From the NCBI GenBank assembly GCA_945897795.1, contig CAMDFT010000005.1, forward strand, positions 1-64,000: a stretch of DNA of 64,000 nt. Reading direction: 5' to 3'. A program made the translations under genes and the position numbers. This document shows, one piece after another, positions 1 through 64,000 of this stretch. Positions within the stretch are counted from its first letter, which is position 1. Each line of letters begins with the position of its first letter. This stretch comes from Limnohabitans sp. Rim8 (GTDB lineage: Bacteria; Pseudomonadota; Gammaproteobacteria; Burkholderiales; Burkholderiaceae_C). A model generated the notes under the pieces. The model was not told the DNA's origin and ran no database searches. It saw only the letters and a program-made list of their open reading frames with translations.

Positions 1-3000
1 ACGACTTTTGAAGGCGCCAGCGCCCTCAGCGACTTTCGCATTGCCCAGCTTTTGCCACGATTGGCCGCCATTTCGCCGCAAATTCAGGGCATTTCGGCCC
101 GTTTCGTTCACCTGGTCGCCACGACCGCGCCTTTGGCAGAGGCCCACCAACAGACACTTTCCGCACTCCTGACCTACGGTGAGCCCTATGCCGGACCAGT
201 GGACGGCCCCGTGATCGTGGTCAGTCCACGCTTGGGCACCGTGTCGCCTTGGGCGTCCAAGGCCACCGACATTGCCCACAACTGTGGTTTTGAGGTGCGC
301 CGCGTGGAGCGCCTGACCGAATACCGCCTGGTGATGAAGTCGGGCTTGCTGGGCACGGCCAAGCTGAACGCTGAACAACTGGGCCAGGTGGCCGCTGTGC
401 TGCACGACCGCATGACCGAATCGGCCATGTCCAGCCGCGATGAGGCGGCGGCTTTGTTCACGGCCCTTGAGCCCGCGCCCATGGACCATGTGGATGTGCT
501 GGCCGGTGGCCGCGCTGCATTGGAAGCCGCCAACAAGACCTGGGGCCTGGCCCTGGCCGAAGACGAAATCGACTACTTGGTCAACGCCTTCACGAGTTTG
601 AAGCGTAACCCCACCGATGTGGAGCTGATGATGTTCGCGCAGGCCAACAGCGAGCACTGCCGCCACAAGATTTTCAACGCCGAGTTCACCATCGACGGCG
701 TGGCCCAGCCCAAGAGCCTGTTCGGCATGATCCGCAACACGCACCAGCTGAGCCCCCAGCACACGGTGGTGGCTTATTCGGACAACGCTTCGGTGATGGA
801 AGGCCACAACATTGAGCGCTTTGTGGCCAGAACCGGTGAGCTAGGCGCGGCTTACCAGTCTGAACAAGCCCTGCACCATGTGCTGATGAATGTGGAAACC
901 CACAACCACCCGACCGCGATTTCGCCGTTCCCCGGCGCATCCACGGGCGCAGGCGGCGAGATCCGCGACGAAGGCGCCACCGGTCGCGGCTCCAAGCCCA
1001 AGGCGGGTTTGTCGGGTTTCACTGTGTCCAAACTCTGGGGCGGCATGTCGGACCAAGCGGGCGGCAAGCCCGATCACATCTCCAGCCCGCTGCAGATCAT
1101 GACCGAAGGCCCTCTGGGTGGCGCGGCCTTCAACAACGAGTTTGGCCGCCCCAACTTGCTGGGCTATTTCCGTGAATACGAACAGACCGTGGACGGCGTG
1201 GTGCGTGGTTACCACAAGCCGATCATGATCGCGGGTGGTCTGGGCCAGATCGACGCTGAGCAAACCCAAAAGATCGAATTCCCGGCGGGCAGCTTGCTGA
1301 TCCAGCTGGGCGGCCCCGGCATGCGCATTGGCATGGGCGGCAGTGCGGCCAGCTCCATGGCCACCGGCACCAACGCCGCCAACCTCGACTTTGACTCGGT
1401 GCAGCGCGGTAACCCCGAGATTGAGCGCCGTGCGCAAGAGGTCATCAACCACTGCTGGGCGCAAGGCAAGGATGGCGGCCCCTTCGGTAGGGGTAACCCC
1501 ATCTTGGCCATCCACGATGTGGGCGCGGGCGGTTTGTCCAATGCTTTTCCTGAATTGACCAACGACGCCGGTCGCGGGGCACGTTTTGATTTGCGGGCCG
1601 TGAAGCTCGAAGAATCGGGCCTGTCGCCCAAAGAAATCTGGTCCAACGAGAGTCAGGAGCGCTATGTGCTGGCGATTGCGCCCGAGTCTTTGGCGCAGTT
1701 CACGGCTTTTTGTGAGCGCGAGCGTTGCCCTTTTGCGGTGATTGGCGTGGCGACCGAAGAGCGTCACTTGGTCGTTGCCCACGAGCCTTTGCCCATTGCA
1801 CCGGCTTTTCATGGACCTTCGGGTTCAGCAGAGACTGGATCGCCACGCTTCGCTCGCGATGACGAATTAACTGGATCGCCACGCTTCGCTCGCGATCACG
1901 AATTAAGTTCCTCGGCAAGTCACCAGCAGACCGTCATTGCGAGCGAAGCGCGGCAATCCAGTTCGGTGCCCGTGGACATGCCCATGAACGTGTTGCTGGG
2001 CAAGCCACCCAAGATGCACCGAGATGTGAAGACCGTCACTCGCCAGTCGCCTGCCATGAACCTCACCGGCGTGAGTTTGCAAAAAGCCGTGATCGACGTG
2101 CTGAGCCACCCGACCGTGGCGTCCAAGCGCTTTTTGATCACCATTGGCGACCGCGCCGTGGGTGGCCTCACGCACCGCGACCAGATGGTCGGCCCCTGGC
2201 AAGTGCCCGTGGCCGATGTGGCGGTGACCCTGGCCGACTACCAAGGCTTTGCCGGTGAAGCCATGAGCATGGGCGAGCGCACGCCGCTAGCTTCGCTCAA
2301 CGCCGCAGCATCGGGCCGCATGGCCGTGGCCGAGGCCATCACCAATTTGTTGGCCGCGCCGATTGAGCTGCCCCGCGTCAAGATGTCTGCCAACTGGATG
2401 GCCGCTTGTGGCGAGCCGGGCGAAGACGCTGCGCTTTATGAAACCGTCAAGGCCGTGGGCATGGAACTGTGCCCTGCGCTCGACATCTCGATCCCCGTGG
2501 GCAAAGACAGCTTGTCGATGCGTACGCAGTGGACCGTACCGAAGGGCGATTCAAGTAACGATGGTGAGACCCGTAAAGTCACCTCACCCGTGAGCCTGAT
2601 CATCACCGCCTTTGCCAGCTTGCCCGATGTGCGCGGCACTTTGACGCCGCAACTCGATGCACAAGAGGGCGATACCAGCCTGCTGCTGATCGACCTGGGC
2701 CAAGGCCGCAACCGCATGGGCGGCAGTGTGCTGGGCCAGGTGCTGGGCCAGTTTGGCGACAGCGTGCCTGATTTGGAAGACCCGCAAACCTTGGTCAGCT
2801 TGGTCAAGGCCGTGAACGCTTTGCGCGCCAAGGGCCAGATCCTGGCCTACCACGACCGCAGCGACGGCGGCTTGCTGGCCGCTGTGGCCGAAATGGCATT
2901 TGCGGGACATGTGGGCGTGGCGCTTAATGTGGACATGCTGGTCACCGAGGGCGACGGCATCACCGACAGCCGCGCCGACCATGGCGACGCCAAGAATTGG

Positions 3001-4185
3001 GCAGGGCAGGTCAGTGCCCGCCGCGAAGAACTCACGCTCAAAGCCCTGTTCAACGAAGAGCTGGGCGTGGTGCTGCAAGTGCGCACCGCCGATCGCAACG
3101 CGGTGCTGCAAACCCTGCGCGAACACGGCTTGTCCAAACACACGCATGTCATTGGCAAGACCCGACCCGTGCAATCGACCATCCAAAAAGGCGTGGGCGA
3201 ACTCAGCATCTGGCGCGACACCAAAGAGGTGTTTGCCGCCAAGCTCGAAGACCTGCACCAAGTTTGGGACAGCGTGAGCTGGAAGATTTGCCAGCAGCGC
3301 GACAACCCGGCTTGCGCCGACGCCGAACACGCCGCCGCTGGCCAGGCCAGCGACCCCGGCATGCATGTGTCGCTGAGCTTTGACCCGGCTGAAAATGTGG
3401 CCGCGCCTTTCTTGAACCTGTCGCGCCCCAAAGTGGCGATCTTGCGCGAGCAGGGCGTCAACTCGCATGTGGAGATGGCCTACGCCTTCCACAAAGCGGG
3501 CTTCGAGTCGCACGACGTGCACATGACCGACCTGCAGTCGGACCGCGCCAACTTGGCCGACTTCCAGGGCCTGGTCGCATGCGGCGGTTTCAGCTACGGC
3601 GACACGCTCGGCGCAGGCATTGGCTGGGCGCGCAGCATCACCTTCAACCCGGCGCTGTCGGATCAGTTCAAAGGCTTCTTTGGCCGCACCGACACCTTCG
3701 GTCTGGGTGTGTGCAACGGCTGCCAGATGTTTGCCGAGCTGGCCGACATCATCCCCGGTGCGCAAGGCTGGCCACGCTTTACCACCAACCAGAGCGAGCG
3801 CTTTGAAGCGCGCTTGTCGATGGTTGAGGTGCTCGAATCGCCCAGCCTGTTCTTGCGAGGCATGGCAGGCAGCCGCTTGCCGATTGCGGTGGCGCACGGC
3901 GAAGGCTTTGCCAACTTCAAGCACCGGGGCAACGCGGCGCTGGCCATTGCGGCCATGCGCTTTGTGGACAACCACGGCCAGGCCACCGAGCAATACCCCT
4001 TCAACCCCAACGGCAGTGCGGGCGGCCTGACAGCTGTGACCACCGCTGACGGGCGTTTCACGGCCATGATGCCGCACCCCGAGCGCGTCTTCCGCAATGT
4101 GCAGATGAGCTGGACGAGTGGTGACATCGCCGCCACCAGCCCTTGGCTGCGCGTGTGGCAAAACGCCCGCAAGTGGGTGGGCTGA
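1..4185 (+). CDS. purL: Phosphoribosylformylglycinamidine synthase, 5'-truncated by the window edge
   Basis: Large single-chain FGAM synthase of purine biosynthesis: converts FGAR, glutamine and ATP to FGAM in the cytoplasm. The reading frame is open from base 1 ([16 protein letters not shown]), so the true start lies upstream of the window and the TTG at 52 is internal. Visible marks: [10 protein letters not shown] and [13 protein letters not shown] in the synthase part, then a C-terminal glutamine amidotransferase with nucleophile Cys in GVCNGCQMF (about residue 1238 counted from base 1) and MMPHPERV. Odd: residues about 612-654 (bases 1834-1961) are encoded by a REP-like repeat inserted in frame, giving a low-complexity GSPRFARD... 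segment just before the conserved [13 protein letters not shown] stretch. The helicase gene starts 12 bp after the stop. Family assignment is certain. Confidence 0.97.
1834..1961. repeat. REP-like repeat (class A) inserted in frame inside purL
   Basis: Two head-to-tail 36-bp copies (1834-1869 and 1870-1905, one mismatch seen) start with ACTGGATCGCCACGCTTCG. A third, inverted copy follows at 1931-1961 (CCGTCATTGCGAGCGAAGCG...). The 36-bp unit is 12 codons, so the duplication keeps the purL frame. The same family occurs inside selO (14793-14881) and, as a divergent copy, between two fad genes (25487-25522). Confidence 0.9.
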
Positions 4186-4197
4186 GACCGTGACCGC

Positions 4198-7100
4198 ATG
4201 AAGTCCGACACGCCACGCCAGTGGTTCCCCCCTTCACAACTGGCCTTTTACTTTGACCAGGGTGCGTGGTCGCGTGGCACCACGCTTTACTTGCAAAACA
4301 AGGTGCTTTCATCGCAACTCACGCCCGACGGCGAAGGCTGGCGTTTGCAAGGCCAGGTGGAGGGCAGCGAGCCGCGTCCCTACACCGTGAACGCCGAGCT
4401 GCGCGTGAGCCCGGGCGGCAACCTGAGTGAATGGCGCAGCGGCTGCACCTGCCCGGTTGGGCGCTATTGCAAACACGGCGCGGCCTTGGGCATTTTGGCG
4501 TCCATGCAAGGCCTGGCTTTGCTCGACGAATGGGGCAACGACGGGCCTTCACCCGAGGTGCTGGCTCGTCGCAGCCAGATGGAAAAAGAGCGGGCCCTGA
4601 GCCATGCCGAATACCAGGCCCGTGAATGGCTGACCCGGCTGGAAAACGCCAACGGTCCGGCCGCATACCGCTTGCCCGGGGCGACACAGGACCAGTTTGT
4701 TTACCTGCTGTCGGTGGCCTATTTGGGGCACAAGCCCTTGTTTCACCTGAGCGTCAAGCGGGCCGCGCAAAAACGCAATGGCGAGTGGGGCAAGCCCAAG
4801 AAAGTCAGCAACGAGCCCTCGCCGCACGACCCGATATGGCAAACCAGCAGCCCGCTGGACCGTGACATTTTTGACCTGATGAAAGCCTGTCCGGCCGCCA
4901 GCAGCTTCAGCTCTTATGGGTTTCAGGGCGAGGTCAAGCTGCACGGCATGCCCGGGCAACTGCTGCTCAAGTTGTGCAGCCAGACCGGGCGCCTGATGTC
5001 TGCCGAAGGTGCCGTCAATCTGCATTGGAGCGAGACCGCCGAAGCCTTGGTCGGCGATTGGCAGGAAGTGCCCGCGCAAGACAATTTGCCCGGCGGCTGG
5101 AAGCTGAGCATGCAACCGCAACGTGCGGGGGTTGTGTATGGGCTGAACGAGCCGCCTTTTTACATGGACACCCTGCATGGCCACTGCGGCCCCCTGAACA
5201 CGCAAGGTCTGAGCGCCAATGAGCTGCAGGTCATGTCCAGCGCGCCCGTGCTGCCCGAAAGCGTGGTGTTCAAGTTCCAGAACCAGTTGATGGCGCGTTT
5301 GGGGCCCGTGCCCCTGCCGCCCGTGATCGCCCAAACGCCCGAAATCCGGGATGTCCCAGCCCGTGCCGTGCTCGACATCGCACCGGTCCATCCCCGTGAC
5401 CGTGATACACACGGCCTGTTCATGGCCGAGTTGACCTTTGATTACGCCGGGCACCGCGGCTTTTGGACTGGGACCGCCCAACGCGTCCTGCTCGGTCATG
5501 GCACGCAGGCGCGCATGCTGGTGCGTGACTTGCCTGGCGAACTCAAAGCCCGGACCGCCTTGGAGGCATTGGGCATGGTCGCTTTCGAAGTGAACATGCT
5601 GGGCTTGCCACCCGAAAGATCTCAGCAGTGGTTGGAGTGGCTTGAAAAAGACTTTGCGCCCCTGCGCCAAGCTGGCCTGGACGTGCGGTTTGCATCTGGC
5701 GATGTCAATTGGCTGCGCGAGGCCGATGATGTGCATATCGACCTGTCGGGCGACGCCGAAACGCCCGAAACTTCCCCCTGGTTTGATTTGTCGCTGGGCA
5801 TGGACATCGATGGCCAGCGTGTGAACATCCTGCCCTGGGTGCCCACCATTTTGACGGCGTTGGCCCGCATCAGCGTGCGCAACGCCGAGGGCGAGACCGC
5901 CAACTTGCCGCCGTTTTTGTACCTGCCTGAACTGCAAGGCGAGGGCTTTGTGAAGTTGCCTACCGCCAAGATCGAACCTTGGCTAAACACCCTGATGGAA
6001 CTGGTCTCCGAGCGCGGACGCGACTGGAGCGGCGATGGACTGCGTTTGTCACGCCTGGAAGCCTTGCGCACCGCCGCCTCGCTGGGCCAGGGTGTGTCCT
6101 GGGCGGGTGCCCAAAGCCTGATGAATTTGTTGCAGCAAATGCGTGGCCTTGAAAGCTTGCCTGAGGTGACCGTGCCCACCAGTTTGCAGGCGACCTTGCG
6201 GCCTTATCAACATCAGGGCCTGAACTGGTTGCAGTTTTTGCGCACGCACCAACTGGCCGGTATCCTGGCCGACGACATGGGCTTGGGCAAAACCCTGCAG
6301 ACCCTGGCGCACATCCTGACTGAAAAAGAGGCCGGTCGCCTCACGCATCCGGCCCTGATCGTGGCCCCGGTGAGCTTGCTGGGCAATTGGCAGCGCGAAG
6401 CGGCCCGCTTTTGTCCCAGTCTGCGCACGCACATTCACCATGGCCTGTTGCGGCATGGGGCCTCGCAAGACCTCAGTGGCTTTGACATCGTGCTCACGCC
6501 GTACTCTTTGCTGCACCGCGACCGCGACCTGTGGCTGGCCTCCGACTGGCATTTGCTGGTGCTCGATGAAGCGCAAAACATCAAGAACGCCAACACCCAT
6601 GCGGCGCAAACGGTGGGCGACATCCCGGCCCGTCACCGCCTGTGTTTGTCAGGCACGCCCATAGAGAACCACCTGGGTGAGCTGTGGAGTCTTTTCCACT
6701 TTTTGATGCCTGGCTTTTTGGGCAGCCAAAAGCGTTTTGGTGTGCTGTTTCGCAACCCTATTGAGCGCCAGGGCAACAGCGAAAAAATGGACCAATTGCG
6801 CAAGCGCATCACGCCCTTCATGCTGCGACGCACGAAGGATGTGGTGGCCAGCGAGTTGCCACCGAAGATCGAAACCCTCATGCCGGTGCCCCTGCAAGGC
6901 AAGCAAGCCGACTTGTACGAAACCATCCGTTTGGGCATGGAAAAAACCGTTCGTGACGCCTTGAATGCGCAAGGTTTGGCCAAATCGCAAATCACCATCC
7001 TGGACGCGCTGCTCAAGCTGCGCCAAGTCTGTTGCGACCCGCGTCTGCTCAAATTGGGCGCGGCCAGCCAAGTGCAGCAATCGGCCAAACTCGAGCAGTT

Positions 7101-7596
7101 GCTCGACATGCTGCCCGAGATGGTGGCCGAGGGCCGCAAAATTTTGCTGTTCTCGCAGTTCACCCAAATGCTGGGCTTGATCGAGCAAGAGCTGCCGCGC
7201 CTGGGCATTCCCTGGGTCAAGCTCACCGGTCAAAGCAAAAACCGCGACGCGATCATTGACCGGTTCACCAGCGGCGAGGTGCCGCTGTTCCTGATCAGCC
7301 TGAAAGCCGGGGGCGTGGGCCTGAACCTGCCGCAAGCCGACACGGTCATCCATTACGACCCATGGTGGAACCCTGCGGTCGAAAACCAGGCCACCGACCG
7401 GGCCCACCGCATTGGCCAAACGCAAAGCGTTTGGGTGCTCAAATTGGTGGCCCAAGGCACCATTGAAGAGCGCATGCTGGCCCTGCAAGAGCGCAAAGCC
7501 CAGTTGGCGCAAGACATCTATTCGGGTGCGGTGCAGCGCAAAGAACCGCTGTTTGGCGAGTCGGACTTGAACGAATTGTTCAAGCCCTTGGGTTGA
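4198..7596 (+). CDS. SWIM zinc-finger SNF2-family DEAD/DEAH-box helicase
   Basis: Predicted ATP-dependent double-stranded DNA translocase of the bacterial Snf2/Rad54-like family, 1132 aa. The N-terminus carries a SWIM zinc-binding motif CxCx5CxH (C83, C85, C91, H93), followed by about 500 residues of poorly defined sequence. The helicase core has Walker A DDMGLGKT (about residue 695), Walker B DEAQ (about 789), and the C-terminal lobe with [19 protein letters not shown] and motif [13 protein letters not shown] at 4198 lies 12 bp after purL, so the two are probably co-transcribed. The cellular role of this family in bacteria is not established; a link to purL is only positional. Confidence 0.9.
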
Positions 7597-7606
7597 GCGC
7601 ATCGGC

Positions 7607-7993
7607 ATGCGCAGATTGCGACAACCTCTCTGTGCGTTGATGTTGAGTTGGCTCGTGGCCTGCAGCCCCGAAAAAACCGAAGGCTTGCCCGCAACCCAAG
7701 CTTCGTCAACGGTCAGCAACGAAGCTGTTGTGGGAGCTTGGACGCTCGCCGATGCCTTCAGCCCCGAAGTTCAAGAAGCTGCCCGCTTTGCAGTGCAGAC
7801 TTTTGCGGTGCAAAACAAGGCACGGGTGCTTTACAAAGATGTGACCCAAGCCCGGCAGCAAGTCGTGGCAGGCTTGAACTTTGATCTGCACATCCAAGTG
7901 ACGTTAGACGGAGCGAGTCGCAACGCGAGTGCCAAGGTCTGGCGTCAACCCGATGGGGCTTATCGCCTGCAGGCTTGGGCATGGCTGGACTGA
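7607..7993 (+). CDS. Small predicted lipoprotein of unknown function
   Basis: 128-aa protein with a type II signal peptide: basic MRRLR, hydrophobic ALMLSWLVAC and a lipobox LVAC that places the lipidated cysteine at residue 19. The mature part has no motif I recognise; its C-terminal half (FDLHIQVTLDGASRNASAKVW...) looks like a small beta-rich domain. It starts 10 bp after the helicase stop and is convergent with the histidine kinase downstream. Export and lipidation are well supported; function is unknown. Confidence 0.75.
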   Translation: MRRLRQPLCALMLSWLVACSPEKTEGLPATQASSTVSNEAVVGAWTLADAFSPEVQEAARFAVQTFAVQNKARVLYKDVTQARQQVVAGLNFDLHIQVTLDGASRNASAKVWRQPDGAYRLQAWAWLD

Positions 7994-8114
7994 TGCACAT
8001 TGAAAACCCTGTCGGTGCTGGGCACGACCGCCACGTTGAGGGTGTGTGCAGCTGACCGCACGCGCAAGGGGCTGATCCCTGAGCAAGGCCGCTGGAGGTT
8101 TGAGCAGCCGGTTC

Positions 8115-9521
8115 TTAAGCGACTTGTGCAAAAGGCAGGGCAATGCAAGCGCAAGCCCCTTGTGCGGTGTTTTGCAGCGACAAGCGCCCATCAAATTGGG
8201 CGAGGATGGTTTTGGATATCGACAGACCCATGCCCAGCCCCGAGATCTTGGTGGTGTAGAAAGGGTCTCCCGCTTGCTCGGCGGCCGCCTCCGACAAACC
8301 GGGCCCCGAGTCATGGACCTCGATCAAAATCTCGTTATTTTCCCGTCGGATGCCCAAGCGAATGCTGCGGGCCTGAACCTTCTCGACCGATTCCATGGCG
8401 TTGCGCACCACATTGAACAAGACTTGAGACAGTTGCACGGCATCACCCAGCACCCAAATCGGCGTGTTGGGCAGGCTTGGCTTGAAGATTTCAGTGTTGC
8501 CACGCCGGGCTTCGGGTTCGACAAGGGCGCAGACCTCGTCGATGACCCCACGCAGGTCTACCAGTTCTTTTTTCAATGACTCAGGCTGTATGAAATTGCG
8601 GATCCGGCGAATGATGTCGCCCGCCCGCACACTGTTGTGGATGATGTCGTCCAGCACCCGCTGATTCATCTGTGCGTCCCACTGACCTGATTTTTGCTGG
8701 TGTTGCAGGAGTTCGGTGTAATTCAGGATGGCGGCCAAGGGCTGGTTCAACTCATGGGCAAACGAGGCGGACATCACACCCAGACTGTGCTGCCGGTCCT
8801 GTTGCGCCAGTCGGTTAACCACACGACGCCCTTCTTCTTCGCGGACCAAGGCGGTCATCGCTTTCAGTCTTTCGTCGGCTTGCTCCTGGACGCGCATGCC
8901 GATGTAGACAAAGTAACGCAGCGTTCCTGCCAAGAAGGCGCTCGTCCAGATGCCATAGGTCCAGGCCTCTTGGCCGAAGGTGTTCAAGCCCCAGCCCGTG
9001 ACAAAGCCTTGCGTGCGCATCAAATGGACGAGGCCCATGACGACCATGACCCAGCACATGTGCATGGAAAAACGGTTGGAAGTCTGTTGGTAATGGGCGT
9101 GCGCGAAATAGGCCCCCCACAACGAGGTGACACCAAAACAGCCCCCAGACAACAGCAAAGTCACCTCAGGACCTGCATGCAGGCGACTCCATTCCATGAC
9201 TGCGATAAAGACCAGCGTGCCCAGCGCGAGCCCTACCAGCCGCAAACGTTGGGGGCCTTTGTCGTACAAACGAGCAATTCCCAAGCCCATCAACATGTGG
9301 CTCATGCCCGTCAGGCCAATGGGGATGCTGTAGGACCACAGCAGTGGCAAATCGTTGCGAAAAACAGTGGCCAAGGCCGTCACGCCCGCCAATAAGGCTC
9401 CCACCACCCAGTAACGGGCCGAGCTGTCCAAGCGAGAAAAATACACCGAAGCCGCCAAACCGCCCAAAAGAGAGAAGATGGCGTAAAAAATGAACAGGCT
9501 TTGGATGTAATAGGCGGCCAT
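8115..9521 (-). CDS. Membrane-bound sensor histidine kinase (orphan)
   Basis: Two-component sensor kinase. The N-terminal ~200 residues form about six to seven hydrophobic helices with almost no periplasmic loops, so it probably senses a membrane or intracellular signal. A linker rich in charged residues leads to the HisKA dimerisation helix with phospho-acceptor His in ASFAHELNQPLAAI (about residue 256), then HATPase_c with N-box NVVRNAMES, G1 DSGPGL, F-box DPFYTTK and G2 GLGMGLSI. The open frame extends to a TTG at 9605; I prefer ATG at 9521 because the membrane domain starts there. Start is uncertain as neither has a clear ribosome-binding site. No response regulator is adjacent; the partner is unknown. 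Confidence 0.88.
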   Translation of the reverse strand: MAAYYIQSLFIFYAIFSLLGGLAASVYFSRLDSSARYWVVGALLAGVTALATVFRNDLPLLWSYSIPIGLTGMSHMLMGLGIARLYDKGPQRLRLVGLALGTLVFIAVMEWSRLHAGPEVTLLLSGGCFGVTSLWGAYFAHAHYQQTSNRFSMHMCWVMVVMGLVHLMRTQGFVTGWGLNTFGQEAWTYGIWTSAFLAGTLRYFVYIGMRVQEQADERLKAMTALVREEEGRRVVNRLAQQDRQHSLGVMSASFAHELNQPLAAILNYTELLQHQQKSGQWDAQMNQRVLDDIIHNSVRAGDIIRRIRNFIQPESLKKELVDLRGVIDEVCALVEPEARRGNTEIFKPSLPNTPIWVLGDAVQLSQVLFNVVRNAMESVEKVQARSIRLGIRRENNEILIEVHDSGPGLSEAAAEQAGDPFYTTKISGLGMGLSISKTILAQFDGRLSLQNTAQGACACIALPFAQVA

Positions 9522-9658
9522 GCAGGCAATACGGAAGTGGTCTTGAGTAAGGTATTTAGGTTGAATTTTGAACGATTTATCCGGCCCCTGCAGCCGCCAA
9601 GTCAAGAGCCCATGGCCGTCAAATTTTGATGAGCCCTTAAGGACTCAGTATGGCCGCT

Positions 9659-11641
9659 TCAGTGCAAGCCCACCACCGGCCGAGACTTGTAAAACTGCAC
9701 CGGGCTTTCGGGCAAGGCGTTCAACACCGATTTTTTGATCTTGCCCACCACATGCATTTCGCAGGGTTTGCAGTCAAAGCGCAGGGTGAGCTTTTCTTTA
9801 CCGTTGATCAGCTGCATGGGCTCGGCCTTCACCGTGCCTTGCACGCCCGTCACGCCTTTGGCTTGTTTCGGGCACAGACTCAGGCTAAAGCGCACGCAGT
9901 GCTTGGTGATCATCAGGCTGACTTCGCCCAACTCTTCCTGGCTTTCATAGGCCGCATCGATCACCTTCACGCCGTGCTTGGCATAAAAATCGCGGGCCTT
10001 TTGGTTGAACACATTGGCCAGGTAGCTGAGGGTGTCTTCGGGGTATGCGACAGGCGGCTCGACGGGCACGGATCGCGGTAGGCGGTGAAAACCTTTTGCA
10101 CGGGCGGCTTCGAGTGCCTGCACCGCATCGCGGCGCAAGGCGTTGAGCTGTGAGGGCGGCACAAACCAGGGACGGGGCAGGGCCACTTGCACATCCAGCG
10201 GCTCGAACAGGGTGTCCCCCAATTTGCCCAAGGCAGTTTTGAGTTTGTCCTCGGCCTGCTGCGCGTCTTTGGGCGCTTGCCAGGGGATGGCCATTTGCGC
10301 CGTGCCGGTGTGGCCCGCTTCGTCGGTCAGGGTCAGTTGCAGACCACTTTCGCATTCGGCGAGCTGCATCCAAACGCCCATGCGGCGCTCGGCGGATTTT
10401 TTGTCCAGCGTGCGCACCCAGCTCATATCGCGGTTGCGGTTGACCTGCACGCCTTTGCGCAAGTCCTTGAAGCCGTCCATCGGGTCTTTGGGAAACAGTC
10501 GCCAAACGCCCTTGGTTTTTTGGGCTTTTGCGCGGTTGATTTGCAAGCCCACCAGCTCTTTTTGCAGGTCGTAATAACAAAGCCCGTCGCCGTTGTGCAG
10601 TTCGGTGGCCGGGTCGTCGGTGGTGATCTCGACGTGCTCGGGCGTGACCTTGCTGACCCAGCCAATCGACTGGCCGGGGTTTTTGGGCGTGTCAAACGCG
10701 CCGATGTCTTCTTTGCGGCCCTGTACAAAGTAATCGGTGAACTCGCGGTTGAAGTTCTGGTTCGGATCGGGTTCAAAGCTGAAGGTGGTGCGGCCGTGCG
10801 AGGCAGCGGCCAGCGGATTTGAGGAGTTTTGGCGCTCGTTCAGCACCTCGTCAAACAGCTTGCGGTAATGGGCCGTGATGTTTTTTACATAGGCCATGTC
10901 CTTGTAGCGACCTTCGATCTTGAAGCTGCGAATGCCCGCATCCACCAGATCGCGCAGGTTCTCGCTCTGGTTGTTGTCCTTCATGCTCAACACATGCTTG
11001 TCGTGCGCCACGATGCGGCCTTGTGCGTCTTTCACTTCATAAGGCAGTCGGCAGGCTTGCGAGCAGTCGCCCCGGTTGGCGCTGCGGCCTGTGTGGGCGT
11101 GGCTGATAAAGCACTGCCCGCTGTAGGCCACGCACAAAGCGCCGTGCACAAAAAATTCGATCACCGTGCGCTCGGTGTCGATCACATCGCGGATCGCGCT
11201 GATCTGCGGCAGCGTGAGTTCGCGGGCCAACACGATCTGGCTCAAGCCCGCGTCTTGCAAGAACTTGGCTTTTTCGGGGGTGCGGATGTCGGTCTGGGTG
11301 CTGGCATGCAGCTGGATCGGCGGCATGTCGATCTCGAGCAAGCCCATGTCTTGCACGATCAGCGCGTCCACACCCGCGTCGTACAGCTGCCAGGCCAGTT
11401 GGCGTGCGCCTTCCAATTCATCGTCGCGCAAGATGGTGTTCATCGTGACAAAAATGCGGCTGTGAAAGCGGTGGGCGTATTGCACCAGCTTGGCGATGTC
11501 TTGAATGCTGTTGTCCGCCGTGGAGCGCGCCCCAAAAGACGGGCCGCCAATGTAGACCGCATCCGCGCCATGGTTGATGGCTTCGATGCCGATGTCGAAG
11601 GTGCGGGCGGGGGCGAGGAGTTCGAGGTGATGAGGCTGCAT
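9659..11641 (-). CDS. rlhA: 23S rRNA 5-hydroxycytidine C2501 synthase (peptidase U32 family)
   Basis: 660 aa, matching E. coli RlhA (YdcP, 653 aa) in length and almost line by line in recalled motifs: LELLAPAR near the N-terminus, NHGADAVYIGGPSFGAR, LIVQDMGLLE, FVHGALCVAYSGQCFISHA, GDCSQACRLPYEVKD, SFKIEGRYKDM, and C-terminal MITKHCVRFSL and FDCKPCEMHVVGKIK. The cysteines in these motifs are the expected iron-sulfur ligands. Known role: prephenate-dependent hydroxylation of 23S rRNA C2501. The full-length C-terminal domain distinguishes it from the shorter TrhP (YegQ). It lies upstream of the histidine kinase gene on the same strand, with the tandem repeat array behind its start. Confidence 0.93.
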   Translation of the reverse strand: MQPHHLELLAPARTFDIGIEAINHGADAVYIGGPSFGARSTADNSIQDIAKLVQYAHRFHSRIFVTMNTILRDDELEGARQLAWQLYDAGVDALIVQDMGLLEIDMPPIQLHASTQTDIRTPEKAKFLQDAGLSQIVLARELTLPQISAIRDVIDTERTVIEFFVHGALCVAYSGQCFISHAHTGRSANRGDCSQACRLPYEVKDAQGRIVAHDKHVLSMKDNNQSENLRDLVDAGIRSFKIEGRYKDMAYVKNITAHYRKLFDEVLNERQNSSNPLAAASHGRTTFSFEPDPNQNFNREFTDYFVQGRKEDIGAFDTPKNPGQSIGWVSKVTPEHVEITTDDPATELHNGDGLCYYDLQKELVGLQINRAKAQKTKGVWRLFPKDPMDGFKDLRKGVQVNRNRDMSWVRTLDKKSAERRMGVWMQLAECESGLQLTLTDEAGHTGTAQMAIPWQAPKDAQQAEDKLKTALGKLGDTLFEPLDVQVALPRPWFVPPSQLNALRRDAVQALEAARAKGFHRLPRSVPVEPPVAYPEDTLSYLANVFNQKARDFYAKHGVKVIDAAYESQEELGEVSLMITKHCVRFSLSLCPKQAKGVTGVQGTVKAEPMQLINGKEKLTLRFDCKPCEMHVVGKIKKSVLNALPESPVQFYKSRPVVGLH

Positions 11642-11686
11642 GGGGCCGGATTATCCCAGCTTGCTCGCCGGGGGTATGTCGTTTTT

Positions 11687-12263
11687 CGTAGGCCGTCGCA
11701 TTATGGTCCGACGTTGTTCACCACTGACGTTTGAAAATGTCGCTTCGCGAACGGATGGCTGTCGGACCGTAAAGGCCCGACCTACGGGGTGCGTCGCGCC
11801 ACTGCGGGGGCATGCCGTTTTTCGTAGGTCGGTGCCTTCAGGTCCGACATCTTCGTTGCGCCACCGCCTCCTGAAAATGTCGCTTCGCGAACGGATGGCT
11901 GTCGAACCGTAAAGGTGAGACCTACGGGGTGCGTCGCGCCAATGCGGGGGCATGCCGGTTTTCGTAGGTCGGTGCCTTCAGGTCCGACGTTGTTCACCAC
12001 CAACTCTTGAAAATGTCGCTTCGCGAAAGGATGGCTGTCGGACCGTAAAGGCCCGACCTACGGGGTGCGTCGCACCAATGCGGGGGCATGCCGGTTTTCG
12101 TAGGTCGGTGCCTTGAGGTCCGACGTTGTTCACCACCGACTCCTGAAAATGTCGCTTCGCGAAAGGATGGCTGTCGGACCGTAAAGGGCCGACCTACGGG
12201 GACGTGTCGTGCCACCGCGGGGGTATGTCGGTCTTCGTAGGTCGGTGCCTTCAGGTCCGACAT
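11687..12263. repeat. Tandem array of about four 136-140-bp units built from inverted REP-like arms
   Basis: Units begin at 11687, 11823, 11963, 12099 and (partial) 12236, each with CGTAGGTCGG (CGTAGGCCG in the first). Within a unit a left arm (CGTAGGTCGGTGCCTTCAGG then TCCGAC) is followed about 40 bp later by GAAAATGTCGCTTCGCGAA, then a right arm that is the left arm inverted (GTCGGACCGTAAAGG then CCCGACCTACG), then a GGGGCATGCCG spacer. Copies are very similar. It fills the gap between the rlhA start and the ppiC terminator. A relative of the arm lies at 59979-60039. Confidence 0.92.
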
Positions 12264-12306
12264 CTTCGGTGTGTCAACGCACTTGCCTTGCGACCACCGC
12301 CCAAGC

Positions 12307-12333
12307 AAAAAACGCGACCGAAGTCGCGTTTTT
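12307..12333 (-). terminator. Rho-independent terminator of the PPIase gene
   Basis: Near-perfect palindrome AAAACGCGAC, loop CGAA, GTCGCGTTTT, with T-runs on both strands, 22 bp past the PPIase stop. The symmetry could also make it act on the opposite strand. Confidence 0.85.
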
Positions 12334-12354
12334 CAAGACAAACAGAGATTCAGA

Positions 12355-13128
12355 TCACTGGATCTTGGCTTTGCTGCGCAGGCCTTCTTGGTAGGCGCTC
12401 AGCTTTTGCTGTTGCAGTTGCTGGGCAATCTGGGGTCTGACTTCTTCGAGCTTGGGCAATTGGGCGTCGCGCACATCGTCGACGCGGATGATGTGGAAGC
12501 CAAACTGGGTCTTCACGGGTGTGTCGGTCATCTGACCCTTGTCCAGTTTGACCATGGCACCGGAAAACTCGGGCACATAACTGCCCGCAGCGGCCCAATC
12601 CAAGTCGCCACCGTTGGCGCCAGAGCCTGGGTCTTTGGAGGCTTTTTTGGCCAATTCTTCAAAGTTGCCGCCTTTTTTGATGTCGGCAATCAGGGCCTTG
12701 GCATCGGCTTCGGTTTCCACCAGGATGTGGCGGGCACGGTATTCCTTGCCGCCGTTTTCCTTGGCGAACTTGTCGTACTCGGCCTTGATGTCGGCGTCAG
12801 TGACTGGATTTTTCTTTTGAAAATCGGCAAACAGTTGGCGGATCAGGATGGTCTGGCGGGCCAGTTCCAGCTGGGTTTTGTAGTCTTCGCTGGCATCCAG
12901 GCCGCGTTTGCGGGCTTCTTGCATGAAGACTTCGCGGGCGATCAGCTCTTGCTTGATTTGGTCCAGCACTTCAGGGGTGACGGGGCGACCTGAGGCTTCG
13001 ACTTGCTGTTGCAGCGCTTTGACGCGCGAGGTTGGCACTGGCTTGCCATTGACCACAGCCAGGTTTTGCGCCAGAACGGGGGACGCCAGCAAGGCCACCA
13101 AAGCGGCGCTGAGCAGTTGCTTTTTCAT
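12355..13128 (-). CDS. Periplasmic peptidyl-prolyl cis-trans isomerase (parvulin/PpiC type)
   Basis: 257 aa with a cleavable signal peptide (MKKQLLSAALVALLASPVLAQ), so periplasmic. A SurA-N-like helical region (residues about 25-120) is followed by a rotamase domain with YRARHILVETEADAKALI, a SKDPGSGANGGDLDW turn and TQFGFHIIRVDD. The family isomerises X-Pro bonds and helps fold outer-membrane or secreted proteins. A clear terminator follows the stop, and it is separated from bolA by the bolA terminator, so it is its own transcription unit. Short parvulins of this kind are common in Burkholderiales. Confidence 0.9.
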   Translation of the reverse strand: MKKQLLSAALVALLASPVLAQNLAVVNGKPVPTSRVKALQQQVEASGRPVTPEVLDQIKQELIAREVFMQEARKRGLDASEDYKTQLELARQTILIRQLFADFQKKNPVTDADIKAEYDKFAKENGGKEYRARHILVETEADAKALIADIKKGGNFEELAKKASKDPGSGANGGDLDWAAAGSYVPEFSGAMVKLDKGQMTDTPVKTQFGFHIIRVDDVRDAQLPKLEEVRPQIAQQLQQQKLSAYQEGLRSKAKIQ

Positions 13129-13173
13129 CGTGTTTTCCTAAGAGACGGGGTGTCAGGTGTGGATCAAGGGTTC

Positions 13174-13207
13174 AAAAAAAGGGGCTGTCACCAAAGGGTG
13201 ACTGCCC
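13174..13207 (-). terminator. Rho-independent terminator after bolA
   Basis: Read on the minus strand: GGGC-A-GTCACC, loop CTTT, GGTGAC-A-GCCC, then CTTTTTTT. It begins five bases past the bolA stop and ends the selO-msrB-yciB-bolA unit. Confidence 0.88.
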
Positions 13208-13211
13208 GGGT

Positions 13212-13484
13212 TCAGATCAACTCGATGGCCAGGGCGTGCAAGCCTTGGTCGATGAAATCTTGCAGCGCATCATACACAAGGCGGTGACGTTGCACGCGGC
13301 TGATCCCGACAAACAAAGGCGAAGCAATGCACACCCGCATGTGGGTGCCCACGCCGCTGTCGTTGGCGCCCATGTGGCCCGCGTGTTGGGCGCTTTCGTC
13401 GATCACGCGCAGCTCAGTGGGTTGCAGGCGCTCGATCAGACGGGCGTGGATTTGTTCGCTCAGGGGCAAAGTGGCGTGGATCAT
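13212..13484 (-). CDS. bolA: BolA family protein
   Basis: 90-aa BolA/IbaG-type protein; the family pairs with monothiol glutaredoxins in iron-sulfur handling and affects cell shape. Visible: [22 protein letters not shown] (start of the fold, with a conserved His), [34 protein letters not shown] and HALAIEL at the end. The ATG at 13484 overlaps the yciB stop by four bases (ATGA), indicating translational coupling. A longer frame continues upstream to 14048 but that part is antisense-like noise over yciB. Confidence 0.92.
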
Positions 13485-14023
13485 GGCTGCTTGTCCTCGT
13501 CTTTGGGCAAATAGCGCGAAATGTACAGGCCCTGACCCAGAATGAAGACCAAGGGGAAGGCATAACCCCAGAGCTTGAAGTTCACCCAGTCTTCGGTGCT
13601 GAAATAGTGGGCCACATAGGCGTTGATGGTCGCCATGAACAGGCAATACAGCATCCACGACAGGTTCAGGCGGTTCCATACGGCGTGGGGCAGTTGCAGT
13701 TGCGCGCCCAGCAGCATGTGCAAGAAATTTTTCTTCAACAACCAGTGGGCTACGGCCAGGGCAATCGCCAGACCGGAGTACAGCAAGGTGGGTTTCCACT
13801 TGATGAAGCGCTCGTCGTGCAAGCCCAGCGTCAAGGCGCCAAAGCCCAGCACCAGCACCAGCGTGATCTTGTGCATGGTCTGCAGCTTGCCGTCCATCTT
13901 GTAGATCATTGCCGTTTGCAGCACGGTCGCGCCCATCAGCACCGCCGTGGCGGTGTAGATGTCGGCCATCTTGTACGCGCCAAAAAACAGCAGGATGGGG
14001 AAAAAGTCGAGGATGAGTTTCAT
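13481..14023 (-). CDS. yciB: Inner membrane septation protein A (YciB/IspZ family)
   Basis: 180-aa integral membrane protein with five or so hydrophobic helices, starting [18 protein letters not shown], the characteristic YciB N-terminus; [31 protein letters not shown] is the conserved C-terminal part. The family affects cell envelope and septation in gamma- and betaproteobacteria. I start at ATG 14023 rather than the longer frame at 14056, because family members begin with this motif. Linked to bolA downstream by a four-base overlap and to msrB upstream by a 43-bp gap, a conserved arrangement in Burkholderiales. Confidence 0.93.
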
Positions 14024-14066
14024 GAAATGGGTGCATTGGCTGCGCCAAAGGGGCAACCGGGTGGGG

Positions 14067-14474
14067 TCAGGAAGGCTCGAAGTCTAACGAAGCGGAGTTC
14101 ATGCAGTAACGCAAGCCCGTGGGGGCGGGGCCGTCCTCGAACACATGGCCCAAATGCGCGCCGCATTGGGCGCACACGGTTTCAACCCGGCGCATGCCGT
14201 GGCTGTTGTCTACGAGCTCTTTAATGGCCCCGTCCGACGAAGCCTGCGAGAAGCTGGGCCAGCCGCAGCCGGCGTCGAATTTGGTATCCGATTTGAACAA
14301 TTCGGCGTCGCAGCAAATGCAGCGGTAAATGCCTTTGGCCCAGTGGCCCTCATATTTGCCGGTGAACGGGCGCTCGGTGGCGGCTTGTCGGGTCACGGCG
14401 TAGGCCACAGGTTCGGCGCCCTTGGCGGCCAGCAACTCGCGCCACGCTTGTGCGGATTTTTCAATTTTGGTCAT
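14067..14474 (-). CDS. msrB: Peptide-methionine (R)-S-oxide reductase
   Basis: 135 aa. Reduces methionine-R-sulfoxide in proteins. Zinc ligands are seen as two CxxC pairs (CICCDAEL and [10 protein letters not shown]), substrate motif DAGCGWPSF, and the catalytic cysteine in [13 protein letters not shown]. No signal peptide, so cytoplasmic. ATG at 14474 overlaps the selO stop (ATGA), implying coupled translation. SelO AMPylation has been tied to redox homeostasis, so pairing with a sulfoxide reductase makes functional sense, though that is inference here. Confidence 0.96.
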
Positions 14475-16138
14475 GATGAACAGCTGATTTCCAGTTGACC
14501 CGCCCAGTCGGGCGGCAAGTCGGCATAGGCTTGCATGCCCGGATGCTCGTCGAAGGGTGACTGTAGCAAGTTGTGCAAGGTGTCGATTTCTGAGAAATCA
14601 CCCGCCTGCGCTTGGCGAATGGCGATTTCGGCCAGATGGTTGCGCAGCACAAACTTGGGGTTGGTGCGCAGCATCTGCTGACCCACCGACGGCCCAGAGG
14701 CTTGACCCAAACGGGCCCGGTAACGGTTGAGCCAGGCCTGCCAGCGCTGGCGGTCGATGAACAGGTCTTGCACGGCCATGACAGAGGCTGTGGTGGATGG
14801 CCGCGCTTCGCTCGCAATGACGGGGTTGGGTGCGTCAGAGGTCAAAGAGTCCGTCATCGCGAGCGAAGCGTGGCGATCCAGTGGTTGTGCCGCTGTGCCC
14901 GCCAAACCCCGAACGTCCACCGACGTGCCCCATGCACCCGAGGCCACCGCGTGCGACAAGCGACGCCAAAACAGGGTGTAGTCCACCCGCTCGGAGGCCA
15001 ACAATTGCATCAGGTCCTCCACCAAAGTCCAGTCGGCTTCGCGTTCGGACTCGGGGGCCTGCGCACCCACCAAGCCCAGCTTGGCCCGCATGGCATCGCC
15101 CAGGCAGCGGGGGAACAGGGTTTTGTAGCCCTCCAGCACCTGCAGCGTCATCTCCTGGTCGTCGATCAAGGGCGCCAGCGCTTGGCCCAGGCAGTACAAG
15201 TTCCAGTACGCCACATTGGGCTGGCGGCCATAGGCATAACGCCCTTGGTGGTCCGAGTGGTTGCAGATGTGACCGGGGTCAAAGCCGTCCAGGAACTGGA
15301 AGGGCCCGTAGTCGATCGTCAGGCCCAAAAGGCTCATGTTGTCGGTGTTCATGACGCCGTGGCAAAACCCCACCGCTTGCCATTGCGCCAGCAGCCGGGC
15401 GGTGCGTTCTTGCACCTCGTCCAGCAGGGCCGCGTACACATTGCCTTGCCACCGCGCAGCGCGTTCGTGGCATTCGGGCAGGTGGTGGGCAATGGCGTGG
15501 TCGGCCAGCAGACGCAAACTGTCCGTGTCGCCTTGGGCCGAAAAGTGTTCAAAGTGACCAAAACGCAAAAAGCTGGGGGCCACACGGGCCACGACGGCGG
15601 CGGTTTCCATCGTCTCGCGCCGCACCGGCTCGGGCGAGGCCACCAGGCTCAGGGCCCGGGTGGTCGGGATGCCCAGACCGTGCATGGCTTCGCTGCACAA
15701 ATACTCGCGGATGCTGGAACGGAGCACGGCGCGGCCATCGCCACCGCGCGAATAGGGCGTGCGCCCAGCGCCTTTGAGCTGGATTTCTTGTGGGCCTTGC
15801 GCCGATTGGGCTTCACCCAGCCAGATGGCGCGGCCGTCGCCCAGCTGGCCCGCCCATTGGCCAAACTGGTGGCCGCTGTAAACCGTGGACAGCGGTTGAG
15901 AACCAACCATGACCGCATTGCCCGCAAAGGCTTGCAAGTGATCGTCGTCAAACAGCGCGTGGGGCCAGCCCAACTCGGCACGCAAAGCCTCGTTGCGGGC
16001 CGCCCAGCGTGGCGCGGCCACTGGTGTGGGCTGCAGGGGGGTGAAAAATCGGGGGCCCAGTTGGGTCAGGCGGTGCGTCCAGTCCAACACAGGCAAATCG
16101 TGGGGGGGGCTGACGGGGGCCAAAGAGGAAGATGACAT
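14471..16138 (-). CDS. selO: SelO/YdiU protein adenylyltransferase with a repeat-encoded insertion
   Basis: 555-aa pseudokinase of the SelO (YdiU) family, which transfers AMP to Ser/Thr/Tyr of target proteins. Visible: [19 protein letters not shown], the nucleotide loop [21 protein letters not shown] cut at Arg, [22 protein letters not shown], and the inverted kinase active site [21 protein letters not shown]. The protein is about 75 residues longer than E. coli YdiU (478 aa). Part of this is a roughly 30-residue segment ([10 protein letters not shown]...VIASEARPS) encoded by the class A REP-like repeat at 14793-14881, in frame, between the catalytic half and the C-terminal helices. Divergent from the acyl-CoA ligase gene. 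Confidence 0.95.
14793..14881. repeat. REP-like inverted repeat (class A) inserted in frame inside selO
   Basis: Left arm TGGATGGCCGCGCTTCGC followed by TCGCAATGACGG, right arm CCGTCATCGCGAGCGAAGCG then TGGCGATCCA, inverted to each other around about 28 bp. Same family as the purL insertion. The selO frame reads through without a stop. Confidence 0.88.
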
Positions 16139-16260
16139 GGGTTCCGATTGTCACGCCCTTGACAAGCACCCGCGGTTTGGCGGGTTTTAGGCCCGGCGGG
16201 CATCGAACTCGGGTGCACAATGAACCGGTTGAGAACCACCCACCTGACAGGAGACGCCCC

Positions 16261-17889
16261 ATGCTGGGACTGATGCAACAGCAATCGCTTTTGATTTCTG
16301 CTTTGATTGAATTTGCCGAACAACACCATGGCGACAGCGAGATCGTTTCGCGTCGCGTCGAAGGTGACATCCACCGAAGTGATTGGGCCCAAGTGGCCCG
16401 CCGTTCGCGCCAGGTGGCCAACGCACTGGATGCGCAAAATCTGCCTCAGGGCACCCGCATCGCCACGTTGGCCTGGAACGGTTACCGCCACCTGGAGCTG
16501 TACTTTGGCGTGAGCGGCTCGGGCCGCGTGCTGCACACCCTCAACCCGCGCCTGCATCCGGATCAGATGGCCTGGATCGCCAACCATGCCGAAGACCAGG
16601 TGCTGTGCTTTGACATGACGTTTTTGCCCTTGGTGCAGGGGCTGCACAGCCATTGCAAAACCATCACCCACTATGTCGCTTTGTGCGACGCCGACAAGCT
16701 GCCCGAGGGCACCGGCATCCCCAATTTGGTGAGTTACGAAGCCTGGATGGGCCAGCAGCCGAGCACCTGCGCCTGGCCGCAGCTCGATGAGAACACCGCC
16801 TGCAGCTTGTGCTACACCAGCGGCACCACCGGCAACCCCAAGGGCGCTTTGTACAGCCACCGCTCCACCGTGCTGCACGCGTATGCCGCTGCTTTGCCCG
16901 ACTCGATGTGCATTTCGGCACGGGATTCCATCTTGCCCGTGGTGCCCATGTTCCACGTCAACGCCTGGGGCATTCCCTACAGTGCGGCCATGGCGGGGGC
17001 CAAATTGGTGTTCCCTGGCCCGGCACTGGACGGCAAGTCGGTGTACGAACTGATCGAAGCCGAGGGCGTGACCTTTGCGGCCGGTGTGCCCACCGTGTGG
17101 CAAATGCTGCTGGGCCACATGGCACCCGCAGGCCTGAAGTTCAGCACGCTGGGCCGCACCGTGATTGGCGGCTCGGCTTGCCCGCCCGCCATGATCGACG
17201 CGTTCCGTCAGAACTACAACGTGGACGTGCTACACGCCTGGGGCATGACCGAACTCAGCCCATTGGGAACAGTCTGCACCCTCAAAAACAAACATTTGAG
17301 CCTGCCTGCTGAGCAGCAGATGAAGCTGCGCATGAAGCAGGGTCGCTGCATCTTTGGCATTGACATGAAGATCGTGGACGCTGAGGGTCAAACCTTGCCG
17401 CACGACGGCAAGGCCGCAGGTGATCTGCTGGTCAAAGGTCCTTGGGTCATTGAGTCGTACTACAAACAAGAAGGCGGCAACCCCTTGGTGGACGGTTGGT
17501 TCCCAACGGGTGACGTGGCCACCATCGACACCGATGGCTTCATGCAAATCACCGACCGCAGCAAAGACGTGATCAAGTCCGGCGGCGAATGGATCAGCTC
17601 GATCGATGTGGAAAACATCGCCATGGCCCACCCGGCCGTGGCCATGGCCGCCTGCATCGGCATACGCCACCCCAAGTGGGACGAGCGGCCCATTGTTTGC
17701 GTGGTCAAGAAGCCCGGGGCCGAGGTCACGCGTGAAGCGTTGTTGGCCTTCTACGAAGGCAAGACCGCCAAGTGGCAGATTCCGGACGATGTGGTCTTTG
17801 TGGACGCCATTCCGCTGGGGGGCACCGGCAAGATGCTCAAGACCCGCTTGCGCGAGCAATTGGCCGACTACGTCCTTCCAAGTCTTTGA
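16261..17889 (+). CDS. Fatty-acid/acyl-CoA ligase (AMP-dependent synthetase)
   Basis: 542-aa member of the ANL superfamily that activates carboxylic acids to CoA thioesters with ATP. Motifs: P-loop-like [18 protein letters not shown] (A3), [11 protein letters not shown] (A5), [32 protein letters not shown] shortened here to the A7/A8 core GWFPTGDVA and [15 protein letters not shown], and the C-terminal lysine [12 protein letters not shown] (A10). The sequence resembles medium/long-chain FadD-like ligases; substrate is not readable. Start chosen at ATG 16261, preceded by AGGAGA at a good spacing, rather than the longer frame at 16132. Placed in front of the Liv transporter and fad block. Confidence 0.93.
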
Positions 17890-18027
17890 TCCCCATCAAG
17901 CCCGCGTGGTTGCAAGTTGAGCGTGACAGTCGCGCGGGTGATATGCCTTAGGTGCAAACCCCGAGCCCATTCGCCATTTCAGCGGTTACGCTGACACTGT
18001 CCCGATTTACAACGCAGGAGAACTTGT

Positions 18028-19260
18028 ATGAAAACCACCACCCGTCTGATCGCTGCAGCCGCTCTGGCTGCTTGCTCACTTGGCGCTTACGCGCAAAAAG
18101 GCGAGACCGTCAAAATCGCGTGGATCGACCCGCTGTCGGGCCTGATGGCCCCCGTGGGCAGCAACCAGCTCAAAAGCTTTCAGTTTTTTGCCGAAAAGTT
18201 CAGCAAGACCAACCCGGCGGGTGTCAAGTTCGAAGTCATTGGCATCGACAACAAGTTAAGCCCCGCTGAAAGCCTGAACGCGCTCAAAGCCGCCATGGAC
18301 CAGGGCGTGCGTTACATCACCCAAGGAAACGGCTCCTCGGTGGCAGGCGCCCTGATCGAAGCCGTCAACAAGCACAACGAGCGCAACCCCGGCAAGGAAA
18401 TCCTTTTCCTGAACCACTCCGCGGTCGACCCAGACTTCACCAACAGCAAGTGCAGCTACTGGCACTTCCGCTTTGACGCTGACACCTCGATGAAGATCGA
18501 GGCCATGACCACCTTCATGAAGGACGACAAGTCGATCAAGAAGGTTTACCTGTTCAACCAGAATTACTCACATGGTCACCAGGTCGTCAAGTTCGCCAAG
18601 GAAAACATCGCACGCAAGATGCCGGGTGTGCAAATTGTGGGTGAAGACCTGCACCCGCTGGCTCAAGTTCGCGACTTCTCGCCTTACATCGCCAAGATCA
18701 AGGCTTCGGGTGCCGACACCGTGATCACCGGCAACTGGGGTTCTGACCTGGCTTTGCTGGTCAAGGCGGCCAACGAAGGCGGCTTCAACGGCAAGTTCTA
18801 CACCTATTACACCGGTGTCACAGGCACCCCGACAGCGCTGGGTCAAGGCGGTGCAGGTCGCGTCTACCAGATCGCTTATGGCCACTACAACATGGGCGGT
18901 CAGATGGACAAGTGGTCCGCTGAATTTAAGCAAAAGTTCAACGATGACTTCTACACCCACTCCGTGGTGCGTATTTACCAGGCGCTGGGTGATGCCATGG
19001 CCAAAGCCAAGTCCACCGATCCAGTCAAAGTCGCGGCGGCGTTGTCCGGTCTGAAATTCTCGACCCACAACGGCGAGGTCGAAATCCGCAAAGCAGACCA
19101 CCAGTTGCAGCAACCGCTGTACATGACCGTCTGGCAAAAAGCGGACAAGAAGTTCCCTTACAGCCCTGAGAACACCGGCATGACACTGGCGCCCGTGAAA
19201 GAATACCCTTCTTATGTCTCCAGCACACCCACCAGCTGCCAGATGAAACGTCCTGGCTGA
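18028..19260 (+). CDS. livK: Branched-chain amino acid-type ABC transporter, substrate-binding protein
   Basis: 410-aa periplasmic binding protein (type I fold, LivJ/LivK-like, Peripla_BP_6). Signal peptide MKTTTRLIAAAALAACSLGAYAQ. Mature start GETVKIAWIDPLSGLMAPVG is the usual family opening. Preceded by GCAGGAG 7 bp before ATG. First gene of a five-gene importer. The ligand is not certain: neighbours are acyl-CoA metabolism genes and no amino-acid enzymes, so an organic or fatty acid is as likely as leucine/valine. The livK symbol marks position and family only. Confidence 0.9.
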   Translation: MKTTTRLIAAAALAACSLGAYAQKGETVKIAWIDPLSGLMAPVGSNQLKSFQFFAEKFSKTNPAGVKFEVIGIDNKLSPAESLNALKAAMDQGVRYITQGNGSSVAGALIEAVNKHNERNPGKEILFLNHSAVDPDFTNSKCSYWHFRFDADTSMKIEAMTTFMKDDKSIKKVYLFNQNYSHGHQVVKFAKENIARKMPGVQIVGEDLHPLAQVRDFSPYIAKIKASGADTVITGNWGSDLALLVKAANEGGFNGKFYTYYTGVTGTPTALGQGGAGRVYQIAYGHYNMGGQMDKWSAEFKQKFNDDFYTHSVVRIYQALGDAMAKAKSTDPVKVAAALSGLKFSTHNGEVEIRKADHQLQQPLYMTVWQKADKKFPYSPENTGMTLAPVKEYPSYVSSTPTSCQMKRPG

Positions 19261-19332
19261 GGCGCAACGCCTTCCGCTGCCGCTCTCTGAGCGACCCGCA
19301 AGGGTGTCTCAGGGTTTGGCGGATGGGCCAAG

Positions 19333-19365
19333 GCCCGATCACCTATGGGTTCATCGGGCTTTTTT
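19333..19365 (+). terminator. Terminator or attenuator between livK and livH
   Basis: Stem GCCCGAT/ATCGGGC around a 13-base loop, followed by TTTTTT. Binding-protein genes are often made in excess of their permeases, and partial termination here would give that. Confidence 0.75.
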
Positions 19366-19454
19366 ATGGGCTCTCGTGCCCCATTGAGACCAGATTTGCC
19401 AGTGCAAGTCCAATTTCTGTAATGCTTTAGACCCAAGGGTCAGGAAAGTTTGTG

Positions 19455-20489
19455 ATGGAGTTTTTTATCATCTCCATGCTCAACGGCCTCAGTTACGGGC
19501 TGTTGCTGTTCATGCTCAGCTCCGGGCTGACGCTGATCTTCAGCATGATGGGTGTGCTCAACTTTGCGCACGCCAGCTTCTACATGGTGGGCGCTTATTT
19601 CGGCTACACCATCTCGCAGTGGGTTGGCTTTTGGCCTGCACTGATCATTGCGCCCCTTTTGGTCGGGGCATGTGGTGCCCTGTTTGAGCGCCTGACGCTG
19701 CGCAAGGTCCACCCCTTTGGCCATGTGCCTGAATTGCTCGTCACGTTCGGCCTGTCTTATGTGGTGCTGGAGTTGGTTCAGTTGGTGTGGGGCCGCACGG
19801 CTGTGGAGTTTCCACCGCCCGAAATTTTGCGCAGCTCAGCCTTCACGCTGATCAACCACTCGGTCAACGGACTGAGCGTGGTCTGGGGCGCAGCGCCTGC
19901 CGAGATGTGCAGTGCCGCCGATGCCGCAATCCGCGTGGTGTGCTCACCGTTTCCCGCCACACGCGGCTTCATGATGCTGGTGGCTTTGCTCATGCTGGTG
20001 TCCTTGTGGCTCTTGCTCACCCGTACCCGTATCGGTTTGGTCATTCAAGCAGCCTTGACGCACCCTGAAATGGTGGAGTCTCTGGGCCACAACGTGCCGC
20101 GTGTCTTCATGCTGGTTTTTGGTGCAGGCACGGGCTTGGCTGGGCTGGCGGGCGTGATTGGCGGCTCCACCTTTGTGACAGAGCCTGCCATGGCCGCCAC
20201 CGTGGGTTCGGTCATCTTTGTGGTGGTGGTGGTGGGCGGCATGGGATCGCTTTCAGGCGCCTTTTTGGCCTCGGTGTTGATTGGCGTGATCCAGACCTTT
20301 GCCGTGGCCATTGACTATTCCTTCTTGACGCTGGCCAAGGACATGGGTTGGGCCTTGTCGGCTGCCACACAGGAAAACTCCTTTGCCAAGCTCACGTTGT
20401 CGCAGGTCGCGCCCATCTTGCCCTACCTGTTTTTGGTCCTGATCCTGATCTTCCGGCCCAAGGGTCTTTTGGGCACACGCGAGGGTTAA
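19455..20489 (+). CDS. livH: Branched-chain-type ABC transporter permease LivH
   Basis: 344-aa inner-membrane permease with 8-9 hydrophobic helices. Opening MEFFIISMLNGLSYGLLLFMLSSGLTLIFSMMGVLNFAHASFYM is typical of LivH (cut: SGLTLIFSMMGVLNFAHA is the signature). The EAA-like loop GRTRIG / ALTHPEMVESLGHN contacts the ATPases. AGGAAAG precedes the start; GTG at 19452 is an alternative three bases earlier. Contains an insertion with CSAADAAIRVVCSPFPATRG in the middle, a feature I have not seen in E. coli LivH. livM follows after 3 bp. Confidence 0.92.
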   Translation: MEFFIISMLNGLSYGLLLFMLSSGLTLIFSMMGVLNFAHASFYMVGAYFGYTISQWVGFWPALIIAPLLVGACGALFERLTLRKVHPFGHVPELLVTFGLSYVVLELVQLVWGRTAVEFPPPEILRSSAFTLINHSVNGLSVVWGAAPAEMCSAADAAIRVVCSPFPATRGFMMLVALLMLVSLWLLLTRTRIGLVIQAALTHPEMVESLGHNVPRVFMLVFGAGTGLAGLAGVIGGSTFVTEPAMAATVGSVIFVVVVVGGMGSLSGAFLASVLIGVIQTFAVAIDYSFLTLAKDMGWALSAATQENSFAKLTLSQVAPILPYLFLVLILIFRPKGLLGTREG

Positions 20490-20492
20490 GAC

Positions 20493-21785
20493 ATGGCTGC
20501 CATCTACAAATTCAAACCTTACAACGTGGGCCGCTGGGTCATCTGGAGCCTGTTCGCTTTGGTCTTGCTGGCCGCGCCGCTGGTCTTCACCAGCAACCTG
20601 TCCGTGACCATGTTGGCCCAGATGGGCATCGCCATCATTGCCTGCCTGTCTTACAACATCTTGCTGGGACAAGGCGGCATGCTGAGCTTTGGCCACGCGG
20701 TCTACACGGGCCTTGGCTCCTACATGGCCATCCACGCGCTCAATGCCGTGACTGGCGGCAAGCTGAACATTCCGGTCAGCCTGCTGCCCATCGTGGGCGG
20801 CGTGGCGGGCATGGGCTTTGCCATTTTGCTGGGCTGGGTGACCACCCGCAAATCGGGCACGCCGTTTGCCATGATCACGCTGGGTGTGGCCGAGCTGGTA
20901 TTTGCCATGTCCCTGATGTTCTCGGAGTTTTTCGGGGGCGAGGCGGGTGTATCAGGCAACCGGGTGGCGGGTGAAGCCTTTTTCGGCATCACCTACGGCC
21001 CACAGATTCAGGTGTACTACCTGATTGCCATCTACACCTTTGTGTGTGTTGCGCTCATGTATGCCTTCACGCAAACGCCGTTGGGTCGCATTTTGAATGC
21101 GGTACGGGACAACCCCGAGCGCGTGGAGTTCATCGGCTACAACACCCAGCGCGTGCGCTACATGGCGTTCATCATCTCGGGCTTTTTTGCGGGCATCGCA
21201 GGTGGCTTGGGTGCACTCAACTTCGAGATCGTGACAGCCGAGGTGGTCGGGGCAGGGCGCTCGGGCGCTTATTTGCTCTTCACCTTTTTGGGCGGGGCCA
21301 CCTTCTTTTTTGGCCCCATCATCGGTGCCGTCTTGATGATCATCGCCTTTGTGCTGCTGTCTGAGCTGACCAAGGCTTGGCTGCTGTACTTGGGCCTGGT
21401 CTTCCTGTTCATGGTCATGTATGCGCCAGGTGGCATAGCCAGCCTGATCATGATGAACCTGCGGGTGGCCAAGTTTGGAAAATTGCGCCAGATCTGGACC
21501 AGTTACCTGGCTTTGGGACTGACCGCGATTGTCATGCTGGCGGGAGCGGGGGCCATGATCGAGATGGTCTACCACCTGCAACTCAATTCGGCTTTGGGTG
21601 ACACCGTCAAGTTCATGGGTGCCACGCTGAACGCCAAGAGCCTGGACAGCTGGTTCGGCTCGGCTTTTGTCATGCTCACCGGTTTGGGTTTGTTTGAGCT
21701 GGCCCGCAGGCAGTTCGCCCGCGACTGGGGTGAAATCCAGACCGACATCGAAAAAGAAATCAAGCGAAGGGAGTCGGCCTTATGA
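20493..21785 (+). CDS. livM: Branched-chain-type ABC transporter permease LivM
   Basis: 430-aa permease with about ten hydrophobic segments. Signature SYNILLGQGGMLSFGHAVY and GWVTTRKSGTPFAMITLGVAEL, plus the cytoplasmic loop AFTQTPLGRILNAVRDNPERVEFIGYNTQRVRY (core NPERVEFIGYNT). Compared with typical LivM (~320-360 aa) it carries an extra C-terminal stretch with two more hydrophobic helices (about residues 330-410) and a charged tail. Overlaps livG by four bases (ATGA), so the two are translationally coupled. Confidence 0.92.
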   Translation: MAAIYKFKPYNVGRWVIWSLFALVLLAAPLVFTSNLSVTMLAQMGIAIIACLSYNILLGQGGMLSFGHAVYTGLGSYMAIHALNAVTGGKLNIPVSLLPIVGGVAGMGFAILLGWVTTRKSGTPFAMITLGVAELVFAMSLMFSEFFGGEAGVSGNRVAGEAFFGITYGPQIQVYYLIAIYTFVCVALMYAFTQTPLGRILNAVRDNPERVEFIGYNTQRVRYMAFIISGFFAGIAGGLGALNFEIVTAEVVGAGRSGAYLLFTFLGGATFFFGPIIGAVLMIIAFVLLSELTKAWLLYLGLVFLFMVMYAPGGIASLIMMNLRVAKFGKLRQIWTSYLALGLTAIVMLAGAGAMIEMVYHLQLNSALGDTVKFMGATLNAKSLDSWFGSAFVMLTGLGLFELARRQFARDWGEIQTDIEKEIKRRESAL

Positions 21786-22552
21786 GTTATGCCTTAGAAC
21801 TCCGGGACGTGCGCAAGAACTTCGGCAAGACCGAAATCATCCGTGGCGTGAATCTGGCCGTGAAGGCCGGTGAACGCGTGGCCGTCATCGGCCCCAATGG
21901 CGCGGGCAAGTCCACGCTCTTTAACCTGATCAGCGGCCGCTTTGGCCCCACCAGTGGCGAAATTTTGCTGAACGACCAGGCCATCCAGAACAAGACGCCC
22001 TATGAGATCAACCGCATGGGGCTGTCGCGCAGCTTCCAGATCACCAACATCTTCCCCAAGCTGAGCGTGTTCGAGAACCTGCGCTGCGCGGTGCTTTGGA
22101 GCTTGGGCTACAAGTACAGTTTTTTCAAGTTTTTATCGAACTTGAAGGACGCCAACGAACGCACCGACGAGCTGCTGGACATGATCCATCTGGACAAAAA
22201 ACGCGACGTGCTGGCGGTCAACCTGACCTATGCCGAGCAGCGGGCGTTGGAAATCGGCGTGACCATTGCCGGAGGTGCCGATGTGATCTTGCTGGACGAG
22301 CCCACCGCCGGCATGAGCAAGAGCGAGACCTCGCGATTCATCCAGCTCATCAAAGACGTCACCGTGGGCAAAACCCTGCTCACCGTGGAGCACGACATGG
22401 GCGTGGTTTTTGGCCTGGCCGACAAGATCGCGGTGGTGGTTTATGGCGAAGTCATCGCCTTCGACACCCCCGAGGCCGTGCGCGCCAATGCCAAAGTTCA
22501 GGAGGCTTATTTGGGCTCTCCGGTCGCAGACAGCCAAGTAGGAGGCCACTGA
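21782..22552 (+). CDS. livG: Branched-chain-type ABC transporter ATP-binding protein LivG
   Basis: 256-aa ABC ATPase. Walker A GPNGAGKST, Q-loop region SRSFQITNIFPKLSVFENLR, Walker B VILLDEPTAGMS, H-loop TVEHDMGVV. The usual LSGGQ signature is replaced by LTYAEQRALEIG, close to the degenerate LSYGEQR signature normal for LivG. Its partner LivF starts within its stop codon (TGATG). Confidence 0.93.
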   Translation: MSYALELRDVRKNFGKTEIIRGVNLAVKAGERVAVIGPNGAGKSTLFNLISGRFGPTSGEILLNDQAIQNKTPYEINRMGLSRSFQITNIFPKLSVFENLRCAVLWSLGYKYSFFKFLSNLKDANERTDELLDMIHLDKKRDVLAVNLTYAEQRALEIGVTIAGGADVILLDEPTAGMSKSETSRFIQLIKDVTVGKTLLTVEHDMGVVFGLADKIAVVVYGEVIAFDTPEAVRANAKVQEAYLGSPVADSQVGGH

Positions 22553-23247
22553 TGTTGCTGATCGACAACCTTCATGCCTATTACGGCAAAAGCCATGTGT
22601 TGCATGGTGTCAATTTTGAGGTGGGCCAGGGTGAGATCGTGGCCTTGCTCGGGCGCAACGGCTCAGGCCGCTCCACCACCGCCAAGGCCATCATGGGCTT
22701 GGTGGAGTGCGAAGGGCGCATTGACTGGAAAGGCCAGCCTATTCAGGGCAAAAAAGCCTATGAAATTGCCCACCTGGGGGTGGGCTATGTGCCAGAGAAC
22801 CGCGAGATTTTCCCCAAGCTCACGGTGAGCCAAAACCTGCAGTTGGGCCAAAAACGCAATGGGCAAAATGGACGTTGGTCGTTTGACGACATGTTCGCCA
22901 TGTTTCCCCGCCTCAAAGAGCGTGAGCACAACGAAGCCGGTGTGCTCTCGGGCGGTGAGCAGCAAATGCTCACGCTGTGCCGCACCCTGATGGGCGACCC
23001 CGATCTCATCATCATCGACGAACCCACTGAAGGACTGGCGCCCAAAATTGTCGAGCTGGTCGGTCAATTTCTATTCAGCCTCAAAGCCAAGGGAGTATCG
23101 GTGTTGTTGATTGAGCAAAAACTGACGATTGCCATGCGCATTTCGGACCGCGCCTTGGTCATGGGCCACGGTGCCATCGTGTTCCAAGGCACCCCCGATG
23201 AGCTGAGGGCCAACACCTACATTCGCAAGGAATGGCTGGAGGTTTGA
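22552..23247 (+). CDS. livF: Branched-chain-type ABC transporter ATP-binding protein LivF
   Basis: 231-aa ABC ATPase and last gene of the importer. Signature LSGGEQQML and Walker B LIIIDEPTEGLAP are intact, and GYVPENREIFPKLTV is the LivF Q-loop motif. Walker A reads GRNGSGRST, with arginine in place of the usual lysine that contacts ATP phosphate. This could be a lineage variant that works, or could lower ATP turnover at one of the two sites. Starts at ATG 22552 after GGAGG, overlapping livG by one base. Confidence 0.92.
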   Translation: MLLIDNLHAYYGKSHVLHGVNFEVGQGEIVALLGRNGSGRSTTAKAIMGLVECEGRIDWKGQPIQGKKAYEIAHLGVGYVPENREIFPKLTVSQNLQLGQKRNGQNGRWSFDDMFAMFPRLKEREHNEAGVLSGGEQQMLTLCRTLMGDPDLIIIDEPTEGLAPKIVELVGQFLFSLKAKGVSVLLIEQKLTIAMRISDRALVMGHGAIVFQGTPDELRANTYIRKEWLEV

Positions 23248-23281
23248 TCCAAGCTTTACCCGTCTCTGGGGCGACAAAATT

Positions 23282-23311
23282 TTGCCGTGTGGGTTTTTTT
23301 ATGTCTACAAT
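23282..23311 (+). promoter_or_regulatory. Predicted sigma-70 promoter of the fad block
   Basis: -35 TTGCCG (23282-23287), 18-bp spacer, -10 TACAAT (23306-23311), about 55 bp before the FadB/J-like start. The palindrome that follows covers the expected transcription start. Confidence 0.6.
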
Positions 23312-23315
23312 ACCC

Positions 23316-23339
23316 AAAAACGAACGGTCGTTCTTTTTT
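23316..23339. promoter_or_regulatory. TetR-type operator palindrome at the fad promoter
   Basis: GAACG-GT-CGTTC (23322-23333) is a perfect inverted repeat, extended by A5 and T6 flanks with one mismatch, starting 4 bp after the -10. Position and form fit a repressor site of the TetR class that controls beta-oxidation genes. No TetR gene lies in the window. Confidence 0.6.
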
Positions 23340-23365
23340 AACTTTTTACGTAAAGGAAGTCCAGC

Positions 23366-25477
23366 ATGACTGCTGAATACAAAGTGCATGGCGATGTCGC
23401 GGTCATCACCCTGATGAATCCGCCCGTCAACGGTTTGGGTCTGTCCACCCGCGTCGGCATCACCGACGGGCTGGAAAAAGCCAACAACGACGGCGCCGTC
23501 AAAGCCATCGTCATCACCGGTGGCGGCAAAGCCTTTTCGGGCGGAGCCGACATCCGTGAATTTGGCTCTCCCAAAGCGACGCAAGAACCCAATTTGCTGA
23601 GCGTGATCTCCGCTTGCGAAAAATCGGCCAAGCCAGTTGTGGCGGCCATCCACTCGGTCGCCATGGGCGGTGGCTTGGAGTTGGCTCTGGGCTGCCACTA
23701 CCGCATTGCAGCGCCTGGCACCTCCATTGCCTTGCCCGAAGTCAAGTTGGGCCTCATTCCCGGCGCGGGCGGCACACAGCGGCTGCCTCGCGTGATTGGC
23801 GTGGAAGCGGCGCTGAACATGATCGTCAGCGGCGAAGCCATCAAGAGCGACATGCTGGCCATGCTGCCTGGCCAAAAGCTGTTTGATGCGATGGCCCAAT
23901 CGGCTGAAAGCCTGCCTGAAGAAGCCCTGGCCATGGCCCGCAAAGTGGCCGCAGCGCATGCCGATGGCAGCCCGCTGCCTTTGGTGCGCAACCTGCCTTG
24001 CAAGCACCCGCATGGCGATGCGTACTTCCAGTTCACCCGCAACATGGTCAAAGGCATGGCCAAAAACCTGCCTGCACCACTCAAGTGCGTGGACGCAGTG
24101 GAGGCGGCCACCAAGAAGAAATTCGAAGATGGCATGGTTTTGGAACGTGAAATTTTCACCAACCTGATGTTCACCCCCGAAAGTCGCGCACTGCGCCACA
24201 TCTTCATGGCCGACCGTGCGGCTTCCAAGATTCCAGACGTGCCCGCGGACACGCCCATGCGCGCCATCCAGTCGATTGCTGTCATCGGTGCAGGCACTAT
24301 GGGCGGCGGCATCTCGATGAACTTCTTGAATGCGGGCATCCCGGTCAAGATGCTGGAGATGAAGCAAGACGCGCTGGACCGTGGCGTGGCCACCATTCGC
24401 AAGAACTACGAAGCCCAAGTCAAAAAAGGCAAGCTCAAGCAAGAGAAATACGACGAGCGCATGGCGCTGCTGTCAACCACGCTGAGTTACGACGACATCG
24501 GCCAAGCCGACCTGGTGATCGAAGCCGTGTTTGAAGAAATGGGCGTGAAAGAAGCTGTCTTCAAGAAGCTCGACGAAGTGATGAAACCCGGCGCCATCTT
24601 GGCCTCTAACACCTCTACCTTGGATGTGAACCAGATTGCCAGCTTCACCAAGCGCCCGCAAGATGTGATCGGCATGCACTTCTTCAGCCCGGCCAACGTC
24701 ATGAAGCTGCTCGAAGTGGTGCGTGGCGCCCAGACCAGCAAAGACGTGCTGGCCACCGTGATGGCCATCGGCAAGAAAATCAAGAAAACATCGGTGGTGT
24801 CGGGCGTGTGCGATGGCTTCATCGGCAACCGCATGATCGAGCAATACAGCCGCCAAGCCGGTTTCTTGATCGAAGAGGGTTGCACCCCCGCACAAGTGGA
24901 CAAGGCCGTTGAGAAATTCGGCTTTGCCATGGGCCCCTTCCGTATGGGCGACCTGGCGGGCAATGACATCGGCTGGGCGATCCGCAAGCGCCGCTACACT
25001 GAAAAGACCAACCTCAAGTACAGCAAAACCGCGGACTTGCTTTGCGAAATGGGGCGTTACGGCCAAAAAACCGGCGCAGGCTGGTACGACTACCAAACGG
25101 GCAAACGCGACGCGATTCCCAGCGCCGTGGTGGTCGAGATGATCGAAAAACACCGCGCTGCTTTGGGACTCACGCCCCGCAAGATTTCCGACGAAGAAAT
25201 CGTGCAGCGCTTGGTGTATTCATTGGTCAACGAGGCTTGCCACATCCTGGAAGAAGGCATCGCCAGCAAGGCCAGCGACATCGACATGGTCTACATCACC
25301 GGCTACGGCTTCCCGTTCTGGCGCGGTGGCCCGATGAACTACGCCGACACGATTGGGCTGTTCAACGTGGCCGAAGCCATGAAGCGCTTTGCCAAGAACC
25401 CGCTCGACGACGCCCAATTCTGGCAACCCGCGCCTTTGTTGGTGCGCTTGGCGGCCGAAGGCAAAACATTCAACTGA
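23366..25477 (+). CDS. Bifunctional enoyl-CoA hydratase / 3-hydroxyacyl-CoA dehydrogenase (FadB/FadJ-like)
   Basis: 703-aa two-domain beta-oxidation enzyme. N-terminal crotonase domain (residues 1 to about 200) with AIHSVAMGGGLELALGCHYRIA oxyanion-hole region and LIPGAGGTQRLPR holding the catalytic Glu region. C-terminal dehydrogenase domain begins at IAVIGAGTMGGGISM (NAD-binding, about residue 308) and includes the GMHFFSPANVMKLLEVV motif and a second 3HCDH module with GYGFPFWRGGPM. Preceded by AAAGGAAG. The predicted operator sits just upstream. Works with the thiolase next door. Confidence 0.95.
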   Translation: MTAEYKVHGDVAVITLMNPPVNGLGLSTRVGITDGLEKANNDGAVKAIVITGGGKAFSGGADIREFGSPKATQEPNLLSVISACEKSAKPVVAAIHSVAMGGGLELALGCHYRIAAPGTSIALPEVKLGLIPGAGGTQRLPRVIGVEAALNMIVSGEAIKSDMLAMLPGQKLFDAMAQSAESLPEEALAMARKVAAAHADGSPLPLVRNLPCKHPHGDAYFQFTRNMVKGMAKNLPAPLKCVDAVEAATKKKFEDGMVLEREIFTNLMFTPESRALRHIFMADRAASKIPDVPADTPMRAIQSIAVIGAGTMGGGISMNFLNAGIPVKMLEMKQDALDRGVATIRKNYEAQVKKGKLKQEKYDERMALLSTTLSYDDIGQADLVIEAVFEEMGVKEAVFKKLDEVMKPGAILASNTSTLDVNQIASFTKRPQDVIGMHFFSPANVMKLLEVVRGAQTSKDVLATVMAIGKKIKKTSVVSGVCDGFIGNRMIEQYSRQAGFLIEEGCTPAQVDKAVEKFGFAMGPFRMGDLAGNDIGWAIRKRRYTEKTNLKYSKTADLLCEMGRYGQKTGAGWYDYQTGKRDAIPSAVVVEMIEKHRAALGLTPRKISDEEIVQRLVYSLVNEACHILEEGIASKASDIDMVYITGYGFPFWRGGPMNYADTIGLFNVAEAMKRFAKNPLDDAQFWQPAPLLVRLAAEGKTFN

Positions 25478-25486
25478 GGCACGCCT

Positions 25487-25522
25487 TGTCATCGCGAGGA
25501 GCGCAGCGACGTGGCGACCCAT
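25487..25522. repeat. Divergent class A REP-like element between fad genes
   Basis: TGTCATCGCGAGGAGCGCAG followed by CGACGTGGCGACCCA, related to the arms inside purL and selO. It sits in the 143-bp gap between the hydratase/dehydrogenase and the thiolase. Intergenic placement is the normal situation for this family. Confidence 0.75.
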
Positions 25523-25620
25523 TCATGCCATGGGTCAACGCTGGAAAGCTTGGCTGCGCTCACCATGAGGACATCAGAGTTTTCTGCCATTCCCTTACAG
25601 AATCGTAAAAGGTTTCAAAA

Positions 25621-26796
25621 ATGACCAACGCCGTTATCGTATCTACCGCCCGCACCCCTCTGGCCAAGAGCTGGAAGGGCGCTTTCAACATGACCCACGG
25701 TGCCACCCTGGGTGGCCACGCGGTGCAACACGCCGTGGCCCGCGCCGGCATTGATGCCGCCGAAGTCGAAGACGTGATCATGGGTTGCGCCTCACCCGAA
25801 GGCGCCACCGGTGCCAACATCGCCCGTCAAATCGCGCTCAAAGCCGGTTTGCCGATTTCGGTCTCGGGCATGACCGTCAACCGTTTTTGCTCGTCGGGTC
25901 TGCAAACCATTGCTCTGGCTGCGCAACGCATCATCGCGGGCGAAGGCCAGGTGTATGTGGCTGGCGGCGTGGAAAGCATTTCTTGCGTACAGCAAGAGAT
26001 GAACACCCACATGATGCAAGACTTGGCCCTGGCCAAGATGAAGCCCGAGATCTACTGGAACATGCTGCAAACCGCCGAGCAAGTGGCCAAGCGCTACAAA
26101 ATCGGTCGCGATGTGATGGACGCCTATGGCGCGGCCAGCCAACAAAAGGCCTGCGCCGCGCAAGCTGCAGGTTTCTTCAACGACGAAATCGCCCCCATCA
26201 CCGTCACGCAAGGCGTGATCGACAAGGTCATGGGCATGACCACCAAGCAAGTGACCTTGAGCGTGGACGAAGGCCTGCGCGAAGGCACCACAGTGGAGGC
26301 CATCAGCGGCCTGCGCTCTGCGCTGCCCGGTGGTTTGGTCACAGCCGGCAACGCCAGCCAGTTCTCGGACGGCGCAGGCGCTTGCGTGTTGATGGACGAA
26401 AAACTGGCCGAACAACGCGGCCTCAAGCCCTTGGGCCGATTCCTCGGTTTTGCCGTGGCCGGTTGCGAGCCTGACGAAATGGGCATCGGCCCCGTGTACG
26501 CCGTGCCCAAAGCGCTGGCACGTCTGGGCCTCACGGTGAATGACATCGACCTGTGGGAACTGAATGAAGCGTTTGCCGTGCAGGTGCTGTACTGCCGCGA
26601 TAAGCTGGGCATTCCGGCCGACCGCCTGAACGTGAACGGCGGCGCGATCGCGGTGGGTCACCCCTACGGTGTGTCGGGCCAACGCCTGACGGGCCACGCC
26701 CTGATCGAAGGCAAACGCCGTGGCGCCAAGCGCGTGGCCGTGACCATGTGCATTGGCGGCGGCATGGGCGCTTGCGGCATTTTTGAAGTGCTGTGA
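25621..26796 (+). CDS. Acetyl-CoA acyltransferase (thiolase)
   Basis: 391 aa, thiolase superfamily; cleaves 3-ketoacyl-CoA with CoA as the last step of beta-oxidation. Nucleophile cysteine in [12 protein letters not shown] (about residue 89), the His of [17 protein letters not shown] cut to [14 protein letters not shown], and second cysteine in [14 protein letters not shown]. Length and motifs match FadA-type degradative thiolases. Probably read from the fad promoter, or its own promoter in the gap that holds the repeat. A strong terminator follows. Confidence 0.95.
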
Positions 26797-26827
26797 TGCC
26801 CGTGGCTGTTGACGCCTGATCAACACC

Positions 26828-26859
26828 AAGGCGGTCGGTTTGCAGCTGACCGCCTTTTT
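26828..26859 (+). terminator. Rho-independent terminator after the thiolase gene
   Basis: Stem AAGGCGGTC / GACCGCCTT with an 11-base loop, followed by TTTTTC. It separates the thiolase from the acyl-CoA dehydrogenase unit. Confidence 0.88.
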
Positions 26860-26892
26860 CTTTGTCTGTTTTTTAAACCGGGATGATGCGAC

Positions 26893-28707
26893 ATGAGCCT
26901 GCGCCCCACCGTTGACTTTTTGCTGCACGACTGGCTGAAGGTCGAAAGCCTGCAAAGCCGCGAGCGCTTTGCCGACCACTCGCGTGAAACCTTTGATGCG
27001 GTGCTCGACACCTGCGAACGCATTGCCCGCGAGAAATACGCCCCGTTCAACCGCCTAGTGGACACGCAAGAGCCCCACTTTGACGGCGAAAAAGTCATCT
27101 TGCCGCAGGCCACACACGATGCGTACAAGGCCTATGCCGAATCGGGCATGTTGAGTGCCGCACAGGACTACGAAATCGGTGGCATGCAACTGCCCTACAC
27201 GGTGGAGGCGGCCGCCAACGCGTTTTTTGCCATGGCCTCTGTCAGCATTGGCTCAGGCATGCTGACCAGTGGCAACGCCAATTTGCTGATGGTGCACGGC
27301 ACCGACTTGCAAAAGCAGGTGTTTGCCGCCAACGAATTCAATGGGCGCTTTTCGGGCACCATGTGCCTGAGCGAACCGCAAGCGGGCTCGTCGCTCAGCG
27401 ACGTCACCACCCGGGCCACGCCCGACGGCGCCGACTTTGAATCCGATGCTTTGGGCGCGCGTTACCGCCTCAAGGGCCACAAGATGTGGATCTCGTCGGG
27501 CGAGCATGAACTGTCTGAGAACATCATCCATTTGGTGCTGGCCAAGATCCCTGATGCCAGCGGACAACTGGTCCCAGGCGTCAAAGGCATCTCGCTGTTC
27601 ATCGTGCCCAAGAAAATGGTGGACACCCACGGTCAACTGACGGGCGAGCGCAACGACGTGGCGTTGGCAGGCCTGAACCACAAATGCGGCTGGCGCGGCA
27701 CGACCAACACGCTGTTGAACTTTGGCGAGGGCAAGTACCCGGTTAGAGGCGATAGCGGCGCCGTGGGCTACCTGGTCGGAAAACCCGGCGAAGGCCTGCG
27801 CTGCATGTTCCACATGATGAACGAAGCCCGCATCGGCGTGGGCATGGCGGCCACCATGCTGGGCATGGCGGGTTACTACGCCAGCCTCGATTACGCCAAG
27901 AACCGCCCACAAGGCAGACCTACAGGGGCAGGGGGCAAAGACGCCAGCCGCCCGCAGGTGCGCATCATTGAGCATGGCGACATCAAGCGCATGCTCTTGG
28001 CCCAAAAATCCTATTCCGAAGGCGCATTGGCGCTCGCCCTGTATTGCGCACGATTGGTGGACGAGCAACACACGGGCACGGCGGATGACGCTGATGTTTC
28101 GCGTTTGCTTCTGGAAGTGCTCACGCCGATTGCTAAAAGTTTCCCCAGCGAGTGGTGCCTGGAAGCCAACAGCTTGGCGATCCAAATCCACGGCGGTTAT
28201 GGCTACACCCGCGACTTTCCGGTTGAGCAATACTGGCGCGACAACCGCCTGAACATGATCCACGAGGGCACCCACGGCATCCAGGCCATGGACTTGCTCG
28301 GCCGCAAGGTGCTGATGGAAAACGGCCGGGGCCTGCAGCTGCTGGCCGAGCGCATGCTGGCTACAGCGGCCAAGGCAGAAGGCAGCTGGGGGCCTGAAGC
28401 TGCGGCTTTGCGCGATGCCCTGCAACAAGTCGGCCAAGCCACCCAGCAAGCTTGGGGCGGCGCCCAGCCTGCGCAGGCGCTGGCCAATGCGGTGCCTTAT
28501 TTGCAGGCCTTTGGCCACACCGTGATCGCCTGGATCTGGCTCGATGTCGCAGCCAGCCTAGAGGGCAACGACAGCCCTGCCGCGCAGGGCCGTCGCGCTG
28601 CCTGCCGTTACTTCTTTCGCTACGAATTGCCCAAAATCGGCGCTTGGCTCAATGTGGTCAAAAGCCGCGACCCGACCTGCGCCGACTTGCCCGAGGAGGC
28701 TTTCTGA
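26893..28707 (+). CDS. Acyl-CoA dehydrogenase (long form, DmdC-like)
   Basis: 604-aa FAD-dependent acyl-CoA dehydrogenase; oxidises acyl-CoA to 2-enoyl-CoA. It shows the FAD/substrate motif GTMCLSEPQAGSSLSD, KMWISSGEHE, the QIHGGYGYTRDFPVEQYWRD region cut to HGGYGYTRDFPVEQYWRD, and HEGTHGIQAMDLLGRK holding the predicted catalytic Glu. The extra N-terminal and C-terminal domains are those of the roughly 600-aa subfamily that includes methylthiopropionyl-CoA dehydrogenase DmdC. Substrate not determined. The next gene overlaps the stop by one base. Confidence 0.93.
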   Translation: MSLRPTVDFLLHDWLKVESLQSRERFADHSRETFDAVLDTCERIAREKYAPFNRLVDTQEPHFDGEKVILPQATHDAYKAYAESGMLSAAQDYEIGGMQLPYTVEAAANAFFAMASVSIGSGMLTSGNANLLMVHGTDLQKQVFAANEFNGRFSGTMCLSEPQAGSSLSDVTTRATPDGADFESDALGARYRLKGHKMWISSGEHELSENIIHLVLAKIPDASGQLVPGVKGISLFIVPKKMVDTHGQLTGERNDVALAGLNHKCGWRGTTNTLLNFGEGKYPVRGDSGAVGYLVGKPGEGLRCMFHMMNEARIGVGMAATMLGMAGYYASLDYAKNRPQGRPTGAGGKDASRPQVRIIEHGDIKRMLLAQKSYSEGALALALYCARLVDEQHTGTADDADVSRLLLEVLTPIAKSFPSEWCLEANSLAIQIHGGYGYTRDFPVEQYWRDNRLNMIHEGTHGIQAMDLLGRKVLMENGRGLQLLAERMLATAAKAEGSWGPEAAALRDALQQVGQATQQAWGGAQPAQALANAVPYLQAFGHTVIAWIWLDVAASLEGNDSPAAQGRRAACRYFFRYELPKIGAWLNVVKSRDPTCADLPEEAF

Positions 28708-29012
28708 TGATCCGGCACATCGTGATGTGGAACCTGCACGACCATGCAGAAGGGGCCGACAAGGCCACCAATTTACGCACAGCCAAAGACTTGCTTTTGT
28801 CGTGCGCCAAGGTGGTGCCCGGCATCCGTGCTTTCGAAGTCGCCTCAGCCACCCCCGGCATGGACTGCACGAACGATTTGGTGCTGCACATGCTCGTCGA
28901 TGACGCGCAGGTGCTAGCGGCTTACCAGAATCACCCCGATCATCTGGCCATCAAACCCTTCATGAAAGCGGTCGTCAAAGAGCGCCGCTGCATGGATTTC
29001 AACGTCGAATAA
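28707..29012 (+). CDS. Dabb (stress-responsive A/B barrel) domain protein
   Basis: 101 aa, ferredoxin-like dimeric barrel. Opening MIRHIVMWNL is the standard Dabb start, followed by FEVASATPGMDCTNDLVLHMLVDD and YQNHPDHLAIKPFM. Role of this family varies, and in catabolic clusters some act as small hydrolytic or isomerising enzymes; I cannot assign one here. ATG at 28707 overlaps the dehydrogenase stop (TGATG) with GAGGAGG in front, so it is part of the same operon. Confidence 0.88.
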   Translation: MIRHIVMWNLHDHAEGADKATNLRTAKDLLLSCAKVVPGIRAFEVASATPGMDCTNDLVLHMLVDDAQVLAAYQNHPDHLAIKPFMKAVVKERRCMDFNVE

Positions 29013-29025
29013 AAGGAGCTACGAC

Positions 29026-29817
29026 ATGGCACGCACTGTTCAACAACTTTTTGACTTGACCGGCCAGGTGGCCTTGGTCACTGGCGGTTCGCGCGGCCTG
29101 GGCTTGCAAATGGCCCACGCGCTGGGCGAGGCCGGGGCCAAGATCATGCTCAGCTCTCGCAAGGCGGATGATTTGGAAGAAGCCGCTGCCCAATTGCAGG
29201 CCGCTGGCATCGACGCCCACTGGATCGCTGCCGACTGCGGCAAGGAAGAAGACATCCGCCGTTTGGCCACTGAAACCATGGAACGCATGGGGCCCATTGA
29301 CATCCTGGTCAACAACGCCGGTGCCACTTGGGGCGCACCCGCCGAAGACCACCCCGTGGCCGCCTGGGACAAGGTCATGAACCTGAATGTGCGCGGTTAT
29401 TTTCTGTTGTCACAGGAAGTGGCCAAGCAAAGCTTCATCCCGCGAGGCAAGGGCCGCATTTTGAATGTGGCATCCATCGCGGGTCTGGCGGGTAATCCAT
29501 CCGCTATGAAAACCATCGCTTACAACACCTCCAAAGGTGCGGTCATCAACTTCACCCGCGCATTGGCGGGCGAGTGGGGCGAGCACGGCATCACCGTCAA
29601 CGCCATTTGCCCAGGGTTCTTTCCCAGCAGGATGAGCCAAGGCCTGCTGGACACCATCGGGGCCGACAAGATGGCGCAAGCCGCTCCCCTGCGCCGCTTG
29701 GGCGACGACGAAGATCTCAAGGGCCTGGCACTGTTGTTCGCATCGGACGCAGGCAAGCACATCACCGGTCAATGGATGGCGGTGGACGGTGGCGTCAGCG
29801 CCATCATCGGCGGCTGA
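29026..29817 (+). CDS. SDR-family oxidoreductase (3-ketoacyl reductase-like)
   Basis: 263-aa short-chain dehydrogenase/reductase. NAD(P)-binding TGGSRGLGLQ, NNAG motif, catalytic Ser in NVASIAGLAG, and YNTSKGA with catalytic Tyr and Lys. An acidic/basic pattern after the second strand (SSRKADDLEE) suggests NADP preference. Likely handles a hydroxy- or ketoacyl intermediate of the pathway encoded around it. Preceded by AAGGAG. Confidence 0.92.
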   Translation: MARTVQQLFDLTGQVALVTGGSRGLGLQMAHALGEAGAKIMLSSRKADDLEEAAAQLQAAGIDAHWIAADCGKEEDIRRLATETMERMGPIDILVNNAGATWGAPAEDHPVAAWDKVMNLNVRGYFLLSQEVAKQSFIPRGKGRILNVASIAGLAGNPSAMKTIAYNTSKGAVINFTRALAGEWGEHGITVNAICPGFFPSRMSQGLLDTIGADKMAQAAPLRRLGDDEDLKGLALLFASDAGKHITGQWMAVDGGVSAIIGG

Positions 29818-29832
29818 ACTTCTAGGTCTGAC

Positions 29833-30255
29833 ATGAGCATTCCTTTTGGCGTTCCGATTCCGTTTGTGGACCATCTGGGTATCACACTGGAAAAATTTGA
29901 AGACGGCCAATCCGAACTGTGGTTTCCGATGCGGCCAGAAATACTCAACTCTTTTGACGTTGTCCATGGGGGGGCGATCATGACTTTTTTGGACATCGTC
30001 CTGGCGGCAGCCGCACGCAGCGTGGAACCCAGCAACGGCGTGTTCACGATTGAAATGAAGACCAGTTTCATGCAAGCAGCTTCAGCACCTCCCGGGGGGC
30101 GACTCATTGGACGCGGCCGCTTGCTGCACCGTACACGCAAACTCGCCTTCACAGAAGGTGGGGTTTACGACCCCGAGGGGCGTTTGTGTGCTCATGCCAC
30201 CGGCACATTCAAATATGTTCCCCGCCGTGGCACCGATGCCCTTCAAACCGACTGA
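29833..30255 (+). CDS. PaaI-family hotdog thioesterase
   Basis: 140-aa hotdog-fold protein. The VVHGGAIMTFLDIVLAAAAR helix with the HGG motif and catalytic-helix Asp/Glu positions are those of PaaI/YdiI acyl-CoA thioesterases. It would release CoA from stalled acyl-CoA intermediates. Lies 15 bp after the SDR gene on the same strand. Confidence 0.87.
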   Translation: MSIPFGVPIPFVDHLGITLEKFEDGQSELWFPMRPEILNSFDVVHGGAIMTFLDIVLAAAARSVEPSNGVFTIEMKTSFMQAASAPPGGRLIGRGRLLHRTRKLAFTEGGVYDPEGRLCAHATGTFKYVPRRGTDALQTD

Positions 30256-30302
30256 TTCTTTTTATTTTTTCAACGACTATCTTGCAAAGAACGGAAACAC
30301 AG

Positions 30303-31319
30303 ATGACTCTCAATCACCAAATCGTGCTCGACAACCGCCCCCAAGGCGAAGCCACTGTGGCCAACTTCAAACTGATTGAAACCAACATTCCGGCTTTGCA
30401 AGACGGCCAAGTGCTGGTCAAGCACCACTTCATGAGCCTGGACCCCTACATGCGTGGCCGCATGAACGAAAGCAAGAGCTACGCCGTGCCCCAAGCTCTG
30501 GGCCAAGTCATGCTCGGTGGCACTGTGGGCGAAGTGGTGGACAGCCAGCACCCCAAGTTCAAAGTCGGTGATCAAGTGGTGGGCATGGGTGGCTGGCAGG
30601 AGTACAGCGTGGTCGATGGCAACCTGATCGGTGCTTTGCGCAAGGTCGACACCACCCATGTGCCGCTGTCGCATTACCTGGGCGCAGTGGGCATGCCCGG
30701 CGTGACCGCCTGGTATGGCCTGTGCAAAATCATCAACCCCAAAGCGGGCGAAACCGTCACGGTGAGTGCGGCCAGCGGCGCAGTGGGCAGCGCTTATGGT
30801 GCTTTGGCCAAGGCCCGCGGCTGCCGCGTGGTCGGCATTGCCGGCGGCAAGGACAAATGCGATTACGTGGTCAATGAATTGGGCTTTGACGCCTGCATTG
30901 ACTACAAAGAACACAAGGACTACATCTCGCTGTCCAAGGCCCTGCGCGAAGCCTGCCCCAACGGCATAGACGGCCATTTTGAAAACGTCGGCGGCATGGT
31001 GTTGGACGCTGTGATGCTGCGCACCAACGCTTTTGCCCGCATCGCGGTGTGCGGCATGATCGCCGGCTATGACGGCGCGCCGCTGCCCATGACCACCCCA
31101 GCGTTGATCCTGATCAATCGCATGAAGATCGAAGGCTTCATCGTCAGCGAGCACATGGAAATCTGGCCCGAAGCGCTGCAAGAACTCGGCACCCTGATCG
31201 GCACCGGCAAGCTGCGCCCCCGCGAATCGGTGGCCCAAGGCCTGGCCGCTGCGCCTGAGGCCTTTCTTGGCCTGCTCAAAGGCAAAAACTTCGGCAAACA
31301 ATTGGTCAAGCTGGTCTGA
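30303..31319 (+). CDS. NADP-dependent MDR-family enone/alkenal reductase
   Basis: 338-aa zinc-independent medium-chain dehydrogenase of the leukotriene B4 12-hydroxydehydrogenase/CurA group, which reduces alpha,beta-double bonds. Motifs: FMSLDPYMRGRMN, GVTAWYGLC, VSAASGAVGSAYGALAKARGC shortened to AASGAVGS for the nucleotide loop, and FENVGGMVLDAVM. A longer frame begins at 30186, but the ATG at 30303 gives the family N-terminus (MTLNHQIVLDNRPQGE). Confidence 0.92.
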   Translation: MTLNHQIVLDNRPQGEATVANFKLIETNIPALQDGQVLVKHHFMSLDPYMRGRMNESKSYAVPQALGQVMLGGTVGEVVDSQHPKFKVGDQVVGMGGWQEYSVVDGNLIGALRKVDTTHVPLSHYLGAVGMPGVTAWYGLCKIINPKAGETVTVSAASGAVGSAYGALAKARGCRVVGIAGGKDKCDYVVNELGFDACIDYKEHKDYISLSKALREACPNGIDGHFENVGGMVLDAVMLRTNAFARIAVCGMIAGYDGAPLPMTTPALILINRMKIEGFIVSEHMEIWPEALQELGTLIGTGKLRPRESVAQGLAAAPEAFLGLLKGKNFGKQLVKLV

Positions 31320-31329
31320 GGCATCCACC

Positions 31330-32265
31330 ATGTCCGATCTGATCCTGCACCACTACCCGACCTCGCCCTTCGCCGAAAAGATCCGGCTGATCCTGGGCTA
31401 CAAACAACTGGCCTGGAAGAGCGTGTTCATTCCGATGATCATGCCCAAGCCCGATCTGACGGCGCTCACGGGCGGTTACCGCAAAACGCCGGTGCTGCAG
31501 ATCGGCGCGGACATTTACTGCGACACCGCACTGATCTGCGATGTGCTGGAGCATTTGGCCCCCACGCCCACGGTCTACCCTGACGCCGTTAAAGGTGCAG
31601 CACGCATCGTTGCGCAGTGGGCCGACAGCGCTTTGTTCACGGCGTCCATGGCCTACAACTTCCAGCCTGCGGGTGTGGCGCAGGTTTTTGCGGGTGCGCC
31701 CGCCGAGGGCGTTCAGGCTTTTGTGGCCGATCGCACGGCGATGCGCGGTGGCGCGGCCCGCATGGCTTCCGCAGACGCTACTGGCACTTACAAAAGCTAC
31801 CTGCGCAGGATCGCCAGCATGCTGCACGGGCAAGACTTTTTGTTCGGCGCACAGCCGTGCGTGGCCGACTTTGCGGTTTACCACCCGCTGTGGTTCACGC
31901 AAGACCGCACGCCAGCCTTGGCGGGCATCCTGGATGCAACGCCCGAAGTCAAAAGCTGGATGGCCCGCATGAAGGCTATCGGCCATGGCACACCCGGCAA
32001 ATGCAGCGCCGAAGAAGCCTTGCAAACAGCCCGCAGTGCTACGCCTGCCGCAGTGCAGGGAGATGTCTTTCAGGACGAGCACGGTATCGCCTTGGGCAGC
32101 CCCGTGGTGATTGCGGCCGACAACTTTGGCCTGGAGCCCACCGAAGGTGAGCTGGTCGCAGCCACACGCACCCGTTTCACCCTGCGCCGCAGCGATGAGC
32201 GTGCGGGCACGGTGCACGTCCACTTCCCACGCTTGGGCTTCACACTGAAAAAGGTTTCCCCATGA
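31330..32265 (+). CDS. Glutathione S-transferase family protein with a C-terminal extension
   Basis: 311 aa. An N-terminal thioredoxin-like GST domain (LHHYPTSPFAEKIRLILGYK; GYRKTPVLQ; DTALICDVLE) is followed by a helical domain (to about residue 225) and then about 80 residues (VFQDEHGIALGSPVVIAAD ... FTLRRSDERAGTVHV) that look like a separate beta-rich domain. Standard GSTs are ~200-230 aa. The catalytic Ser is plausible in TSPFAEK. The next SDR gene overlaps by four bases. Confidence 0.85.
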   Translation: MSDLILHHYPTSPFAEKIRLILGYKQLAWKSVFIPMIMPKPDLTALTGGYRKTPVLQIGADIYCDTALICDVLEHLAPTPTVYPDAVKGAARIVAQWADSALFTASMAYNFQPAGVAQVFAGAPAEGVQAFVADRTAMRGGAARMASADATGTYKSYLRRIASMLHGQDFLFGAQPCVADFAVYHPLWFTQDRTPALAGILDATPEVKSWMARMKAIGHGTPGKCSAEEALQTARSATPAAVQGDVFQDEHGIALGSPVVIAADNFGLEPTEGELVAATRTRFTLRRSDERAGTVHVHFPRLGFTLKKVSP

Positions 32266-33167
32266 TCGAGAACTTCAAAGGCAAAACTGCGGTGCTGACC
32301 GGTGGCGGTTCAGGCTTTGGTCTGGAATGCGCCCGCATTGGTGCCCAACTGGGTATGAACCTGGTACTGGTGGACGTGCAGCAAGACGCGCTGGACAAAG
32401 CCGCAGCCGAAATGACGGCCCAAGGCGTTCAGGTCTTGGCCCGCAAGGTGGATGTGTCGAACGCGCAGGCCATGGAACAACTGGCATCGGATGTGAAAGC
32501 GCGTTTTGGCGCACCGCACTTCGTGTTCAACAACGCAGGCGTGGGGGCTGGGGGCTTGGTTTGGGAAAACTCAGTGGCCGATTGGGAATGGGTGCTGGGC
32601 GTCAACCTCTGGGGTGTGGTTCACGGCGTGCGCCTGTTCACGCCCATGATGCTCGAAGCCGCCAAAGCCGACCCGGCTTACCGGGGCCACATCGTCAACA
32701 CCGCCAGCATGGCGGGCTTGCTCACGCCGCCCAACATGGGCATTTACAACGTGAGCAAACACGCAGTGGTGTCGTTGACGGAAACCCTGTACCAAGATTT
32801 ACAACTGGTGACTGACCAAGTTAGCGCCAGCGTGTTGTGTCCTTATTTTGTGCCCACGGGCATCAGCCAAAGTCACCGCAACCGCCCCACGGACCTGGCG
32901 GCCGACAAACCCACAGCCAGCCAATTGATCGGACAGGCGCAAAGCGACAAAGCGGTGGGCAGTGGCAAGGTGTCAGCGGCCGACGTGGCCCAAAAGGTGT
33001 TTGACGCGGTGGCCAGTGACCAGTTTTACATCTATAGCCACCCTCAAGCCTTGGGAAATGTTCAAAGCCGAATGGAGGCCATCGTGCAGGGCAACAACCC
33101 GCCCGACCCATTTCAGGCTAGACCAGAGGTGGGAGATGGCTTGCGTCGAGCTCTGCGGGAGAGTTGA
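32262..33167 (+). CDS. SDR-family oxidoreductase
   Basis: 301-aa short-chain dehydrogenase. TGGGSGFGLECARIG (nucleotide loop), NNAGVGAGG, catalytic Ser in NTASMAGLL, YNVSKHAVVS with Tyr and Lys. The length and C-terminal tail (QARPEVGDGLRRALRES) fit the 290-300-aa SDR group common in Burkholderiales catabolic operons. ATG overlaps the GST stop. It closes the plus-strand catabolic block and is convergent with the next lipoprotein. Confidence 0.9.
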   Translation: MIENFKGKTAVLTGGGSGFGLECARIGAQLGMNLVLVDVQQDALDKAAAEMTAQGVQVLARKVDVSNAQAMEQLASDVKARFGAPHFVFNNAGVGAGGLVWENSVADWEWVLGVNLWGVVHGVRLFTPMMLEAAKADPAYRGHIVNTASMAGLLTPPNMGIYNVSKHAVVSLTETLYQDLQLVTDQVSASVLCPYFVPTGISQSHRNRPTDLAADKPTASQLIGQAQSDKAVGSGKVSAADVAQKVFDAVASDQFYIYSHPQALGNVQSRMEAIVQGNNPPDPFQARPEVGDGLRRALRES

Positions 33168-33200
33168 AGGGCATCAAGGGCACCGCCGAGTCATGGGCCT

Positions 33201-33593
33201 TCACCGGTGGAAGTTGCCTTCAAAGCAGTGTCTCAATTCGTGCCCTAATTCCAGATGCGAGACCTTTTTACCGGTGATGATCACGCACTCTTTGCTGGCC
33301 ACGTTCCACATGGCGCACGCCAGTGGGGGGGTCATCCAGGCCTGGGTGGGGCTCAGCTGAGCAGCACGACTGCAAACCTCGGACACGTTCTCGCGAACTT
33401 CCCAGCGCACTTTGACATCGTTCATCAAGCGTGCTTGCTTGGGCATCGGGACAAAAGACTCCAATTCAGACACGGGCAATGAGGGGCCTTGCACCGAGGC
33501 GCAACCCGTCAACACCATGAGCGCACCCGCCGAGGCCAAAATTGCCAAACGACGAAATTCGCGACCAATCATGTTTTTGACAGATATTGTCAT
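33201..33593 (-). CDS. Small lipoprotein with an HExxH metal-binding motif
   Basis: 130 aa. Signal peptide with lipobox LTGC (Cys at about residue 31 from the first Met; an alternative start is M8). The mature part has cysteines in SEVCSRAAQ, LACAMWN, KECVI and HCF, and ends with HLELGHELRHCFEGNFHR. HELRH fits the HExxH zinc-metalloprotease motif, with another His five residues after it. It may be a tiny periplasmic metallopeptidase or a metal-binding lipoprotein; no known family name comes to mind. A good sigma-70 promoter precedes it. Confidence 0.8.
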   Translation of the reverse strand: MTISVKNMIGREFRRLAILASAGALMVLTGCASVQGPSLPVSELESFVPMPKQARLMNDVKVRWEVRENVSEVCSRAAQLSPTQAWMTPPLACAMWNVASKECVIITGKKVSHLELGHELRHCFEGNFHR

Positions 33594-33923
33594 TTTTCAC
33601 TCCATTTATCAGTAAAGCCATCAATAATTGAAAGTTTACATATTTGCTAGTTGAGTGTCAAATTTGTCAATTAAATAGCCATAAATGTTGTTTATTGGCA
33701 AATTTTATTTTAAAGAGCGATTTCCTCTTTTAATTTGACATTTTTTGTGTTTTTAACAAGGTCAACATGGTGGTTTGAAGAGCACAGACCGCGGTGAAAG
33801 GCCTGCACTGGTTGCGATACAAGGTAGGCACTCAGAGCTTCCAAACAGTCCGAAGTTGCCAAGAGGCTGTGGCACACTCACGCCCTTTGACCCTTGAGGT
33901 GCTCCAACAGCGCCGTCTTAGAC
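33594..33923. other. AT-rich intergenic region between the lipoprotein and tex
   Basis: 330 bp without a gene. The first ~165 bp is much more AT-rich than anything else in the window and holds the lipoprotein promoter plus inverted TGTCAAATT / AATTTGACA motifs (around 33656 and 33735). The remainder returns to normal composition; I see no ORF or RNA gene in it. Confidence 0.7.
33633..33661 (-). promoter_or_regulatory. Predicted sigma-70 promoter of the HExxH lipoprotein
   Basis: On the minus strand: -35 TTGACA (33661-33656), exact 17-bp spacer, -10 TAAACT (33638-33633), about 40 bp before the start codon. Confidence 0.65.
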
Positions 33924-36317
33924 ATGCAAAAAATACTGGCCCAACTGGCTGCAGAAATTCGGATCCGCCCTGACCAAGTCAAGACTGCCGTGGAATTGCT
34001 GGACGGCGGTGCCACCGTCCCTTTCATTGCCCGTTACCGCAAAGAAGTGACCGACGGCCTGGACGACATCCAACTGCGCGAGCTGGAGTCGCGCTTGGGC
34101 TATCTGCGTGAGCTGGAAGACCGCCGCGCCGCCGTGATCAAAAGCATCACCGAGCAGGGCAAGATGACGCCCGAATTGCTGGCCGCCATCGACGCCGCGC
34201 CCACCAAACAAGAGCTGGAAGACTTGTATTTGCCCTATAAGCCCAAGCGGCGCACCAAGGGCATGATGGCCCGTGAAGCCGGATTGGAGCCGCTGGCCGA
34301 CAAGTTGTTTGCCAACCCGACCCTCGACCCGCACGCCGAAGCACAAGCCTTTGTGCTGGCTGCGGGCGCCATTGAAGGCGCTGACTTCACCACCACGGCC
34401 GCCGTGCTGGACGGCGTGCGCGATTTGCTGAGCGAGCGCTGGGCCGAAGACGCGTCACTCGTGCAGTCCCTGCGCGAATGGCTGTGGAACGAAGGCCTGT
34501 TCAAAAGCAAGCTGGCCGACGGCAAGGACGAGAACAACGCCGACGTGTCCAAGTTTCGCGACTACTTTGACTACGACGAGCCGATTGGCCGTGTGCCTTC
34601 GCACCGTGCTTTGGCCGTTTTCCGGGGCCGTGCGCTGGAAATGTTGGATGCCAAGCTGGTTCTTCCTGTGGAGCCCGAGCCGGGCAAGCCCAGCATCGCC
34701 GAAGGCAAGATCGCCTTGCACTTAGGCTGGAGCCATGCGGCCCGCCCCTCGGACGACCTGATCCGAAAATGCGTGTCTTGGGCTTGGCGCGTGAAGCTGA
34801 GCCTGTCCACCGAGCGCGACCTGTTCACACGCCTGCGTGAAGAGGCCGAAAGAGTCGCCATCAAGGTGTTTGCCGACAACCTGCGCGACCTGCTGCTGGC
34901 CGCGCCCGCAGGCCCCCGAGTGGTCATGGGCCTGGACCCGGGCATCCGCACCGGTGTGAAAGTGGCGGTGGTGGACGCCACCGGCAAACTGGTCGACACG
35001 TCCACGGTGTACCCGCACGAGCCGCGCAAGGACTGGGAGGGTTCGCTTTTCACCCTGGCCAAGCTGTGTGAAAAGCACAATGTCAACCTGATCGTCATCG
35101 GTAACGGCACCGCCAGCCGCGAAACCGACAAGCTGGCGGGGGACCTGATCAAGCAGCTGGCCCGCCTGCAGGGTGGCATTCGGGATGGCGTCGAAATTCA
35201 AAAAGTCGTGGTCAGCGAAGCGGGCGCTTCTGTTTACAGTGCCAGCGAATTCGCTTCGCAAGAAATGCCCGATGTGGATGTGAGCTTGCGCGGCGCCGCA
35301 TCCATTGCCCGCCGCCTGCAAGACCCGCTGTCCGAGCTGGTCAAGATCGATCCCAAAGCGATTGGCGTGGGCCAATATCAGCACGACGTGAACCAGAGCG
35401 AGCTGGCCAAAACCCTGGACGCGGTGGTCGAAGATTGCGTGAACTCGGTGGGCGTGGACTTGAACACCGCCAGCGTGCCCTTGCTGACCCGTGTGTCGGG
35501 CCTGTCAGGCAGCGTGGCCAAGGCGGTGGTGCGCTGGCGCGATGCCAACGGCGTGTTCAAAACCCGTCAAGACCTGTTGAAAGTCACCGGCCTTGGCGCC
35601 AAGACTTTTGAGCAAAGCGCAGGCTTTTTGCGCATTCGTGGCGGCGACAACCCGCTCGACATGACGGGCGTGCACCCTGAAACCTACCCGGTGGTCGAGC
35701 AAATCATCGTCAAAACGGCCAAACCGATCCAGGAGATCATGGGCCGCAGCGATGTGCTGAAAAGCCTGCGGCCCGAGTTGTTTGCCAACGACAAGTTCGG
35801 CGCGATCACCATCAAGGACATCTTGGGCGAGCTGGAAAAACCCGGCCGCGACCCGCGACCCGACTTCAAGGTGGCGCGCCTGGCCGACGGCGTGGAAGAC
35901 ATCAAGGACCTGAAAGAAGGCATGACCCTGGAGGGCACCGTGAGCAACGTGGCCCAGTTTGGTGCGTTCATCGATTTGGGCGTGCACCAGGACGGCTTGG
36001 TGCACGTGAGCCAGTTGGCCAACAAGTTCGTGACCGACGCCCGCGAGGTGGTCAAGACCGGCGACATCGTCAAAGTGAAGGTGCTCGAAGTCGATGTGGC
36101 CCGCAAGCGCATCAGCCTGACCATGAAGCTGGATGCTGCACCCGCAAGACAAGGACAAGACGGAAGGGGCCCCCGCGACAACAAGTTTGAAGGGGCAGGG
36201 CGTGACAACCGACAGCGTGGCGGCGGATCGGGTGGGGGGTACACCTCGCCGCCAGCTACTGGTTCGGGTTCTGCCATGGCCAGTGCCTTCGCCAAGCTGC
36301 AAGGCCTGAAAAAATAA
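33924..36317 (+). CDS. tex: RNA-binding transcriptional accessory protein Tex
   Basis: 797-aa Tex protein: N-terminal helical domain (GATVPFIARYRKEVTDGLDD core VPFIARYRKE), YqgF-like nuclease fold (MGLDPGIRTGVKVAVVD), helix-hairpin-helix pairs (SVGVDLNTASVPLLTRVSGL core DLNTASVPLL; VTGLGAKTFEQSAGFLRI), and a C-terminal S1 RNA-binding domain (LEGTVSNVAQFGAFIDLGV, DGLVHVSQLAN). It ends in a Gly/Arg/Gln-rich tail. Binds nucleic acids and influences transcription. ATG at 33924 gives the family N-terminus; the frame is open to 33894. Confidence 0.96.
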   Translation: MQKILAQLAAEIRIRPDQVKTAVELLDGGATVPFIARYRKEVTDGLDDIQLRELESRLGYLRELEDRRAAVIKSITEQGKMTPELLAAIDAAPTKQELEDLYLPYKPKRRTKGMMAREAGLEPLADKLFANPTLDPHAEAQAFVLAAGAIEGADFTTTAAVLDGVRDLLSERWAEDASLVQSLREWLWNEGLFKSKLADGKDENNADVSKFRDYFDYDEPIGRVPSHRALAVFRGRALEMLDAKLVLPVEPEPGKPSIAEGKIALHLGWSHAARPSDDLIRKCVSWAWRVKLSLSTERDLFTRLREEAERVAIKVFADNLRDLLLAAPAGPRVVMGLDPGIRTGVKVAVVDATGKLVDTSTVYPHEPRKDWEGSLFTLAKLCEKHNVNLIVIGNGTASRETDKLAGDLIKQLARLQGGIRDGVEIQKVVVSEAGASVYSASEFASQEMPDVDVSLRGAASIARRLQDPLSELVKIDPKAIGVGQYQHDVNQSELAKTLDAVVEDCVNSVGVDLNTASVPLLTRVSGLSGSVAKAVVRWRDANGVFKTRQDLLKVTGLGAKTFEQSAGFLRIRGGDNPLDMTGVHPETYPVVEQIIVKTAKPIQEIMGRSDVLKSLRPELFANDKFGAITIKDILGELEKPGRDPRPDFKVARLADGVEDIKDLKEGMTLEGTVSNVAQFGAFIDLGVHQDGLVHVSQLANKFVTDAREVVKTGDIVKVKVLEVDVARKRISLTMKLDAAPARQGQDGRGPRDNKFEGAGRDNRQRGGGSGGGYTSPPATGSGSAMASAFAKLQGLKK

Positions 36318-36322
36318 AACCC

Positions 36323-37408
36323 ATGCAAGCCCTCCACATCCACGCTGGCCCCAAGGCCCTGGCCCACATCCGTGAACACGGCTTGCGGCCCGAGCACATT
36401 GGCGTCATACCGGGTGCGGCGGGTGGTCCCAAGGGTCTAATCCTTGGCCCGCTGGACCGATTCATCTTTGGTGAGTGGCTCACGCAAAGCAGTCAGTCGG
36501 TGGACTTGGTCGGAGCGTCCATTGGTGCCTGGCGCATGGTCACGGCTTGTCTAAATGATTCGGTAACGGCCTTCGAGCGGCTGGAGCACGACTACATCCA
36601 CCAGCATTACGAACCGCTGCCTGGCCAAAAGCGTGTGAGCGCCGAGCAGGTGAGCGATGCATTTGGCCAAAGCCTGCAAGCGTTTTACGGCGGCCGCATC
36701 GCTGAGGTGCTGAACCATCCGCGCTACAGACTGCACATCGTCACTTCTCACGGGCGGCACATCTTGCACCGCGAAAACCCGTTCACCACGCCGCTGGGCT
36801 ATGCCGGGGCTTTTTTGAGCAACGCCGTGCACCGCCGGGCCTTGGGTGGCTGGCTGGAGCGGGTGGTGTTTTCAGGGCAGGGCGCAAGCTTACCTTTTGA
36901 CACGCAAGACTTTCGAACCCGCGCCTTGGGCCTGACAGAAGGCAATTTCATGCCAGCGCTGCAAGCGAGTTGCTCGATTCCCTTCGCGCTCAAAGCCGTT
37001 CACGACATCCCTGGCGCACCGGGGGGCGCGTATTGGGATGGCGGCATCACCGATTACCACTTGCATCTGAACTGGACCGCGCCAGCACAGGGCACCGAGC
37101 GTGCCATCGTGCTCTACCCGCACTTCCAGCAAAACGTGGTGCCCGGCTGGCTGGACAAAGCGCTCAAGTGGCGGCACGGCGCAACCCCTTTTCTTGACAA
37201 CACCATCGTCTTAGCCCCCAACCCCGAGTGGGTCAAAACCCTGCCGAACGGCAAATTGCCCGACCGTAAGGACTTTATGACCTACGACCGTGATTTGGCG
37301 GGGCGGGTGAAGGTTTGGAACACGGCGGCCCGTGCCAGCCAGCAGTTGGCGGATGAGTTCGGCCACTGGTTGCAAAACCCCATCTCTTCCATGGTTCAGC
37401 CTTTGTAA
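36323..37408 (+). CDS. Patatin-like phospholipase family protein
   Basis: 361 aa. Patatin Ser-Asp dyad: nucleophile elbow GASIG (DLVGASIGAWRMV, about residue 62), oxyanion loop GAAGGPKG, and Asp in WDGGITDYHL. The N-terminal HIREHGLRPEHIGVIPGA segment is characteristic of a proteobacterial cytoplasmic subgroup. Predicted acyl hydrolase on lipids; no signal peptide. Starts 6 bp after tex, so likely read through from it. Confidence 0.88.
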   Translation: MQALHIHAGPKALAHIREHGLRPEHIGVIPGAAGGPKGLILGPLDRFIFGEWLTQSSQSVDLVGASIGAWRMVTACLNDSVTAFERLEHDYIHQHYEPLPGQKRVSAEQVSDAFGQSLQAFYGGRIAEVLNHPRYRLHIVTSHGRHILHRENPFTTPLGYAGAFLSNAVHRRALGGWLERVVFSGQGASLPFDTQDFRTRALGLTEGNFMPALQASCSIPFALKAVHDIPGAPGGAYWDGGITDYHLHLNWTAPAQGTERAIVLYPHFQQNVVPGWLDKALKWRHGATPFLDNTIVLAPNPEWVKTLPNGKLPDRKDFMTYDRDLAGRVKVWNTAARASQQLADEFGHWLQNPISSMVQPL

Positions 37409-37417
37409 GGAGCGCTC

Positions 37418-37705
37418 ATGTCTCAAGCCTTTGTTGTGGGTCAAATGACCGTGAAACATCCCGAAAAATGGGCCCAATACCGATCGCAGGTCTTGGCCAC
37501 CTTGGTGCCTTTTGGCGGGGAGCTCGTGTTTCGGGGTGAACAGGTTCAATCGTTTTCGGGTGTCAACCCGCACCCTGACATCGTGGTGATCCGTTTTCCT
37601 TATTTGGCCGATGCGCAGGGTTGGCATGCGTCTGCCGCTTACCAAGCCCTGATTCCTTTGAGGCAAGAAGCGGCTGATGTGATTTTGACCACTTATGCGG
37701 CATAA
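37418..37705 (+). CDS. DUF1330 family protein
   Basis: 95 aa, small ferredoxin-like dimeric barrel typical of DUF1330: [22 protein letters not shown] at the N-terminus and [23 protein letters not shown] in the second half. Function is unknown. Good ribosome-binding site AAGGAGC and only 9 bp after the patatin gene. Confidence 0.85.
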
Positions 37706-37733
37706 CCCCGATGGCAAAGTGGATAATCGCCGC

Positions 37734-38687
37734 ATGTTGACCGAACCCATTTTTCTCACCGCCGCCCTTTACAAATTCGTCGATCTGCCCGACTTCACCG
37801 ACCTGCAAGCGCCTTTGCAAGCCTGTTGCGAGGCCAACGATGTGAAAGGCACGCTGCTGCTGGCGCACGAAGGCATCAACGGCACGATTGCCGGGCCGGA
37901 AGCTGGGGTGAGGGCGGTGCTGGCTTTTTTGCATGCCGACCCGCGCCTGGCCAGCTTGCCGCACAAAGAATCCTGGAGCCCCAAGCCGCCGTTCACCCGC
38001 ATGAAGGTCAAGCTCAAAAAAGAGATCGTCACCTTGCGCGTGCCCGAGCTGGACCCGAACAAGACGGTGGGCCAATACGTCAAACCCGCCGACTGGAACG
38101 CCCTGTTGGCCGACCCCGACGTGGTGGTGATTGACACGCGCAACGATTACGAGGTGGCCATTGGCACCTTCAAGGGCGCGATCAATCCGAACCTCAAGAA
38201 CTTTGTGCAGTTGCCCGCTTGGCTGGACGCGCAGGAAAACCTGCAAGGCGAGGCCGCCAAAAAGACCAAAGTGGCGATGTTCTGCACAGGTGGCATCCGC
38301 TGCGAAAAATCCACCGCACTCATGAAAATGCGCGGCTTTGATGAGGTGTATCACCTCGAAGGCGGCATCCTCAAGTACCTGGAAGAAATCCCGCCCGAGC
38401 AAAGCATCTGGGAGGGTGACTGCTTTGTGTTTGACGAGCGCGTCAGCGTGGGCCACGGCTTGGGGCTGGGCAGCCACGCGTTGTGCCGCTCTTGCCGCTG
38501 GCCGCTGAGTGAGCAAGACAAACAATCACCGCACTATGTGCTGGGTGTGAGCTGCGCCTACTGTCACGACCAGCGCACGCCTGAGCAAAAAGAAAAACTG
38601 GCCGAGCGACAGCGCCAGGTGGAGCTGGCCGAGGCGCGGGGAGAAATCCATGTGGGGGCCAAGATGCCCAGCCACGAAGCGCCCTGA
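37734..38687 (+). CDS. trhO: tRNA uridine(34) hydroxylase (rhodanese-related, YceA)
   Basis: 317 aa. Catalyses O2-dependent 5-hydroxylation of U34 in tRNAs (known for E. coli TrhO and B. subtilis YbfQ). N-terminal acylphosphatase-like domain ([14 protein letters not shown]), then a rhodanese domain with [17 protein letters not shown] and the catalytic Cys loop [11 protein letters not shown]. The C-terminal cysteine-rich tail (CRSCRWPLS...[12 protein letters not shown]) is normal for the long form. ATG 37734 is chosen over 37695 because it matches the family start. rlhA in the same window is another RNA hydroxylase. Confidence 0.94.
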
Positions 38688-38695
38688 GGCCTCGA

Positions 38696-39079
38696 ATGAG
38701 CGACTTCATTCCCTTTGTGCAGGAGTTGCTGGAGGGGTGGGCCCCGGTATCAGCCCGCCGCATGTTTGGCGGCCATGGCCTTTACCACGAGGGCCTGATG
38801 TTTGCCATCGTGATGGACCAGCGGCTATACCTCAAGGCCGATGAAGCCAACCGCCCGGAGTTTGAGGCCCTCGGCCTTGCGCCCTTCACTTACGCCATGA
38901 AGGGCAAAGAGGTGGCGCTGTCCTATTGGGCTGCGCCGGATGCGATTTTTGACGAGCCCAGCGAGGCGGTACGCTGGGCACAGTCGTCTTGGGACGCTGC
39001 TTTGCGTGGACACAAGGCCAAGGCCAAAGCCATTGAAAAAGCGAAGGCGCGAAGGAAAACGCAAAGGCCTTTCCCATGA
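38696..39079 (+). CDS. TfoX N-terminal domain protein
   Basis: 127 aa. TfoX_N-type fold with VSARRMFGGHGLYHEGLMFAIVMDQRLYLKAD (core ARRMFGGHGLYHEGLMF), APFTYAMKGKEVALSYW and a basic C-terminal tail rich in Lys/Arg. Single-domain TfoX_N proteins are widespread; the link to competence holds for full TfoX only. Starts 8 bp after trhO. The REP/RAYT cassette begins just downstream. Confidence 0.88.
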   Translation: MSDFIPFVQELLEGWAPVSARRMFGGHGLYHEGLMFAIVMDQRLYLKADEANRPEFEALGLAPFTYAMKGKEVALSYWAAPDAIFDEPSEAVRWAQSSWDAALRGHKAKAKAIEKAKARRKTQRPFP

Positions 39080-39130
39080 AATCCGCATGACCCTTTGGAT
39101 TTCTCTGAAGGAGCCGATGGCCGTTTGATT

Positions 39131-39247
39131 TGTAGGAGCGGTCTCCGACCGCGAAAGATGCCCCGCCGAACCTATTCGCGGTCAGAGACCGCTCCCACAA
39201 GAAGCGGTCATGGGCGTTTTATTTGTAGGAGTGGTCTCCGACCGCGA
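39131..39247. repeat. REP (class C) cluster upstream of the RAYT gene
   Basis: Three copies of a 24-bp palindromic REP, TGTAGGAGCGGTCTCCGACC-type: 39131-39154 (+), 39176-39199 (inverted) and 39224-39247 (+, one substitution). The first two form a BIME-like inverted pair. Confidence 0.92.
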
Positions 39248-39375
39248 AAATCCCCGCATCTACTATAGATGCCTGAGGACCAGCACGCATTACCGATTTA
39301 TCTGATGTTGAAACAGCTACTTTTTCACTAAAAGATCAGCTGCTGTGTCAAAATTTTTGCTCAGGGAGGGCAAAA

Positions 39376-39819
39376 ATGAACTCACAAGCACATGCCCAAA
39401 GGCTGCGTTCAGGGCGACATTCGCAATCGGGCCAAATTTACATATTGTCCACCGTGACCCAAAACAGGGCGCCGGTGTTTGATGATTTCCTTGACGCCCG
39501 AACATTGATTGGTGTTTTGCGCGATCAGCAAAGGCTTGAGCACGCCAAGACCCTGGCTTTTGTGGTGATGCCCGATCACTTGCATTGGCTGATGGAATTG
39601 GGCGACAAGGTAGCGCTGTCGGTGTGCATGCGCAACGTCAAAACATTGAGCGCATTGCGCATCGGGAGACCCATTTGGCAAACCGGTTTTCATGACCATG
39701 CCATCCGTCAAGAAGAAGACTTGCCGTCAGTGGCCCGGTATGTGGTGTCCAACCCTGTGAGGGCAGGGTTGGTGGTCAGAACGGGGCAATACCCCCATTG
39801 GGATGCCATTTGGGTCTAA
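39376..39819 (+). CDS. REP-associated tyrosine transposase (RAYT, Y1/TnpA_REP family)
   Basis: 147 aa, HuH/Y1-family single-strand DNA transposase domesticated with REP sequences. Visible: N-terminal GQIYILSTVTQNRAPVFDD, the metal-binding HxH in VVMPDHLHWLMELGD, WQTGFHDHAIRQEEDL, and catalytic Tyr in ARYVVSNPVRAGLV. Length matches short RAYTs. AGGGAGGG lies in front of the ATG at 39376. Six copies of a matching REP flank it and a long direct repeat (39114-39155 / 39879-39920) encloses it, so it most likely acts on these REPs. The catalytic residues look intact. Confidence 0.93.
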   Translation: MNSQAHAQRLRSGRHSQSGQIYILSTVTQNRAPVFDDFLDARTLIGVLRDQQRLEHAKTLAFVVMPDHLHWLMELGDKVALSVCMRNVKTLSALRIGRPIWQTGFHDHAIRQEEDLPSVARYVVSNPVRAGLVVRTGQYPHWDAIWV

Positions 39820-39823
39820 CGCT

Positions 39824-39964
39824 TCGCGGTCAGAGACCGCTCCCACAGGGAAGCCGATGGGAGTTTGATGGGTATGGGCCGATGGCCGTTTGATTTGTAG
39901 GAGCGGTCTCCGACCGCGAAGGATGATCCACCGCACCCCATCGCGGTCAGAGACCGCTCCTACA
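39824..39964. repeat. REP (class C) cluster downstream of the RAYT gene
   Basis: Three further copies: 39824-39847 (inverted), 39896-39919 (+) and 39941-39964 (inverted). The plus copy is embedded in a 42-bp sequence starting CCGATGGCCGTTTGATTTG that is identical to the one at 39114-39155. Confidence 0.92.
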
Positions 39965-39974
39965 GGCCAGGCGC

Positions 39975-41111
39975 TTAGAGACTGGTCAACAACATGTCTC
40001 GGTATTCGTCAGCCGAGGCGATGCGTGGGTTGGTTTTGTGGCAGTGGTCGGCCAGTGCGCCGGTGATCACGGCATCAAACAGGCTTTCGGTCACACCCAT
40101 CGCGCCCAGCCCGGTGGGCAGCCCTAAGCGGGCGCACATGTCCCGGATGGCGTCTGGGATGTCCGAGCCGCTTTGCAAGCCCATGGCTTGGGCCATGCGG
40201 TTGAGGCGGTTTTCTTTTTGCACCGACTCGGCCACAGCGTTGAACTTCACCACCGCTGGCAAGAACATGGCGTTCAAAGTGCCATGGTGCAGGCGCGGGT
40301 TAACGCCGCCCAGGCTGTGGCTGAGCGAGTGCACGCAGCCCAAGCCTTTTTGAAAAGCCATCGCGCCTTGCATGCTGGCGCTCATCATGTTCAGGCGAGC
40401 TTCACGGTCTTGGCCATTGACCGTGGCGCGCTCGATGTGCGCCCAACCCCGTGCCAGTCCGTCCAGTGCGATGCCATCCGCAGGCGGATTAAAAGGCGCG
40501 GCCATGAAGGTTTCCATGCAGTGCGCCACCGCGTCCATGCCGGTGGCAGCCGTGAGCATGGGCGGCAGGCCGAAGGTGAGTTCGGGGTCACAAATGGCCG
40601 CTTTGGGCACGATGAACCAGCTGTGAAAGCCCACTTTGCGGCCATCGTCCAGAATCAAAATTGCGCCTCGAGCCACTTCGCTGCCCGTGCCGCTGGTGGT
40701 GGGCACGGCGATGATCGGGGCCACGCGGTCGGTGATTTTGAGCGAGCCGCCTTCGATGGTTGCGTAAGTTTTGAGCGGACCTTCGTGACTGACCGCAATG
40801 GCCACGCCCTTGGCGCAGTCGATGGCCGAGCCGCCGCCCACAGCGATCAGGCCGTCGCAGCCGCTGGCCTTGTACATGGCTGCCGCTGCACGCACGGCCG
40901 ACTCGGTCGGGTTGGAGGGTGTTTGGTCAAACACGGTGACGGGCAAGCCGGGCAGAGCGTCGAGGGCTTTTTGCAGCACGCCTGCGGCTTTGACGCCCGC
41001 ATCGGTCACGATCAAGGGTTTGCGGATGCCCACCCGCTCGCATTCGGCCTGCAGCAGTTTGACAGCGCCAAAGTCGATCTGGATCTGGGTGACGTAATGG
41101 ATGAAAGACAT
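39975..41111 (-). CDS. Iron-containing (group III) alcohol dehydrogenase
   Basis: 378 aa, Fe-ADH family. NAD-binding VGGGSAIDCAKGVAIAV, TTSGTGSEVARGAIL, and metal-site histidines in GMDAVAHCMETFM, GCVHSLSHSLGGVNPRLHHG core VHSLSHSLG and LHHGTLNAMFLPAV. Oxidises a primary alcohol or related substrate in the cytoplasm. The frame is open far upstream (to 42062) but that part is antisense to the esterase; I use ATG 41111, which gives a normal N-terminus (MSFIHYVTQIQIDFGA). Divergent from the esterase with 210 bp between them. Confidence 0.93.
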   Translation of the reverse strand: MSFIHYVTQIQIDFGAVKLLQAECERVGIRKPLIVTDAGVKAAGVLQKALDALPGLPVTVFDQTPSNPTESAVRAAAAMYKASGCDGLIAVGGGSAIDCAKGVAIAVSHEGPLKTYATIEGGSLKITDRVAPIIAVPTTSGTGSEVARGAILILDDGRKVGFHSWFIVPKAAICDPELTFGLPPMLTAATGMDAVAHCMETFMAAPFNPPADGIALDGLARGWAHIERATVNGQDREARLNMMSASMQGAMAFQKGLGCVHSLSHSLGGVNPRLHHGTLNAMFLPAVVKFNAVAESVQKENRLNRMAQAMGLQSGSDIPDAIRDMCARLGLPTGLGAMGVTESLFDAVITGALADHCHKTNPRIASADEYRDMLLTSL

Positions 41112-41321
41112 GCAAAAACTCCAATCTGTGGGGGCCCAACGCGGATCAAATGACAGACCCGCAGGGCAGGGCGTTGTACGATCAAGGCCCATTTTGATGC
41201 ACGAATGGGATCGAAGCTTGTCACCGCTGTCACCCTTGTTGGCTGGATGAGGCCAGACCCCTCCTGCGCATGCAAAAATGTTCAAACAGTGCTGAATTCC
41301 AGCGGACCGTCTCCTTTCTTC

Positions 41322-42284
41322 ATGAGCAGCCACCACACCAACCCCCGATCGCTGTTGAATGCCGCCACGCGCAGTCTGATCGAGCGCGTTGAACGCGCAG
41401 GTCGTCCCCCGATGGCCGCCATGTCGCCCGACCAAGCGCGTGCCTTTTACGACATTGGCGGGCCGATGCTCGACCTGCAGCCCGCGCCGCATGTGGACCG
41501 GGTACACAACTTCAGCATCCCGGCACGCGACGGCCACGCCATGCCCGCCCGTTTGTACGCGCCCCAAAGCGATGCAGCCTTGCCCGTGTTGCTTTACATC
41601 CACGGCGGTGGTTTTTCGGTGGGCAGCCTCACCACCCATGACGTGCTGTGCCGCCAACTCACACGCCAAGGGCATTGCGCTGTGGTGTCGCTGGACTACC
41701 GACTGGCCCCTGAGCACCGCTTTCCAACGGCCGTGCATGACAGTTGGGACGCCCTGAACTGGCTGCAGCAGCATGGCCGATCGCTGGGCTTGGACACCAC
41801 GCGATTGGCCGTTGGCGGCGACAGCGCAGGTGGCACTTTGGCCACGGTGTGCGCCCTGATGGCCCGTGATGCTGGACTGCCCCTGCGCCTGCAGTTGCTG
41901 TTTTACCCTGGCTGTATCGCCCGGCAAGACACCGCATCGCACCACACGTTTGCAGAAGGGTTCATGCTCGACAAGGACACGGTGGACTGGTTTTTTGCCA
42001 ATTACATCGACGAAGCCGACCGAGACGATTGGCGCTTTGCGCCGGTGAACGCCCCCGACCATTCAGGTCTGGCCCCGGCCTGGATCGGCTTGGCCGAATG
42101 CGACCCACTGGTGGACGAAGGCGTGCAGTACGCTGACACCCTGCGCATGGCGGGTGTACCGGTCGATCTGGAAATTTACAAAGGCGTGATCCATGGCTTC
42201 ATCACCATGGGCCGCGCTATTCCCCTTGCCCTGCAAGCGCACGCCGATGCGGGCCGGGCCTTGAAAAACGCTTTTGAAAGTTGA
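41322..42284 (+). CDS. Alpha/beta hydrolase, hormone-sensitive-lipase-type esterase
   Basis: 320 aa, family IV (HSL) esterase. Oxyanion motif YIHGGGFSVGS, nucleophile Ser in GGDSAGGTLATVC, Asp in LAECDPLVDEG, His in VIHGFITMGR. Hydrolyses short-chain esters, cytoplasmic. The frame is open to 41205; the ATG at 41322 (MSSHHTNPRSLLNAATR) gives a family-like N-terminus but no strong ribosome-binding site is seen, so the start is uncertain. Confidence 0.9.
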   Translation: MSSHHTNPRSLLNAATRSLIERVERAGRPPMAAMSPDQARAFYDIGGPMLDLQPAPHVDRVHNFSIPARDGHAMPARLYAPQSDAALPVLLYIHGGGFSVGSLTTHDVLCRQLTRQGHCAVVSLDYRLAPEHRFPTAVHDSWDALNWLQQHGRSLGLDTTRLAVGGDSAGGTLATVCALMARDAGLPLRLQLLFYPGCIARQDTASHHTFAEGFMLDKDTVDWFFANYIDEADRDDWRFAPVNAPDHSGLAPAWIGLAECDPLVDEGVQYADTLRMAGVPVDLEIYKGVIHGFITMGRAIPLALQAHADAGRALKNAFES

Positions 42285-42288
42285 ACCC

Positions 42289-43146
42289 ATGAAACGCCAG
42301 GATTTCCGTTTGTCTCACCGCATGCGCGTGCGCTGGGTTGAGGTGGACATGCAAAAGATCGTCTTCAACGGTCACTACCTCATGTACTTTGACACCGCCG
42401 TCACCGAATACTGGCGGCAACTGGCCATGCCTTACGCGGAGACCATGCACCAGTTGGGCGGTGATTTGTATGTCAAAAAGGCCAGCTTGGAGTACCACGC
42501 CAGCGCGGAAATGGACGACTTTCTGGATGTCTGCATGCGTTGCGACCGGATCGGCAATTCGTCCATGACGTTTTCCGGAGCGATTTTTCGGGGCGATCAA
42601 TTGCTGATTACCAGCGAGATGGTCTATGTGTACGCCGACCCGGTGGCCAAAAAGAGCCAGCCCATCCCGGCCCCCTTGCGCGACCTGCTCGAAAGCTTTG
42701 AGCGCGGCGAAGACATGGTGCAGGTGCATGTGGGCTCGTGGCACGACTTCCACAAACAGGCCAGCCCGCTGCGCCACGAGGTTTTTGTGGATGAGCAAAA
42801 AGTACCCGTTGAGATGGAGTTGGACCGCGAGGACGAGACCGCCTTGCATGCCGTGGCGCTGAACCGCATGGGCTTTTGTCTTGCCACAGGCCGCCTGATC
42901 CAACACGCGCCGGGTGTGGCCCGCATCGGCCGCATGGCCGTCAAAAAGCAGATGCGTGGCAGCGACCTGGGCCGCCGCGTGCTGCACGCCCTGATGGACG
43001 CCGCGCAGCACCGGGGCGACACCCAGGTCATCCTGCACGCCCAATGCAGCGCCGAAGGCTTTTACAAACGCTCAGGCTTTGAGCCGCATGGGGGTGTTTT
43101 TGACGATGCGGGGATTGCGCACATCGAGATGGTGCGGGGCCTTTGA
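42289..43146 (+). CDS. Hotdog thioesterase - GNAT acetyltransferase fusion
   Basis: 285-aa two-domain protein. Residues 1 to about 140 are a 4HBT/YbgC-like thioesterase: RVRWVEVDMQKIVFNGHYLMYFD, where the usual catalytic Asp/His region of YbgC (DxxGxVxHxxY) reads DMQKIVFNGHYLMY. Residues about 145-285 are a GNAT N-acetyltransferase with acetyl-CoA loop VKKQMRGSDLGRRVLHALM and AQCSAEGFYKRSGFEPHG. One continuous frame without a break. ATG 42289 follows the esterase stop by 4 bp. Combining a CoA-thioesterase and an acetyl-CoA user in one chain is unusual outside related betaproteobacteria; substrate unknown. Confidence 0.9.
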   Translation: MKRQDFRLSHRMRVRWVEVDMQKIVFNGHYLMYFDTAVTEYWRQLAMPYAETMHQLGGDLYVKKASLEYHASAEMDDFLDVCMRCDRIGNSSMTFSGAIFRGDQLLITSEMVYVYADPVAKKSQPIPAPLRDLLESFERGEDMVQVHVGSWHDFHKQASPLRHEVFVDEQKVPVEMELDREDETALHAVALNRMGFCLATGRLIQHAPGVARIGRMAVKKQMRGSDLGRRVLHALMDAAQHRGDTQVILHAQCSAEGFYKRSGFEPHGGVFDDAGIAHIEMVRGL

Positions 43147-43149
43147 AAT

Positions 43150-44109
43150 TCAAATATCAGCCAACAGCTCGTAGGGCAGCGGCATCATTTCCAGTGCAGG
43201 GCCTTGCGCATGGCCCGTTCGCCAGCCGGTCTGCTGGCTCTCCAGCGTGCCGCTGACCAGCGCATCAAAACCCTGGCCATCGGGCCTGGCCGCTCTCAGC
43301 ACCACTGTGGCGCAGGGTTGCTCGGGGTCTTCTGGGGTGAACACATCTTGTCCAGCCGTTAAAGCCACGTGGCTGTGGACCAGCACCGTGCGGCGCTTCA
43401 AGGTGCCGCGAAACTGGCTGCGGGCCACGACTTCTTGCCCGGGATAGCAGCCTTTTTTGAAGTTCACGCCACCAACCGATTCGTAATTGAGCATTTGCGG
43501 CACGAAGGCCTCAAAAAGACTCTGGCTGACCAAAGTCACACCGCTCATGACTTCGGCCCAGGCCCAAACATCGGTGGACAGCTCAGCCCCGGGAGGCTGT
43601 GCTTGCGATGGCGCGCCGAGCCACAAGGCGCGAGGCACTTGGGTGTCGCCCAGCACAGCGGGATACAGCGCCACGGCGTGGGCTCCGTCGTTGCTGGTGG
43701 TTTGCCAGGGTGTTGCTTCAGCCAAAACTGCACCGGCGCTGTCGCCCAACAAGCCGCGCAACTGCCACGAGGCGGTGGCGTCGATCATTTTGACCTTCGC
43801 GCGCAGCACAAACATGGACAGGCGCTTGAGCGTTTGGGGGAGCAAGTCGAGGCTCAAGACCAACAAGACGGTGTCGGGCGCGGTTTTGATGACCACAAAG
43901 CTGGCCTGCATCCGGCCCTTGGCTGAGCAAAAAGCAGCCAATCGCGATTGGCCCACAGGCAAAAGCAGCACATCGTTGCTCAGCTGGTTGTGCAAAAAGT
44001 TGGCCGCGTCTTCGCCTTGGGCCTGGATCACGCCCAGATGGGGCAGGGCGGCAACGCCTTGCAACTGAGCCGCGAAGTGGTCGATGGGGAGGGTGGCTGA
44101 AGTGGTCAT
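43150..44109 (-). CDS. ygfZ: Folate-binding YgfZ family protein
   Basis: 319-aa GcvT-like protein that uses tetrahydrofolate to help repair or assemble some iron-sulfur enzymes. The diagnostic KGCYPGQE motif (NFKKGCYPGQEVVARSQ) is intact, with N-terminal HNQLSNDVLLLPVGQSRLAAF core LSNDVLLLP. Start ATG 44109 is used; the frame runs on to 44340 through the divergent intergenic region and the mltG start. Head-to-head with mltG. Confidence 0.93.
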   Translation of the reverse strand: MTTSATLPIDHFAAQLQGVAALPHLGVIQAQGEDAANFLHNQLSNDVLLLPVGQSRLAAFCSAKGRMQASFVVIKTAPDTVLLVLSLDLLPQTLKRLSMFVLRAKVKMIDATASWQLRGLLGDSAGAVLAEATPWQTTSNDGAHAVALYPAVLGDTQVPRALWLGAPSQAQPPGAELSTDVWAWAEVMSGVTLVSQSLFEAFVPQMLNYESVGGVNFKKGCYPGQEVVARSQFRGTLKRRTVLVHSHVALTAGQDVFTPEDPEQPCATVVLRAARPDGQGFDALVSGTLESQQTGWRTGHAQGPALEMMPLPYELLADI

Positions 44110-44256
44110 GGCGAAAGGTGTGAGATGAGCCCCGCAGGCAAGGCCCAAAGAAATCAATGGCGGCCGAATGGGGCCACAGAGCAAAGGCTGAAAGTCCCAA
44201 TTATGATCAGCCGCCAGAGTCAATCGGCTCTGTGCGGACATTTTCAAGGATTGCGG

Positions 44257-45276
44257 GTGATCAAAGGGTTGTTCAAGGGCTTGGTGGGTTTGGTCATGCT
44301 GGCCTTGGCACTGGCTGCCGCCGCCTATTTTTGGGTGCAAGGGCCCATGGCGCTGCGTGACTCAGCGGCCACCCCGGTCGATTTGTCGATCGAGCCGGGC
44401 ACATCGGCCAAAGCCATCGCGCAGGCTGTGGCCGATGCCGGTGTGGACACATCACCCACCTTGCTTTACGCGTGGTTTCGCCTGTCGGGCCAGTCGCGCC
44501 AAATGCGCGCCGGAAGCTATGAAATTGCCCCCGGCACATCGCCCGAGCGCTTGCTGAGCATGCTGGTCCGGGGGGAAGAAAGTCTGCGCACCGTGACGAT
44601 TGTCGAGGGCTGGAACTGGCGGCAAGTCCGCCAGGCCTTGGCCAAGGCCGAGCACCTCAAATCCGACAGCCGGGCGTTGGACGACGACGCCTTGATGGCG
44701 AAACTGGGCCGTTCCGGCATGGCCCCGGAAGGGCGCTTTTATCCGGACTCCTATTCCTATGCCAAGGGCTCCAGCGACTTGGCGGTTCTGACGCGGGCCA
44801 TGAACGCCATGGACAAGCATGTGCTGCAGGCTTGGGAGGCCCGTCAGTCGGGTGTGTCGCTCAAGTCGCCCGAAGAGGTCCTGATTTTGGCGAGCATTGT
44901 GGAAAAAGAAACCGGCAAAGGCGAAGATCGCGCCCTGATTTCGGGTGTGTTCAACAACCGGCTGCGCATTGGCATGCGTCTGCAGACCGATCCGACGGTG
45001 ATTTATGGCTTGGGCGAGGCCTTTGACGGCAACTTGCGCCGCATTCACTTGCAGACCGACAACCCCTGGAACACCTACACCCGGGGCGGCTTGCCGCCCA
45101 CACCGATTGCCATGCCCGGCAAGGCGGCTTTGTGGGCGGCGGTGCAACCCGCCAAGACGCAGGCGCTTTACTTTGTCGCCAAAGGCGATGGCAGCAGCCA
45201 CTTCAGCGCCACGCTCGACGAGCACAACAGGGCTGTCAACCGTTATCAGCGCGGCATTCAAACGGCCAAGGATTGA
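44257..45276 (+). CDS. mltG: Endolytic peptidoglycan transglycosylase MltG
   Basis: 339-aa inner-membrane protein: one N-terminal transmembrane helix (GLVGLVMLALALAAAAYFW), a LysM-like domain (SIEPGTSAKAIAQAVADAGV), then the YceG catalytic domain with catalytic Glu in LASIVEKETGKGEDRALIS cut to ASIVEKETG, and NNRLRIGMRLQTDPTVIYGL. It cleaves nascent glycan strands to end their extension. Start GTG 44257 is preferred because AAGGA sits 6 bp upstream; ATG 44203 is the alternative. First gene of the conserved mltG-tmk-holB-tatD run. Confidence 0.93.
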   Translation: MIKGLFKGLVGLVMLALALAAAAYFWVQGPMALRDSAATPVDLSIEPGTSAKAIAQAVADAGVDTSPTLLYAWFRLSGQSRQMRAGSYEIAPGTSPERLLSMLVRGEESLRTVTIVEGWNWRQVRQALAKAEHLKSDSRALDDDALMAKLGRSGMAPEGRFYPDSYSYAKGSSDLAVLTRAMNAMDKHVLQAWEARQSGVSLKSPEEVLILASIVEKETGKGEDRALISGVFNNRLRIGMRLQTDPTVIYGLGEAFDGNLRRIHLQTDNPWNTYTRGGLPPTPIAMPGKAALWAAVQPAKTQALYFVAKGDGSSHFSATLDEHNRAVNRYQRGIQTAKD

Positions 45277-45324
45277 GGGGGGGCGAGAGCCTGCGACAAT
45301 CGGGTTTTCCCCTTTTTACACACC

Positions 45325-45966
45325 ATGACACGCGGTTTGTTCATCAGTTTTGAAGGCATTGACGGTGCGGGCAAGTCCACGCACATCGATCGCGTGGCCC
45401 AACTGTTCCGCCAAGCGGGCAGGGCGGTTGTGCTCACACGCGAACCTGGCGGCACCCCCTTGTCTGAAAAACTGCGCGAGTTGGTGCTGCACGAACCTAT
45501 GGACGCGCTGACCGAGGCGCTGTTGATGTTCGCGGCGCGCCGTGAGCACTTGGTGCAGGTGATTGAGCCTGCATTGGCTCGTGGCGATGTGGTGTTGTGC
45601 GATCGTTTTACCGACGCCACTTTTGCCTATCAAGGCGGTGGACGTGGGTTTGACTGGCAGGTGCTGGGCCAGTTGGAGCGCATGGTGCTGGCCTTGCCCG
45701 ATGGTGCTTTGCGCCAACCCGAGCTCACCATTTGGTTTGACCTAGACCCTCTGATTGCTGCTGAGCGACTGGCTTCGGCCCGCGTGCCAGACAAGTTTGA
45801 ATCGCAGCCTGCCGATTTTTTTGCCGCGGTGCGCGCCGGCTATGCCAAGCGCCAAGCCGAAATGCCCGATCGTTTTGCACGCATCGACGCCGCCCAAACC
45901 ATCGATACTGTGGGTGCTGATGTGGGCCGCTTGGTATCCGACTGGCTAAAGCGGACTGCCCCATGA
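45325..45966 (+). CDS. tmk: Thymidylate kinase
   Basis: 213 aa; phosphorylates dTMP to dTDP. P-loop [32 protein letters not shown] core [23 protein letters not shown], and a [14 protein letters not shown] region without the extra arginines of the human type, as in bacterial Tmk. Overlaps holB by four bases. Confidence 0.97.
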
Positions 45967-46967
45967 CAGCCGTTTTGAACGCCCCCTGGATTGCGCGCCA
46001 AGCCGCCGATTTGCTGGCCCAGCGGGGCCATGCTTGGTTGCTGCAAGGCCCGTCGGGTCTGGGTCAATATGAATTGGCACTGGCCATGGCCTCAGCATGG
46101 CTCTGTGAAAAGCCCACTCCCCAAGGCCCTTGCGGCGACTGCCCAAGCTGTCACGCCATTGCTGTGCATACCCACGCCGACCTGGAAGTGCTGATGCCCG
46201 AGACGGTGATGATCGAGCTGGGTTGGCCTTTGTCCGAAAAAGCCCAGGACGAGATCGACAAGAAAACCCGCAAGCCAAGCAAAGAAATCCGGGTGGATGC
46301 GATGCGCGACGCCGTAGAGTTTTCGCAGCGCACCGACGCGCGGGGGCGCGGCAAGGCGGTGCTGGTGTTTCCTGCCGAGCGCATGAACACCATTACGGCG
46401 AACGCCTTGCTCAAAACCCTGGAAGAGCCGCCGGGCGCTGTTCGCTTTGTGCTGGCCACCGAGGCGGCGCACATGCTGCTGCCCACCATCCGCAGCCGCT
46501 GCCTGGCCCACACCATGAAGTGGCCCGAGGCCGACGAAGCTTTGGCTTGGCTCAGCGGGCAGGGCGTGCCCGCCCCCGTGGCGCAAGCACTGCTGCGCAG
46601 TGCGGGCGGCCGCCCCACCGATGTGCTGCGCCAAGCCGAAGCCGGTTTGTCGCCCGACTGGTGGGCCGCTTTGCCCAAGGCCATGCGCGGGGGTGATGCC
46701 CGGCACTTGGCCGATTTGAGCCCCGCGCAAGCGATCGATGCTTTGCAAAAGCTTTGCCACGACTTGGTGTTGCGCCAGTCGGGTGCCGAACCACGCTTTT
46801 TTGACGCCAGCCAACTGCCGCCGAGCAACGCGTCTGTGTCGGTGCTGACCGATTGGTTCAAGCGCCTGATGCAATCTGCGCGCACGGCCGAGCACCCGTT
46901 CAATGCCGGTCTGATGCTCGAAGCCCTGACCGCCGATGCCCAACAAACCCTGATGTCCAAGGGCTGA
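45963..46967 (+). CDS. holB: DNA polymerase III delta' subunit
   Basis: 334-aa clamp-loader subunit. Visible: [18 protein letters not shown], the degenerate P-loop (GPSGLGQYE, lacking GK[ST]) expected in delta', the zinc module [27 protein letters not shown], and the [11 protein letters not shown] motif with the SRC arginine. C-terminal helical domain as usual. ATG overlaps the tmk stop (ATGA). No pilZ gene follows, unlike some relatives of this operon. Confidence 0.93.
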
Positions 46968-46970
46968 GCC

Positions 46971-47777
46971 ATGTACACCGATTCCCATTGCCATTTGAAT
47001 TTTCCCGAGCTGATGAGCCAGCTCGACAACATCCAGCAGGCCATGGTGGCCGCCCAAGTGACCCGCGCCATGGTCATTTGCACCACGATGGAAAAGTTTG
47101 ACGAAGTGCACAGCTTGGCCATGGCCAACGACAACATGTGGGCCACGGTGGGTGTGCACCCGGACAACGAAGGCGTGCGCGAGCCCAGTTTGCAAGATCT
47201 GCTGGACGGCGCATCGCGGCCCAAAGTGGTGGCCATTGGCGAGACGGGCCTGGACTATTACCAAATGGACGAGCGCAAAGGTGGGCGTACCGTGGCGGAC
47301 ATGGAATGGCAGCGTGAGCGTTTTCGCACCCATATTCGGGCAGCACGGCAAACGGGTTTGCCGCTGGTGATCCACACTCGCCAAGCTTCGGATGACACGA
47401 TCGCCATCTTGAAAGAAGAGGGCGAAACGGGCGCAGCAGGGTGCGCGGGCGGGGTCTTTCACTGCTTCACCGAAAGCCAAGAGGTGGCCCGAGCGGCCTT
47501 GGATTTGGGTTTTTACATCTCCCTGTCTGGAATTTTGACTTTCAAGACCGCTGCGGATTTGCGCGAAGTGGCCAAATTCGTGCCGGATGACCGCTTGTTG
47601 ATCGAGACCGACAGCCCTTATTTGGCGCCCGTGCCTTACCGCGGCAAGCTCAACAACCCTTCTTATGTGCCCTTTGTGGCCAAATTATTGGGCGAGTTGC
47701 GTGGCTGCAGTTCTGAGTCCATTGGTGAATTGACGACCGAAAATTTTCTGAAATTGTTTGCTAAAACAGCTGAATAA
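46971..47777 (+). CDS. TatD family metal-dependent hydrolase
   Basis: 268 aa, TIM-barrel metal-dependent DNase of the TatD/YcfH group. Metal ligands in DSHCHLNFPEL, the Glu in GETGLDYY, His in VIHTRQASDD, His in FHCFTES and Asp in IETDSPYLAP. Follows holB by 3 bp, the normal place for ycfH. Exact substrate is not settled for this subgroup. Confidence 0.95.
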   Translation: MYTDSHCHLNFPELMSQLDNIQQAMVAAQVTRAMVICTTMEKFDEVHSLAMANDNMWATVGVHPDNEGVREPSLQDLLDGASRPKVVAIGETGLDYYQMDERKGGRTVADMEWQRERFRTHIRAARQTGLPLVIHTRQASDDTIAILKEEGETGAAGCAGGVFHCFTESQEVARAALDLGFYISLSGILTFKTAADLREVAKFVPDDRLLIETDSPYLAPVPYRGKLNNPSYVPFVAKLLGELRGCSSESIGELTTENFLKLFAKTAE

Positions 47778-47782
47778 TATTC

Positions 47783-48508
47783 ATGTATAACTTTATTAAT
47801 TTAAAAAAAGTCATTGTCATTATTGGACTTTTTTGTTTTTCAAATTTTTTGCAAGCCGGTGCTTACGAGGACTTCTTTAAAGCGGTTAAATCTGACAATG
47901 TGCGCACCATTCAAGCCTTGCTGCAACGTGGTTTTGATCCCAACACGGTCAACCCCGAGGGCGTTCCAGCCTTGATGCTGGCGGTGCGAGAACCATCCCT
48001 GAAGGTGGCCGAGTTGCTGGCTGGTTGGCCAAAAACCAAAACCGAGCTGCGAAACGACAAAGACGAAAGTGTGTTGATGCTGGCGGCTCTCAAAGGCCAT
48101 TTCAGCTTGGTCCAAAAACTGGTTGAACATGATTCCGATGTGAACAAACCTGGCTGGACACCTTTGCATTACGCAGCATCGGCTGGCCATGTGCAAATCC
48201 TCGAGTACCTGCTGGAGAACAGTGCCTACATTGATGCGGAGTCACCTAATGGCACCACGCCACTGATGATGGCCGCCATGTACGGCAGCCCGGAAGCCGT
48301 CAAGGTGCTGATTCAGGCAGGTGCTGATTTGACCCTGAAAAATCAACTGGGTCTGAGCGCTTGGGATTTTGCGGTACGCGGCCAGCGCCAAAATTCCAAA
48401 GAACTCATTGAAACTGGATTGGCTCGTCTGGCGGCTCGTCAAAACCAGGCAACACCCAACTCGGGTCAGCAAATTCCTGCCGCGCTCAACCCATCCAAAC
48501 CAAAGTGA
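47783..48508 (+). CDS. Secreted ankyrin-repeat protein
   Basis: 241 aa. N-terminal signal peptide or anchor (KKVIVIIGLFCFSNFLQAG) followed by about five ankyrin repeats: NVRTIQALLQRGFDPNTVNPEG, VPALMLAVREPSLKVAELLAG, ESVLMLAALKGHFSLVQKLV, WTPLHYAASAGHVQILEYLL, TTPLMMAAMYGSPEAVKVLIQAG (each listed up to its core). Likely a periplasmic protein-protein interaction module; related ankyrin proteins sit next to catalases or envelope genes in other bacteria. The first 80 bp is strikingly AT-rich compared with neighbours. It follows tatD by 5 bp and is the last gene before the predicted dif site. Confidence 0.87.
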   Translation: MYNFINLKKVIVIIGLFCFSNFLQAGAYEDFFKAVKSDNVRTIQALLQRGFDPNTVNPEGVPALMLAVREPSLKVAELLAGWPKTKTELRNDKDESVLMLAALKGHFSLVQKLVEHDSDVNKPGWTPLHYAASAGHVQILEYLLENSAYIDAESPNGTTPLMMAAMYGSPEAVKVLIQAGADLTLKNQLGLSAWDFAVRGQRQNSKELIETGLARLAARQNQATPNSGQQIPAALNPSKPK

Positions 48509-48695
48509 TCCCAAGTGATCATGTCGGTTGTATTGGGTTGTCTCACACCATCTTAATTACATACGATGTGTATTATGTAAAGTAACAATGGCACTCCGGT
48601 AGGCCATTAGCCGCTGCGATGACCACGGGTAAATCTCATCGAGACCGAGACCGAGACCCCAAGGTCACGGTGCCAGATCATTGAAGAAGATGGAT
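48509..48695. other. Convergent intergenic region holding the candidate dif site
   Basis: 187 bp between the ankyrin gene and the convergent penicillin-acylase gene. Apart from the dif-like site there is a short direct repeat (TGATC at 48507 and 48517) and a 22-codon open frame (48619-48684, MTTGKSHRDRDRDPK...) that I do not call a gene. Confidence 0.6.
48556..48583. other. Candidate dif site (XerCD recombination site at the replication terminus)
   Basis: 28 bp with an 11-6-11 layout. The right arm TTATGTAAAGT matches 9 of 11 bases of the E. coli XerD arm and the centre TGTGTA matches 5 of 6. The left arm (48556-48566) is weak, 4 of 11, but TTACATA there is inverted to TATGTAA in the right arm. 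Gene orientation switches here and GGGNAGGG octamers on the left point toward it. Comparison is from memory of E. coli dif. Confidence 0.6.
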
Positions 48696-51173
48696 TCAGG
48701 GCGTCAGCGTCAATTGGTGCACTGCTGTGCTTAATAGCTGCAGCGGGCGGTAATGGCCAGCTGCCCAAGCACTGGCCATCGAGCGGCTGCGGGAATCAAA
48801 GACATGGCCTGATTGACCCGTTTGGTAAATAAAGGCCGATTGCTCAGGATCGGCCAAGTCATAAACCGCCCGCATGGAAGCTGCATGGCGGTTGGCAAAG
48901 GGCTCTTTGGGGTCATTGGCCCAGTACTGACCGACGTTCACGGTGAACAAGTCCCCTGCACTTTCGGTGCGCACATCAAACAAGGTGTTGAGCAAAGGCA
49001 CTTTGCCAAAGGGCTTGTGGCTGCTGATGGCCGGGTGCCATGCACCCCAGCGCCAGGTGCGCATGTCCTTGCCCTGTTGGGCGGCAATACGGGTCAAGGC
49101 ACGGTCGAGCGCTGCAGACACTTGCGCTGGGCAGCCAGCAGTGCCACACCAAAAAGTGTCTGAGCGCTTCAAAATGCCTTCCACTGACGCACGGAAATGG
49201 CGTTTGCCGTACAGGGCTTTGAACCGATCGGCACCCAAATGCGGCACCAGCAAACCACGCGTCAATTCATCGGCCCAAACGTTGAAAACCAGCGCAGCGG
49301 CGCTGTCCGCTGTCATTTGGCCATCAAAGGTGCTGAGCATTTGCAGGGCCTGATCGCCCAGCGGGTGTTGCGGCTTGGCCGACAGCACCACCGGCAGCAG
49401 CGACTTGGCACCCAGCGATGTGACATCGTTTTGAATGGCTTGCAGGCTTGCTCGGCTGTGTTGGGGTCTGGCGGCGAGCAGTTGCTCAATGCGGTCAAAG
49501 CGCTCGGGTGTGGTCCAGTCGCCGCCTACAAAATGCGCGTAACCGGGCGGCAGGATGTTCTGGTTGGCGGTGGCGTGCCAGCCTTTCGCTTCGATGGTGT
49601 TGCGGTTCAACGCGGGGTTTTGGTTCGCGGGTAACCAGCCGGTCCAGTCGTATTGGGCCAACCAGCCGGGGGCCGGTGCAACGCCACGGATGTCATTTTG
49701 AGGCGAACGTATGGGCAGTTTGCCCACGGCCCGAAAGGCCACATCGCCCAGCGTGTCGGCCATGACCACGCTTTGCATGGGCGCATGGTTGTCGGTGAAG
49801 GCCTTTTGCAGTTCGGGCACGGTTTGCGCCCAGTTGGTCAACATGCCCGATTCCACGGTTTTGTTGTCCTCGGTCAAAGCTGACCAGCGCAGACTGACGA
49901 CATAGCGCTGGCCGTTGATGAGCTTATCGTATTGAGGTTGAACATCGCTGATGACAGGACCGTGGCGGGTGCTGCGCACTTGGAGGGTCACATCGCCCTG
50001 CCCTTTGACGCGAATGGTTTCGGTGCGTTCATCAAACGCAGCCCATCCGGTGGGCGTGCGGTACTTCCCGGGTTGGGCTGCGTCCAGTTGCTCTAGGTAC
50101 AAGTCCTGAACGTCCGGGCCGGTGTTGGTGAAACCCCAGGCCACACCTTGGGTGCGGCCCAGCACCACAAAAGGCAATCCGGGCAAGGTGGCCCCGATCA
50201 CATCCAGCGCGGGGTGTTTGTGCCCGCCGGGTAACTCGCCCGCAGGCGCTTTGAGGTGCGCGAAATACCAGATGGCAGGCGAGCTCAATGCCAGATGCGG
50301 GTCGTTGGCCAGCAAGGGTTTGCCGCTGACGGTGCGGCTGCCGGGCACCACCCAGTTGTTGCTGCCCTTGCCTTCCAAAATACCGACATCGCGCACCCAG
50401 TCGGCTGACCATTGGGCCAAGGCGCTGGGCGCAGGCGCGATGGCCGACACGGCTTTGTCCTTGGGGGCGTACACACCCAACTCGGCATACAAGGCCGGCA
50501 GATCCACTGCGGTGGCGGGTTTTTCGCCCGGATAAGGCGGCATGAGTTGCCACAGTTGATCGTTATTCAAGACCTGCGAGGCCGACAAACGGGCGAATTC
50601 CTGCCCCCAATTGCCCCCCAGATCAAGCGCCATCATCAGCGCCCAGCCCAGGCTGTCTTCGGGCGACCAGGCCTGGCCTTTGGGGCCGCCTGCCACGGTG
50701 CCAAGCAGTTTGAATTCGGGTGATGGCCGCACAGCGCCACTGGCCCAAGCGTTCTGAATGCCCTCGCTGTAGGCCTGCAGCGCCGCTTGGGTTGCGGGCG
50801 ATAAACCCATCAACTGTTTTTGCGCCATGCCGATGATGCCCAGCGTGCGCATGAGTTTGTCGGTGTCCAGCGTGGCCGCACCCAAAATTTCAGACAACTC
50901 GCCGCGCATCAGGCGGCGGTTGAATTCAAGTTGCCAGCCGCGTTCTTGCGCGTGCACAAACCCCAGCGCACGCCAAGTGTCCAAGGCGGTGGCCCCTTCA
51001 ATGTGCGTCACATCCGCAGCGTCGCGGGTGATGGTGACCTGGCCACTCAAGCCCGCCAACTTGAGCTGTCCGTCCAGTTGCGGCATGCTGCGCAGCAAGT
51101 GCACGGCCAATACGCCACCCGCCACCAACACAGCGGCCAGCAGCAATAAAACAAGTCGTCCGATCCATTTCAT
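48696..51173 (-). CDS. Penicillin acylase family protein (Ntn hydrolase)
   Basis: 825-aa precursor of the penicillin amidase/acyl-homoserine-lactone acylase family (S45). An N-terminal signal anchor (IGRLVLLLLAAVLVAGGVLAV) sends it to the periplasm. The autoproteolytic site and N-terminal nucleophile Ser are in EGKGSNNWVVPG, which would split it into an alpha chain of about 270 residues and a beta chain of about 550. Substrate (beta-lactam, acyl-homoserine lactone or other amide) cannot be read. ATG 51173 has GGAGAC in front and is preferred to 51200. Confidence 0.93.
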   Translation of the reverse strand: MKWIGRLVLLLLAAVLVAGGVLAVHLLRSMPQLDGQLKLAGLSGQVTITRDAADVTHIEGATALDTWRALGFVHAQERGWQLEFNRRLMRGELSEILGAATLDTDKLMRTLGIIGMAQKQLMGLSPATQAALQAYSEGIQNAWASGAVRPSPEFKLLGTVAGGPKGQAWSPEDSLGWALMMALDLGGNWGQEFARLSASQVLNNDQLWQLMPPYPGEKPATAVDLPALYAELGVYAPKDKAVSAIAPAPSALAQWSADWVRDVGILEGKGSNNWVVPGSRTVSGKPLLANDPHLALSSPAIWYFAHLKAPAGELPGGHKHPALDVIGATLPGLPFVVLGRTQGVAWGFTNTGPDVQDLYLEQLDAAQPGKYRTPTGWAAFDERTETIRVKGQGDVTLQVRSTRHGPVISDVQPQYDKLINGQRYVVSLRWSALTEDNKTVESGMLTNWAQTVPELQKAFTDNHAPMQSVVMADTLGDVAFRAVGKLPIRSPQNDIRGVAPAPGWLAQYDWTGWLPANQNPALNRNTIEAKGWHATANQNILPPGYAHFVGGDWTTPERFDRIEQLLAARPQHSRASLQAIQNDVTSLGAKSLLPVVLSAKPQHPLGDQALQMLSTFDGQMTADSAAALVFNVWADELTRGLLVPHLGADRFKALYGKRHFRASVEGILKRSDTFWCGTAGCPAQVSAALDRALTRIAAQQGKDMRTWRWGAWHPAISSHKPFGKVPLLNTLFDVRTESAGDLFTVNVGQYWANDPKEPFANRHAASMRAVYDLADPEQSAFIYQTGQSGHVFDSRSRSMASAWAAGHYRPLQLLSTAVHQLTLTP

Positions 51174-51236
51174 GGGTGTCTCCGTGTGGGCGTTGCGCAC
51201 GCCTCTGGTGGCGCCTGTTCAGGCTTTTATGCGGTA

Positions 51237-52145
51237 TTAAATGTGGCCCCAAACCATCAGCGCGTCACGCCCTTCCGTGACAAGGTCCACCTTGGCCCCT
51301 ACAGGCAGCATCACCTTGGTCGCCACATGGCCAAAAGGCAAGCCGGTGAGCACTGGGGCCTTGATCTGGCCGCGCAACCAATCGACCACAGTGGCCAGCT
51401 TGAAGCCTTTGTCGTGCGTGGGGACGAGCTTGTAGTTGCTGAACTGGCCCATCAACACCGCCTTTTGCTGGGCCAAAACGCCTGCACGCAGCAGCTGCGT
51501 GAGCATGCGCTCGATGCGGTAAGGGTGCTCGCCCACGTCTTCAAGGAAGAGCACGCCAGCTTTGACTTGCGGAAAGTAAGGCGTGCCCAGCAGCGAAGTC
51601 AGCACCGTGAGGTTGCCGCCCCACAGCGGCGCATCTTTCACCAGCACACGGCGCTCTGCCTCGGCTTTGGGCAGTTGCCAGCCCGTGCCCTCCCCTTGCT
51701 CCAGCAGCAAGTCGTCAAAGCAAGCTTGCATGATGTCGTCGGGTTCTTGTTCGGGGCCAAAGTCTTCCAGGTCCGGGCCCTGCCAGCTGATGCGGCCAGT
51801 CTTGGCATACACGGCTTGGTTGAAAGCAGTGAAATCGCTCAGGCCCACAAAATGCGTGCCACCGTCAATGGCTTTGGCAATGGCTTTGTAGGGCAAGCTG
51901 TGCAGGATACGCGTGAGGCCGTAACCGCCGCGAGAGATCAAAGCCACATCGGCACCGCTGGCTGCGGCGCGGGTGATGGCCGCGATGCGTGTGGCGTCGT
52001 CGCCCGCAAAGCGCATGTGGCTGGCCAACGCCGCTTCATCCAACTCGACCTCATGCCCCTGGGCTTGCAAACGCTTCACGGCACGGCGAAACGCGGCTTT
52101 GTCACGGACCGCGCTTGAAGGGGAAAAAATGTAAATGTGGGCCAT
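51237..52145 (-). CDS. Muramoyltetrapeptide LD-carboxypeptidase (S66 family)
   Basis: 302 aa, LdcA-like enzyme that trims the terminal D-Ala from murein tetrapeptides during cell wall recycling. Family motifs: IFSPSSAVRDK near the N-terminus, LISRGGYGLTRIL with nucleophile Ser region (GGYG), VGLSDFTAFNQAVY, FLEDVGEHPYRIERML (catalytic Glu) and GLPFGHVATKVMLPVG (catalytic His). No signal peptide, consistent with cytoplasmic recycling. Confidence 0.92.
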   Translation of the reverse strand: MAHIYIFSPSSAVRDKAAFRRAVKRLQAQGHEVELDEAALASHMRFAGDDATRIAAITRAAASGADVALISRGGYGLTRILHSLPYKAIAKAIDGGTHFVGLSDFTAFNQAVYAKTGRISWQGPDLEDFGPEQEPDDIMQACFDDLLLEQGEGTGWQLPKAEAERRVLVKDAPLWGGNLTVLTSLLGTPYFPQVKAGVLFLEDVGEHPYRIERMLTQLLRAGVLAQQKAVLMGQFSNYKLVPTHDKGFKLATVVDWLRGQIKAPVLTGLPFGHVATKVMLPVGAKVDLVTEGRDALMVWGHI

Positions 52146-52160
52146 GGCTCGTGTTCTTCT

Positions 52161-54151
<1,991 letters not shown>

Positions 54152-54248
54152 GGTGATGACTGTACCAAACAGAGGGCTTTAATTACCCATTGATCAGCCT
54201 CTTGTAACAAGTCATCCGATTTTGACCTTCAAGACCAGAGGATCTACG

Positions 54249-54342
54249 ATGTCGAATATGACCCGGCAGATAAAAAATCAACATAAAACCGAGCGCATGC
54301 GCCCCATTCATCCCGGAGAGGTGCTGCGTGAAGAGTTTTTTA
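54249..54342 (+). pseudogene. Truncated HigA-type antitoxin remnant abutting guaA
   Basis: ATG at 54249 opens a frame reading MSNMTRQIKNQHKTERMR, then [28 protein letters not shown] is the canonical start of HigA/XRE antitoxins of HigBA modules. After about 30 residues the sequence runs into the guaA stop codon (complement at 54340-54342), so the helix-turn-helix domain is missing. No intact toxin gene is visible in the 97 bp upstream. It is a scar of a lost toxin-antitoxin module. Confidence 0.7.
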
Positions 54343-55980
54343 TTCCCACTCGATCGTCGCCGGTGGTTTTGAGCTCACGTCGTATGTGACTCGGTTGATA
54401 CCGCGCACCTCGTTGATGATCCGCCCAGACACTTTCTTGAGCAGCGCATAGGGCAACTCAGCCCAATCCGCCGTCATGAAGTCGCTGGTTTGCACAGCGC
54501 GCAGTGCCACCACATAGTCGTAGGTGCGGCCGTCGCCCATCACGCCTACGCTTTTCACGGGCAGGAACACGGTGAAGGCTTGGCTGGTCAGGTCGTACCA
54601 AGTCTTGCCAGTTTCGTCGGTGAAGTTGCGCAGTTCCTCTATGAAGATCGCGTCCGCACGGCGCAGCAGGTCGGCGTATTCTTTTTTGACTTCACCCAAG
54701 ATGCGCACGCCCAAGCCTGGACCTGGGAAGGGGTGGCGGTAGACCATCTCGCGGGGCAAGCCCAGCGCCACGCCCAATTCGCGCACTTCGTCTTTGAACA
54801 ATTCGCGAAGGGGCTCTAGCAGTTTCAGGCCCAGTTGCTCGGGCAAACCGCCCACGTTGTGGTGGCTCTTGATGGTGACGGCTTTCTTGCTCTTGGCACC
54901 GCCACTTTCAATCACGTCGGGGTAAATCGTGCCTTGGGCCAGGAAGGTCGCACCTTTGACGGCTGGTCGGCCGTCATTCCCATCTTTGCCGCCGTCGGCA
55001 GCTTTCAACTTGGCCGCTTGTTCCTTGAACACATCGACAAACAAACCGCCGATGATCTTGCGCTTGGCTTCGGGCTCGCTCACACCTGCCAGCTTGCCGA
55101 GGAACAAATCGCTGGCATCGACGCGGATGACCTTCGCGTGCAACTTGCCGACGAACATCTCCATGACCATGTCGCCTTCATTCAGGCGCAACAGACCGTG
55201 GTCCACAAACACGCAGGTCAGCTTGTCGCCGATGGCGCGGTGGATCAAGGCGGCAGCCACCGACGAATCGACGCCACCCGACAAACCGAGAATGACCTCT
55301 TCGTCACCCACTTGCTCGCGGATCTTGGCCACAGCTTCTTCGATGTAGTCGCCCATGATCCAGTCAGGTCGGGCCTGGCAGATGTCGAGCACGAAGCGGT
55401 TGAGCAGCGCCTGGCCTTGCACGGTGTGCGTGACTTCGGGGTGGAACTGCACAGCGTAAAAGCGGCGCGCCTCGTCGGCCATGCCTGCAATCGGGCAAGC
55501 AGGTGTCGAAGCCATGACCTTGAAGCCGGCAGGCATGGCCGTGACCTTGTCGCCATGGCTCATCCACACCTTGAGCATGCCGTGGCCTTCGGGCGTGGCG
55601 AAGTCTTCAATGCCCTTCAGCAGTTCAGTGTGGCCATGGGCACGGACTTCGGCGTAGCCAAATTCGCGCGTGGTGCCCGCCTCCACCTTGCCGCCCAGCT
55701 GCTGGGCCATGGTCTGCATGCCGTAGCAAATGCCCAAGACTGGCACGCCCAACTCGTACACAGCATCGGGCGCTTTGTCGTCCACCTCGTACACGCTGGC
55801 GTGGCTGCCAGACAGAATCACACCCTTCAGGTTGCCGTCTTTGGCGTATTCACGCACCCAGTCGCTGCTGACATCACAGGGATGGACTTCGCAAAACACA
55901 TGCGCTTCGCGCACACGGCGGGCAATCAGCTGGGTGACTTGCGAGCCGAAGTCGAGGATGAGGATCTTGGAGTGCTGCAT
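54340..55980 (-). CDS. guaA: GMP synthase (glutamine-hydrolysing)
   Basis: 546 aa; converts XMP to GMP. Class I amidotransferase domain with nucleophile Cys in [12 protein letters not shown] and His/Glu in [13 protein letters not shown]-pyrophosphatase P-loop [14 protein letters not shown]-terminal dimerisation domain ending [17 protein letters not shown], the standard GuaA terminus. Downstream of guaB with a hairpin between. A HigA fragment reads into its stop codon from the other strand, but guaA itself is full length. Confidence 0.97.
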
Positions 55981-56007
55981 GGCAGGCGTCGTTCTTTGAG
56001 AAATGAA

Positions 56008-56032
56008 AAGGCGTCTGGGGTGCAGACGCCTT
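56008..56032 (-). terminator. Hairpin between guaB and guaA (terminator or attenuator)
   Basis: Perfect 9-bp stem AAGGCGTCT / AGACGCCTT with a 7-base loop, followed on the minus strand by TTTTC. It lies 18 bp past the guaB stop and may cut read-through into guaA. Confidence 0.7.
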
Positions 56033-56050
56033 GGTGATCAAGTACAGATT

Positions 56051-57520
<1,470 letters not shown>

Positions 57521-57642
57521 AAGCGAAGGCTCCAAAAAATGGATTGTACCCGTGCGGGGCAAGGGATTTCCCTGAGCATTGGCCAAAATTGGAGGGCTCA
57601 AATCAAGCAGTCCCCCCCTTATTTTGGCTGTTGCTCGCCCGC

Positions 57643-58551
57643 TCAGGTGTTTTGATAATGCAGCACCTTGAGTGACTTTTCCGGATCGATATCGGCAAAT
57701 GCCGCTGGGTTGGCCAAACGCTCGACAAACTTCAGGCTGGGCGCAGCCTCGGCCACCTGGCTGTGCAAAAACTGCGAGTCCAACTCGGGCGCGTTCAGGC
57801 ACAACAGCACATGGCCTTGCGGCTCCAACAAATCGGGCAATCGCCGAATCAGCTTGATGTAGTCCTTGGTGGCGATGAAGCTGCCTTTTTGGTAACTGGG
57901 TGGATCGATCACGATCACGCCATAAGGCCCCATCTTGCTGATCTTGCCCCAGGTCTTGAAGATGTCGTGACCCAGAAAGCGCGCTTTGGCAGGCAAGTCG
58001 TTCAGGCGGTGGTTTTGCTGCCCCACGGCCAGGGCGGCCTGGCTCATGTCCAGGTTCACGACTTGCGCGGCCCCGCCTTGCAAGGCCACCACCGAAAACG
58101 CGCAAGTGTAGGCAAACAGGTTGAGAATATTTTCGTGCAGTGCGTGATTTTTCAGCCACTCGCGCCCGACGGCCATGTCGAGAAACAAGCCGTGGTTTTG
58201 CCCGCGCATCAGATGCACGATGTAACGAGCGCCCTGCTCGGTCACCACATGCGGCTCGGGCACGCTGCCCGCCATCAGGCGGGTTTCGGCTTCACCCGAA
58301 ACCCGGCTCTGGAACACCCAATTGAGCGGCATGCCCGGAGCCAAGACTTGCCAGCGGGCTTCGAGCGCAATTTGGAGTTCGGCCAGTTCTGCATCGTTCA
58401 CAGGTTTGAAGCTGGTCAATACCCACACGGGGGCGAACCAGTCCAGTGACCATTGCTCACAGTCGGGATACAGGCCGCCTCGCCCATGGAAAACACGCCG
58501 GACGTCGTCGCTCAGAGTGATCTGCGAGATCACGTTCAAAAGGGCTTGCAT
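57643..58551 (-). CDS. Class I SAM-dependent methyltransferase (RlmI/RlmK-like)
   Basis: 302 aa. A short N-terminal domain lacking PUA features is followed by a Rossmann methyltransferase: motif [28 protein letters not shown] core [12 protein letters not shown], and the catalytic-type [13 protein letters not shown] (DPPSY), as in RlmI and RlmK 23S rRNA cytosine/guanine methyltransferases. Target base unknown. Ends 120 bp before guaB and starts close to rnfH, all on the minus strand. Confidence 0.85.
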
Positions 58552-58559
58552 GGCGACTT

Positions 58560-58928
58560 TCAGTACCCCGCTGCAGAGCCGCTCTTGCGGTTGGCAAACA
58601 GTCCGGTGCGACCCTTTCCCTGGCGCTTGAAGCGTTGACGCCGTGCGACTTTGGGGTCGACTTTGAGCGGGCGGTACAGCTCAATGCGGTCATCCGCTTT
58701 CACAAGTTGCGTCCAGGGCACTTTGTGGCCCCAGATGCCCGGCTGTTGAAACTTGAGCGATGACAGGGGCACTGGGTCGGCTGCTGTGCTGACTTCAAGC
58801 CACTGGGCCATGCCAAGATCCACCGCAGCCTCCACCGTGCTGCCTATTGGCACCCTCAGTTTCAGCTCCTGCACATGACGCGGCCCAAGGCTCCAGCACA
58901 GCGTGACTTCGATCATTCGCTCAGCCAT
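58560..58928 (-). CDS. RnfH family ubiquitin-like protein
   Basis: 122 aa. RnfH/UPF0125 beta-grasp fold: MIEVTLCWSLGPRHVQELKLRVPIGSTVEAAV (core EVTLCWSLGPRHVQELKL), GIWGHKVPWTQLVKADDRIELYRPLKVDPKVARRQRF core DDRIELYRPLKVDPK, which is the diagnostic segment. The C-terminal tail is basic. Starts overlapping the ratA stop by eight bases (ATG 58928; ATG 58916 is an alternative). ratA-rnfH next to smpB is a widely conserved arrangement; the role is undefined. Confidence 0.9.
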   Translation of the reverse strand: MAERMIEVTLCWSLGPRHVQELKLRVPIGSTVEAAVDLGMAQWLEVSTAADPVPLSSLKFQQPGIWGHKVPWTQLVKADDRIELYRPLKVDPKVARRQRFKRQGKGRTGLFANRKSGSAAGY

Positions 58929-59361
58929 AAACCGCTTCGGCGCGTTTGACAAAGGCATCGACCAAGTTGGCGGCGATCTTGTCGAACACGGGCCCCACTA
59001 AAGCGGACAATGTTTTGCTGGAAAAGCCGTACTCCAAATCCAACTCGACCTTGCATGCGCGTTGCGAGCCGTCGCCAACAGGGGTGAATCGCCACATACC
59101 GCTCAGGTTGGAAAACGGGCCTTGAACCAAACTCATGCCGACCGATCGGCCTTCCTGGTGCTCATTGCGGGTGGTGAAGGTTTGCTGGATGCCGCCCAAG
59201 CTGATGCCCACTTCTGCCACCATGCCATGGGCGTCTTTTTCGAGCACGCGGGCTTTGTCGCACCAAGGCAAAAACTCAGGGTAATGGTCCACGTCGGTGA
59301 CCAGGCGAAACATTTCCTCTGGCGAGTACCAGATGAGAACGGACTTGTGGATATTCTTCAT
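58921..59361 (-). CDS. RatA/Coq10-type START domain protein
   Basis: 146 aa, polyketide cyclase/Coq10 START-like fold. Signature [34 protein letters not shown], core [20 protein letters not shown], and [35 protein letters not shown] near the end. E. coli RatA inhibits 70S assembly; other members bind ubiquinone. Divergent from smpB with about 97 bp between, the usual smpB/ratA pairing. Confidence 0.92.
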
Positions 59362-59458
59362 ACAATGTTGCGATTGTAGTTTTTCATTTCTTCTCTGGGC
59401 TTGCAGGCACTTTGCTCGCCCTTGTGAACGGCCAGCCCGTCCTCATTTGCTCACCATG

Positions 59459-59950
59459 GCCACCACCAAAAAGCCCCCTACTGCCCCTGTATTTGCCAAG
59501 ATAGCCGAGAACAAAAAAGCGTCGTTTGACTATTTTATTGAAGAGCGCTACGAGGCAGGCATGGTCCTGGAAGGCTGGGAAGTCAAGGCCATTCGCGAAG
59601 GCAAGGTGCAGCTCACCGACGGCTATGTGGTCATCCGAAACGGCGAATTGTTCATCATCGGCTGCCTCATCAATCCGCTCAAAACGGCTTCGACCCACAT
59701 CAATCCTGAAGCGGCGCGCACGCGCAAACTGCTGCTGAACAAGGAAGAGATCAAGCGGCTGATCGGCAAAATCGAGCAAAAGGGCTACACCCTGGTGCCG
59801 ATCAACCTGCACTGGAAAGCGGGCAAGGTCAAATGCGACATTGCGTTGGCCAAGGGCAAGGCCGAGCACGACAAACGCGACACCATCAAGGACCGCGAAG
59901 GCAAGCGCGAAGTCGATCGCGCCATGAAGAGCCGTCACCGCGACCGCTGA
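59459..59950 (+). CDS. smpB: SsrA-binding protein SmpB
   Basis: 163 aa. tmRNA-binding trans-translation factor. Motifs: [35 protein letters not shown] core [24 protein letters not shown], and the basic C-terminal tail [25 protein letters not shown] core [13 protein letters not shown] that enters the decoding centre. ATG 59459 is preceded by no strong ribosome-binding site but gives the family start. It is the only plus-strand gene to the right of the predicted dif. The ssrA gene itself is not in the window. Confidence 0.97.
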
Positions 59951-59978
59951 GTGTCTGATCCCAGAGATCAGTCTGTAG

Positions 59979-60039
59979 GTCGGTGGCTTTAGCCCCGACA
60001 CGGTTTCTCATGAAAATTCTCGGGGCTAGAACCACCGAC
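59979..60039. repeat. REP-like inverted repeat (class B) between smpB and the hydratase gene
   Basis: Left arm GTCGGTGGCTTTAGCCCCGA (59979-59998), right arm inverted at 60020-60039, 17-18 of 20 matching around a 21-bp loop. The arm resembles the arms of the tandem array at 11.7-12.3 kb (GTAGGTCGGTG...CCGAC). Placed between two convergent genes, it may also stop transcription from both sides. Confidence 0.82.
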
Positions 60040-60042
60040 AAA

Positions 60043-61125
60043 TCACGCCAAATCGCGCAGCGGGTGATGATCTGAAGGCCAGGGGCTCGCAAAGAACCGT
60101 GCAGCTTCCGATAAATCTACGTCTTCCACCCGTGCAGGCTTCCAGTTCGGCGTGTGGTCTTTGTCCACAGCCAAGGCTCGGATGCCTTCCACGGATTCGC
60201 TGTCGGTCACCGAACGCAAATGGAAGCAGTGGTGCACCATGTCGCGTTCCATGCGCAGATCGTCAGCCAGGCTCAGTTGACGGGCGCGTCGTATTTGTTC
60301 CAGCACCACATGCAGCATCAAAGGTGAGCGGTGGCGCAAAACATGCGCTGTTTTCTGACTCCACTCATCGGTAGCCGCTTCCAGCTTGAGCAACATGTCC
60401 GCCAGGGTGGATAGGCCAAAAACCTCATCGATCAGGGGTTGTGGCGTGAGCTTTTCGGGCGTCATCGCACCCGCTTGGGCCAGCACCCACCGCTCCACCG
60501 ATTCGGCGTTCTCAAAGGGGCTGCTGATCAAGGTCTGCCAGATGGGCTCGAGCATCCCGCTGGCCAGCGAGATGTCGGCCAGTTTGGCCGCGACCGCCTG
60601 GGGGCCGTTGAGCATCTGTCCCGTTAAGCCAAGGTATTCGCCCAGACGACCTGGGCAGCGGCTCAGAAAATAGCCCCCGCCCACATCCGGAAACAAACCA
60701 ATGTGGGTTTCGGGCATGGCCATCTTGGTGCGCTCGGTCACCACACGCACGCTCGCGCCTTGGCTGATGCCCATGCCGCCACCCATGACGATGCCGTCCA
60801 TGAAGGCAATGTAGGGTTTGCTGTAGGTGTGGATCAGGTGGTTCAGGCGGTACTCTTCGGTGAAAAAGTCCCCCAATGCCGCGTCGCCCGCATGTGCGGC
60901 TTGGTGAAAAAATCGGATATCTCCACCCGCACAGAAGGCGCCAAAAGGCCCTTCCTTGCCCGTACCGCGCACCGCTACGGCCAGCACTTGGGGATTGGTT
61001 TGCCAATCGAGCAAAGCACGAGTCAAAGCACGCACCATGTCAAGCGACAAGGCGTTCAGAGCCTTGGGGCGGTTGAGGGTGATGCAGCCGATGCGGCCTT
61101 CGATCTGTGCGATGACTTCAGTCAT
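60043..61125 (-). CDS. Enoyl-CoA hydratase/isomerase family protein (3-hydroxyisobutyryl-CoA hydrolase-like)
   Basis: 360 aa, crotonase superfamily. ITLNRPKALNALSLDMV, oxyanion GAFCAGGDIRFFHQAA, YIAFMDGIVMGGGMGISQGASVRV core MDGIVMGGGMGIS, and AMPETHIGLFPDVGGGYFLSR with the catalytic Glu. The length (~360) and the C-terminal domain (DKDHTPNWKPARVEDV) fit the 3-hydroxyisobutyryl-CoA hydrolase (valine catabolism) group rather than simple hydratases. EamA gene upstream overlaps by eight bases. Confidence 0.92.
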   Translation of the reverse strand: MTEVIAQIEGRIGCITLNRPKALNALSLDMVRALTRALLDWQTNPQVLAVAVRGTGKEGPFGAFCAGGDIRFFHQAAHAGDAALGDFFTEEYRLNHLIHTYSKPYIAFMDGIVMGGGMGISQGASVRVVTERTKMAMPETHIGLFPDVGGGYFLSRCPGRLGEYLGLTGQMLNGPQAVAAKLADISLASGMLEPIWQTLISSPFENAESVERWVLAQAGAMTPEKLTPQPLIDEVFGLSTLADMLLKLEAATDEWSQKTAHVLRHRSPLMLHVVLEQIRRARQLSLADDLRMERDMVHHCFHLRSVTDSESVEGIRALAVDKDHTPNWKPARVEDVDLSEAARFFASPWPSDHHPLRDLA

Positions 61126-62002
61126 TGTTGCCTCTCCAGCCTAACCATTGGTTCATGAGCAAAGCCCCCAGGACCAGGGAACCGCCTAACAATACGCTCA
61201 TTTGCGGGGCTTCGTTAGCACCCCACCAAGCCAAGGCGATGCCAAACACGATTTCCAGCAGGCACAACAATGACGCCTCAGGGGCTTTGAGCACCCGCAC
61301 GCAAATCACCGACAACACACAGGGAATGGCCAATTGGAACAAGCCCAAAATGGCGAGCAAACCTACATCGTGGGCCGATGCTTGAAACGGCATGGCCAAG
61401 GGCAAGGTGAGCAAAGTAGAGAAAACAGCCCCCAACAAAACCGAGGGCACCAAATCCAGACTGTGGCCATCGCTTTGGCTTTTTTGGGCCAAGGTCCACT
61501 GCACGGCACCCGCGATGGGCACACACAAAGCCACCAGTGAGCCCACCAGAAAATTCGGGTCGCCCAAGCTCAATTGGGTGCCATACATCCAACCAATTCC
61601 GATCCCGGCCACCACAATGGCGACCCAAGTGCGCAAAGGCAATTGGTGGCGCAAAAACACGCGGGTGAACAAGGCGGTGAACAAAGGTCCCACGGCCATG
61701 GTGATCAACACATTGGCCACTGCCGTGAGCGTCAGCGCCACCATGAAGGCGGTGAACATGACACTCCAGCACACGCCCGACAGCCAAAAGTAACGGTTGC
61801 GCCAAGGCATTCGAGACCACACCCCCTTGCCCTGCCACAAAGGCAGAATGATCAAGAGGGACACGACGGTGAAAAAGCTGCGCCAGAAGGTGACTTCAAA
61901 GCTGCGAGCTTCCTCCAAGTGCCGAGTCACCACCCCAGCCATGGACCACAGGGCGGTGCAGCCCACCATGGTCCAAACGGCCAAACTGTGTGTCATGCGC
62001 AT
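61118..62002 (-). CDS. DMT-superfamily transporter (EamA family)
   Basis: 294-aa inner-membrane protein with about ten hydrophobic helices arranged as two EamA repeats (first ending around GMYGTQLSL, second starting after GSLVALCVPIAGAV). Exports a metabolite; substrate unknown. ATG at 62002 or 61996. It overlaps the next gene by eight bases and lies 13 bp after typA, so typA-eamA-hydratase may be one transcript. Confidence 0.88.
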   Translation of the reverse strand: MRMTHSLAVWTMVGCTALWSMAGVVTRHLEEARSFEVTFWRSFFTVVSLLIILPLWQGKGVWSRMPWRNRYFWLSGVCWSVMFTAFMVALTLTAVANVLITMAVGPLFTALFTRVFLRHQLPLRTWVAIVVAGIGIGWMYGTQLSLGDPNFLVGSLVALCVPIAGAVQWTLAQKSQSDGHSLDLVPSVLLGAVFSTLLTLPLAMPFQASAHDVGLLAILGLFQLAIPCVLSVICVRVLKAPEASLLCLLEIVFGIALAWWGANEAPQMSVLLGGSLVLGALLMNQWLGWRGNND

Positions 62003-62015
62003 GGCCGTGGACCGA

Positions 62016-63833
<1,818 letters not shown>

Positions 63834-63846
63834 GCTTTCTCTTCCT

Positions 63847-64000
63847 TTAAACCTGCTCGGCCAGCAACGGCTCAAATGCAGGTGAACTTTCTAAAATCTG
63901 TTGAATTTCAATCGGGCTCAACAATCGACCCGGAACCAATTCGCCGCCATGCACCACTGCTGTTCCCAGCAAGGCACGAGGATGTTCTCCATACACCGCG
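63847..64000 (-). CDS. truB: tRNA pseudouridine(55) synthase TruB, C-terminal fragment (continues past the window)
   Basis: Only the last ~50 codons are present, reading GEHPRALLGTAVVHGGELVP, then GRLLSPIEIQQIL and a short tail. LGxA...GxLxPxRLLSP is the TruB C-terminal domain pattern, and truB-typA adjacency is common in betaproteobacteria. The gene runs off the right edge, so the catalytic part is not seen. Confidence 0.65.
   Translation of the reverse strand, partial: AVYGEHPRALLGTAVVHGGELVPGRLLSPIEIQQILESSPAFEPLLAEQV

Follow-up and report, generated by a model that had tools for sequence, protein, structure and literature searches.

The window, by which we mean the whole 64-kb stretch of DNA analysed here, carries a 187-bp intergenic gap at 48509-48695, flanked on the left by an ankyrin-repeat gene (47783-48508, + strand) and on the right by a penicillin-amidase-family gene (48696-51200, - strand); TatD and LD-carboxypeptidase genes are also found in these surroundings. 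Within the gap, at 48556-48583 on the + strand, lies the 28-bp sequence ATTACATACGATGTGTATTATGTAAAGT. No open reading frame of 80 or more amino acids runs across it, and it is low in G+C (7 of 28 bases, vs 0.53 and 0.57 in the overlying 2-kb bins). Scans of the window for tRNAs and Rfam families returned no matches. At 52161-53567 a single open frame fuses a tadA-like deaminase domain with an alpha/beta hydrolase domain.

Read against known dif sites, the 28-mer divides into an XerC arm, ATTACATACGA (48556-48566, +), a central region, TGTGTA (48567-48572, +), and an XerD arm, TTATGTAAAGT (48573-48583, +), the same 11 + 6 + 11 layout as in E. coli dif. The inner part of the XerC arm has the lineage-specific spelling TACGA, with C and G at 48564-48565. 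By eye, 5 of the 11 arm positions mirror each other; in this lineage the inner XerC arm breaks the mirror symmetry.

In its available text, PMC2731167 lists as features of chromosomal dif sites a non-coding location near the GC-skew terminus, a palindromic form, low G+C, a highly conserved XerD arm, and both xerC and xerD in the genome. The genome studied here, which is 87% complete, encodes an XerD (361 bits, cut-off 329.6) and an XerC whose best family is TIGR02224, at 323 bits and so under the curated cut-off of 335.15. It also encodes an FtsK with the gamma domain (100 bits for that domain), and KOPS-like octamers converge on the 28-mer, as described below. A core search allowing up to three mismatches found one copy of the site in this genome.

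Comparison with known dif sites

The initial annotation proposed a dif site from a match to 14 of the 17 bases of the centre and XerD arm of E. coli dif, and that count is correct. Over all 28 bases the E. coli sequence matches 18, against 17 for the runner-up in the window; the XerC arm contributes 4 of 11, with TACGA in place of CATAA in its inner part. Scanning the genome for the 17-mer gave one match vs two for the reversed control, by itself no evidence for dif. One point against the dif reading is that E. coli dif alone would not single out this site. The near-chance comparison with E. coli also speaks for the possibility that the 28-mer is an AT-rich stretch that arose by chance next to a strand switch unrelated to it, a possibility made negligible by the conservation described in the next section. 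With 18/28 against 17/28 at the next best place, we dropped the match to E. coli dif as a criterion and replaced it with the dif of Rhodoferax ferrireducens together with conservation.

The Rhodoferax ferrireducens sequence, as given in the table of Carnoy and Roten 2009 in the available part of that paper (PMC2731167), matches the site at 23 of 28 positions; the next best place in the window reaches 16. The two share TACGA in the inner XerC arm and all but one of the 11 XerD arm bases. The window site differs from it in three outer XerC arm bases, in having G for A at position 15, and in having A for T at position 24.

Conservation and gene neighbourhood

The 20-base core of the genus consensus was found, with up to three mismatches, in 78 of 90 same-genus genomes, while the reversed-pattern control was found in 0 of 90; among genomes with completeness of 90% or more and contamination of 5% or less the yield was 52 of 56. 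Two of the 78 (G013 and G030) have a second core match, with three mismatches. Eight of the 12 genomes that gave no core match are 58-82% complete. A loose search, noisy in that it gave 24 matches with 10 in the reversed control, recovered a respelled dif in three of the 12 (G053, G043 and G102); G104, which is 97% complete, gave no convincing dif in either the core or the loose search. A respelled form, TACAATCAATA, also occurs in two of the 78 core-matching genomes (G045 and G047). Genomes G043, G102, G045 and G047 (loci L209, L210, L205 and L203) have in common the respelling TACAA TCAATA, in which both the inner XerC arm and the centre are changed.

A longer pattern of 24 bases matched 38 of 100 relatives, all of the same genus, and none of 40 others. 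In the 30 loci fetched from these 38 matches the frequency of the commonest base averages 0.92 within the 28 bp, 0.41 over the 60 bp to the left and 0.40 over the 60 bp to the right, the inside value following in part from the pattern itself. The XerD arm is invariant in these loci at positions 18-23 and 25-28, of which those up to 26 fall inside the search pattern. Positions 27-28, which lie outside it, are GT in 30 of 30 loci, and positions 1-2, likewise outside, vary. Conservation of 28 bp throughout the genus amid unconserved flanks, extending to two positions that the pattern did not impose, argues against a chance stretch.

The genes to the left of the site are largely the same in those relatives whose surroundings we compared. 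In 10 of 11, a distance of 63-231 bp (measured by alignment ends) separates the dif core from the end of the row mltG-tmk-holB-tatD-ank, so that the ankyrin-repeat gene is the left neighbour there too; in the eleventh, G034, the row was not found within 20 kb of dif. The genes to the right, beginning with the penicillin-amidase-family gene, match those of the window in 5 of the 11. Among the other arrangements, G054 has a ParA-like gene 75 bp to the right of dif, G013 has a XamI-type endonuclease and a DNA methylase to the right, and in G034 genes for an integrase and for an ATPase of metal-transport type lie 1.2-5.5 kb to the left. The surroundings of dif thus differ between related species, and dif may be an insertion hot spot.

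A possible objection to the dif reading is that the site belongs to an integrated mobile element that uses Xer recombinases for attachment, and is not the chromosome's own dif. The likely island genes near dif in some relatives (ParA-like, restriction-modification, integrase) lend this a little weight, since elements may use the spot. We nevertheless consider it very unlikely: the neighbours in the window are TatD, ankyrin-repeat, penicillin-amidase and LD-carboxypeptidase genes, the 87%-complete genome holds a single match at up to three mismatches, and the same genes stand to the left in 10 of 11 relatives.

Octamer orientation, skew and the terminus region

The initial annotation listed 15 octamers of the form GGGNAGGG, the E. 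coli KOPS consensus, and each of its coordinates and strands is confirmed in the window. Twelve lie to the left of dif, all on the + strand and pointing at it: the first is GGGCAGGG at 2999-3006, the next ten start at 10175, 21250, 27926, 36193, 36875, 39761, 41164, 44041, 44086 (spelled GGGGAGGG) and 45417, and the closest is at 46557-46564. To the right, the closest octamer (49996-50003) and a GGGGAGGG (51688-51695) are both on the - strand and point left; the sole wrong-way octamer in the window is GGGAAGGG at 54725-54732 (+). The octamer and the rule of pointing to dif are shared with the E. coli KOPS; what sets the window apart is that one spelling, GGGCAGGG, accounts for 12 of the 15.

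The number of octamers in the window is not unusual (15 vs a mean of 11.6 expected, with 21 of 100 shuffles reaching 15), and we therefore use their orientation alone as evidence there: 12 of 12 on + to the left, 2 of 3 on - to the right (Fisher p = 0.029). Two more octamers, both on -, lie beyond the window on the same contig, which is 77,302 bp long, so that over the whole contig 12 of 12 left octamers point right and 4 of 5 right octamers point left (p = 0.0021). Among 267 8-mers with at least 11 copies to the left of dif, counting both strands, GGGCAGGG is the only one confined to a single strand. Genome-wide, GGGNAGGG has 501 copies vs 199 for the reversed pattern. Strand counts (+:-), which cover contigs C1-C7 of these 501 copies, show a lean on the other contigs as well: 20:4 on C1, 11:3 on C2, 0:10 on C3, 2:10 on C4, 10:2 on C6 and 3:7 on C7.

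Gene orientation also changes at dif. The initial annotation counted 31 of 41 genes on the + strand to the left and 13 of 14 on the - strand to the right; with our own ORF picker the direction of the switch holds, and these exact figures are plausible and were not reproduced. We obtained 26 of 40 on + to the left and, to the right, 11 of 13 on - in the window and 19 of 23 to the contig end. This is a rough check made with a crude picker, which returned some shadow ORFs and a wrong-strand ORF over holB and tatD.

GC skew is weak locally, at +0.012 to the left and -0.009 to the right in the window, or -0.022 to the right as far as the contig end. The initial annotation named a skew switch at about 48.57 kb as support; the cumulative skew on the contig reaches its maximum at 50345, 1.8 kb from dif. 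The chromosome is in 164 contigs, and we therefore made the chromosome-wide skew test on a relative, G006, whose assembly is a single contig of 2,948,795 bp.

Before turning to G006, we note the behaviour of 10 relatives picked for long contigs. In the 20 kb to the left of dif their octamers number 67 forward and 9 reverse, and in the 20 kb to the right 7 forward and 29 reverse; the pooled p of 1e-12 overstates the case, since the genomes are related and the sites not independent. Skew drops from left to right across dif in 8 of the 10 and runs in the wrong direction in 2. In these same stretches (L156-L175) octamer density on both strands together is about twice as high to the left as to the right (76 vs 36).

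In G006, skew and octamers were read in twenty 20-kb samples. Skew is positive in all 10 samples from 0.45 to 1.82 Mb; from 1.95 Mb it is negative in 6 of 7, the other being 0.000, and below 0.45 Mb the three samples vary in sign (0.034, -0.006 and -0.033). All 17 octamers in the six samples between 0.90 and 1.67 Mb are forward, and all 13 in the seven samples from 1.95 Mb are reverse; elsewhere the counts (forward/reverse) are 0/0 at 1.80 Mb, 0/1 in three samples at 0.45-0.77 Mb, and 3/3 before that. Closer to the site, skew is positive in each of the five 20-kb bins that precede dif, where octamers number 8 forward and 1 reverse, and negative in each of the five that follow, where they number 1 forward and 4 reverse. 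The dif of G006, at 1,829,356, falls between the nearest forward octamer (1,827,953) and the nearest reverse one (1,834,672). Going round from dnaA (260,055-261,395), dif is reached after 53% of the chromosome. The site is thus close to the terminus as skew defines it: 1.8 kb from the maximum on the contig here, and at the switch itself on the chromosome of G006.

We conclude that 48556-48583 is almost certainly the chromosomal dif site for XerC/XerD, because its 28 bp are conserved across the genus amid unconserved flanks, the gene row on its left is constant, the octamers converge on it, and both skew and octamers flip at it in G006. Weighing the other way are the genus genomes that gave no core match, the XerC score under its cut-off, and the local skew, which is weak, peaks off the site and runs in the wrong direction in 2 of the 10 relatives. 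The initial annotation is upheld as to identity. The dif site here is an ordinary one. From established knowledge of XerCD and FtsK we infer binding, translocation and recombination at it. Where crossing-over had left sister chromosomes linked as a dimer, FtsK acting at the division septum would load on the GGGNAGGG octamers, oriented towards dif on either side of it, and pump DNA until dif lay at the septum; it would then switch on XerD, and XerD with XerC would recombine the two dif copies so that the chromosomes separate.

The initial annotation also called the site a replication terminus, which is better understood as the terminus region. The site could be dif and the terminus of segregation while forks meet elsewhere, which is compatible with the dif reading and which we rate as somewhat unlikely. 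In its favour, no Tus gene was found in the 87%-complete genome, and the available part of PMC6199493 reports that in Pseudomonas aeruginosa segregation, but not replication, ends at dif. The position of dif in G006, just over halfway round from dnaA and at the skew switch, speaks against it.

Spelling of the XerC arm and its recombinase

The initial annotation described the left arm of the site as weak. The poor match to E. coli is real; it does not reflect decay, since YACGA is the usual spelling in this lineage. Scanning the genome_contigs collection with ACGATGTRTATTATGTWAA returned at least 119 stretches, and 114 of the matches listed fit YACGA; the other five of the 119 fall outside that expression, presumably with another base at position 7. 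The listed stretches come mostly from Comamonadaceae genera, Burkholderiales or unspecific betaproteobacteria. Odd titles among them (Candidatus Fonsibacter, Candidatus Saccharibacteria, Mediterraneibacter and Sulfuritalea) may be contaminated assemblies.

Wider in the order, 85 of 100 genomes had a dif match, and we surveyed the inner XerC arm in 40 of these, mostly close matches. It reads YATAA in 33, YACGA in 3 (G138 and G182, both of the window's family, and G147), YACAA in 2 (G132 and G148), and GATAA and CTAAA in 1 each. Judged from these sequences, what looked like weakness in the left arm is the lineage's own spelling, with YACGA replacing YATAA, and the table of 2009 already shows it. 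A literature search for dif in Comamonadaceae, or for a betaproteobacterial XerC/XerD dif consensus, gave no match.

The spelling of the arm may vary together with a residue of XerC. Of XerC sequences sought in 57 genomes, 54 were kept (G167 is truncated, and G062 and G189 are XerD-like by eye), and one N-terminal residue is Leu or Met in 21 of the 22 genomes whose dif has C at position 9, against 0 of the 32 others. This residue is position 32 of the open frame of G087 and Leu36 of the XerC of the genome studied here, and aligns with Ala26 of E. coli XerD; it is presumably the equivalent of Met44 of Cre. The exception is G148, with the arm CACAA and Asn. At the equivalent XerD residue, read in 22 of 24 proteins (19 of which belong to genomes whose dif has that C), we found Ala in 17, Ser in 4, Cys in 1 and Leu or Met in 0 of 22. 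The two left out were the second G013 match and G145, where the motif search fell on another stretch.

Other XerC sites were considered and rejected. Residue 35 (Leu39 in the XerC here) is also Leu in the XerD of the same genome; moreover, four genomes of the genus whose arm reads TACAA keep Leu there, and G193 combines ACGA with Glu. A first alignment had 4 columns that separated 7 YACGA XerC sequences from 21 others, and substituting other rows for that of G147 gave up to 3, so that the figure of 4 carries little weight. The XerC of G147 (L303) has a long insertion in mid-protein.

The tree requires at least 3 changes at dif position 9 and at least 2 of the XerC residue. Shared descent weighs on these counts: 19 of the XerC rows form one clade, the placement of G147 is weakly fixed, and the independent pairs number 2 on supported branches and 3 on all branches, with which a sign test cannot reach significance. 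Given so few independent origins, the co-variation is suggestive only. We tentatively propose, at slightly less than even confidence, that in Comamonadaceae and near kin YATAA gave way to YACGA (T to C at dif position 9, A to G at position 10) together with a change of the XerC residue from the Ala, Asn, Ser or Gly of most relatives to Leu or Met, with XerD and its inner arm unchanged, and that this residue may be part of an XerC-dif code.

Structural work bears on this proposal from both sides. In the available text of PMC5241119, XerH contacts the bases of difH mainly via its N-terminal domain, a four-helix bundle with one further helix, and base changes in the inner arm of difH abolish or greatly reduce XerH cleavage; that of PMC6486577 places residues of Cre helix B among the candidates for reading inner positions 5-7. 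Against it, the XerC/D model in PMC5241119 puts a candidate for arm specificity, XerC Lys222, in the outer arm, and both papers, in the same portions, give the outer arm and indirect effects a share in specificity. XerC-dif coevolution of this kind was not found in the titles and abstract openings of the matches listed in our literature search.

In a draft genome of 164 contigs, dif fixes the terminus region and the boundary between the replichores; searches for dif in this lineage are better made with YACGA than with the E. coli spelling. The co-variation with XerC is a by-product, suggestive only, that merits a wider comparison. If it is true, the inner arms for XerC and XerD, nearly identical in most relatives, became distinguishable in this lineage, and the lineage would offer a natural experiment on which XerC residue reads its arm.
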